DNA of 41,221 nucleotides from Verrucomicrobiia bacterium (lineage in GTDB: Bacteria; Verrucomicrobiota; Verrucomicrobiia; Verrucomicrobiales; DEV007): positions 1 to 41,221 of the forward strand of contig JAUIAH010000049.1 of NCBI GenBank assembly GCA_030425385.1. Reading direction: 5' to 3'. Under the pieces are notes generated by a model. That model did no database searches. It worked only from the letters and a program-made list of their open reading frames with translations, and had not been told where the DNA came from. A program made the translations under genes and the position numbers. Below, one piece after another: positions 1 through 41,221 of this stretch (positions are counted from its first letter, which is position 1; every line of letters starts with the position of its first letter).

Positions 1-108
1 GACCCTTATGAATTGCCGAACGGCTATCCATTGGTGCACTCGGAAACGCTCCCGCAATGGAACTACACATGTTATCCATTTGAACCTCTAAAAGCTCATC
101 TTAACTAA
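1..108 (+). CDS. C-terminal end of an unidentified protein (cut by window edge)
   Basis: Frame 1 is open from the first base to a TAA at 106-108 and encodes 35 residues starting DPYELPNGYPLVHSETLPQW and ending in FEPLKAHLN. The composition (several P, Y and W residues, no low complexity) looks like genuine coding sequence, not chance. I do not recognise the family from so short a tail. It runs in the same direction as the gene at 185, with a 76-base gap that could hold that gene's promoter. Its start lies outside the window. Confidence 0.5.
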   Translation, partial: DPYELPNGYPLVHSETLPQWNYTCYPFEPLKAHLN

Positions 109-184
109 TTCTTGCGCCATTCCTAACGAAACCAACGCGGTGAGTTGGGATTGACTCTCAGCGGGCTTTGGAGCACAAGAGGGA

Positions 185-1828
185 ATGACCAAACAGTGCT
201 TGCCCACCATCGCTCTGACCGCGCTCACTCTCGCATCAAGCCTTACCCTCCAAGCCGATGAGGCCGCGCAGAAAGCCTTATTTGAGGAGGTGACCAAGCG
301 CCTCGATCCTGGAGGACGTGTCTTCGGGTATATCAATGTGAAGGATGAATTGCGCAGCCTCATCAGCGAGGCTGACGAAGGCTTGGCAAAGATCAGTGAC
401 CTTTCGGATGGCGAGATTCCTTATCCAGAAGGCTTGGAGTTGGAACCGCTCTTGTTAGAAATGGGGTTGCATCAGGCGGAGGCCTTCGGATTCAGTTCTG
501 TGCCCGTGGAAGAGGGCTATCGGAATCGTGGTTATTTGGCGATCGATGGCGAGCGAACAGGCTTGCTGAAGTTGAGCGGGGGGGATCCCAAACCCTTCGC
601 GGTGTCCACCTTTGCACCGCAAGAGGCCTTCCTGGCATTTGAATCTGAGTGGGCGCTGGCAGCCCTGCCCGAGCTCGTGAAGGCGCTCGATAAGCATCTC
701 GAGAAGGCGACCGGCGAGCCGGCAACGTTGATGAAATTCCTCCGTCAGCCGATTCCCAATACACCGTATACTGCGGAAACGCTTCTGACAAAACTCGCGG
801 GAAGAGTGTCAGGATTCTTTGTGCCTCGCGAGCAGCGGTTGGCATTGCCTGCGGATCTCGGAATTGAGATGCCTGCCTTGGACGGCATCATCACGCATCA
901 GGATGGAACGTGGTTGTTTGAGCAGCTCAACCCCATCTTGGCCTCGCTGCCCGAGGAGATGGTCACACGCACGGCTGAGGCTGGGTTTGAGGAAGTGGAA
1001 ATTGAGTTGCCTCCACAGGCCTCCCTTGGATTCTATCGACCTGTCTTACATTGGGACAAAGACTCCGGTGCGTTGCATGTGGCGACCCGGCGTTTGATCT
1101 TGGAAGCAGCTCTAGCGGAGAGCAATAAGTTGCAAGACCGACCAGACTTCCAACGGGTCATGGAAGGCCTGGGCAAGGAGGGAAGTTTCATGACCTATGT
1201 GTCCAAAGAAGCCTATCATTTGTTTGGAAACGTCTATCGTGTGGCAATCAAACAAGACGTGGATGGCGATATCCCCGAGGATGTTCTTGATTGGCTGGTC
1301 GACTGGATGGGCATTGATGCTGGGCAATCGACCGCATCCGTGCTTGTGAATGAAGCGGAGGGGATCGTCTACACAAGCAAATCGCCTAGTTCGATCAGCA
1401 CCACCATGGTGGTCTTCGCCACCATCACACCCATCGCGGTCATCGCCACCGTGGCCACTCCCATGATCCAGAAGGCGCGTGCCACCGCTCGGGCCATTCC
1501 AGAGATTAAGCGGATCCAATCCCTACTCATCGGCTTGATCCTCTATTCGGGCGATACGGGAGGGCTCTTTCCTGACAAACTCGAAGATCTCTTTCCTGAT
1601 TACCTCGATGACAGAAGCTTGTTGCAAACGGCGACGGGGGAGAAATTTCAGTACATCCCTGGCCTCACCGACAATGATAAAGGCAGCTCGATTATTCTCT
1701 TCGTGCCCGCAGAAGGGCTTCCTGACAAAGTGCTTGTTGGCTTTCTCGATGGAAGCGCGACGAGCATGGACAAGCGAGCCTTTGACACCATGCTAGAGAA
1801 ACAGAAGAGGGATCGTGAAGAGCCGTGA
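185..1828 (+). CDS. Secreted protein with pilin-like C-terminal segment, function unknown
   Basis: 547 aa. The N-terminus (MTKQCLPTIALTALTLASSL, then LQADEA) is a clear Sec signal peptide, so the protein is exported. The start is supported by a purine-rich AAGAGGGA just upstream. Residues of about 30-400 form a globular domain I cannot name. From about residue 408 there is a hydrophobic stretch (VVFATITPIAVIATVATPMI) followed by KARATARAIPEIKRIQSL and then LYSGDTGGLFPDKLEDLFP. This order of hydrophobic helix, charged helix and 'G.FP..L..L' resembles the pseudopilin-like proteins that are abundant in Verrucomicrobiota and Planctomycetota, but here it is internal and no prepilin peptidase site is apparent. 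The segment may therefore act as a membrane anchor. The gene converges with the CotH-type gene, with only 12 bases between stop codons. Confidence 0.8.
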   Translation: MTKQCLPTIALTALTLASSLTLQADEAAQKALFEEVTKRLDPGGRVFGYINVKDELRSLISEADEGLAKISDLSDGEIPYPEGLELEPLLLEMGLHQAEAFGFSSVPVEEGYRNRGYLAIDGERTGLLKLSGGDPKPFAVSTFAPQEAFLAFESEWALAALPELVKALDKHLEKATGEPATLMKFLRQPIPNTPYTAETLLTKLAGRVSGFFVPREQRLALPADLGIEMPALDGIITHQDGTWLFEQLNPILASLPEEMVTRTAEAGFEEVEIELPPQASLGFYRPVLHWDKDSGALHVATRRLILEAALAESNKLQDRPDFQRVMEGLGKEGSFMTYVSKEAYHLFGNVYRVAIKQDVDGDIPEDVLDWLVDWMGIDAGQSTASVLVNEAEGIVYTSKSPSSISTTMVVFATITPIAVIATVATPMIQKARATARAIPEIKRIQSLLIGLILYSGDTGGLFPDKLEDLFPDYLDDRSLLQTATGEKFQYIPGLTDNDKGSSIILFVPAEGLPDKVLVGFLDGSATSMDKRAFDTMLEKQKRDREEP

Positions 1829-1840
1829 GGGGAGATGGCG

Positions 1841-4800
1841 TCAATCTTCCATCACTTCCAGGTGGAGGCGTAGATAAAGGATGTCGCTGTCATCGATCCT
1901 GTAGACCCGACGATCGTCTAGGGTGGTGATCTTGTCAGCCGTCAACGGGAGCGTTCGCCAGGTGATCAGATCGTCCGAACCCTGCACGCGGATATCAAGA
2001 TCGCTGGCTTCAGAAGAATGAGGATGTTCGAGAATGAGCGCCGTTGGGGTTTTTGTGAGGGTGAAGTCGAGAGTGGAGGGGACATGAGGCGCGAGTCCAA
2101 AGGCATATTCCAACAGATTGGAGAGGCCGTCATGATCGGGATCCCCCTGATCGAGGTCCACGCCCAGGCGAGCTTTCCAGGCGTCATAGGGCGAGAGAGG
2201 AGCTGGATCCGGATCTGGATCCGGAATCTCAGTGGTGCCAGGATCGGCTAGTCCAGGAGCACCCGTTGCGGAGAGGCTGGCTAGCCAGGATTCAGACATT
2301 GAGAGATCCATGGTGTCGTCGGGATTCACAAGGACGAGACTGCGCCCGCTCCCGTCGGCGCTTTCTGGCCACGGAGCATCATCCCGATAGCGAAGATCGA
2401 TGAGGAGATCATCCCAGGATCGGGCCAGAGCGAGGCGTTCGCCACTGTCGTCTAACGAACCCTCAAAAGTGCCCAGGAGAGGGAGGTCAGCACCGTATCG
2501 CATGGCAAACGCGTCAGGATTGCTAGCGAGCAAGCCGCGCGCGCCGGGAACCAGGTGCGCGCCGTCAGCAAAAGTGAAATCGATGCCGCGGAAGAACGTG
2601 AGCCCGGACAAATCGATCGTGCGAGTGCTTCGATTATACAGTTCGAGGTATTCGAAGTCACCTTTGCGATAGCCCAGGGCGGTCTCTTCCTCCGAGGGTT
2701 CGGCGGGATGGTACATGATCTCGCTGAGTGTGAGGTTCGCGCCAGAGGCCGCTGTGCGCCCGACGCGAAATAAGCCCCCACTCAGAGGTGACCACTCATT
2801 TCCACGACGCACGCGTGCCTTCACCACGACCTCGCCCTCGGGAAGCGTGATGATGGTCCCTCCCGAGGTCTCGCTTCCTTCCAGACGGGCGCTGATGAGC
2901 ATGTCGGAACTGCCCAGCCCGGCATTGAGGCCGTGAATGGCTAACAGATTCGCGCCCTCGCGCAAATGTTGCCGATGAGCGCTGATATCGAAGGGGATGA
3001 ATGTGATCGCGGCGCTGTCATCGTGGGTGCCGGTGGCCTCAGCATTCCATGCCAAGGCACCAGGTGCGTTGGCTGCCGCCACGCGCGTGCCATTGAGGTA
3101 GGCCACGAAACCGTCGTCATAGCGCATGGAAAGAGTGAGTTTGGCAAAGCGTGTGTCCACCACGTCGAAAGGGATCCGCACATAGACACTGGCATTCTGA
3201 TCATTCATGATGCTGTCCACATCTAGAGAGATGAAAGAGCGATAGTCATTCCCTTGATCGTAGCCGACCCCATTCTGACCTTGTTGCCAAGCCGCGTCGG
3301 AAAAGCCTAACTGATGCCACGAATCTCCCAGTGTACTGCCGAGCGGAACTAGCGCCGTCGCAGGATGCGTCTCGCGCACAAGTGGGGTGACGATTTCCCC
3401 GGCAGGTGATGCGATGGCCGCCATCGCACTGCTTTGCGGGTCAGTGCCGTCCATGGTGTAGACGATCTCACCCTCTGAACTACGGAATTGCAAACGGGAC
3501 CCACTGGGAACAGGGCCAGGGGTCAGCGTGAACGCTGGTGGGGTGACCGGGTCGATCCATTCGCGCGCTTGCAGCTGTTCTAACAAGATCTCACGGCGTG
3601 TCTGCACCCACCGTCGCGTGCTCTCCACGGCCGCGAGCCAATCATCTCGTGTGTAAGGCGTCGCCCGTTGCGCATCACCCCAACGCGCGGATTCGGCGAT
3701 GATCGCCTGATCAATCTGAGCAGCACGCCGATTCACCTGCGCCACGGCGTTGTCAGGGGTGAGGAGGCCTCCATTGAAGAGGTGCCTGTAAACGTGTTCG
3801 GCAAATTGTTGTCGATAGTGAGCATTCGCTACGAGTTGCTCATGAAGCCAGTGCGGATTGAACTGGTTCTCTCCCGAACCCGTGGTGAAGGGAAAGGTCA
3901 TGTCGAAATCGCCTGTGTCGAGCGCATGCTCTGAGTCGTGCTCGAAATAGAAGAACCCTTCAGGATTTACCCGATTGATGATCGCATAAAAGTTGTTAGG
4001 ATTCGGTTGAGTGAAACGAGAGCCCGGTCCATCGCGATCGCCCGTGTAGTAGGTGAGGATCATGTAATCGATCAAATTGCTCACATTGAGAAGGTGTGGG
4101 AAATTGGCATTGACAGTTCCGTCAGGATTCCTTCCCTGCACGCGCCAGTAGCGCGCGTCCGAGGCAAAGCCAGCTGAGGCTTCTGCCCAGAGTTCACTGT
4201 GGCGATCACGTGTCCCGTCTGTGACGGCGCCATAGGATTTGATGACATCGTAGTCTTCTTGGGTGCCTCCCATATAGGTCTCGGCGAAGGAAGCCTCCGA
4301 GCGCTCCTGGCTTTGATAGAGTCCCCAGTATTGCCCATTCAAGTACAAGTGATAGTAACGGCTCCGCGTATAAGGATGCCCCATGCGTCCCTGCAGATCT
4401 CGCGAGAACACATCGCGAACCATCGTGTTGCGCCCATCGCCTTGAAAGGCCCAGGAGTAGTTCTGACTCGTACGGAGGTCTAGGTTGTCGAAGGCGTCCG
4501 CGCCCTCATCCCCGAACATGGGATAACGAAGTTTGCCCTCACCGTATTCGCGCCGGAAGAAGAGCCGAAAGGAATGCTTCGGGTTATTGTTAGATCGGCT
4601 GAATCCGCCTCGGATACGTAAGCCTGCATCGATCTGAAAGCCCTCGCTGCCATCAGGATGAAGCAACTCAAGAGAGGTCGGGCGTTCCCATGCGCGCCCA
4701 TCGTTGCCCGCGTGCGTGTAGATGCCCTCCGCCGCGCCCACGAGATGATCCACATCTGTCACGATCGAGAGAGTCGGCAGAGCTTCTAATGAAGCGACCA

Positions 4801-6241
4801 CTTCGGGAGGTGAATGCACCCCATTCACCACATCAGGATCCATTCCATAATCCAAGAATTGGGAACCCACGGTGCCATTGCTAGGCCAACCTTCAGGAGG
4901 GGTGCCATTGCTAGACTGGTGAACGACGTCCTCAAGGAACAGATACGTCACCGTGTCCACATTGGTCGCTACGAGGCCCTCTTGAAAGGCGGCCGCTCGT
5001 AGGGTCGTGGTCTCCCCGATTGCGATCGGGGCCGTGTAAGGCGTGCCTGTGTCCGCAGTGGGTGTGCTGCCATCGATGGTGTAGCGAATGGTCGCCCCCT
5101 CTGTCGCCGTCGTGATCACGACTTCAAAGGGCTCCGTGAAGAAGCCTCGATCCACCGAGAACTTGGTATCCTTGACAAAACCTTCAAAGCTCAAGCCATT
5201 GATCGCCCCGGGTGTGGGCGTTTGCAAATACCCCACCACACCTGTTTCCACATCTTCCACCCGCACCGCATCCATTTCGGGCACGATCAACATGTCAGAA
5301 CTATCATTGTTCACATTCAACCCTTGGATCGCCAAGATATTCGTGCCAAGGCGCAGCCGAGGGATGGCTGCCGACGCCTCGAACGTCTGGAACTGGCTGG
5401 CACTGCTGTCATCATGGCTACTGGTGGCTTCGGAATCCCACTGGGGCGCCGCTGGTGCATTCTCCGAAGCGATCAGGTGACCATTGATCCAGGCAGCAAA
5501 GCCGTCGTCATATTTCATGCGCAACTCCAGTGCGGAAAGCTGAGACAGATCGCGGACTTCAAAAGGGACACGAAGGTAGAGACTGGACCGTTGCCCGAAC
5601 AGTTGACTAACCAAGTTTCCACCAGATCCTAGCAGTCCCTCATAACCACTGCCATTCTCGTAGCCAACGCCAGTGATGGCCGAAGGCCAAGCCGCGTCGT
5701 CAAACGTGCCTTCCGTCCATGCGTCGCCCAGCGTTTGCGTGGGAACCATCACCTTGCCAGGCGTAGGCCCCGAGATCAGAGGCGTCACCACGCGTCTGCC
5801 TGATTGTGAGGTGCCGTAGGCCACATTCTCGAATTGCTCGGGATACGTGGGAGCGAACGCGCTCAGCACCTCTCCCATGGGCGTGCGCAATGCGAGGTAA
5901 TCCGTTTCGCCCAGTCGGAAGTTGGTGTGCAGTTCCTCGCCTTCAAGGAGATCTTTGCCCGAGGCGAAGACGATGAGGTATGTGCCAGGAGTAAGCGTGA
6001 TCTCTGGAAAGGTCCATTTGTCAGGCCTTTCAGGATCATCCGTTAGGGTGTGCCCCAGCAGCGACACAGGTTCAGGACCGGCATGATAGATCTCAATCCA
6101 ATCCGAGGTCTCCCCATCGATATCGCGCAATCCGCCACGATTGTTGGCGAGGAACTCATTGATGACGGGGGCGGCGGAAACTGAAACGATTGAGAGGAGA
6201 CTGTAGAGGTAGCAACAGACGAGAATTGTGGGGCGGTGCAT
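1841..6241 (-). CDS. Giant secreted CotH-kinase family protein with lamin-tail domains
   Basis: 1466 aa from ATG 6241. That start gives a clean signal peptide (MHRPTILVCCYLYSLLSIVS then VSAA); upstream in-frame starts would bury it. Domains in order: a lamin-tail domain (NEFLANN...GETSDWIEIYHAGPEPVSLLG), a jelly-roll-like module ending near residue 340, a chitobiase/hexosaminidase C-terminal-like beta domain (IRYTIDGSTPTADTGTPYTA), and a CotH-like kinase core of about 350 residues (LRIRGGFSRSNNNPKHSFRL; YWGLYQSQERSE; FEHDSEHALD). After these come a second TMDGTDP domain, a second copy of the jelly-roll-like module, a second lamin-tail domain (LSEIMYHPAEPSEEE) and a C-terminal 'DPDHDGLSNLLEYAFGL' segment typical of large verrucomicrobial surface proteins. 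CotH proteins are atypical protein kinases, but activity here is unproven. It is probably a cell-surface or extracellular protein. Confidence 0.88.
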   Translation of the reverse strand: MHRPTILVCCYLYSLLSIVSVSAAPVINEFLANNRGGLRDIDGETSDWIEIYHAGPEPVSLLGHTLTDDPERPDKWTFPEITLTPGTYLIVFASGKDLLEGEELHTNFRLGETDYLALRTPMGEVLSAFAPTYPEQFENVAYGTSQSGRRVVTPLISGPTPGKVMVPTQTLGDAWTEGTFDDAAWPSAITGVGYENGSGYEGLLGSGGNLVSQLFGQRSSLYLRVPFEVRDLSQLSALELRMKYDDGFAAWINGHLIASENAPAAPQWDSEATSSHDDSSASQFQTFEASAAIPRLRLGTNILAIQGLNVNNDSSDMLIVPEMDAVRVEDVETGVVGYLQTPTPGAINGLSFEGFVKDTKFSVDRGFFTEPFEVVITTATEGATIRYTIDGSTPTADTGTPYTAPIAIGETTTLRAAAFQEGLVATNVDTVTYLFLEDVVHQSSNGTPPEGWPSNGTVGSQFLDYGMDPDVVNGVHSPPEVVASLEALPTLSIVTDVDHLVGAAEGIYTHAGNDGRAWERPTSLELLHPDGSEGFQIDAGLRIRGGFSRSNNNPKHSFRLFFRREYGEGKLRYPMFGDEGADAFDNLDLRTSQNYSWAFQGDGRNTMVRDVFSRDLQGRMGHPYTRSRYYHLYLNGQYWGLYQSQERSEASFAETYMGGTQEDYDVIKSYGAVTDGTRDRHSELWAEASAGFASDARYWRVQGRNPDGTVNANFPHLLNVSNLIDYMILTYYTGDRDGPGSRFTQPNPNNFYAIINRVNPEGFFYFEHDSEHALDTGDFDMTFPFTTGSGENQFNPHWLHEQLVANAHYRQQFAEHVYRHLFNGGLLTPDNAVAQVNRRAAQIDQAIIAESARWGDAQRATPYTRDDWLAAVESTRRWVQTRREILLEQLQAREWIDPVTPPAFTLTPGPVPSGSRLQFRSSEGEIVYTMDGTDPQSSAMAAIASPAGEIVTPLVRETHPATALVPLGSTLGDSWHQLGFSDAAWQQGQNGVGYDQGNDYRSFISLDVDSIMNDQNASVYVRIPFDVVDTRFAKLTLSMRYDDGFVAYLNGTRVAAANAPGALAWNAEATGTHDDSAAITFIPFDISAHRQHLREGANLLAIHGLNAGLGSSDMLISARLEGSETSGGTIITLPEGEVVVKARVRRGNEWSPLSGGLFRVGRTAASGANLTLSEIMYHPAEPSEEETALGYRKGDFEYLELYNRSTRTIDLSGLTFFRGIDFTFADGAHLVPGARGLLASNPDAFAMRYGADLPLLGTFEGSLDDSGERLALARSWDDLLIDLRYRDDAPWPESADGSGRSLVLVNPDDTMDLSMSESWLASLSATGAPGLADPGTTEIPDPDPDPAPLSPYDAWKARLGVDLDQGDPDHDGLSNLLEYAFGLAPHVPSTLDFTLTKTPTALILEHPHSSEASDLDIRVQGSDDLITWRTLPLTADKITTLDDRRVYRIDDSDILYLRLHLEVMED

Positions 6242-6360
6242 GGGGGTAATCAGGCATGGAGGTTGGAGCCGGGGCAACCAACACCATCCATTGGAACGAC
6301 ACCCAAGCAACCGCAATCAGTTACGCCTCAGATTCCTGGGTGGGCGTCGACTGACGCGGA

Positions 6361-7142
6361 CTACTCCTTTACTAACAAAGAGGCGACCCATTGTTGGTCA
6401 TCCTCCGATAGCTCAGGAGTCAAGAGAGCGCTATCGTAGTCGGTGACCCAACGGTAGCGGCCGGTTTCATAGACGCGGTTGAGGTGGGCTTGCAAATCAA
6501 TGGTGATGTCAGGGTCTTCGTCCCGCAGAGGGATGGCGATGACGGGTAGCCGATCGCGCAGGTGGATGGGATAGAGATGGCGACGACGGCGTTCATGGCG
6601 GCGCTTGACACAGACCGCATAGTCGAGGCGTTTGCCATCGTCGGCGCTGAGGTCTTTGGGGATCTCAAAGAGGGTCTCTCCGCGGCGTAAGAGATCGATT
6701 TCTACCAGATTGATCTGCTGACTGAGGTAGGCCTGACGTTTATCCCAATACTGTTCACGGTGACGACCTTTATAGGCAGAGCTGAGGATTTCAATGATGG
6801 TCACGACCTCCCCATCGTAGGTGCGAATCTCGATCCAGCGACTGGTCTCGTCGTCTCCTTCTAACAAAACACACACTGGTTTCGACGGTGCTGGACGAGA
6901 TTCGGGTTCCCATTTGGGAGCGACACCGGATTTCCAACTGTCCAATTGGGCCACAGCAACATCGGCGCGAGCGCTGTGGTGTCCTCGGAAAGGAGAATCC
7001 CTTCCTCCGCACGGGCAATCAGCCCATCCGGCAACGCTTTCCCGAGATCTTCAGTGATATTGGAAAGCAATCGCGTGTGCACGTCACTCCAGCGAAGCTC
7101 GAGCCACGGATCCATGCCCGGAAATGGGTTTTCATAGGTCAT
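6361..7142 (-). pseudogene. DUF4058 family protein, frameshifted
   Basis: The two halves of a DUF4058 protein lie in different minus-strand frames. The N-terminal half starts at ATG 7142 (MTYENPFPGMDPWLE, the family's hallmark start) and runs in frame to RAEEGILLSEDTTALAP. The rest (ADVAVAQLDSW ... WIEIRTYDGEVVTIIEIL ... DPDITIDLQAHLNRVYETG) continues in the -1 frame to a stop at 6361. The family motif 'PDVAV' is readable only after the frame change, so the break lies at about 6960-7005. The combined length (about 260 aa) matches an intact family member, and nothing else is missing. A one-base loss, either real or a sequencing error, explains this. I see no slippery heptamer of the X XXY YYZ type there. 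The function of DUF4058 is unknown. Confidence 0.85.
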
Positions 7143-7247
7143 CAAGGGAAAGATAGTGGGAACTCATGCTGACGGCAAGCTGAGTACTTGGCGCCGCGTG
7201 GTGTGGGAAATTGCTTTGCGCCTGCTTGAGGCGGTGCGTAGCTTGAA

Positions 7248-8456
7248 ATGCGCTTTATGAATCCGCTGGTTCGCAAATTTCTGGGTCTTAACTGGGTGGT
7301 GGTGATCACCATGGCGGGGCTGTTGGCCTTCGGCGTGTTTGCCATCTACAGCGCGAGTTGGAGTCGCGACGACTGGGGCAGTGGCAAGCCGCCTTGGGAT
7401 AAGCAATTACTCCACATTGCTTTGGGCACCGCCGTGTTCTTCCTGACGAGTCTGGTCGATTACCGGTGGATTCGGTGGCTCTCGGTTCCCATCTATCTCG
7501 CGGGAGTGGTGTTCCTGGTGATGCTCCATCTCGGGATGGGAACGACGCTCTCGGGGGCTGAAAGCTGGCTGAAATTCCCTGGTCTGCCGCAGTTCCAGCC
7601 GTCTCAGGTGGCGATCGTGGGTGGGATCATGCTCTTGGCAGTCGCCCTAGGCGAATTACACCGCCTGCACCCCATCTTTCGCAATCATCTCCTGCGTCTA
7701 GTGATCTCGATGCTCATTGTGGGCGTGCCCTTTGTCCTCATTGCGCTGGAGCCGGACGTGGGCTCCGCCTGCGTGTGGGCACCCGTGGCCGCCTTCATGT
7801 TGCTGGTGGCCAATATCCCGTTCCGCTATCTCACCGTGATCACATTGGTAGCCCTGATCTTGATGCCAATCGTCTATTGGTTCGGACTGCAAGACTATCA
7901 GAAAGACAGGATTCGCGTCTTTCTGAAGGCCATCCAAGGACAGGAGATCGATACGCGGGATGAGGCCTTTGCCACGCACCGCGTGATCACGGCGATTGGT
8001 TCCGGTGGTTGGGAAGGAAAGGGGCACAAGGGCGCGCGGATCAAGCAACTCGATGAGGATGCCAAGACAATGAGCGAACTGGGCCTGGTGGGAGCGGCGG
8101 TGGATCGATCCGACTTCATCTTCGGTGTCATCGCAGAGGAACACGGCTATCGCGGATCCATGATCATGATCACGTCATTCCTGCTTCTCCTCTTACAATG
8201 CCTCTACATTGCCTTCTATAGCCGCGATCAAACCGGGCGTTTGTTAGTGGTAGGAGGCGTCACCTTGCTCTTCGTGCACATCTTCATGAACATCGGCATG
8301 GCCATTCAGCTCGTGCCGATCACGGGATTGCCATTGCCCTTCATCAGCTCTGGGGGAACGTTTGTCATCATTTGCATGTTCCTCCTCGGGCTCGTGGAAA
8401 GTGTGTGGATCCACCGCGATGAAGAGGTGGGCACGGACAAAAGCTTGCTCTACTGA
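7248..8456 (+). CDS. rodA: Rod-shape-determining peptidoglycan polymerase RodA (SEDS family)
   Basis: 402 aa integral membrane protein with about ten hydrophobic segments. RodA polymerises glycan strands from lipid II during cell elongation, together with a class B penicillin-binding protein. SEDS signatures are present: ESWLKFPGLPQFQPSQ (residues 105-120), LEPDVGSA (167-174, with D170 at the position of the essential catalytic aspartate), DFIFGVIAEEHGYRGS and the C-terminal ITGLPLPFISSGGT. The usual 'QPSE' glutamate is Q120 here, a substitution worth noting. A second in-frame ATG at 7257 is a possible alternative start. No PBP2 or MreBCD gene is adjacent. It is divergent from the broken DUF4058 gene and converges with the DUF1501 gene, leaving 17 bases. 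Confidence 0.93.
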   Translation: MRFMNPLVRKFLGLNWVVVITMAGLLAFGVFAIYSASWSRDDWGSGKPPWDKQLLHIALGTAVFFLTSLVDYRWIRWLSVPIYLAGVVFLVMLHLGMGTTLSGAESWLKFPGLPQFQPSQVAIVGGIMLLAVALGELHRLHPIFRNHLLRLVISMLIVGVPFVLIALEPDVGSACVWAPVAAFMLLVANIPFRYLTVITLVALILMPIVYWFGLQDYQKDRIRVFLKAIQGQEIDTRDEAFATHRVITAIGSGGWEGKGHKGARIKQLDEDAKTMSELGLVGAAVDRSDFIFGVIAEEHGYRGSMIMITSFLLLLLQCLYIAFYSRDQTGRLLVVGGVTLLFVHIFMNIGMAIQLVPITGLPLPFISSGGTFVIICMFLLGLVESVWIHRDEEVGTDKSLLY

Positions 8457-8473
8457 GCGCCGTCCCGTTCAGA

Positions 8474-9865
8474 TCAAGCGCCGATCAGCTTCGGATTGAA
8501 CGCGCCTTCATTGATGGTGGGGCGTTCGGGGCGTCCTTTGTGATCGTAGGTGAGGGTCATGTTATCCAATCCCAATAGATGGAGAATGGAGGCGTGAATG
8601 TCGTGGACATGCATCCTGTCTTCGACCGCGTAAAGACCCAGCTCGTCAGTAGCGCCAATGGTCTGGCCGCCTTTGACTCCGCCGCCAGCCATCCAAATGC
8701 TGAATCCCGTGGGGTTGTGATCGCGCCCATCGCCTTTCTCGCTCATGGGAGTGCGGCCAAACTCGCCACCCCAGATGACGAGGGTTTCTTCTAACAAACC
8801 GCGACGTTTGAGGTCTTTGAGAAGGCCTGCCACGGGCTTGTCCATGCTGCGACAGAGCCGCGCATGATTCTTCTCGATCCCGGCATGCGAATCCCATTTG
8901 CTGCCGGTGCCGCTGTAGAGTTGGACGAAGCGGACGCCGCGTTCGACGAGGCGACGCGCGAGGAGGCAATTGCGCCCGAACGCCTGTGTGTCGCGGTGGT
9001 CGAGCCCATAGAGCGCTTTGGTGGCGTCTGATTCTTGCGAGAGATCGACCGCCTCAGGCGCCTCCGCTTGCATCCGATAGGCAAGCTCGTAACTGCGGAT
9101 CCGAGCTTCGAGTTCGCTCTGCTGCGGGTAGCGCGCGGCGTGACTCGCGTTGAAGGCATGGATAAGGTCGCGCTTGGCCACTTCTCGGGAAGCCTTGGCA
9201 TCTTTGGGAGCATGAAGATCAGAAATGGGTGCCTGACCATGCCCGTGAAGACGCACCGCCTGATGTGAAGCAGGCATGAATCCGCTACCCCAATTGCGAG
9301 GACCATTGACGGGGCGTCCTTTCGAGTCGCACATGACTACGAAACTCGGCAAGTTATCATTGCTCGAACCAAGGCCATAGTCCACCCAGGCCCCGAGCGA
9401 GGGACGCCCGGCCACGTTGGTGCACGTGTTCATCTGGCACACCCCGCCAGAATGATTGATACCATTCGTCCAGCAAGAACGGATCACGGCGATGTCATCC
9501 ATGCAGGTAGCAATGTGAGGCATCCATTCAGACGCCCAGAGACCACTCTGTCCGTGCTGTTTCCACGTCCGGGGAGCTGGAAGGAGAGGGGAGCCTTTCT
9601 CGCCCATGGCCGTGATGGGTTCCTTGAACCCTTCCGGTAGAGGCTTGCCGGCGAGGCGATTGAGAAGGGGCTTGGGGTCTAACAAATCCAAATGGCTGGG
9701 GCCACCCTCCATGAAGAGCCAGATGACACGCTTGGCCCGGGCAGCATGGTGTTCCAAGCGCCGACCAGACGCCAGCGCCCGTTCGTGGGAAAGCATCCAT
9801 TGCAGGGCGACGGCTCCAAATCCCACGCCGCTTTGTTGCAAGAAAGTGCGTCTGTCAGTGAACAT
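8474..9865 (-). CDS. DUF1501 domain protein with twin-arginine signal
   Basis: 463 aa from ATG 9865. This start puts MFTDRRTFLQQSGVGFGAVA at the N-terminus, a Tat-type signal (RRTFLQ plus hydrophobic segment), so a folded protein is probably exported. DUF1501 proteins belong to the alkaline phosphatase/sulfatase-like superfamily. Family landmarks include WLFMEGGPSHLDLLDPKP, NHSGGVCQMNTCTN, DYGLGSSNDNLPSFV, RGVRFVQLYSGTGSKWDSH and VIWGGEFGRTPMSEKGDGRD. Its start codon lies inside the end of the upstream DUF1549/DUF1553 gene (11-base overlap), so the two are translationally coupled. Such pairs are expanded in Planctomycetota and Verrucomicrobiota and are suspected to act in polysaccharide or sulfated-glycan turnover; the substrate here is unknown. 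Confidence 0.9.
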   Translation of the reverse strand: MFTDRRTFLQQSGVGFGAVALQWMLSHERALASGRRLEHHAARAKRVIWLFMEGGPSHLDLLDPKPLLNRLAGKPLPEGFKEPITAMGEKGSPLLPAPRTWKQHGQSGLWASEWMPHIATCMDDIAVIRSCWTNGINHSGGVCQMNTCTNVAGRPSLGAWVDYGLGSSNDNLPSFVVMCDSKGRPVNGPRNWGSGFMPASHQAVRLHGHGQAPISDLHAPKDAKASREVAKRDLIHAFNASHAARYPQQSELEARIRSYELAYRMQAEAPEAVDLSQESDATKALYGLDHRDTQAFGRNCLLARRLVERGVRFVQLYSGTGSKWDSHAGIEKNHARLCRSMDKPVAGLLKDLKRRGLLEETLVIWGGEFGRTPMSEKGDGRDHNPTGFSIWMAGGGVKGGQTIGATDELGLYAVEDRMHVHDIHASILHLLGLDNMTLTYDHKGRPERPTINEGAFNPKLIGA

Positions 9866-11873
9866 AAAGGAATTCGTTAGAGTTGAAGAGAACGTGGCAG
9901 AGGTCCGTGAGTGCGGCATCGTCTGGCGAGTCGCCTAGCAGGCTTTGAGCCTGGCGCACCTCTGCCTCAGTGGGTTTCCGTCCCCACGCTTGGTATAAGA
10001 GGTGCGAAAGATCAAGGGGTGCCTGGGTGAGGACGCGTGCCCAAGCGCGTGCACGCGCCAGCACATAGTCGCCGTTAAGCATGGTGAGCGACTGCGTGGC
10101 GGTGGTGGTGCGCGAACGCTCTGGCACGCTCTTCAGACCGAGGCTCATGTCGAACGCATGGAGAAAGGTGTCGTTGTCATTGCGAAAACGTTTCACATAG
10201 AGGCCGCGACGCGGCGCGTCCTCATCCACGCTCGGGCCGCCCAGGCGGGGATCGAGTTCACCACTCACCGCGAGCATGCTGTCGCGAATCGCTTCAGCGG
10301 GGAGACGCCGCACGGGGGCGCGCCAAAGCCACTGCTCGCCGGGATCGCGTTTCTGATAGATGCTTGCCTGAGGGTGATGGGAGGACTGGCGCCACGTTTG
10401 CGACGTGAGGACGCGGCGATGAAAGGCTTTGAAATGCCCCCCGTCTCTCACAAACGTGCGCGCGAGCCAATCTAGGAGTTCCGGGTGCGAGGGCAATTGC
10501 CCCATGCGTCCGAAGTCGCTTGGGGTATCAACGAGTCCACGCCCGAAGAGGCGTTGCCATAGCCGATTCACCATCACGCGGGTGGTGAGCGGATTCTCTG
10601 GATGCGAGATCCACGCCGCAAGCTGTTCTCGCGGACTGGACCCAGAGTTCGTCAGGGGAAGACGAGGGAGCGCCTCCAAATACCCAGCATCCACGAGCGT
10701 ACCATCGCGGTCGGGGATGCGCGTTGGTGCCGCTTTCCCCAAGAATCGCGAGACGGTCATGACCGGCGGCAAGGGCGTTGGCTTGAGGTGATCGAAGGCA
10801 GCGAGTTGCTTCTGCAATGCCTGGTAACGCGCTTCGTCCTCTTTCTTCATGCTTTTGAGAGGGCCGCCGCCTTCCTCTTCAAACTGCCGCGACACCAGGT
10901 AGGCCATTTGATGCTCCCACGAGTCGCGCTCCTTCACCGGCTTGTGAAAGCAGGCTTGAATCTCTAGAGGAAACTTGTCCACCGTGCTGTGCCATTTGCG
11001 ATCATGATAGGGTTTGATCAATGAATCGATCTCTGCTCGAACCTCCTTGGTCGCCTCTAACCATGCGGCCTTGGCCTCGGTCTGGGCGCGTTTCTGTGCC
11101 TCGGAAGCCGCTTTCAAATCATCGCGCCAGATAATGGGCTCGAAGAAGGCGCGCAGTTTGAAATAGTCCTTCTGTGAGATGTCGTCGAACTTGTGATCAT
11201 GACAGCGTGCGCAGGCCATGCTCACGCCAAGAAAGACATCCCCGACCGTGTCAGTCATTTCGTTCATGATGTCATCCCAGTGCGAACGCGCATCCCGTTG
11301 GTTGTATTCGTAAATGCCGAGCCGAAGAAAGCCTGCCGCCGTCAGCGCTGCGGGATCATCACCAGGCACCTCATCACCAGCGAGTTGTTCCCGCACAAAG
11401 CTGGCGTAATCCTTGTCTGCGTTGAGTGCCTCCACCACGTAGTCGCGATAGCGCCAAATGTGAGGGCGATACGCATCCTGGTTCCATCCGTCCGACTCAC
11501 TATAGCGCACGAGGTCCAGCCACATGCTCGCCCAATGTTCGCCATACCGTGGATCGTCTAACAAAGCATCGACACGGCGCTCGTAAGCATCTGGAGAATT
11601 GTCCGCGAGAAAGGCTTCCGTTTCGGCCGGTGAGGGAGGCAGACCGATGACCGTGAAATGCAGTCGACGCAGTAGAGCAGCACGCGTGGCAGGCGGCGCG
11701 GGGACCATGTCGTGCTCGCGCAGGGTTGCCAAGACGAAAGCATCAATGGGATTGGCTCCTTGATCCAAGGGAGGGGGATCGACCTCCCGCAAGGGAGAGA
11801 AGGCCCACCAACTCTCGGAGGCCGTCATGGGCAGCACCGAAAGCGCGAGGAGAAGGGCAAGTCGCAAGAGCAT
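9855..11873 (-). CDS. DUF1549/DUF1553 (PSD1-type) secreted protein
   Basis: 672 aa from ATG 11873, chosen because it begins a signal peptide (MLLRLALLLALSVLPMTASE); upstream starts add a long unsupported leader. The DUF1549 part (WWAFSPL, FVLATLREHDM, LDDPRYGEHWASMWLDLVRY) includes CARCHDHKFDDIS. This is a CxxCH sequence conserved in the family and a potential haem c site. The DUF1553 part follows (NPLTTRVMVNRLWQRLFGRG, DTPSDFGRMGQLPSHPELLD, RRLPAEAIRDSML, DMSLGLKSVPERSRTTTATQ). The separate N-terminal planctomycete cytochrome c domain found in many relatives is absent. It overlaps and probably co-expresses with the DUF1501 gene. The upstream neighbour is divergent, with 93 bases shared by both promoters. 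Confidence 0.9.
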   Translation of the reverse strand: MLLRLALLLALSVLPMTASESWWAFSPLREVDPPPLDQGANPIDAFVLATLREHDMVPAPPATRAALLRRLHFTVIGLPPSPAETEAFLADNSPDAYERRVDALLDDPRYGEHWASMWLDLVRYSESDGWNQDAYRPHIWRYRDYVVEALNADKDYASFVREQLAGDEVPGDDPAALTAAGFLRLGIYEYNQRDARSHWDDIMNEMTDTVGDVFLGVSMACARCHDHKFDDISQKDYFKLRAFFEPIIWRDDLKAASEAQKRAQTEAKAAWLEATKEVRAEIDSLIKPYHDRKWHSTVDKFPLEIQACFHKPVKERDSWEHQMAYLVSRQFEEEGGGPLKSMKKEDEARYQALQKQLAAFDHLKPTPLPPVMTVSRFLGKAAPTRIPDRDGTLVDAGYLEALPRLPLTNSGSSPREQLAAWISHPENPLTTRVMVNRLWQRLFGRGLVDTPSDFGRMGQLPSHPELLDWLARTFVRDGGHFKAFHRRVLTSQTWRQSSHHPQASIYQKRDPGEQWLWRAPVRRLPAEAIRDSMLAVSGELDPRLGGPSVDEDAPRRGLYVKRFRNDNDTFLHAFDMSLGLKSVPERSRTTTATQSLTMLNGDYVLARARAWARVLTQAPLDLSHLLYQAWGRKPTEAEVRQAQSLLGDSPDDAALTDLCHVLFNSNEFLYVH

Positions 11874-11966
11874 GAGACGAAGATAGGGTAAAGCGCTGCA
11901 AAGGGGAACCCCGAAGATGCCGAGGTAGCGTTTGCCAAATGCCACGTTTCACGATTCGTTCGCGGC

Positions 11967-13826
11967 ATGAAGTCGGAAGCCGAACAATTCGAGAAGGTCC
12001 CCACCACCATCTATGCGTCCGCGGGCGAGGCGAGCCGCGTCCTTGCGGTGGAGGTCGCCTCACTCATTCGGAAGAAACAAGCAGAGTCGAAACACGCCGT
12101 CCTCGGCCTCGCCACGGGCTCCACACCGGTCCCATTCTACCGAGAACTCATCCGCCTCCATCGCGAAGAAGGGCTGTCTTTCCAGAATGTCCTCACCTTC
12201 AATCTAGATGAATACTTCGGATTAGAGCCCACCCACCGCGAAAGCTATTTCCGCTTCATGCGAGAACAGTTGTTCGATCACGTGGACCTTCCATCCTCAC
12301 AGATTCATATTCCACCAGGAACGGTCTCGCGCGATCGCGTTTTCGAAGCGTGTCAGGAATACGAAGCCGAGATCGAGAGGGCAGGCGGCATCGATCTCCA
12401 GATCCTCGGTATCGGGCGAACCGGCCACATTGGTTTCAATGAACCAGGGTCTTCAATGGAGTCGCGCACCCGCATGATCACCCTGGACGGCATCACTCGC
12501 GAGGACGCCGCTCGCGACTTCCAAGGCATCGAGAACGTGCCCCGCTTCGCCCTGACAATGGGGGTAGGTACGATCATGAATGCGCGCCGCATTGTCCTCA
12601 TGGCCTGGGGCGAGAATAAGGCTGACATTGTGCGTCAAGCGGTCGAAGGTGAGGTCACGGATGCGATCTCTGCTAGCTTCCTTCAGAAGCACGCCAATGC
12701 GCAATTTCTTCTCGACGCCGGTGCCAGCCAGAGCCTCACCAGGGTGCGTTATCCCTGGCTAGTGGGGACCGCCACGTGGGACAGATCACTCATTCGCCGA
12801 GCGGTCACATGGCTCTCGGCCAAGCTCAAGAAGCCGGTTTTGAAATTGTTAGACGAAGATTACAATGAGCATGGGATGAGTGATCTGCTCACGGAGCACG
12901 GGCCTGCCTATCAATTGAACATCCGCATCTTCAACGAGCTGCAGCATACCATCACAGGATGGCCGGGCGGGAAGCCCCAAGAAGATGATCGCTATCGCCC
13001 GGAGCGGGCGCTGCCCTTTCCCAAACGCTCGCTCGTCATCGCTCCAGAGCCCTCCGATGAACTCCGCGCCATGGGGGGCACTATCGATCGGCTCGTGGAG
13101 CAAGGTCACTCTGTGGACGTGCTCTTTCTCACCTCTGGCAATCTTGGAGTGAGCGATGACGCCGCAGAGCATTTCGCCGATGTGTTAAAAGAACTCGCGG
13201 CAACCCGTTCCTCCAGTGCCTGGAAAGAGCCCGTGCGTTATGCAGGTCAATTGTTAGACGACCTCGAAGCGAAAGGCCCCTTTGGTGAGGACAACCAATC
13301 ATTGCGAGGCATCAAAGGGCTGCTCCGGCGAGGCGAGGCCCGGCACGCCTTGCGTGCCACGGGACTGGATGAAAGCCGAATCCACTTCCTTGATCTGCCC
13401 TTCTATGAGAACGGCCGCTATCGGCGATTCCATCCTCAGGAGGACGATCAAGAAGCCTTACGCGAAGCCCTCACCAAATTCCGTCCGCATCAGATCTACA
13501 TGACGGGAAATGCCTCCGACCCCAGTAGCGTCGGTGGTGTCTGTTTCAGCATCTTCCGCCAGGTCATGGAGAAAGTGGCCAAACGCAAATGGCGTCAAGA
13601 CTGCCGTGTGTGGCTCTACCGGTCCAATGAGAAACCGCTAGGCGTCTATGAGATCGACATGGCTGTCCCCATGAGCCCGGATCAGCTCAAACACAAGGTC
13701 AAAGCCGTCTCCCTCTACGCCACCGAAGAGTTGAGCACCGGGCAACGCGATCGCGCGGTGGCCCGCTATTACGATCAGTTAGGCCTCGCCAACTACGAAG
13801 CCATCGAGGCCTTCCGCGCCTGGTAG
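11967..13826 (+). CDS. nagB: Glucosamine-6-phosphate deaminase-like protein fused to a degenerate PIG-L domain
   Basis: 619 aa. Residues 1-290 are a NagB domain: LGLATGSTPVPFYRE (phosphate loop), FNLDEYFGL with the catalytic aspartate at D81, and GIGRTGHIGFNEPGSS with H154 and E159. NagB converts glucosamine-6-phosphate to fructose-6-phosphate and ammonia. From about 350 a PIG-L (LmbE) deacetylase-like domain follows, as in the long NagB-like proteins of Bacteroidota and Verrucomicrobiota. Its metal motifs are ruined: the usual HPDD(E/D) reads EPSDE at 361-365, and the usual DPHGTHR reads DPSSVGG at 518-524. The deaminase half looks competent; the second half is probably structural or regulatory. 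It may serve amino-sugar or cell-wall recycling. Confidence 0.88.
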   Translation: MKSEAEQFEKVPTTIYASAGEASRVLAVEVASLIRKKQAESKHAVLGLATGSTPVPFYRELIRLHREEGLSFQNVLTFNLDEYFGLEPTHRESYFRFMREQLFDHVDLPSSQIHIPPGTVSRDRVFEACQEYEAEIERAGGIDLQILGIGRTGHIGFNEPGSSMESRTRMITLDGITREDAARDFQGIENVPRFALTMGVGTIMNARRIVLMAWGENKADIVRQAVEGEVTDAISASFLQKHANAQFLLDAGASQSLTRVRYPWLVGTATWDRSLIRRAVTWLSAKLKKPVLKLLDEDYNEHGMSDLLTEHGPAYQLNIRIFNELQHTITGWPGGKPQEDDRYRPERALPFPKRSLVIAPEPSDELRAMGGTIDRLVEQGHSVDVLFLTSGNLGVSDDAAEHFADVLKELAATRSSSAWKEPVRYAGQLLDDLEAKGPFGEDNQSLRGIKGLLRRGEARHALRATGLDESRIHFLDLPFYENGRYRRFHPQEDDQEALREALTKFRPHQIYMTGNASDPSSVGGVCFSIFRQVMEKVAKRKWRQDCRVWLYRSNEKPLGVYEIDMAVPMSPDQLKHKVKAVSLYATEELSTGQRDRAVARYYDQLGLANYEAIEAFRAW

Positions 13827-13829
13827 AGC

Positions 13830-13843
13830 GGACCGAGTGGTCC
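13830..13843 (+). terminator. Short hairpin after the nagB-like gene (weak terminator candidate)
   Basis: GGACC-GAGT-GGTCC forms a perfect five-pair stem with a four-base loop, starting three bases after the stop codon. There is no T-tract, so intrinsic termination would be weak. It may be chance. Confidence 0.25.
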
Positions 13844-13913
13844 CGAAGATTGGATCCATGGCCGATGGTTGCCTCGGCACCCACAGGGTGGACTACCAGA
13901 GGCTGCTTGAGGT

Positions 13914-13930
13914 GTAAGGGTTTCCCCTAC
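13914..13930. promoter_or_regulatory. Inverted repeat upstream of two-component operon (possible LuxR/NarL-type operator)
   Basis: GTAAGGGTTTCCCCTAC: two 7-base arms around a TTT spacer, with 6 of 7 positions complementary. It lies about 105-120 bases upstream of the histidine kinase start. Similar sequences occur upstream of the genes at 25495 and 33322. Because the operon encodes a LuxR/NarL-type regulator, autoregulation through this site is a reasonable inference, not shown. Confidence 0.4.
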
Positions 13931-14034
13931 GACGACGTCCGAGAGTCACGCGGATATCGAACAAGCTTCCTTACGCGCACGTTTGCGAGTTACCCTTTGC
14001 GGGGGCCTGTCATCGGGCTGCTGCCTTTCATGTG

Positions 14035-15723
14035 ATGAGATCTCCGCCCACCATTCCTTTCGGCGTCGTTTCCGCATGGATCACCCTGATCCTTCGCGGG
14101 GGGCGCCGGGGAGGCTATCCAGTGGATACATGGATGATAGGGCAGGGGAATGGCGACCTAGAGGGTGCGTTCATTTCTTGGGATGCCTTTGCGAGGTTTC
14201 TCACGGCCGTGAAGCGCGATGTGCGGACCGAACGCGATTGGGTCGCTTTGGGAGCTGGAATGGGCTCGCGTCGATCCTTCCCCATCGCGAAAAGCATCAT
14301 TTCCCCTTATCAACTTGTTCGTTGGAATGTCAGGCACGCTTGGCCTAGGGTTCAGCGCGGGATTGCAATCGATCTACCCTCAATGACCTCGCCCGTCACG
14401 GAACGGATGCGACTGAGGTTCCGTTCCGAGCCCAGCATCAGGGTGCCAAAGGAATTCTATTGCCTGTGTGCTGGGCAACTGGCGACGATTCCGCAGGCCA
14501 TCGGATTGCCCGCAGCTCACGCCGCCGTGCGGAATCCATCGGAGGAGGGGGTCTGCATCGATCTTCTCCTGCCGTCGTCACGAACGCTCCTCCATCGCTG
14601 CCGCCGTCGGCTCGGTGCCGTTCAGACGTCTCAAGAGGCAATCGCCACCCTTGCCGTGCAGCATCAAGAGATCGTCGAGAGCTACCGGGAGATGGCAGCC
14701 CTCAAGAGTGATTTCCAGGAAATGATGGAAAGCAATCCCGAGGGCGTGCTCATCCATCAGGAAGGCACCATTCTCTATGCCAATCCAGCCCTAGCACAAT
14801 CTCTTGGAGTGGCGTCACCAACGGCGCTCATCGGGCAGGATTTCGCAGCGTGGCTGACCGAGGATTCCCGACTGGCATGGCATCAATGCCTTACAGAGAT
14901 GAAGAATACGCCAGAGGTGGGCCCGCGCCTGATGCAGGTAGCCGCAGCCTCTGCCCGACGGAAGGAACCTACCTATCTGGAACTGCACACGGTGAAACCC
15001 ATTCAGTTTGCCGATCGCCAAGGACACCTCGTGATGGTCCAAGATGTCACCGAACAGCGTCGTTTAGAGCGAGAGATTCTCAATGTCAGTGATAGTGAAC
15101 GGCAACAACTTGCTTTCGATCTGCATGATGGCATGGGGCAGCTCCTCACCGGCATCGCCTTTCAATCGAAAGCCCTCCACGCCCGCGCGAAAGACACCGC
15201 TCCTGAACTCGCGTCACAGGCTGCCCAACTCGTCAGCCTTGCCAATGATGCCATCCGGCGGTCGCGCACCCTCGCCCGTGGCCTCAACCCAGTGAGCGAA
15301 TTTGAAGGGGGATTTATTCCGGCCCTGCAGCACCTCGCACGCGTCACTCAAGAGATTTATGGGATCTCGGTTCTCACGAAACTGCCAAAGGATGACATTG
15401 TGCTCACCACCATGCAAGAAACGCAACTCTATCGTATTGCCCAAGAGGCCATCAATAATGCTCTTCGTCACGGCCATCCCTCCGAGTTGACCCTAGCGCT
15501 CATCCACCACGCCGCTGATAGTAGCCTCAGTCTGCATATTGGTGATAACGGCAGCGGCTTTGACAAAGAGGACGATGCCATCAACACGCACCTCGGCTTA
15601 CGTATCATGCGTCACCGAGCCCATTCCATTGGGGCCACTTTTGAAATTCAACATCTCAATCCGGGTACTGCCATTCATTGTCACCTTCGATTTGATCCCG
15701 CCGTCACTCCTATTGATTCATGA
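14035..15723 (+). CDS. Cytoplasmic PAS-domain sensor histidine kinase, NarL/DegS class
   Basis: 562 aa from ATG 14035; a GTG directly before it (14032) is an equally possible start. There are no membrane segments or signal peptide, so it senses something in the cytoplasm. Residues 1-200 form an N-terminal domain I do not recognise, and 200-225 looks like a coiled linker. A PAS domain spans about 228-340 (MMESNPEGVLIHQEGTILYA ... VQDVTEQ). The HisKA_3 dimerisation helix is SERQQLAFDLHDGMGQLLTG with the phospho-acceptor His near 364. The HATPase_c domain shows EAINNALRHGHPSEL (N box), GDNGSGFD (G1) and GLRIMRHRAHSIGA (G2). The stop overlaps the start of the response regulator (ATGA), giving coupled translation of a cognate pair. 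Confidence 0.92.
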   Translation: MRSPPTIPFGVVSAWITLILRGGRRGGYPVDTWMIGQGNGDLEGAFISWDAFARFLTAVKRDVRTERDWVALGAGMGSRRSFPIAKSIISPYQLVRWNVRHAWPRVQRGIAIDLPSMTSPVTERMRLRFRSEPSIRVPKEFYCLCAGQLATIPQAIGLPAAHAAVRNPSEEGVCIDLLLPSSRTLLHRCRRRLGAVQTSQEAIATLAVQHQEIVESYREMAALKSDFQEMMESNPEGVLIHQEGTILYANPALAQSLGVASPTALIGQDFAAWLTEDSRLAWHQCLTEMKNTPEVGPRLMQVAAASARRKEPTYLELHTVKPIQFADRQGHLVMVQDVTEQRRLEREILNVSDSERQQLAFDLHDGMGQLLTGIAFQSKALHARAKDTAPELASQAAQLVSLANDAIRRSRTLARGLNPVSEFEGGFIPALQHLARVTQEIYGISVLTKLPKDDIVLTTMQETQLYRIAQEAINNALRHGHPSELTLALIHHAADSSLSLHIGDNGSGFDKEDDAINTHLGLRIMRHRAHSIGATFEIQHLNPGTAIHCHLRFDPAVTPIDS

Positions 15724-16385
15724 ACGCTTCCAAACAGAAACGCATCCTCATTGTCGATGATCATCCTATTGTCCGGGCGGGCCTGCGCCAAATGATCGAA
15801 ACCAATCCGGGCCTGATCGTGAATGCCGATGTCCCCTCGATCGCGGAGGCGCGTCAGCAATTGGAATCAGAACTTCCTGACCTCGTGATCCTGGATCTAC
15901 TCCTCAAGCATGAGAGCGGACTCGACCTCCTGAAAGAATGGAAGAGTCACTACCCCAATCTCAAAGTCCTCGTCATCTCGATGATGGATGAAGACGTCTA
16001 CGCCGAGCGCGCGCTCCGTGCCGGAGCGTCTGGCTTTGTCATGAAAGAAGAAGCCACGGAACGCCTTCAAGAAGCCATTGAAACGGTGCTTAGCGGCGAA
16101 CTCTACCTCAACCGCCGAGTCGCCATGCGGCTTGTGGATCGGGGCCTCCGTCCTTCCAAAGACGACCACAACGAACGGAGCCGTCTCGTCAGCAGTCTCA
16201 CAGACCGCGAACTCCACGTCTTTCAACTCATCGGTTCTGGTCTCAAAACTAGCGCTATCGCTAAGAAACTCACGATCAGCCCTAAAACCGTCGAAGCCCA
16301 CAAAGAACACATTAAAAACAAGATCGGACTGCAAAGCGCCGCTGAACTCGCCCGAGTTGCCACCCTCTGGGTCAATGGAGACTAA
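15720..16385 (+). CDS. NarL/LuxR-type response regulator
   Basis: 221 aa. The receiver domain (residues 7-122) has the acidic pair in ILIVDDHPIVRAGL, phospho-acceptor D59 in LVILDLLLKHESGLDLL, and the conserved Lys in GFVMKEEA. The C-terminal LuxR-type helix-turn-helix is about 155-217 (SLTDRELHVFQLIGSG, AIAKKLTISPKTVEAHKEHI, KIGLQSAAELARVA). It is partner of the overlapping histidine kinase: phosphorylation should promote dimer binding to an inverted repeat. The target genes are unknown; the inverted repeat at 13914 is a candidate. Confidence 0.95.
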   Translation: MNASKQKRILIVDDHPIVRAGLRQMIETNPGLIVNADVPSIAEARQQLESELPDLVILDLLLKHESGLDLLKEWKSHYPNLKVLVISMMDEDVYAERALRAGASGFVMKEEATERLQEAIETVLSGELYLNRRVAMRLVDRGLRPSKDDHNERSRLVSSLTDRELHVFQLIGSGLKTSAIAKKLTISPKTVEAHKEHIKNKIGLQSAAELARVATLWVNGD

Positions 16386-16517
16386 CGATCCTCTGCCCAT
16401 TCACGGCTCGTCACGACGCCGAAAGCGCGCCATTCCTGTCGGCCGCGCGCACGCCGCCACAACGACGCCGCGTTAGGGAATGCGTTCATTGGATTTCTCC
16501 CAACATAAGCCAAGCCT

Positions 16518-18365
16518 ATGCTCCAAGTTTATCTTCACCGCTTTCAGAAAGCGCTCTGGTTGAGTAAGCGTGTAGGGGCCGTGATCGTGATGGTATTCCT
16601 CTGCGTTGCGGGGTGGTGGCTTCTTCAAGTAGAGCCGCCCCCTGCCAGTTCTGGTCCTGACATGGTCGCCAAACCAGTCATCATGTCACCTTCGGCTGCC
16701 GACAAAGAGGCTCTACCTGTGAGCGTCTACGCCGAAACGCATGAGCTTTCACACCAAGGTGGGCACGCTCAATGGTTCGGACACGACGTCGCCATCGACG
16801 GCAATTTGGCCCTCGTCGCCCATCGTCGCGATGCCCAATTCGGGCACGCCGCCGGACTTGTCTACGCCTATCGGCGTGCCAGCGCGACGGCTCCATGGGA
16901 ATCTATTGGCCACCTAAGACCGAAGAGTGGCCACCAAGCAGAAGATCGATTCGGCATCGTCATCGCCCTGTCAGGGCACACCTGCGCCATCGCTTCCGAC
17001 TTTCATTATGACCACGCTGGCTCACCTCGACATGGAGAGGTCTTCATCTTTCAGTTTGATGAAGAATCCCTCACCTGGAAGCAGACCGCCCGCCTCGCCT
17101 CTCCACAGAGTCCTCAAAAGCGTGCCGCCAGACGCGCGCTCAAGCCAACTTGGCGCAACTTTGGCATCCCGTTAGAATTGTGCGGCAACCTGCTCATTGC
17201 CGGAGAAGGGTCGCCCAAACGCCTTCACCTCTTTCAGCGCAGGAGCGAGGGTGATTGGGACCATCTTCAAACCATCGTCGATGGAGGGAGCAGCATCGCC
17301 CTCTCAGAAAAGGTTCTCGCCATCGGGCACGGCACCCACGTAGACGTGTATGAGCGTCAGGATCTCGACCATTCCTTTGAGCACATCCAGAAGCTGCGCG
17401 AGCAAGAAGCGCGCTTTCACTACGGCACCTTTCTCAGCACAGACGGCGACAGAATCGCCATCAGCGACTTCCAACACCTTGAGCGCAACCGATTCAATCA
17501 CGTCCATCTCTATCAACGATCCAATGGACAGTGGCGTAAAGAGCGCACCTTCTCCGACCCGCTGATGCTTCATGACCCAGGCATGCATCCTAGCCCGCTC
17601 ATCAGAGATTCTCTCCTCGTCATCACCTGGCCATTCGGAAGGCCCAACAGCACATATGTCTATCATCACCACCAAGGGCGCTGGCAACACCGTGGAAGCC
17701 TGCAATCGGTAATCTCTCCCGTTTCGGGAGAAATCAGCCAATCCTTGGACGGGAATCAACTCCTTCTCGGTGCCTGGAGGTATTCGAGAGCCCACCTCTT
17801 CGACCTCGGTCCCATGCTCGCTGGCGCGCGTGGCCGACCTCCCCTCTTTATCCAAGACGTCCACGTCTGGCCCCACCCTCGCTTTCGTGACAAACACCTT
17901 CCCCGGGCTGTCGTCGACGGCGATCTTCACACATTCACGTATCTCACGGAGGACTACAACCGAGAGCCCGCGACCATCGCGCTCGATTTCCAGTCCTCTC
18001 AAACCATCGACCGGATCCGTCTCATCAAAGGCACACGACAGGATGTCGTCATTGCTCCCGACTACGAAATCCTCGTCACCAACGCACCCACGCACATCCC
18101 GCCAAGTGAACGCCCCTGGCGACGGGTCACTGGCCTGCGCACCGGCACCCCGGAAGATCGAGCGCAAGAAGCTCTCCAAGCCGAAGAGATCCATCCCAAT
18201 GGCGCCATCGTTGGAGACACTCACCATTCTCATCAGGGAGATAGCCTTCATGCCACGCTTACCTTTGATCCTATTCAAGCTACCGCGCTCGCCCTTCGCT
18301 TTCACCATCCCGGACAGCCCGTGCACGCCTGTCTTTACGAGATTGAGATCTACCCAGCGCTCTAG
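16518..18365 (+). CDS. Membrane-anchored beta-propeller-like protein with discoidin-like C-terminal domain
   Basis: 615 aa. It starts MLQVYLHRFQKALWLSKRVG, then a single membrane helix (AVIVMVFLCVAGWWLL) and an external part. Repeating units of about 55-70 residues (GHDVAIDGNLALVAHRRD, GIVIALSGHTCAIASDFHYD, TFLSTDGDRIAISDF) have the shape of FG-GAP/integrin-alpha-like propeller blades. The C-terminal part (IQDVHVWPHPRF ... VVDGDLHTFTYLTEDYNREP ... LDFQSSQTIDRIRLIKG) resembles an F5/8-type (discoidin) binding domain. The genes at 18369 and 20286 are paralogues with the same organisation. Only 3 bases separate it from the next gene, so they probably form an operon. A long open frame on the opposite strand is a codon-bias shadow. 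Confidence 0.75.
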   Translation: MLQVYLHRFQKALWLSKRVGAVIVMVFLCVAGWWLLQVEPPPASSGPDMVAKPVIMSPSAADKEALPVSVYAETHELSHQGGHAQWFGHDVAIDGNLALVAHRRDAQFGHAAGLVYAYRRASATAPWESIGHLRPKSGHQAEDRFGIVIALSGHTCAIASDFHYDHAGSPRHGEVFIFQFDEESLTWKQTARLASPQSPQKRAARRALKPTWRNFGIPLELCGNLLIAGEGSPKRLHLFQRRSEGDWDHLQTIVDGGSSIALSEKVLAIGHGTHVDVYERQDLDHSFEHIQKLREQEARFHYGTFLSTDGDRIAISDFQHLERNRFNHVHLYQRSNGQWRKERTFSDPLMLHDPGMHPSPLIRDSLLVITWPFGRPNSTYVYHHHQGRWQHRGSLQSVISPVSGEISQSLDGNQLLLGAWRYSRAHLFDLGPMLAGARGRPPLFIQDVHVWPHPRFRDKHLPRAVVDGDLHTFTYLTEDYNREPATIALDFQSSQTIDRIRLIKGTRQDVVIAPDYEILVTNAPTHIPPSERPWRRVTGLRTGTPEDRAQEALQAEEIHPNGAIVGDTHHSHQGDSLHATLTFDPIQATALALRFHHPGQPVHACLYEIEIYPAL

Positions 18366-18368
18366 CAC

Positions 18369-20060
18369 ATGACGACGGTCTATCTGAAGCACATGCGGCT
18401 CCTTATCTTGCTAGGGAGCCTCACATTCGCAAAGGCCCAGCAACCCTCCACCGTGGTTCGCCCACCGGGTACCCACTGGGAAACCCAAGTCTTCACTCCT
18501 CCGCAACCCAACCACCTCGATACCCTCGGCTTCGGCACCACCCTGGCTGCCGACGGTGATCTCGCCATTGTTGGTCATCCGCATGATCCCACCGATGGCA
18601 AAGACGCTGGTTTCCTCTACACCTTCGATCTCGCTGATGGGGGATTCTGGAGACGTGGGCCAGATCTATCGATCAAAGGCCCTCGCACTACGCATCAACT
18701 AGGTTACATGACAGCCATCTCCGGCCATCGGTTTGCCGCCGCCATCAGGGACCGCGCGGAGACACCCTTCATCGGAGTCCTCAGAGGGTTCGCCAGAGAT
18801 GCGGAGAGTCTAACATGGCAAGAAGGCCCTCATCACATTTCGCCGAACCAAGCCACCCAACCCTTTGGATACGGCACTCAGATCGCGATGGAGGACAACG
18901 TGATGGTGATTGGCCAGGGCATTCCCCACCCACACGCCGTGCACGTTTACGTCTGCACCGATGAGCATCAGTGGACGCACCAGCACAGCCTTCCCATCCA
19001 ACCGGCGCACAGCCTCATTCTCCACCGGAAACAACTGATCTTCGGAACGGGCAAAGAAGTCTTCATCTACCGCAACTGGGAACACGCTCAAGTCCTTCGA
19101 TCACCCTTCACTCCCGGAGCCTTCGGGCAGGCGCTCGCTGCAGATGGCGACGATCTCTACATCGCCGATCCCTATGTCGCCTATCAAGAACGCATCGGCG
19201 TCATCCACCACTACACATTCATCAACGGGCAATACCAGCGGGTCGGCACCATTCCTGCCCCCATCCCTGTCGTCCATCCCACCTTCGGGCATTCGCTCGC
19301 CGCTCAGAAGGGCCTGCTCGCCGTCGGCATGCTCGGCCACAACTCTCCCGGCCGCCACCACGGGGCCGTTGCCCTCTATCAAAAGTCAACCACGCCACCA
19401 GCCGCCACCCCACAACTCATCGCCTACCTCACCCCCTCCCAAGGCGACTACCGCGAAGGCTTCAGTCACGCCTTGGCTTTCGCCGGAACAGATCACCTCC
19501 TCGTCAGCGCTCCGCAAGCCAACCGCCTCCACACCTACCACCTCCCACCCATCCTTGAAGCCGCCGCCAAAGGCAACCGCCCTCCACTCGTCCTGGCAAA
19601 CATCCACATTTGGCCGCACCCCCGTCGCCTCAATCAGCCTCCCATCTTCGCCCTCGACGGGAATCATCACACCTACAGCCACCTAACGGAACACCTTAAT
19701 CGCCAGCCCTTCACCGTCGCTGTTACCCTAACGCAGCCACGTCTTGTCAGCCAACTCCACCTCCACGAAGCCTCCCACCACGGAGGCCATGAGCACCTCG
19801 CCATCGACGTCCTCTACGCCAATCCCAGCGATTCCAGTCCCATCCAGAAACGCCAACTCCTTCCCGTCGAGAATCTCACCACCACCCACAGAGCCGCAGG
19901 AGAAGCCACCCGTCTCACCACCCACAGCTTCACCCCCGTCCTCACCAAAGCTCTCGCCCTCAGCGTTCGATTCAAGGGCAATCCGCAACCCGCACACCAA
20001 CCCCTGCACTATCACCTCCGCGAAATCCAACTCTTCAGCCCCGCAAGAAGCGCACCCTGA
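18369..20060 (+). CDS. Secreted beta-propeller-like protein with discoidin-like domain (paralogue)
   Basis: 563 aa. The start at 18369 (MTTVYLKHMRLLILLGSL, then TFAKAQQ) is preferred because the VYLKH segment matches VYLH at the start of both paralogues; ATG 18393 would leave a shorter signal peptide. Blades read TLAADGDLAIVGHPHD, MTAISGHRFAAAIRDR, QIAMEDNVMVIGQG, ALAADGDDLYIADPY and SLAAQKGLLAVGMLG. The C-terminal domain parallels that of the upstream gene (LANIHIWPHPRRLNQPP ... ALDGNHHTYSHLTEHLNRQP). It is probably exported and co-transcribed with the gene at 16518. The ligand is unknown. The 3' half is extremely rich in C-ending codons. Confidence 0.75.
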   Translation: MTTVYLKHMRLLILLGSLTFAKAQQPSTVVRPPGTHWETQVFTPPQPNHLDTLGFGTTLAADGDLAIVGHPHDPTDGKDAGFLYTFDLADGGFWRRGPDLSIKGPRTTHQLGYMTAISGHRFAAAIRDRAETPFIGVLRGFARDAESLTWQEGPHHISPNQATQPFGYGTQIAMEDNVMVIGQGIPHPHAVHVYVCTDEHQWTHQHSLPIQPAHSLILHRKQLIFGTGKEVFIYRNWEHAQVLRSPFTPGAFGQALAADGDDLYIADPYVAYQERIGVIHHYTFINGQYQRVGTIPAPIPVVHPTFGHSLAAQKGLLAVGMLGHNSPGRHHGAVALYQKSTTPPAATPQLIAYLTPSQGDYREGFSHALAFAGTDHLLVSAPQANRLHTYHLPPILEAAAKGNRPPLVLANIHIWPHPRRLNQPPIFALDGNHHTYSHLTEHLNRQPFTVAVTLTQPRLVSQLHLHEASHHGGHEHLAIDVLYANPSDSSPIQKRQLLPVENLTTTHRAAGEATRLTTHSFTPVLTKALALSVRFKGNPQPAHQPLHYHLREIQLFSPARSAP

Positions 20061-20117
20061 AAACCATACTCTCACAGAGAAATGATAGGAATATTCATCT
20101 CCCGCTGAGCAACTCTC

Positions 20118-20275
20118 GGTGGCTTCCAGCTGAACGCGAATAACACGAATCAAGGGCTTGAAGGAAAGAGAGTTACAGAACTTTAAGAACTCATTCGCAG
20201 GAATTGAGCCAATCTTTGCTTAACTCTTTCCTTATTAGTGCGCTATCAGTGTTTATCAGTGGTTTATATCCGTTT
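20118..20275. repeat. Intergenic repeat remnant with inverted-repeat-like ends
   Basis: The gap between two propeller genes contains GGTGGCTTCCAGC at 20118-20130, a partial copy of the palindromic repeat found complete at 23290 and 23802. It is followed by TGAACGCGAATAACACGAAT. At the far end it has TTAGTGCGCTATCAGTG followed by TTTATCAGTGGTTTA, which on the other strand has the same style (ACTGATAAACACTGATAG). The two ends look like degenerate arms of a small non-autonomous element. Confidence 0.45.
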
Positions 20276-20285
20276 CTAAGGTAAC

Positions 20286-21698
20286 ATGCTCCAAGTCTAC
20301 CTTCACGTTCATCGCACCCGCCTATGCGTGCTTGCGGGAATCGCGGCTCTGTTAGCGTCCGCGATCCTCGCCCTAGTGTTCTATTGGATCGATGCCCGCA
20401 AGCCACGACTTGAGAGTGGGAATGTCAGGGCTGTGTCCGTGATCGGCTTGACGGGGGATCCTGACAACATCATCGGAACCGAACTCCCCCGGACAATCCC
20501 CAACCGCCTTGGCCAACATCCATCTGACCCGGCCGAAGATCACTTCGGCCAAGTCATCAGGGGAGACGACCACACGCTCTGTGTCGCCGCACCGTCCGAT
20601 GACCAAGCCGCGCGCAACGCCGGAGCCCTCTATGTCTACCACCGACCGAATCCCCAAAGCCCCTGGCAACAAACCCAGCATCTCCAACCCTCCGAGAATG
20701 CTGGCGGGAGTCACTTCGGGTTGCCCTTTGCCTTCAGCGGCAACCACATCGCCGTCGCCGCCCAGCACTCCGAGGCTCATGGAACTACCAAACCAGAAGT
20801 TGTCTACCTCTTCGAAAACCAGCCCAACGCAGAAGGCCAATCCCATTGGAAGGAGATCCAACGCCTCCGCCCAACCGCTCAGAACCCACCCAAACAAGGC
20901 GTCCGATTTGGATGTGGGGTTGCCCTCTCAGGAGATTGGTTAGCCATCGGAGCCCGGCTGGAACCCATCCCGGACTCCAAACGTCAAGGCATGCTCTACC
21001 TTTTCAAGCGGGATACAAGAACCAGCCAGTGGACCCTCCACCAGAAGATTGCTTATCCTGGCAAATTCGATGCCTGGTGTTTCGCCTGGGGCCTTCAAAT
21101 GGACGGCCCACACTTGCTCGCCAGCGGACATTTGGGCCTCGATGCCCCTACCCCGGGGGAAGCCTTCTGCTACCACCTCGATGCCGCCGCCAATCAATGG
21201 CAACTCCTCCAACGACTCGAGCATCCCGGTGACTATGAATCCTCCCACTGGGCCATCCAAGGGCACCGGCTTGCCATCACCTCCACGCGTGGCCAAGGCG
21301 GTCTCGGTGTCGCCCACATCTACGACTACAATGTCCAAAAGCACCAATGGATCCACCAACTCGACCTCCACTCGGGAGTCAAGAGCCGCACCGGATTCGG
21401 CGTCGGCCTTGCTGTTTATGGCGCTCACATCCTCGTCGGCGCTCCCACGGATAGTTCCAGCGGCCCCCAGCACGGCACCGCCTACCACTTTGCACTTTCG
21501 GAACCGAACCCAAATGATTCAACGAAAGCCAAAGTGCTCACGGTCAAACGTCTCATCCCGCCCACCAACCATCCCAACTCCCAATTCGGCTCGGCCCTCC
21601 ACGCCACTGCCCACGATTGGGTGGTGGGAGCCATGGGCCACAGTGACAACCACCCCGCTACCGGAGCCGCCTACGTTTATCCAGCCACATCTCACTGA
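20286..21698 (+). CDS. Membrane-anchored beta-propeller-like protein (third paralogue, no discoidin domain)
   Basis: 470 aa. It starts MLQVYLHVHRTRLCVLAGIA with a membrane helix through LALVFYWI, then an external propeller. Blades include GQVIRGDDHTLCVAAPSDDQ, GLPFAFSGNHIAVAAQHSE, GCGVALSGDWLAIGARLE and GVGLAVYGAHILVGAPTDSS, and the chain ends soon after the blade HDWVVGAMGHSD. Unlike its two paralogues it lacks the discoidin-like C-terminal domain. A 3' fragment of a fourth copy lies at 26359-26782, with about 108 bases nearly identical to 21335-21442. A repeat-rich 225-base spacer separates it from the upstream pair, so it may have its own promoter. Confidence 0.75.
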   Translation: MLQVYLHVHRTRLCVLAGIAALLASAILALVFYWIDARKPRLESGNVRAVSVIGLTGDPDNIIGTELPRTIPNRLGQHPSDPAEDHFGQVIRGDDHTLCVAAPSDDQAARNAGALYVYHRPNPQSPWQQTQHLQPSENAGGSHFGLPFAFSGNHIAVAAQHSEAHGTTKPEVVYLFENQPNAEGQSHWKEIQRLRPTAQNPPKQGVRFGCGVALSGDWLAIGARLEPIPDSKRQGMLYLFKRDTRTSQWTLHQKIAYPGKFDAWCFAWGLQMDGPHLLASGHLGLDAPTPGEAFCYHLDAAANQWQLLQRLEHPGDYESSHWAIQGHRLAITSTRGQGGLGVAHIYDYNVQKHQWIHQLDLHSGVKSRTGFGVGLAVYGAHILVGAPTDSSSGPQHGTAYHFALSEPNPNDSTKAKVLTVKRLIPPTNHPNSQFGSALHATAHDWVVGAMGHSDNHPATGAAYVYPATSH

Positions 21699-21720
21699 CA
21701 GAAGCAGATTCTCCGGGCGC

Positions 21721-21738
21721 GCCGACGTCCCCGTCGGC
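21721..21738. repeat. Palindromic hairpin element after propeller gene
   Basis: GCCGACG-TCCC-CGTCGGC is a perfect seven-pair stem with a four-base loop, 22 bases after the stop codon of the 20286 gene and between it and the convergent toxin gene. Without a T-tract it is more like a short intergenic palindromic repeat than a classical terminator, but it may still stabilise or end transcripts. Confidence 0.5.
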
Positions 21739-21815
21739 CAACTTGCCGCCGCGCGATGCGCAAGGAACCCCATCCAAGCTTGCCCAATGACTTGGCAATG
21801 ATTGAAACTGTTTTG

Positions 21816-22109
21816 TTAGGAATCGATGCCTCTGTCACGTAAGAGCGATTCAATGGCTTCAGGGGACTGTCGAAGGTCGATCAGTGCCAGGACAATGATT
21901 CGTGTAGCGTCACTAGAGTAGAAGAGCCCGTAGACACGTCGATTCCCCACCAGAGCTCGACGCACCTTGTCGGACTCTGGCGAGCCCATCTCTGGGAACA
22001 GTCGCAGCAGCTGCACAAGACCGTCAATAGCGCTCGTGGGAGCGAGTCTCGCATCTGCGTTGAGGTAGTCCTGGGACGCTCCCGATGTCCAAATGACCTC
22101 CAGAGTCAT
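21816..22109 (-). CDS. ParE/RelE-family toxin
   Basis: 97 aa. The sequence (VIWTSGASQDYLNADARL, GLVQLLRLFPEMGSPES, VRRALVGNRRVYGLFYSSDA, RIIVLALIDLRQSPEAI) fits the RelE/ParE toxin fold: N-terminal helices, a basic beta strand and a 'I.VLAI.D.R..P..I' C-terminus. Members either cleave ribosome-bound mRNA (RelE) or poison gyrase (ParE); sequence alone does not decide. It overlaps its antitoxin by ATGA (22106-22109), the standard layout of type II modules. Confidence 0.85.
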   Translation of the reverse strand: MTLEVIWTSGASQDYLNADARLAPTSAIDGLVQLLRLFPEMGSPESDKVRRALVGNRRVYGLFYSSDATRIIVLALIDLRQSPEAIESLLRDRGIDS

Positions 22110-22318
22110 CCCCGCTGGTCTCGGAGATCTTCCCAGGTCGTCCCTGACTCCGGGGAATTCAGAAACTGTTCGAGGCGGCTTTCCAACAGCTCGACAGCCT
22201 GAGATGTGAGAGAGGGAATCCCACCGCTTCTGGCGGCCTTCCTTGCAAGTTCAGCAGCGAGCTCTAACTGAGCATTTGGGCTGAGGCTTTCTAACTCAGG
22301 GAATCTCTCTGCAATCAC
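22106..22318 (-). CDS. Antitoxin of the ParE/RelE-type module
   Basis: 70 aa acidic, helical protein (ERFPELESLSPNAQLELAAE, LLESRLEQFLNSPESGTTWE) of the kind of small addiction-module antitoxin that precedes RelE/ParE toxins. The start codon is GTG at 22318; no in-frame ATG lies near. A C-terminal WEDLRDQRG segment is likely the toxin-binding tail. It should bind and neutralise the toxin and repress the promoter just upstream, next to the palindromic repeat region. Confidence 0.75.
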   Translation of the reverse strand: MIAERFPELESLSPNAQLELAAELARKAARSGGIPSLTSQAVELLESRLEQFLNSPESGTTWEDLRDQRG

Positions 22319-22664
22319 CCTCTAAGGTTACCTTGCTTGAAGCCAGGACGCAAGCCGCAAGAAGTCCGCCCCCAAAGGCTTCCCAGCCCCCAGTAGCGGA
22401 ATTCGTGAGAATTCCGACCACCGTACACCACGAGCCACCCATAGCCGAATTAGTGAGGATTCCGGCCACCGTTCAACCGCCCGCCAATCCCAATCTCAAT
22501 CCAACCGCACAGGTACAGGCATTCGGCATTCGCGTCCACTCGCGGTTCAGCCCCCATCTAAGACTAAGACAATCCCCTAAGCCATCCTCAGGGAAATTGA
22601 CGGATGCTAGGCATTGGCAACGCTGTCCTACTCGCGAAGAATCACCTGAACTCATTCCCAATCC
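22319..22664. other. Repeat-bearing intergenic region, no gene seen
   Basis: 346 bases between the divergent antitoxin gene and the 22665 gene. It carries the tandem hairpin repeats at 22393-22470 and a separate repeat-like piece, CATTCGCGTCCACTCGCGG, near 22525, similar in style to the element at 20118-20275. The open frame across it is repeat-derived and lacks signs of coding. Confidence 0.5.
22393..22470. repeat. Two direct copies of a hairpin repeat (intact and decayed)
   Basis: Copy 1 at 22393-22422 contains CGGAATTC-GTGA-GAATTCCG, a perfect eight-pair hairpin. Copy 2 at 22441-22470 matches copy 1 at 25 of 30 bases, but its stem is broken (CCGAATTA-GTGA-GGATTCCGG). The copies start 48 bases apart and both end in CCACC. 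This looks like a small intergenic palindromic repeat that has duplicated locally. Confidence 0.6.
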
Positions 22665-23264
22665 ATGAACCGCCTACTCCTCAGCACCCTGGCAATGATC
22701 GGCTTCGTCTCCACGCAATGTGCCCCTGCCGATCAATCCACAGGAGACACCCTAGCAGACGCCCCTGCCGATTGGACCTACTGGCCCAAGAAATCCGAAG
22801 ACGGCCTTGAGTCGTACCTTCGGATCCCACCCGGCTTCGAATCCATCCCGCCCCTCGTCTCCAGTGACGACAACACCCTCATCAACGGCCGCTTCCGTTC
22901 CCCCGACGGCCTCGTCGAGTTTGCGATTATCGTCAAAAACGGCCGCAACTACCCCAGGCAACTTCTCAAACGTCTCATCGACCTCATCGTCGCCCCTGAC
23001 GAAAGCCTGTCCTCACGTCGATCCAGCATCGAGCGCGTCCAGACCGAATCCGACATCACGAATTTCAGCTACCAAGAACAAATCACCATTACCTCCAAAG
23101 ACGCCAGCTACACCCGCTACTGCTCCCAAGAACTCACTACCTCCATCCACCCCGGCGCCGCACTCTTCCTCTGGGAATTCCAAGTCAGCAACGAAGCCGC
23201 CCGCAAGAAATACCAGGAAGCCTACAAAACCTTCAAAGCAAACATCAGCCTAGGTGAATTCTGA
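22665..23264 (+). CDS. Small secreted protein, possible lipoprotein, function unknown
   Basis: 199 aa. The N-terminus MNRLLLSTLAMIGFVSTQCA is a signal peptide. The Cys at residue 19 could be lipidated, although 'STQC' is not a canonical lipobox. The remainder contains YLRIPPGFESIPPLVSSDDN, FRSPDGLVEFAIIVKNGRN and SIHPGAALFLWEFQVSNEAA and ends in a helical segment. I do not recognise a family; the alternating pattern suggests a compact alpha/beta periplasmic domain. It is flanked by palindromic repeats on both sides, so it probably stands alone. Confidence 0.7.
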   Translation: MNRLLLSTLAMIGFVSTQCAPADQSTGDTLADAPADWTYWPKKSEDGLESYLRIPPGFESIPPLVSSDDNTLINGRFRSPDGLVEFAIIVKNGRNYPRQLLKRLIDLIVAPDESLSSRRSSIERVQTESDITNFSYQEQITITSKDASYTRYCSQELTTSIHPGAALFLWEFQVSNEAARKKYQEAYKTFKANISLGEF

Positions 23265-23289
23265 CGAACGCATATCGGTTTGAGTGGGA

Positions 23290-23327
23290 AAGCAGCAATC
23301 GTAGTGGTGGCTTCCAGCCGCCCAGCC
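23290..23327. repeat. Palindromic intergenic repeat, copy 1
   Basis: A 38-base element (AAGCAGCAATCGTAGTGG, then TGGCTTCCAGCCGCC) matching the copy at 23802-23839 at 35 of 38 bases. The core forms a stem around TCC. Both copies follow the stop codon of a small secreted-protein gene. Confidence 0.7.
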
Positions 23328-23379
23328 CATCCCTGGCTCGCCAAATCGCTGCGAACCCTCACTATCCCAACCACTCATC

Positions 23380-23781
23380 ATGAAAGCCACCATTCATACC
23401 CTGGCGATCGCATTCTCCCTCACATTCTTCGTTCAGGCAGACAAGCCCCACACACCAAAGCCCGGGTCAAAGGCTCGCAAAGCCATCTGCGACGCTGTCC
23501 GTGTCGCCGACTCTCATTCCTCCCACAAATTCGTCGTCCAATTCCTACGCATTGACGGTGACTGGGCAGGTTTCGTTGGCAAACCGGAAGGCTTGGACGC
23601 CACTTACACCGCCCTCCTCCATCGCGGACAGGACAAGAAATGGAAAGCCGTTACCTTCCAATCGCACGGCGACGTCCCCACCTCCGCCTCATTCACAGGC
23701 GGCAAACTCGTTCCCCTATCCGTCTACCCAGACATCATCCTCCGTGGAGAATTGGAATCCAGAGAGCTCAACTCGGACTAA
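23380..23781 (+). CDS. Small secreted protein, function unknown
   Basis: 133 aa. MKATIHTLAIAFSLTFFVQA is a clear signal peptide with cleavage after QA. The mature domain of about 110 residues (ARKAICDAVRVADSHSSHKF, FLRIDGDWAGFVGKPEGLDA, ALLHRGQDKKWKAV) has a beta-rich pattern reminiscent of small lipocalin- or NTF2-like periplasmic domains, but no family can be named. It lies between the two copies of the 38-base repeat. Confidence 0.7.
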   Translation: MKATIHTLAIAFSLTFFVQADKPHTPKPGSKARKAICDAVRVADSHSSHKFVVQFLRIDGDWAGFVGKPEGLDATYTALLHRGQDKKWKAVTFQSHGDVPTSASFTGGKLVPLSVYPDIILRGELESRELNSD

Positions 23782-23801
23782 CACTGGCCTATTGTGTCAA
23801 A

Positions 23802-23839
23802 AAGCAGCAATCGTAGCGGCGGCTTCCAGCCGCCTAGCC
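23802..23839. repeat. Palindromic intergenic repeat, copy 2
   Basis: The core GGCGGCT-TCC-AGCCGCC is a perfect seven-pair hairpin. The three differences from copy 1 are T/C or C/T; two of them change the left arm (TGGTGGCT versus CGGCGGCT), where G-T pairing in copy 1 keeps the stem. It lies between a secreted-protein gene and the convergent toxin gene. Confidence 0.7.
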
Positions 23840-23879
23840 TATTTCCGGAACAAGTCCCACTTGCTTGTCTGGCTGCTTT

Positions 23880-24275
23880 CTAACTTTGCCACAAACGCAA
23901 CCCCGTGACCTGGCAAAAATGCTTGTCAAAAGTCACCAGCACAGCCCCTCGATCCATGGCATGAGCGGCGATCCAAATATCATTCGTAGGGATCGGAGTC
24001 TTCTTCGATCTCAGATAGTTCACAATCTGCGCATACTGCTCCGCAACGGCTTCCGTCGTCTGCAAAACGCGTACGGAAGGCTTCAGTAGGAAACGCTTCA
24101 GCTGTTTCCGATTCCGGTCCTCTTGATTTCCACTTTGAAAGCCAGCCAACAACTCCCCCAGCACCGTGACGGGAACATAAGTTCGCTCCGCTTGCGAAAG
24201 TGCATCGAGCACATCCTCATTCCCCCGAGAGAGCTCCGAGTAGGCGTTCGTATCCAGAACAATCCGAGAACTCAT
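23880..24275 (-). CDS. VapC-type PIN-domain ribonuclease toxin
   Basis: 131 aa from ATG 24275, preferred over an upstream GTG because it gives an ATGA overlap with the antitoxin gene. PIN-domain acidic residues are all visible: RIVLDTNAYSELSRG (first Asp), VTVLGELLAGF (Glu), IPTNDIWIAAHAMD (Asp) and LVTFDKHFCQVTG (last Asp). VapC toxins are Mg-dependent endoribonucleases, often cutting tRNA or 23S rRNA. It pairs with the ribbon-helix-helix antitoxin upstream. Confidence 0.92.
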   Translation of the reverse strand: MSSRIVLDTNAYSELSRGNEDVLDALSQAERTYVPVTVLGELLAGFQSGNQEDRNRKQLKRFLLKPSVRVLQTTEAVAEQYAQIVNYLRSKKTPIPTNDIWIAAHAMDRGAVLVTFDKHFCQVTGLRLWQS

Positions 24276-24526
24276 TGCCACACCTCATCGTCAATCGCAT
24301 TAAAAGCGGCTACCGTCTGATTGAACGTCTCCGCTTCCGCATCGCTCCACTGCCCGCAGAACTCCTCAAAGTCTTCTCGGAAGTCGATCTGGGCCTTGTC
24401 TAGCCCCAAACGCTCCCGCAATAGGCTCTTGATCAATTGGTTAAGACTCAAGCCGCGCTGAGCAGCCAGCTCCCCAAGCCGAGCCTCCAAGTCATCGTCT
24501 AACCGATGAATCGTGATCGATTTCAT
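24272..24526 (-). CDS. Ribbon-helix-helix antitoxin of the VapBC-type module
   Basis: 84 aa. MKSITIHRLDDDLEARLGEL, then AAQRGLSLNQLIKSLLRE, is an Arc/CopG-like ribbon-helix-helix DNA-binding domain. The acidic C-terminus (FEEFCGQWSDAEAETFNQTV) is the expected toxin-neutralising tail. It should form the autorepressing complex with the overlapping PIN toxin. The promoter should lie in the 222 bases upstream of 24526. Confidence 0.88.
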   Translation of the reverse strand: MKSITIHRLDDDLEARLGELAAQRGLSLNQLIKSLLRERLGLDKAQIDFREDFEEFCGQWSDAEAETFNQTVAAFNAIDDEVWQ

Positions 24527-24748
24527 GGTTCAAGATTGCACTGCATCATGAACCAAGTCAAACAGACGCCCGGCGCTCAAGCTGCACACCATATGCTTTC
24601 CAACCACCTCGAGTAAGTGATACCCACCATCGTAAGGGATTCGCCTAGGAATAAATCAGTGATGCCGACTCATGTTAGCTTCGAAGCTCAATGCTTCTGT
24701 CAATTTCTCGGTGCGTCTGAGCAGCGAACTAGACTAACAACATGCCTC

Positions 24749-25498
24749 ATGGACAATAAAACGGACACCAAACCTTCCAGCATTAAAGAGGTGCTTGCCA
24801 TCGTCGAGAACGCGAAGACCTACTTTCGAAGTCAGCTCGTGAAGCTCTCCGACGAGGGAGGCATGACGAAAGAGATCTATATCCGATACCTCTCTTTCCA
24901 ATACCACCTCACAAAAGGCGTTCAGCGCCATTTTCTAAAGATTGCGGGGCACCCCAGTCTATCAAACAAACAGACGCTTCGGGAGTTTCTCTTTCGCTTT
25001 GCCATGGAGGAAGAGCCTCACTATCGAGTTGCTGAAGTCGATCTTGAACGGATGGAAGAGAAACCGCTCCCGTGCCCTTCGGATGTGAGTCTCTGGTGGG
25101 CCTACTTTGACAAGATTGTTGAAGAACGCCCCTTCGTCCGGCTCGGTGCCACCTGCGTCCTTGAAAACCTGGGCGCAGGAGCCGGAAATCTAGGCCATGA
25201 GCTCCTCGAAAACGCCCCCTTTCTCAACCGATCAAACACGAGGTTCCTTGAAATACACTTTCACGAAATCCTCCCTCACGGCGACCAAATCATCGCCGCC
25301 TTGGAACGCGTGCCATTGGACCAAAAGAACGTGGCTGATCTCAAGGAAGGTGCCAACATCGGTGCCATCATGTACCTTCGCCTTGCCAATTGGGCTATCG
25401 GCATGGACCCACTCACCAAGGCCTTCGATGCCACCTCATCATTAGAACGAATTGAGATCGGCGAGTACGCCGACCTAGAAGAATTGGTCGCCTATTAA
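24749..25498 (+). CDS. Haem-oxygenase-like (HDO/TenA-like) metalloenzyme
   Basis: 249 aa from ATG 24749 (MDNKTDTKPSSIKEV); an upstream start at 24617 would add 44 residues that look like non-coding sequence. The all-helical sequence fits the haem-oxygenase-like fold used by non-haem di-iron oxidases and TenA-type enzymes. Candidate metal ligands are the E88-x2-H91 pair in FAMEEEPHY, E139 in CVLENLGAGAG, and H170, H172, E173 and H177 in FLEIHFHEILPHGDQI. The usual 'HxxxDxxH' is not exact, since the acidic residue is shifted by one. The substrate is unknown. It converges with the GNAT-like gene; their stop codons share 25495-25498. Confidence 0.7.
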   Translation: MDNKTDTKPSSIKEVLAIVENAKTYFRSQLVKLSDEGGMTKEIYIRYLSFQYHLTKGVQRHFLKIAGHPSLSNKQTLREFLFRFAMEEEPHYRVAEVDLERMEEKPLPCPSDVSLWWAYFDKIVEERPFVRLGATCVLENLGAGAGNLGHELLENAPFLNRSNTRFLEIHFHEILPHGDQIIAALERVPLDQKNVADLKEGANIGAIMYLRLANWAIGMDPLTKAFDATSSLERIEIGEYADLEELVAY

Positions 25499-26235
25499 AT
25501 TCCTGACCATTGCAAAGCATGCGGCCTTAGGAAATTTCTTAAGCCCACCCGTTCCCGCTCCAACCTCTCCGGAATAGGGTCAGATGAATGGAAGCCGACA
25601 ATAGCGAGTTCACTACGGAAACGGAAGGAGTAGAATTCGAAAGGTTGATCACGACTCTCGAGATAACGTCCACCCAATCGAACAACTTGATCCGCAGCTC
25701 CATTCGCCACATTGGCAGCACACACGGCGAAGCGTCCTCCACACTCCTCAAGATATGCACAAGGAAATAGGGCTAATAACGGCCCTAGACTACGGTCAGT
25801 CAGGTCAGGGGCAGTCATCCATTGGGAGACTTCCACAGGAGGCCGTCCATGGAGCTCTTTCGCCATCAACCCGGCAATAAGCTCATTCATCGCCACTCGT
25901 TGACCGCAGGATAGTCCCTCACGATGTTCTTCGAAAATGCATGGCTCATTTCCAAGCGAAGCGAAGTATAACGCCACCATTCCCTGAATAGCGTTGCTCC
26001 TCCGCACGAGAAACCGAGTGTGCATCCCAGGACGAATATCCATCCGTCCGTCCTTCTCGCAAGAGAGCAGGCCCCGGTATCGATAGACACGATCCTTGAA
26101 ATCCTTCACGTCTTCTCGCTCCTCTGCCGCACCATCACCCGCACAGACCTCGCGACTCTCCACCTCAAGGGAATAATTTCTCTGCAAACGATCCACCAAC
26201 GGATGACGGAGAGGAGCTTCGATCGGTGCATCCAT
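25495..26235 (-). CDS. GNAT-like acyltransferase (LuxI/FeeM-type candidate)
   Basis: 246 aa from ATG 26235; a GTG at 26250 is the alternative. A region of the kind seen at the start of autoinducer or N-acyl amino acid synthases (KDFKDRVYRYRGLLSCEKDG) is followed by a strand pattern (HTRFLVRRSNAIQGMVALYF), where such enzymes have 'vvG..R'. A long helical middle and a C-terminal YSFRFRSELAIVGFHSSDP follow. The match is weaker than for the gene at 39873, so the family call is tentative. If right, it transfers an acyl chain from acyl-ACP or acyl-CoA to an amine. An inverted-repeat-like sequence lies 60 bases upstream. Confidence 0.5.
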   Translation of the reverse strand: MDAPIEAPLRHPLVDRLQRNYSLEVESREVCAGDGAAEEREDVKDFKDRVYRYRGLLSCEKDGRMDIRPGMHTRFLVRRSNAIQGMVALYFASLGNEPCIFEEHREGLSCGQRVAMNELIAGLMAKELHGRPPVEVSQWMTAPDLTDRSLGPLLALFPCAYLEECGGRFAVCAANVANGAADQVVRLGGRYLESRDQPFEFYSFRFRSELAIVGFHSSDPIPERLERERVGLRNFLRPHALQWSGI

Positions 26236-26295
26236 GAGCACCAGGATCACCGCTCCACACGCATTCGGAATCCGAACCCTTCCCCCTGTCTCGGT

Positions 26296-26308
26296 TAGGG
26301 GAATCCCT
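26296..26308. promoter_or_regulatory. Inverted-repeat-like sequence upstream of the GNAT-like gene
   Basis: TAGGGGAATCCCT sits about 61-73 bases upstream of ATG 26235 (minus strand). AGGG and CCCT arms surround GAAT. It resembles the inverted repeats at 13914 and 33187. This is a candidate operator only. Confidence 0.3.
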
Positions 26309-26324
26309 CACGTCGCCCATCTCG

Positions 26325-26358
26325 ATCACGGCAGCCTCACCTCCACATGACTAAAACA
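26325..26358 (-). pseudogene. 3' remnant of a large secreted-protein gene
   Basis: 34 bases match 27296-27329, the 3' end of the metalloprotease gene, at 30 positions. On the minus strand it reads CFSHVEVRLP followed by TGA, against CFSHVEVTLP and TGA in the intact gene. Homology stops where the propeller fragment begins. It is a scar of a lost or rearranged paralogue. Confidence 0.6.
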
Positions 26359-26782
26359 CCCAAGCGCTCTTGGTGTCGCCCGCATCTACGACTACGACGC
26401 CCAAAAGCACCAATGGATCCACCAACTCGACCTCCACTCGGGAGTCAAGAGCCGCACGGGATTCGGCGTCGGCCTTGCTGTTCATGGCGCTCACATCCTC
26501 GTCGGCGCCCACTCGGACAGCAGTACAGGCCCGAACCATGGCACCGTCTACCTCTTCCATCTCACAGAACCAAACGCGAACACACCAACGAAAGCCAAAG
26601 TGCTTTCCATCAAGCGCCTCGCCCCCGCCTCCAACCACCCCACCTCTCAATTCGGAGCCTCCCTCCACGCCACCACCGCTCAGTGGGTAGTGGGAGCCAT
26701 GAACGACAGCAAAAACCACCCCGCCGCCGGTGCCGTCTATCACTACGATGCCATCAAGGAAGCGTCTTCCCCACGAAGGTAA
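26359..26782 (+). pseudogene. Truncated 3' fragment of a fourth propeller-protein gene
   Basis: The frame is open from codon 26351 to the TAA at 26780-26782 and encodes about 135 residues (GVARIYDYDAQKHQWIHQLD ... VGLAVHGAHILVGAHSDSST ... VVGAMNDSKNHPAAGAVYHY). They match the C-terminal third of the protein encoded at 20286. There is no start codon, signal peptide or N-terminal two thirds. Bases 26401-26508 differ from 21335-21442 at only two positions, while flanking homologous parts are clearly more diverged. The 3' end runs into the convergent gene ending at 26754. Confidence 0.8.
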
Positions 26783-27215
26783 AGACCAACGTTTCGTCAA
26801 TACGCTTATCCGACTCATCCTTAACATATGTTCCTTTCAAGGTCACTTTCCGCTGCCCATCAGAAATCTTCCCCTTCACCCGATAGGCCTTGGACGGTTG
26901 GTAGTTCTTGAACCGTCGCGCATACCCTTCATACGCTTCTCCGTTGATCGTCCCCTCAAACAACGCGGTTCCAGCCTTCACATGAGGCTGCATGGCCTTC
27001 TTCACCTTCACATAGACAAACGTTCGCTTCTTCCCCTCGACAATGAGCCCCATCGTCGAACCATTGTGATCCCAATAGGAAACAATCGTCGTTGACGTAT
27101 CCCGCTTCGCGAACGGTTCCTCTTCAGCCCAAACGAATGCGCCAGGCACGAGGTAAAGCATGGCTAGAACAAAGCGAAGAAGAGAAAATGTCAGAGTGGG
27201 TGAATGAGCCTGCAT
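26754..27215 (-). CDS. Small secreted protein, function unknown
   Basis: 153 aa. The signal peptide (LLRFVLAMLYLVPGAFVWA) is cleaved before EEEPF. The mature part is lysine-rich and beta-patterned (TTIVSYWDHNGSTMGLIVEG, RTFVYVKVKKAMQPHVKAGT, ALFEGTINGEAYEGYARRFK, RKVTLKGTYVKD), like a small periplasmic beta-barrel or OB-like domain. No family is recognised. Its last 29 bases overlap the tail of the propeller pseudogene on the other strand. It lies 81 bases downstream of the metalloprotease gene's expected 3' neighbour position but is read separately. Confidence 0.7.
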   Translation of the reverse strand: MQAHSPTLTFSLLRFVLAMLYLVPGAFVWAEEEPFAKRDTSTTIVSYWDHNGSTMGLIVEGKKRTFVYVKVKKAMQPHVKAGTALFEGTINGEAYEGYARRFKNYQPSKAYRVKGKISDGQRKVTLKGTYVKDESDKRIDETLVFTFVGKTLP

Positions 27216-27296
27216 GATACAAAGATTCCCGACCAGTCTAGCATCTTCCTTCGGAAATCAAACCCTAAACGGACTTACGAGAATGTCCTACCCACA

Positions 27297-30200
27297 TCAT
27301 GGCAGCGTCACTTCCACATGGCTAAAACAGCGAGGCGTTCCAGGAGCGCAAATTTCATCAATCGAGACGCGTTCCCACTGATCATCAATGGGTGTAACGG
27401 TGACAGTTCCCGTCATCGGCACAAAGGAATCGTTGTCGGGACTCTCTGATTTCTTAGGGGTATAAATCAAGCCACTCCCGCGACGCCGGACAAACTCCAC
27501 ATGAAAAATCGTTTCCCCCTCAGAACCGGTGCGAATCTCATGCCCCGGCAAGCCAGAGGTCCCGCCGAGTGTCATCGTAGATGGATCTGCCATTGATAAG
27601 TCCATATTGAATGCATACTTTAGCAGATTGGGCACGCCGTCATCGAACGGCACGGCCGAGGGTAGTGTGTCTTCACTGGAAAGCCCCGCTTCAGCGATTG
27701 CGCCTTCCATTGCCGATCTAGAAGTGATCCCTGTGCCCGATAGCGCGATTTCAAAGGGATTCTCATCCGCGTCATTGCTCGAGATCAACAATGTGGCTTC
27801 GTGTCCACCCAAATTCGTGGGCTGAAACGACACGTCGATCACCGCTTGCTGTAGAGGCTGGAGAAGAGAAGGCAGGCTGGTATCACTCGCCGAGAATCCC
27901 GAAGCATCATTGCCCGTGAGGGAGACAGATAGATCTCGAAGGTCGGAACCACCCGTATTACGGATCACAAACGACTTTACGGAGTTTCCTGCATTGATCA
28001 CGGCGTCTGGAAACATTTGAGAGCCCTCTGCATCAATCAACGCGCCACCATCTTCGCTGTCCCTTACGGTGATCTCTGGTGGAGGCAATGGAGCCTCCGT
28101 TTGCTCAATCGCCACGCCGCTGAGAAAGACGCCAGCACTGCCCGCGTTTCCCTGCAATTCAATCTGAACGGTTCCCGATTGCGTTGACGTTACGGGGATT
28201 CCGTAAGATTCGAGCGGTTCAGATGAAGATCCCAATTCCTCATTGATGATTAACTGGCGGTTGGCAGTTGAAGAAACCACCTGTGAAAACGACGTAGGAT
28301 CATTGTCTCCGCCTCCTGTGATCAAAACTTCCTGATCAATCGCTAGCCCAAAATTCTGTGATGCCAACAAATAGACAAGGTGCTCAGTTTCAGGTTCTAG
28401 ACCTTCCCAGGTTAAAATGAGAGGCACAGACGTGGTATTATGCAAGAATACGTGATCAAGAGAGTCAAGAGGGGGATCATGCTGAGGAACCGTCCCTCCA
28501 ATGAGTGGTGCCGTCGCTCCATTTCCCCATTGAAAATGGCCAGACCTATGGATCGCTAACGAAACATTGCTAGCGTCGCCTCCCTCCATCGTAAGGTCCT
28601 CATACGTCTTCGAGCCAGAATTATCCCAATTGCTCACGGCGTTCCAGTGTTGGGGAATCGACTCTGCATCGAGGCTGAATCCAACCCCTACAAACGGCAA
28701 ACGGTCATTGTCGTTCACTTTGGCTCTCATGGCACTGATCAACATCCCCTCGGGATACGAACTGCTTGAACTGGCGGTGATCGCATGGGTGATGATGCCA
28801 AATTCGGTTCCGCCGATGATCTCGTCATCAATAGCTCTAACGTAAAGGGTTTGAGCCGTCGTGGACGTGAAAGCCATCTCGACCGTAGGGGTGAAATCGA
28901 CACCATCCAAGCTCAATTCTATCTTGTCGTCTGATACTGCCTGGATCGTCACCGACTCTCCAGGATCCGTGTTGAGCGCGATCTCATAGGTGTCGATGTA
29001 GAAATCGCTTCCAGGCTCGGACCCTTCGCTAATCAGAAGAGGATCATTAAGCCCCAAGAGCTTCACTCCGGGCTGGTTGGGATCGCAGACAATCGCAAAA
29101 GATTCATCAGAAATATCAAAGAAGACATTGCCATGTCCCTGGATCTTAAGCCGACAATTGGTCTCGGAAATATTCGGTAAAGTGATTGCTACCGTCCCAT
29201 CATTGACTGTCGTCGTCAAACGATAAGAAAAATGGAGTCCACCGTCGATCGATAGAAAGATATCTACCTCGGGGGTATCGATCCCGTTGCCATCCGTTCC
29301 TGCCACATCCCACGTCAGCGTTTGGATGCTTCCTCCATCATAAGTGGCCATCGTGTTCATGGAGGTGATCTCAAAAGCTCGCCCCGTATCGACAACGTCA
29401 AGGACAACATCTGCCCATGCGGTGGCCCCGCCTCCCGGATAATCATCACGCGCGGTCGTTCGGAAGGTTAGCTTCCTAGTATTTGTTGGAAGGAGTTCGC
29501 CTGCGCTCGTAGTGCCATCCAACAGGTTGCCAAGGGCTGGGAATGTTCGTTGGGGGTTCGGTGACGGCGGAAGAGAACGAAAGAGGGGGCCTTTGCCGTC
29601 GTCGGCAAGCGGTAGGTTCATCGCCTCCTCTGCGACATCCATTTGTTCCCAGGTATAGACAAGAGGATCACCATTCGCATCCATACCTTCAGCCGTGAGC
29701 TCAAAAGGAGTTCTTGCTGGAATTGAAAAGCCTGCGGGCGTCACGACGACGGGCGGGGTATTAGCAGAGGCTCTCGTTGAGAACGGGATCGCCAACGTGT
29801 TTCGTAAGTGTTCCATGCTTAAAGCATGGAAATAGAGATCACGATCCGGTTGAAGATCGGCACTCTCGCACGACCCCGCATAACTCATGAGTGTTGTTCC
29901 ACTCCCAGGTTCCACCGCAGTCTCGGCCCATCGTTCATCTCCACAGAAGGATTCTGTCGCATTGTAGGTGTGCTCCGCGCCTAACTGATGGGCTAATTCA
30001 TGAACGAACAAGCCAATGAAGGCCTCATTCTTTGCGGAAGGATCTGGAGCCTCAGTCACTCCTCGTCCCTTGGTGGCATCACTGCTGCCGCCACCTATCG
30101 TCGAGAATCCGGCACCAGCATCCACGTGTCCCAACACATGGCCTATGTCATAGTTCTCATTGCCTACGATAGCATCTAAAGTCGCCTGATTCTCCGCAAG

Positions 30201-32600
30201 CTGTGTGGCAAGGTCGCCTGGCGTGAAGGGATCGGAATCGGGATCCGTGTAAATGATCGATTCCAGTGTGGTATCCTCAATTAGCTGCAATTCAATCGCT
30301 GCGTCCCGTAGATAAACTCTGTTCGTCGCAGCGACTATCTCCTTCATAGCCGCCAGAGCCTCAGCTTTCCCACCGTGATAATCTGTGAACTCTGCAGTAG
30401 CGGCAAGTGCCAGCCTGTATGCTTTTATCGTTTGTGTAGGAAAGCTGTCGATAATCTCTATGGTCCGATGGACCTCCCTTGCAACATTGCCCGAAGAATC
30501 AATTGCATTGTAGGTTAAAGTATATGACCCAACCTGTTCTGTGTTCAAAATGTCCCCGCCAATGATTAGGTCAACAGCTTCGTCGCATAGATCACGTGCG
30601 GATACGGTTTCCGTGAATTGATCTCCTTTGATAAGAGTTAAAGTGCTAGGGCCATTGAGGCTAATTGTTGGAGGTAATGTATCGATGACTTCATAGGTTC
30701 TAGTAACGCTTGCAGTGTTTCCAGAGTTGTCAGTAACAGTGTATGTGATAGGGTAGATTCCGAGAATCTTGGGATTAACAGGTGGCCCAATCATAGATAT
30801 CTGGGAGGAAAGGTCTCCATCAGTATGGTCAAATGCAGTTGCGTCCGGATGCGTGAAATCATCGCCGCATTCTATTACGTTGTATGCATTGTCTCGTATG
30901 GATAGGATTGGGATATCTGTAAAGATTGCGATGAGCTCGAAATTGTCTACCATCTGAATAGTTGTTGATACTTCATTTGGACTCTCAATAGGACCATCTT
31001 CCCATCCAATAAAACGATATCCTGAATTGGGGGAGGCTGATATTGGAACGTCGACACCGTTGATGTATCTTCCCGATCCTGATGTTACACCCGCCCCTGT
31101 AGGAGAGGATCTGATTGTAAGGTTCCATGTTGTTAATGGATGGCGCCTCAAATCTTCCCCGCCGCTATTGTCGGAAAAATATATCAACTCGCCGTTCAAA
31201 CATGCGATCCTTAGCGGCTCCATGGCACCGAGGCGCAAAGTTCCATTGGTGGTACCACTAGTTGTCCAAAGCCCTGAACCTAAAGTATCACTGAGTCCTC
31301 GGAAAAAGAGGTTTCCATAGCACATTGTCGGTTGATCAAAGAATGAAGAGAATATTCCAGGTGAGGCATCTAAGATCAATTGAGTTCCTGTGGCTGTCCC
31401 GTCGCTCTTCCACAATTCATTGCCATGAATGCCATCGTTGGCTGGAAATATAAGCTGATTGCGGAGCGATGCCATCCACGACGGGTCAGATCCATTGTTT
31501 CCTTCATAGATATCCTTTACCAATTCTGTCTGATCCGGTGTTCCATCTGTTCGCCAAAGCTCTGAGCCATGCAGATCTGAATCTGCCCAGAAATAGACTC
31601 GATCGCCCATCTTGGCGAAGGGGCCGAAACGAGAGTTGAAAGGGCCGTCCTTGAAGTCGTTTAGTAGCCATGTGCCTGCGGTCGAGCCATCGCTGCGCCA
31701 AAGCTCACGGCCATGCAACGAATCCTCAGCGACAAATATAATTGAACCATTGAAGTCCATCGTGATCGAAACATTCGACCACGTGACTCCTTGATTGATA
31801 TCTTTCACTAATGCCGTCCCGGTTGTTGTTCCGTCAGTCTTCCACAGTTCACGGCCATGATTGCCATCATTTGCCTCAAAAAAGAGATTGTTGCCGGATT
31901 TCGTGAAGTGTTGAGGAGCAGAAGAGTTGGGTCCTGGATGAATGTCAAAAAGGATCTGAGTGCCTGTTGGGGTTCCGTCGCTTCTCCAGAGCTCCAAGCC
32001 TGTGGCCTCATCATAGCCCATAAAGACGAGGTAATCTCCGATAGGATGTATTTGTTCAAGGAGGTAGTCGGCGCTGAATTCGCTGACCAGGAAAGTCCCT
32101 GTGTTAGTGCCATCACTCCGATAGAGTCCTTGTTTGCCATTTTGATTGCTCCAGAAGTAAAGAGTATTTCGCCAGTTGATAAAGCTTCCTCCATTCAGAC
32201 TATTTCCTGACGCATCTTCCAAGGGTGATGTTCCCGTCGGTGTTCCGTCGCTTTTCCAGAGTGTGGAATGATCGCCTACGTCTGCATTGAAGAACAAATG
32301 AGCGTTGTATAGGTGAGTATCACCTGCGATATTGAGACCGTCGAACTCAGTGGGGCCAATGTCCTTTACTAGGATGGTACCTGCTTCGGTGCCGTCGGAC
32401 CGCCAAAGCTCCCTTCCGGATTCATTGCTGTAACCTGGGAAAAGCAATGTGCCATTTAATTCTTTTATGAAGGATCCAACAGTGGGTTGGTCAGGCTTTG
32501 GAAACTGGTGGATTGTCTGGGTGTGTCCGATTGAGATTAGAAAGAGAGAGCCTATTGCGTTCAATATAATGGCCTGAAGTTGTTTGGATCGTTCAATCAT
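27297..32600 (-). CDS. Giant secreted metalloprotease with ELWxSDGT repeats
   Basis: 1767 aa from ATG 32600, which gives the signal peptide MIERSKQLQAIILNAIGSLF, then LISIGHTQ. Residues of about 40-480 contain nine repeats of about 48 residues around ELW(R/K)(S/T)DGTxxGT, likely propeller blades. Next come an InlB-type B-repeat (SPNSGYRFIGWEDGP) and two Ig-like 'TD.SGN' domains (YTVTDNSGNTASVTRTYEV; YNAIDSSGNVAREV). The catalytic domain of reprolysin/metzincin type has HELAHQLGAEH with a Met-turn (TLMSYAGSC). Further modules include a Calx-beta-like region, a choice-of-anchor D-type domain and a C-terminal segment ending CFSHVEVTLP. It is probably extracellular or surface-attached and degrades or processes proteins. 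The 5' part is visibly more AT-rich than the left half of the window, hinting at transfer. Confidence 0.88.
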   Translation of the reverse strand: MIERSKQLQAIILNAIGSLFLISIGHTQTIHQFPKPDQPTVGSFIKELNGTLLFPGYSNESGRELWRSDGTEAGTILVKDIGPTEFDGLNIAGDTHLYNAHLFFNADVGDHSTLWKSDGTPTGTSPLEDASGNSLNGGSFINWRNTLYFWSNQNGKQGLYRSDGTNTGTFLVSEFSADYLLEQIHPIGDYLVFMGYDEATGLELWRSDGTPTGTQILFDIHPGPNSSAPQHFTKSGNNLFFEANDGNHGRELWKTDGTTTGTALVKDINQGVTWSNVSITMDFNGSIIFVAEDSLHGRELWRSDGSTAGTWLLNDFKDGPFNSRFGPFAKMGDRVYFWADSDLHGSELWRTDGTPDQTELVKDIYEGNNGSDPSWMASLRNQLIFPANDGIHGNELWKSDGTATGTQLILDASPGIFSSFFDQPTMCYGNLFFRGLSDTLGSGLWTTSGTTNGTLRLGAMEPLRIACLNGELIYFSDNSGGEDLRRHPLTTWNLTIRSSPTGAGVTSGSGRYINGVDVPISASPNSGYRFIGWEDGPIESPNEVSTTIQMVDNFELIAIFTDIPILSIRDNAYNVIECGDDFTHPDATAFDHTDGDLSSQISMIGPPVNPKILGIYPITYTVTDNSGNTASVTRTYEVIDTLPPTISLNGPSTLTLIKGDQFTETVSARDLCDEAVDLIIGGDILNTEQVGSYTLTYNAIDSSGNVAREVHRTIEIIDSFPTQTIKAYRLALAATAEFTDYHGGKAEALAAMKEIVAATNRVYLRDAAIELQLIEDTTLESIIYTDPDSDPFTPGDLATQLAENQATLDAIVGNENYDIGHVLGHVDAGAGFSTIGGGSSDATKGRGVTEAPDPSAKNEAFIGLFVHELAHQLGAEHTYNATESFCGDERWAETAVEPGSGTTLMSYAGSCESADLQPDRDLYFHALSMEHLRNTLAIPFSTRASANTPPVVVTPAGFSIPARTPFELTAEGMDANGDPLVYTWEQMDVAEEAMNLPLADDGKGPLFRSLPPSPNPQRTFPALGNLLDGTTSAGELLPTNTRKLTFRTTARDDYPGGGATAWADVVLDVVDTGRAFEITSMNTMATYDGGSIQTLTWDVAGTDGNGIDTPEVDIFLSIDGGLHFSYRLTTTVNDGTVAITLPNISETNCRLKIQGHGNVFFDISDESFAIVCDPNQPGVKLLGLNDPLLISEGSEPGSDFYIDTYEIALNTDPGESVTIQAVSDDKIELSLDGVDFTPTVEMAFTSTTAQTLYVRAIDDEIIGGTEFGIITHAITASSSSSYPEGMLISAMRAKVNDNDRLPFVGVGFSLDAESIPQHWNAVSNWDNSGSKTYEDLTMEGGDASNVSLAIHRSGHFQWGNGATAPLIGGTVPQHDPPLDSLDHVFLHNTTSVPLILTWEGLEPETEHLVYLLASQNFGLAIDQEVLITGGGDNDPTSFSQVVSSTANRQLIINEELGSSSEPLESYGIPVTSTQSGTVQIELQGNAGSAGVFLSGVAIEQTEAPLPPPEITVRDSEDGGALIDAEGSQMFPDAVINAGNSVKSFVIRNTGGSDLRDLSVSLTGNDASGFSASDTSLPSLLQPLQQAVIDVSFQPTNLGGHEATLLISSNDADENPFEIALSGTGITSRSAMEGAIAEAGLSSEDTLPSAVPFDDGVPNLLKYAFNMDLSMADPSTMTLGGTSGLPGHEIRTGSEGETIFHVEFVRRRGSGLIYTPKKSESPDNDSFVPMTGTVTVTPIDDQWERVSIDEICAPGTPRCFSHVEVTLP

Positions 32601-33321
32601 AGGTGCAATTAAAATCATAACTGGAAATGTGTAGTTCCAAAGTCTGCGAATATATATTCGTCGCCGGAGGTTGTATTAGTTTTAGGTGTAAAACTCTACC
32701 TCTACTTATTCAGGAGGAGCCTCTCCTTATTATTGATTTCAGTAGCAGTATTCAGTTTATTCGGGTGTATTTGCGAGGTTGTGGAATTTGCAAGCAAGAA
32801 TCGTATTTCTTGTTGAGGGGGACTGCAGCGTGGTAGCGGATTGCGGGTCCTTGGCTCGAATTAAGCTCGTATTGGGACAATGTGAAAGTTTTTATTGTGT
32901 TTTGGATCATGACGGCGAGTGAGCACTCCGCACAATAAATATTATGGTAAGATTGCAAGATACAGTTTCTACATTCACTATGGCCAGTGGTCGAGGCTTC
33001 TCGGAATCTTCGCCACATGATACTCGGGGAATCTCTTAGCTACCTAAGGCATGTTCACTTTCCCGTGACAAAGGGCTGGAAATAGAGAGGATTGAGGGAT
33101 GCGCTAAACTTCATAGGTTAGGGTAGATCGTCGATGGTCGCACTTGGTGACCTCTGGAACGTCGGCAGGGAGACCGGATAAACGAATAGGGGATTTCACT
33201 ACCCGAGAAGCGAGTCATGTGTTGATTTTTGGGGCCTTCCTTTAATCTAGTATATTCCCCTAGGTGTGCTTCCGGGCGGTTGCCTGAAGTCGTAATTTGA
33301 GAGTTTCGCTACCCCTCCACT
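32601..33321. other. AT-rich 0.7 kb intergenic region between divergent giant genes
   Basis: No convincing gene; short open frames on both strands lack signal peptides, family motifs and plausible start sites. Base composition is clearly AT-richer than the left half of the window. It should hold both promoters for the metalloprotease (leftward) and the PEP-CTERM polyprotein (rightward). Nearest the latter, TTGATT at 33222 and TAGTAT or TATATT at 33248-33256 resemble promoter boxes but with poor spacing. The candidate operator at 33187 lies just upstream of these. Confidence 0.5.
33187..33202. promoter_or_regulatory. Candidate operator upstream of the PEP-CTERM polyprotein gene
   Basis: TAGGGGATTTCACTAC shares its layout with GTAAGGGTTTCCCCTAC at 13914 and TAGGGGAATCCCT at 26296. 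It is located about 120-135 bases upstream of ATG 33322 and just before a possible -35 box. The symmetry is imperfect (CACTA instead of CCCTA), so confidence is low. Confidence 0.3.
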
Positions 33322-36300
33322 ATGGCTTATTTTTGCAGACTGCTTGTGGCGATCGGGATGTTTACACTTGGAAATGCTCAAGGAGCGATTGTCGTGACGA
33401 CGATGACTAATCTGGACGGGACCTTTACCTACTCCTACGAAGTCGACAATACTGCGGGGACCTTTGATGTCTTCAGTTGGTCATTGGAATTGGCCGTGCC
33501 TGCTGATGACATTGATTGGAAGCCGTTGGATAAGGGACAGGGCGGCGATGTGGTGGTTCCGAGCGGCGATATGCTTTCATCGAGCGATGACTGGGGTGCG
33601 GATCGGGGAATCGCGGTGGTCGAACTCTGGGCGCAGGATTTCTTTGCCGTGGATGCGGCGGGTGGCGGGGACGTCGTGATTGGTTCGTCTTTGGATGGGT
33701 TCGAGGTGACCAGTGCGCTGCCTCCAGGTCCAGCGACTTATGTGGAGTATGGGCCTGCGGGGCAGAGTTTAGTAGGATCAACGATAGGGCCCTCGATGAT
33801 TCCTGAGCCGGGTGTTGGAGTGCTGGTCCTTGTGGGCTTGGCTAGTTTGATAGGGACTCGGCGGCGGTCGGTGTTGGGTGTATTGGTGGCGATGCTTGTG
33901 CTGGTGCACCAAGCGGCCTGGGCTGCCCCCGCGGTGCAGTCGTGTGCCTTGAGCCCGTTATCGCCAGGCATGCCTTACACGTTAACCGTTGAGGCGGAGG
34001 AAGCCGTGACGGGCACGGTGGTCGTGGACTATCGGCCGCATGCGCGGGCGCAGGTGCGAGAGGCACTGGTTTTCGAGGGAGCCACGGGAAGTTTGGAAGG
34101 AACGTTGGCTGGTGATCTGGCGTTGGCGGCCGGTGATGTGGTTCGATTCCGTGTGATTCTGCAAGATGTGAACGGTGAACAGACGCGGAAGGTGATCGCG
34201 GGGACGGTGGTCGATGAGGTGGCGGTTCCGTCCGTGGTGGGGCTCACTGAACCAGAAGCGAGAGCGTTGCTTGCCTCGTCAGGGTTGACCACAGGGACGG
34301 TGGCAACAGCAGCGAGTGATTCGGTTCCCGCGGGGGCGGTGATCAGCCAGGCGATTAAGGCTGGTGCCGTTGTCTCTCCGGGGACGGGCATGGGCTTCGT
34401 GGTTTCTGCTGGGCGCGAGATGACCTTGATTCTGCTGAATACGCCTAAGGTTGCTGTAGGAGAGGCTGCGTTGTTAGAAGTGCGGCTGAGTTCACCTGCA
34501 CCCGTGGGTGGGGTGGAGATCGATTTGGCGGCACTGCTAGATGGCGTCGTTGGCCTTGCAGACCCACCAGTGGTCCAATTTCTAGAGGGAGAGGTGGCAC
34601 GCACGGTAGCCGTCGCCGGCATCACGGTGGGAACGTCGGCGGTGGAGGCTTCCGCGGTGGGTTATGCGAGTGCGAGTGTGCTTGTGGAGGTGACTGAAGA
34701 TCGACTCTCCGTGCCAGCGACCTTGGAGGTGGCGTTTGGCTCCACGGTTTCCTTGCCGATTTCCATCTTACCCGAACCTGCGCCAGCAGGCGGGGTGGAG
34801 GTGGAAGTGCTATCGATGAATGAGGCAGTGGTAGGCGTGACGTCGGCCATGGTGACGATCCCTGAGGGACAGACGGCCGTGAACGTCTCCGTGGAAGGGG
34901 TGGGCATTGGCACGACAACGGTTCTGGTTCGGCATCCTGACTATGCCAGTGACACGGTGGAGGTGACTTCCAGCGCGGAGATCAATATTGTGGAGAACTT
35001 TGTGGCCTTTAGTGCCGGGTTTCCTGCCGAGATCACCTTGCGTCTAGAGAATAATGGTAGTCCTGTGGCAGCACCTTCGGGTGGGGTGGTGGTTGATCTG
35101 GAAGTTGGGGATTTAGCCTGCGCTGTCGTTCCGGAGTCAGCCACGATTCCTGAGGGATTGAGCCAGGTTACGGTGCCCGTTCGTGCAGGATCTGGAGGTG
35201 CATTTCCTTGCAATACCACCGTAACCGCTACGCTTCCTGGAGGGCTGCATTCAGATGCTGTTAATGTCAGTGTCAATCCTTCGCCTGTGATTGAGGAGAA
35301 CTCTTCGAATACTCCTCCTCCTGTGGGGGTGGGATTGCATGATCCTCGCTTTCTTCGGCTTTCGGAGAGCAATCACGGTGGAGTCGCTTGGACAGCGACG
35401 GTGAGTGATCCGAGTGTGGCTCTGTTGGCTCCTGACGCATCCACTGTCGGCATGGCAACAGCGACGGGAAGCCTGGACGATGGATTTGATGTGTTCCCTG
35501 TATGGATCCAAGGGCTGACAGAGGGATCAGTCGAAGTGACGGTTTCGGCTCCGGGCTTTGTCAGTATCGTGTTGAATGTTGAAGTGGTGGCGCCGGTGGT
35601 TGGTTTTCTCTTTCTCGGTGAGATGGCTGAGTTCGATCTCTTCGGAGGGAATCGAAACGTTTCTGTGCAGTTAGGAGTGCCGTTTGGCAATGGCGGCGTG
35701 TCACCGCAACGGGTTCAGCCAGTGGGCGACCCCATTGTGGCCAATTTCGGCTCAAGCGACCCTTCGGTTGGGACTTGGCTCATGGATGGTGAGCCGACAA
35801 CGGAAGCCCAACTGACATTTTCCCATGAGGATTTCTCAACGGACAAAGTTACTGTGTTTCAGCCGCTTAATGCTGGGACAACCACGTTGACGATCACCGG
35901 GGATGCCTTGGGGGAATCCCCGAGGTCAACGGTGGTCATGACGGTCGTGGGTTCGAGTTTAACCATAGGGAATCCATTCAACGATCTGGGCAACGGTCTT
36001 CAAGAGCTGATCCAAGTGGCGTTAAGCGCGCCTACCCTCGAGGAGACGATTTTTACTGTTACGAGTGATGATCCTGACGTGTTCGTCATCTCGCCGGATG
36101 CCACGACGGTGGGAGCGGCTGCAGTGGAGATCCCCGTGCTAGCGAGTAGATCAAACTTTTCGTTTTACATGCAGGGACGAGGCGAGGGATCTGCGTCTGT
36201 CTCTGTTAGTGGTGTTGGATACACGGGGAATTCGATCGATCGGACCGTCGTGAAACCGTCGATTCGATTGGATACTCGAGACGGGGTTTTTGGCAATTTG

Positions 36301-37917
36301 AGGTCCAGCGTTGACTTTCTAGAGCCGAATCTGCGCGTGATAGCCAGATTGGCTCCTTCAGCCAGCCGATTTGTCGCCAGTCAGGCGGTGGCTCCGGGGA
36401 CTGGTGGCATCGAGGTCACCGTCTCTAACTCCGAGAGTGCTGTCGCCGAGCTTGTTCGGGCGGGCGCTTCGGGTCAGGAACTGACGGTTACCATTCCTGA
36501 GGGTGAGCTTGAGTCACCGTCTGCGCTTGAGGACGGGGGACTTCAGTTACGTCCTCTTGGTGCTGGGATGACCGTTCTAACAGGATCAGGAATCGGGTTG
36601 AATGCTTCTGAAGACCTCTCGGTTGAAGTGACTGCCCCCCGCCTCGGGTTTGACCGCTTCTTTGGAAACAATCTCGCCCCAACTCGAGTGGGCGCTGGCT
36701 TGCAACAGGCAGTCACTGTGTTCTTGAGTTCTGGCAATCACGGGGGGCGGACCGTCACGCTGACAAGCCAATCGCCCGAGAATGTCTTGGTCTCCCCTGA
36801 CGCGAGCACGGCTGGAGCGGCCACCATCGCGGTCGATGTTGCGGACGGGGTGACGCAGTTTGAGGCGTATATTAACGGCGTAAGTATGCTAGACGAGATC
36901 GTCTTGGTCACGGCGACTACCGAGGGCTTTGAGACTGGCAATCTGGAAGTTGAGGTGGAGCAGGCCTACATCAACGTTTTACTAGTCGGGCGAACGCAAT
37001 CATTAGATCCGCCTCGCGGACTGCACATCGATGTGGGTATCGCGAGGAATCCAGAAGCGCAATTGCATACTGGGAATTGGACACGACAAGCCATCCGGGC
37101 TGGGACGGGTCCTGTGACCTTCGCATTGAGCAACGGTGAACCCACCATCGGCGAGCTCCAGATCTCTGTCGGAGCCGGGCAATCGGTTGACGTCGTGCTG
37201 GATGAAGGTGAGTCCTCTGGATTCGGTCGAGTTGAGTTTGACCCGATTTCTCCTGGGACGACCGTCATCAGGGCGTCGGCTCCAGGATTTCTCCAAGCGC
37301 CGAGTGGGGGATTGGTGATTAGCGTGGAAACGCCGACCATTACGATTGCCGGTGGCTTTGGTTCAATCCAAGTTCCATCGGGGAGTTTTGTTGCGGTGAC
37401 CCCACAATTGAGTGTGTCGACGCACGGAGGTGTGGAAGTGATGCTCACCTCAAGCAATCCCAGCGTCGCTCTGGTGAGTGTGGGAGGCGGAAGCCCAAGC
37501 GAGTCAGCCACCGTGACCTTGGAAGATGGGACGTTCAGCACACCCTCGAATGAAATCGGATTCCGTGTGCATGGCGTCGAAGGGGCCAGTGGACAAGTCG
37601 TCCTGACGGCATCCGTGCCCGGGTTCCTTGATGGGACGAGAGCGGTGGACGTGATCGAGACGGCGGCTCTTGAGGCAGCTGAGCGATTCCCGTTGACACT
37701 GGAGCCGATCGGTAATCTCCGCGAGCAATTCGGCCTTCGATGGCATTCAGACTCTACCCAAAGTTATCTCATCGAGGCAAGCGAACACCTCGATTCTTGG
37801 ATGCTGCTAGGTCGGGTGGAGGGAACTGGAGACGATATTGTCTATCCACTGTCACGAACAGAAATGCCAATACGATTCTTCCGATTGCGAGCCCTCGATC
37901 GTGTAGATCATCAGTAG
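33322..37917 (+). CDS. Giant secreted protein with internal PEP-CTERM signal, second signal peptide, PASTA and Ig-like repeats
   Basis: 1531 aa. Residues 1-21 are a signal peptide (MAYFCRLLVAIGMFTLGNAQ). Residues 22-158 form an exported domain (GTFDVFSWSLELAVP...), followed by a full PEP-CTERM signal: IPEP (160-163), a hydrophobic segment to about 178, then RRR at 180-182. Normally the protein would end here. Instead a second hydrophobic stretch (VLGVLVAMLVLVHQ) and AWAAPA (199-204) follow, with the form of a new signal peptide. A PASTA-like domain (VPSVVGLTEPEARALLASSG, about 304-365) and roughly ten Ig-like repeats come next, several with an 'HGG' turn and 'VALLAPDAST' strand. A C-terminal verrucomicrobial-type domain closes it (YLIEASEHLDSW ... 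FFRLRALD). It is one uninterrupted frame. PEP-CTERM signals are normally cleaved by exosortase; no exosortase is in the window. Confidence 0.85.
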   Translation: MAYFCRLLVAIGMFTLGNAQGAIVVTTMTNLDGTFTYSYEVDNTAGTFDVFSWSLELAVPADDIDWKPLDKGQGGDVVVPSGDMLSSSDDWGADRGIAVVELWAQDFFAVDAAGGGDVVIGSSLDGFEVTSALPPGPATYVEYGPAGQSLVGSTIGPSMIPEPGVGVLVLVGLASLIGTRRRSVLGVLVAMLVLVHQAAWAAPAVQSCALSPLSPGMPYTLTVEAEEAVTGTVVVDYRPHARAQVREALVFEGATGSLEGTLAGDLALAAGDVVRFRVILQDVNGEQTRKVIAGTVVDEVAVPSVVGLTEPEARALLASSGLTTGTVATAASDSVPAGAVISQAIKAGAVVSPGTGMGFVVSAGREMTLILLNTPKVAVGEAALLEVRLSSPAPVGGVEIDLAALLDGVVGLADPPVVQFLEGEVARTVAVAGITVGTSAVEASAVGYASASVLVEVTEDRLSVPATLEVAFGSTVSLPISILPEPAPAGGVEVEVLSMNEAVVGVTSAMVTIPEGQTAVNVSVEGVGIGTTTVLVRHPDYASDTVEVTSSAEINIVENFVAFSAGFPAEITLRLENNGSPVAAPSGGVVVDLEVGDLACAVVPESATIPEGLSQVTVPVRAGSGGAFPCNTTVTATLPGGLHSDAVNVSVNPSPVIEENSSNTPPPVGVGLHDPRFLRLSESNHGGVAWTATVSDPSVALLAPDASTVGMATATGSLDDGFDVFPVWIQGLTEGSVEVTVSAPGFVSIVLNVEVVAPVVGFLFLGEMAEFDLFGGNRNVSVQLGVPFGNGGVSPQRVQPVGDPIVANFGSSDPSVGTWLMDGEPTTEAQLTFSHEDFSTDKVTVFQPLNAGTTTLTITGDALGESPRSTVVMTVVGSSLTIGNPFNDLGNGLQELIQVALSAPTLEETIFTVTSDDPDVFVISPDATTVGAAAVEIPVLASRSNFSFYMQGRGEGSASVSVSGVGYTGNSIDRTVVKPSIRLDTRDGVFGNLRSSVDFLEPNLRVIARLAPSASRFVASQAVAPGTGGIEVTVSNSESAVAELVRAGASGQELTVTIPEGELESPSALEDGGLQLRPLGAGMTVLTGSGIGLNASEDLSVEVTAPRLGFDRFFGNNLAPTRVGAGLQQAVTVFLSSGNHGGRTVTLTSQSPENVLVSPDASTAGAATIAVDVADGVTQFEAYINGVSMLDEIVLVTATTEGFETGNLEVEVEQAYINVLLVGRTQSLDPPRGLHIDVGIARNPEAQLHTGNWTRQAIRAGTGPVTFALSNGEPTIGELQISVGAGQSVDVVLDEGESSGFGRVEFDPISPGTTVIRASAPGFLQAPSGGLVISVETPTITIAGGFGSIQVPSGSFVAVTPQLSVSTHGGVEVMLTSSNPSVALVSVGGGSPSESATVTLEDGTFSTPSNEIGFRVHGVEGASGQVVLTASVPGFLDGTRAVDVIETAALEAAERFPLTLEPIGNLREQFGLRWHSDSTQSYLIEASEHLDSWMLLGRVEGTGDDIVYPLSRTEMPIRFFRLRALDRVDHQ

Positions 37918-37939
37918 CAAGAATTAGAAATTTCATGTT

Positions 37940-39802
37940 GTGAAAGACATCTCAAAAGAATATAGAGCTGCAGGAGTTGCTGTCGCTGTGTTTGTTGCAT
38001 GGAGTTGCAATGTGTGGGCTGCTCCTATCGAAATAAGCAATCACAGCTTTGAGACGCCTGCTCTTGGTGCGAATGGCATTTTCTGGACCAATGATCTTCC
38101 TGCAGCAAATGATCCACTGAGTTCTCATTGGAAAGACCCTATGGGCGCAGGTAGTTGGAACCGGTTCGTTGAATACATTGGTGGCTTTGCTTCGGAAGGC
38201 GTGCAGCACCTCGGAGTGGCATCTGGAAGCTACATTTTTCAGAATCTCGGCGTGCCTTTCGAGGCCAATACGACCTATACGTTGACCGTTGGGATAGGCT
38301 ACCGCACTCCGAATTTTTCTGGCGGCGAAAGTTGGTCGGTGATTGGGTTTACCACGCTGGATGCTGAACCGGGATCAGAAGATGATCTCTTGAATGCCAC
38401 TACGACAGATCAGTTGATTCTGTCGGATGACTTTCTTGCTGCGCACCATGTTCGTGTTGATTCGGTGGCTCTCAATCACGCCCGCTTGCGCACCTTTTCC
38501 GATGTCACGCTAACATTGGTTACTGATGGAGAGCCACCGGTTGGGAACATCGTTATTGTTCTTGGCGACGAGGCGTTGGGGCTTCGATCACATTTCGATC
38601 GGGTACGGCTGGAGGCTGTCTCGGCAATTGATCCAGACGGTGATCGGATACCGGGCGAATGGGAGCTGGGGACGGATCGGGGCGTGCCACGTGATCTTGA
38701 TCCAAGCGTTGACGACGGTGGAGAGGATCCTGATGGAGATAGCCTCACAAACTATCAGGAGTTTATAATGGGGACGCACCCTCAATTGGTGGACTCGGAC
38801 AGTGATGGACTCAGCGATGACGTTGAAGCCGCTACAGACCCATTGAACGCTGACACCGATGGGGATACACTTATCGATGGCGATGAGAGCCTTATTTATG
38901 GCACAGATCCAAATGATCCTGATTCCGATGGAGACGGTTTCGAAGACCAGGCAGAAGTGGCCGCAGGTGCCGATCCTTTGACTCCAGAGGCTTTTCCGCA
39001 ATTAAGTCATCGTTTTCAAGTTGGAGTGAACTTTGTTGGTGGGATTGCTGAATCTGTAGGGGCTAAGGTGACTGCCTTGGCTGGAGTGGTCCCCCAGAGG
39101 AACTGGAACAATCTAGAAGGGGGTGCTGGCTCGCCTATTCTTTTGATTGATGCTAACGGATTGCCTTCAATCATGCGAATGAACTGGCAAAGCAATAACC
39201 CTGCGGTTGCTGGTGGCGAGGCAAACGATACTGGGAATTCACAGTTGATGCGGGGGCTTATTATGCCTCGAGGTAGTGGCTCGGGAGCTGACGATTATAT
39301 CGCGGAAGTCACTGTTCGAAACATCGCTTACGCGACTTATGATTTATACGTTTACTGCAATCTCGATCTAAGAAATGATGGAGCGTTAGAGGCCAATGAT
39401 CAAGGGGTTAGCCTCTTTGTGGAACCCTATTCAGGTTCCTATGTGGAAGTGGATTCTAACGGTGATACAGGAAATTATGTGCGCTATAGGAACCTGTCCG
39501 GATCTCGATTGACAGTTGTTGCAAGATCAATCGGGATTACGGGATTTCAGATTGTGGGCAACGGAGTCAATGTCAATAATGCTATTGACTTCACACGAGT
39601 CGACTTTTGTGGTCCTGTTGCTCTGTTGGAATGGGATGGTGGTGAGCCTCCTTTTCAGGTGCAAGCGAGCGACGTTCTACCGCCTGTTTGGAAACCAGTA
39701 TCGGGACTGATATCCGAGCCACAGGCAGTGATACCGATCCCGGGTGGTCGTGATCGCTGGTTATTACGTGTGGTTGAAGGCGGCCCTGTTTTATCCCAAT
39801 AG
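37940..39802 (+). CDS. Secreted thrombospondin type 3 repeat protein
   Basis: 620 aa. The start must be GTG 37940, since the first in-frame ATG is beyond the signal peptide (YRAAGVAVAVFVAWSCNVWA then AP). Residues of about 28-225 form an N-terminal binding-like domain (IEISNHSFETPALG ... YTLTVGIGYRTPNFSGG ... VRLEAVS). Residues 230-355 carry Ca-binding thrombospondin type 3-like repeats (DSDSDGLSDDVEAATDPLNA, DTDGDTLIDGDE, DPNDPDSDGDGFEDQAEVAA). Residues 360-620 form a beta domain unknown to me. It lies 22 bases downstream of the PEP-CTERM polyprotein gene in the same direction, so co-transcription is likely. Exported surface or matrix protein. Confidence 0.82.
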   Translation: MKDISKEYRAAGVAVAVFVAWSCNVWAAPIEISNHSFETPALGANGIFWTNDLPAANDPLSSHWKDPMGAGSWNRFVEYIGGFASEGVQHLGVASGSYIFQNLGVPFEANTTYTLTVGIGYRTPNFSGGESWSVIGFTTLDAEPGSEDDLLNATTTDQLILSDDFLAAHHVRVDSVALNHARLRTFSDVTLTLVTDGEPPVGNIVIVLGDEALGLRSHFDRVRLEAVSAIDPDGDRIPGEWELGTDRGVPRDLDPSVDDGGEDPDGDSLTNYQEFIMGTHPQLVDSDSDGLSDDVEAATDPLNADTDGDTLIDGDESLIYGTDPNDPDSDGDGFEDQAEVAAGADPLTPEAFPQLSHRFQVGVNFVGGIAESVGAKVTALAGVVPQRNWNNLEGGAGSPILLIDANGLPSIMRMNWQSNNPAVAGGEANDTGNSQLMRGLIMPRGSGSGADDYIAEVTVRNIAYATYDLYVYCNLDLRNDGALEANDQGVSLFVEPYSGSYVEVDSNGDTGNYVRYRNLSGSRLTVVARSIGITGFQIVGNGVNVNNAIDFTRVDFCGPVALLEWDGGEPPFQVQASDVLPPVWKPVSGLISEPQAVIPIPGGRDRWLLRVVEGGPVLSQ

Positions 39803-39872
39803 GCGCATATGTGGACCGCTGTGCGAGAGAGATGTCCACCTTATCTGAGGGTTTCCAACGACCCGATTCCAA

Positions 39873-40547
39873 ATGGGGGAAGTGATGGTGGGCGCCTTCG
39901 TGGTCTCCGTAGCCAATAGGGAAGAAGTTGCTGATGTCGGACGCTTGCGCTATTGCGCCTACAGGGGCGATGGGATGTTGGTGGTCAATGGTTCAGAGAC
40001 ATTTGTCGATGGCTATGATTGGCGTCCTGGTGTCTTTTCAATGCTCGTGCGTGATGGAGAGCTTCCAGTGGGGACGTTGCGTTTCTCATTGGAGATCGTG
40101 GAGGATGGCGTGTTCACCTATGATAATGCTCCGGAGTTCGGGGTGTTTGCGGATGTGATGCCGGCTGCGATGATGTCAGGACGACAGCGGGTGGCGGTTG
40201 GGGGACGATTTGCCATTGCTCCTGAATGCCGTGATCGGTCGACCGTGGCGTTGCTGCTGATGTTGGCCCAGGTGCGGACCGCTCGTGCGGTGGAAGCGGA
40301 TTGGGGGTTGGCGACGGCTCGGGGGTCGCATCTTCGGTTCTATGAGCGGTTGCTAAAGATGACGGCTTTGGGGGTGCCACGACGCATGCCGGGTCTAGAG
40401 CATGCGTATGATCTGGTTTATTCGGACATGCATCGGAACGGGGAGGCGTGTCTTGCCGGGTTTCCTCGCAAGCTGACCGCCTGGTTTGAAGAAAGGTGTC
40501 CGGATTGGGACGAGGAGGTGCAGCGTCGACTAGCAAACGTCTTGTGA
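39873..40547 (+). CDS. FeeM-like N-acyl amino acid synthase (GNAT/autoinducer-synthase fold)
   Basis: 224 aa. ATG 39873 is used; ATG 39885 has a better-placed GGGGGAAG and is an alternative. The sequence VADVGRLRYCAYRGDGMLVV, then DGYDWRPGVFSMLVRDGELP and VGTLRFSLE, fits the N-acyl amino acid synthase/LuxI group: an 'R..vY' entry, an acidic loop, then 'vG..R' on a strand. VGGRFAIAPECRDRSTVALL is a GNAT-type acyl-donor-binding region. Such enzymes join a fatty acyl chain from acyl-ACP to an amino acid. A related acyltransferase family is known from PEP-CTERM/exosortase genomes. The next gene follows after 13 bases. Confidence 0.72.
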   Translation: MGEVMVGAFVVSVANREEVADVGRLRYCAYRGDGMLVVNGSETFVDGYDWRPGVFSMLVRDGELPVGTLRFSLEIVEDGVFTYDNAPEFGVFADVMPAAMMSGRQRVAVGGRFAIAPECRDRSTVALLLMLAQVRTARAVEADWGLATARGSHLRFYERLLKMTALGVPRRMPGLEHAYDLVYSDMHRNGEACLAGFPRKLTAWFEERCPDWDEEVQRRLANVL

Positions 40548-40560
40548 TGGGGTGATCTTG

Positions 40561-41133
40561 ATGGTGGTCTTCTTGATCATGGCCGTCGGTAATTTCGTGG
40601 CCTTTACGGCGGCTTCGTTTTGGTGGTTCGCTAAAGGCGAATCCTGGCTCAACCAACTGCTTCGAGGACTGTCTCTGGTCGTGTTTGTGTGGTGGATGTG
40701 GGAGGTCGCGGGTGCATTTGCGGTGGGAACGACTTCCCATTCGGTTAGGGTGGCGATCGCGGTGGCGATGCAACTGGGTGTAAGTTTGATCTTCTGCCTG
40801 GCTCTGTGGGCGCTTCCTCGAAGGAAACTTGAGGTGGCGGGAACGGGCGAGGGGCCAAATGTTCTGATTGTGAACGGGATTTATCGCTGGGTTCGCAACC
40901 CGCTCTACCTGGCTTACCTGAGTTATTGGTTGTCTTGGGTGGTGTTGGAGGTTTCCAGTATCTGGCGTTGGTCAGTGTGGGGTCTATTCTTTGCCCTGTA
41001 TCGGCTAGCGATCACGCAGGAGGAGCGTTTTCTGGAGGGGCGGCATGGTGAGAGGTATCGCAGCTATTGCCGGAGTGTGGGGAGGCTGTGGCCACGGTTA
41101 GGAATGGCGCACAATTTAGTTAAGACATCTTAA
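40561..41133 (+). CDS. ICMT/PEMT-like integral membrane methyltransferase
   Basis: 190 aa from ATG 40561, which has GGGG eight bases upstream; GTG 40552 is an alternative. There are four or five membrane segments. The C-terminal part carries the isoprenylcysteine carboxyl methyltransferase-type signature: VNGIYRWVRNPLYLAYLSYW, then ITQEERFLEGRHGERYRSYC. In this family RxxRNPxY and EE...Y...Y contact S-adenosylmethionine. ICMT methylates the free carboxylate of a lipidated cysteine; bacterial relatives have varied lipophilic substrates. Next to an N-acyl amino acid synthase, a lipidated amino acid carboxylate is an attractive substrate (inference). Confidence 0.82.
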   Translation: MVVFLIMAVGNFVAFTAASFWWFAKGESWLNQLLRGLSLVVFVWWMWEVAGAFAVGTTSHSVRVAIAVAMQLGVSLIFCLALWALPRRKLEVAGTGEGPNVLIVNGIYRWVRNPLYLAYLSYWLSWVVLEVSSIWRWSVWGLFFALYRLAITQEERFLEGRHGERYRSYCRSVGRLWPRLGMAHNLVKTS

Positions 41134-41155
41134 ATAAATGTGCGATATTGGGTGC

Positions 41156-41221
41156 ATGAATGTAAACGATCATTGTCCCGGCCCTTACGACGATAACACG
41201 AACAGGCGCATGGTCACCTTT
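41156..41221 (+). CDS. N-terminal start of an unidentified gene (cut by window edge)
   Basis: ATG 41156 opens a frame to the window end encoding 22 residues beginning MNVNDHCPGPYDDNTNRRM. It lies 22 bases after the methyltransferase stop in the same direction, so it could belong to the same operon. No clear ribosome binding site is visible (GATATTGGGTGC upstream). Too short to identify. Confidence 0.4.
   Translation, partial: MNVNDHCPGPYDDNTNRRMVTF

Follow-up and report, generated by a model that had tools for sequence, protein, structure and literature searches.

A probable in-frame fusion of two export genes in a Verrucomicrobiia genome carries an internal PEP-CTERM-like segment followed by a second signal peptide-like segment

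Substrates of the PEP-CTERM/exosortase (EpsH) systems (TIGR02595, PF07589) are built from an N-terminal signal, a variable exported domain, a PEP motif, a hydrophobic helix and an Arg cluster. Cutting of a precursor at an internal signal is known from the cytochrome b/c1 precursor of Bradyrhizobium (fbcH). As regards the position of the PEP-CTERM segment, fewer than 10 residues lie behind the model in 87% of cases, and the very few proteins whose tails are much longer may be non-functional (Haft 2006, PMC1569441).

The DNA analysed here, referred to below as the window, is a stretch of 41,221 nt from a Verrucomicrobiia bacterium and corresponds to contig C72 (41 kb) of a draft host genome of 8.0 Mb in 74 contigs. 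Positions 33322-37917 of its forward strand form a single open frame of 1531 codons, the parts of which are given in the following list, where A denotes the N-terminal part and B the part that follows the junction.

33322..37917, + strand: whole fused ORF A-B, 1531 aa
33322..33384, + strand: predicted first signal peptide, limits approximate, MAYFCRLLVAIGMFTLGNAQG (from the sequence and a hydropathy peak at residue 7)
33373..33798, + strand: domain A, body of a small PEP-CTERM protein, residues 18-159 (homology to the A genes of loci L069, L080 and L081)
33799..33867, + strand: internal PEP-CTERM-like segment (IPEP, hydrophobic helix and RRR), residues 160-182, below the family cut-offs
33832..33834, + strand: candidate internal in-frame start GTG with GGAG 11 nt upstream, relevant to a possible separate translation of B
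33859..33924, + strand: second signal peptide-like segment, RRRS-VLGVLVAMLVLV-HQAAWA, residues 180-201, with the RRR in common with the PEP-CTERM-like segment
33928..34224, + strand: Ig-like N-terminal domain of B, residues 203-301 (profile match, model and fold matches)
34219..34386, + strand: PASTA domain, residues 300-355 (Pfam PF03793, E 1.5e-12)
34387..37914, + strand: remainder of B, a long repeat-like extracellular region where the B of the relatives has RTX repeats

A preliminary description of this locus had placed IPEP at residues 160-163, RRR at 180-182 and AWA-AP at 199-203, and had noted that the frame runs from the PEP-CTERM-like segment into a second hydrophobic stretch without a stop. 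The sequence bears out these positions, and past RRR 180-182 the frame reads RRRSVLGVLVAMLVLVHQAAWA-AP with no stop codon. The start of the frame is hydrophobic and signal-like, as judged by sequence and hydropathy only, and a helix was predicted at residues 2-14 of this region in a model of low confidence. With hydropathy windows of 11 or 15 residues, both top-scoring segments of the whole protein lie at the junction, whereas with a window of 19 residues the stretch 747-765 outscores them. AWA occupies residues 199-201 and is followed by A202-P203, and a cut would be expected after A201. Both flanks of the junction are coding, with a match to the A profile before it and matches to the B profile and to PASTA after it. 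The downstream part had been described as PASTA and Ig-like repeats; similar stretches do recur by eye, but a single PASTA domain passes and no Ig-like family is over its cut-off.

Several other genes are found around the frame. A gene at 37940-39802 starts 22 nt past the end of the frame and, because of this short gap, may share an operon with it; its product bears a signal and has an HpiC1-like domain along with bacterial TSP3 repeats. Two genes downstream of the frame lies a gene for a FeeM-type N-acyl amino acid synthase (39873-40547; Pfam E 7e-19), followed by one with weak matches to methyltransferases of the isoprenylcysteine/phospholipid kind (40552-41133). On the upstream side, the minus strand encodes a protein of 1773 aa in which ELWxxDGT repeats occur together with a reprolysin-like metallopeptidase domain (27297-32618).

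The internal segment had been regarded as a complete PEP-CTERM signal. This holds for the order of its elements, as PEP motif, hydrophobic helix and basic cluster follow each other properly in residues 160-182, but its score is under both curated cut-offs: when the first 183 residues were scanned alone, it reached 14.8 bits against PF07589 (cut-off 20.7) and 15.4 against TIGR02595 (cut-off 16), and neither family was listed when the whole 1531-aa protein was scanned. The host genome has five matches to the exosortase family (TIGR02602), two of them over the cut-off. Under a lax threshold it also gives 50 PEP-CTERM matches.

The segment is internal, with 1349 residues after residue 182, and its position was compared with that of other PEP-CTERM segments. 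The controls from the host genome were the 30 of its 50 matches for which loci were available (the other 20 were left out, and the window's own segment is absent from the list), and all 30 end at most 31 residues from the start of the motif. Controls from relatives were 19 frames taken from about the 150 best of 824 PEP-CTERM matches in 57 genomes, comprising all 13 listed frames of at least 400 residues and 6 of those at 337-372 residues; every one of them ends at most 34 residues from the motif start, although they do not amount to 19 independent cases because several are near-identical copies from sister genomes. The segment was thus terminal in 49/49 controls, and in a further set of nine weak matches of the A search in class genomes, eight stop right after the basic cluster. 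Therefore, the internal segment with its 1349 following residues is an exception among the segments examined. The ninth of the weak matches, the PEP-CTERM frame of locus L053 (G121:C204, 1501 on, minus strand of the locus), extends 48 residues past its RR, and no second signal was seen in this extension.

Homologues of A were found in three genomes, G278, G426 and G427 (loci L069, L080 and L081), with 40-43% identity to the window, and residues 18-158 match a profile built from these relatives alone with 105 bits. When the N-terminal part was searched against 384 class genomes, nine matched including the host itself, the one further strong match being that of G278 (47% identical across most of the domain); among 57 relatives, three matched including the host, the other two weakly. 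A two-row A profile matched three of 146 genomes among the relatives of G278, all from one genus, g74 (the three genomes above), and gave no match in two other g74 genomes. With the A profile, 3/386 genomes of the order matched (the host and two weak matches) and 1/208 of the phylum (the host only), and a search of genome contigs with it returned one relative, the contig of G278. Four candidates were rejected: L003 and L004, the weak matches to the N-terminal part among the 57 relatives, are other PEP-CTERM proteins with normal ends, and L088 and L089, the two weak order-wide matches of the A profile, are also PEP-CTERM proteins with normal ends.

In all three relatives A is a protein complete in itself, 190-198 residues long, and its PEP-CTERM-like tail is followed by TGA. 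The tails read VPEG, VPEA and LPDG, each with a helix and Arg behind it, and under the cut-offs one matches VPDSG-CTERM and one PEP-CTERM; this variation may point to exosortases of different classes or to signals in decay. For A, structure prediction gave a poor model (mean pLDDT 37). It had been proposed earlier that the window frame is an evolved design giving two products in a 1:1 ratio, and homologues ending at the Arg cluster had been named as the finding that would speak against it. All three strong homologues stop after the basic cluster, 7-10 residues past it, so that such a design is unsupported as a conserved one.

Behind the TGA of A, a B gene adjoins in the same strand and frame in all three relatives. 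Each B has its own signal peptide and then an Ig-like domain homologous to residues 203-301 of the window (3/3), with a modest 20-27% identity over the aligned stretch. For B, a profile made from the sequences of just the three relatives, with the signal peptides excluded, matched window residues 203-301 with 20.0 bits for the whole protein (E 5.6e-5) and 17.3 for the best stretch, compared to 8.8 bits for the best of 2000 shuffles, and this match sits directly behind AWA-A. The model of the first domain of B in the window (mean pLDDT 81) shows a sandwich of seven strands preceded by a signal helix, and its fold matches were mostly Ig/FnIII-like, none of them with E <0.001. Among 286 class genomes the B profile matched three, namely the host, G278 and one weak case. 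After this domain, the B genes of the relatives encode RTX calcium-binding repeats (in G427 the contig ends before the gene does), while B in the window continues with PASTA and repeat-like sequence instead. The AWA-AP site is identical in the B gene of G426. Two matches in G205 (L070), obtained in the search with the first 251 residues of the C-terminal part, were rejected because they belong to another kind of protein with PASTA-like similarity.

The A-B stretches of the three relatives are as follows, with the stop of A being TGA and B in frame in each of them.

L069, 6732-9389: A and B genes
L080, 5945-2733: A and B genes
L081, 6169-8361: A and B genes

The spacers from the TGA to B measure 36 nt in G278, 30 nt in G426 (to a TTG; 39 nt to an ATG) and 18 nt in G427 (to the first ATG; 63 nt to the next). 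In G426 the junction reads RRRQQTSTLS-stop-(28 codons)-LVGWIIALCWSASAWA-APSIQ, and in the window it reads RRRSVLGVLVAMLVLVHQAAWA-APAVQ, so about 30-35 linker codons, including the stop of A and the start of B, are missing from the latter, and RRR is common to both signals. As three relatives have A and B as separate adjacent genes in the same frame, the window frame very probably represents a lineage-specific in-frame fusion of two once-adjacent export genes. The three relatives come from one genus and are therefore not independent witnesses. A fusion, rather than a splitting, is the direction we infer, since the terminal signals of both halves fit the ends of proteins and the fused form was found in one genome only. 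The preliminary description had offered the loss of a stop between neighbouring genes as an alternative; the joining of two genes agrees with the three relatives, but it looks as if the whole linker was lost rather than a single stop.

No other example of the fused form was obtained with the whole protein in genome contigs (52 pattern-matching stretches, none a relative), with the N-terminal part in 57 relatives and 384 class genomes, with the C-terminal part in the 57 relatives or with its first 251 residues in the 384 class genomes. Profile searches of the order, the phylum and the class gave no strong match to either half outside the host, G278, G426 and G427, and the three other genomes searched from the window's own genus were all without a match to either half. 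With the fusion in one genome, and no match to either half in the three same-genus genomes, there is no basis for calling the fused form conserved.

An export-signal-like start in the same frame behind the stop was also seen at two unrelated PEP-CTERM genes, the downstream start being a signal peptide in L075 and a prepilin-type leader in L049. Same-frame neighbours are thus no rarity, and fusions of this kind need just a deletion. Programmed read-through of the relatives' TGA could produce a comparable fusion, and it was considered since A ends in TGA in each of the three and B is in frame; it was set aside because the spacers look unconserved, TGA is a frequent stop in G+C-rich genomes and in-frame neighbours are also present in L049 and L075.

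For the fused chain we propose the following sequence of events. The stop, the spacer and the start of the B signal would have been lost, leaving a single RRR to act both as the end of the A tail and as the positive n-region of the B signal. The chain would be exported through its first signal, the PEP-CTERM helix would act as a stop-transfer with the RRR left in the cytoplasm, and the second helix would re-insert into the membrane. Signal peptidase I would then cut after A201 and free B, whereas A would stay on its membrane helix or pass to an exosortase. On the sequence, we give the cut by signal peptidase after A201 about an even chance; a cut of the internal tail by exosortase appears less likely than that and is doubtful, since the motif does not reach the cut-offs and signals of this type are found at the end of the protein in almost every case. 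Formation of a hairpin and cutting of the fused chain would be plausible. Taken together, an A-B fusion exported as a hairpin with release of B by signal peptidase I is the best overall explanation, and one in which we have moderate confidence. It seems rather improbable that the hairpin chain, with one Arg cluster for both signals, is cut at both of them to give anchored A and released B in a fixed ratio, that is, that the internal PEP-CTERM is a working one.

Other readings of the frame have to be weighed against this explanation. An error of assembly or base calling that joins two genes could be suspected in a draft genome, and the halves would likewise be parted if the serine codon at 33868-33870 were a stop; however, it is the entire linker of the relatives that is missing, not the stop alone, and a GTG start at 33871 would give B a signal without a positive n-region, unlike that of all three relatives, so we consider an error very unlikely. 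If the frame were instead a true precursor of two products, cleaved by exosortase at the internal PEP and at AWA by signal peptidase so as to yield A and B 1:1, the ordered PEP, helix and Arg cluster, the good second signal with its tight RRRS turn and the exosortases of the genome would all fit. This is nevertheless unlikely, given the motif score below the cut-offs, the terminal position of the other PEP-CTERM segments (49/49 and 8/9) and the existence of the homologues as two separate genes; the family account cited above also says, where it treats much longer tails, that these may be non-functional (Haft 2006, PMC1569441).

Fusion of the genes could also leave B to be translated from an internal start within the PEP-CTERM helix (GTG 33832 or TTG 33847), as an in-frame overlap, with the long chain made in minor amounts or as a by-product. 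Initiation at GTG 33832, which has GGAG 11 nt upstream, would yield a signal peptide whose h-region is preceded by RRR, and B is made separately in the relatives. Against this, no stop lies between the frames and ribosomes from 33322 must hence read through; Shine-Dalgarno matches of four bases often arise by chance and other codons of the stretch have them, while TTG 33847 has none, nor has A's own start. We regard such an overlap as rather unlikely. That the fused chain remains uncut, its helices forming a membrane hairpin anchor, or that it is a failing fusion heading to decay, is conceivable but on the whole doubted: it would agree with the single genome, the weak motif and the lack of any conservation by which to gauge selection, but the frame is open over 1531 codons with a conserved A domain and the AWA-AP site is the same as in G426.

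On the preferred explanation of a fusion, the frame points to a route by which two exported proteins may become one gene, with the end signal of the first merged with the start signal of the second. It is also a natural test of whether exosortase needs the PEP-CTERM at the very C-terminus. Few relatives of A and B are known otherwise; the two are likely partners, given that one genus keeps the pair adjacent and that they form one gene in the window.

Among open-licence papers, no description was found of a second signal peptide behind a PEP-CTERM inside a protein, and none was found for exosortase with a polyprotein, for a sorting signal with a second signal peptide or for a bacterial polyprotein with a signal peptide. 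Like PEP-CTERM/exosortase substrates, the window frame has in its first part an exported domain, a PEP motif, a hydrophobic helix and an Arg cluster, here behind a predicted N-terminal signal, and its genome has exosortase-family genes and many PEP-CTERM proteins as such systems do; it differs in that its segment, under the cut-offs in score, is followed by 1349 more residues instead of lying at the C-terminus. A close counterpart is the A-B pair of g74 (G278, G426 and G427), which shares the order, strand, frame and homologous A and B first domain, and which differs in its division into two genes by a TGA and a spacer, in A tails of VPEG, VPEA and LPDG versus PEP in the window, and in the RTX repeats of B versus PASTA and repeat-like sequence. 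The fbcH precursor resembles the window frame in that a single chain holds two products and, between them, an internal signal peptide as the processing site (a candidate one in the window), but its proteins are unrelated, it is conserved and it is not known to have a C-terminal sorting signal in its first half. The components as such are known, whereas the joint of an internal PEP-CTERM and a second signal is, as far as we have seen, new.
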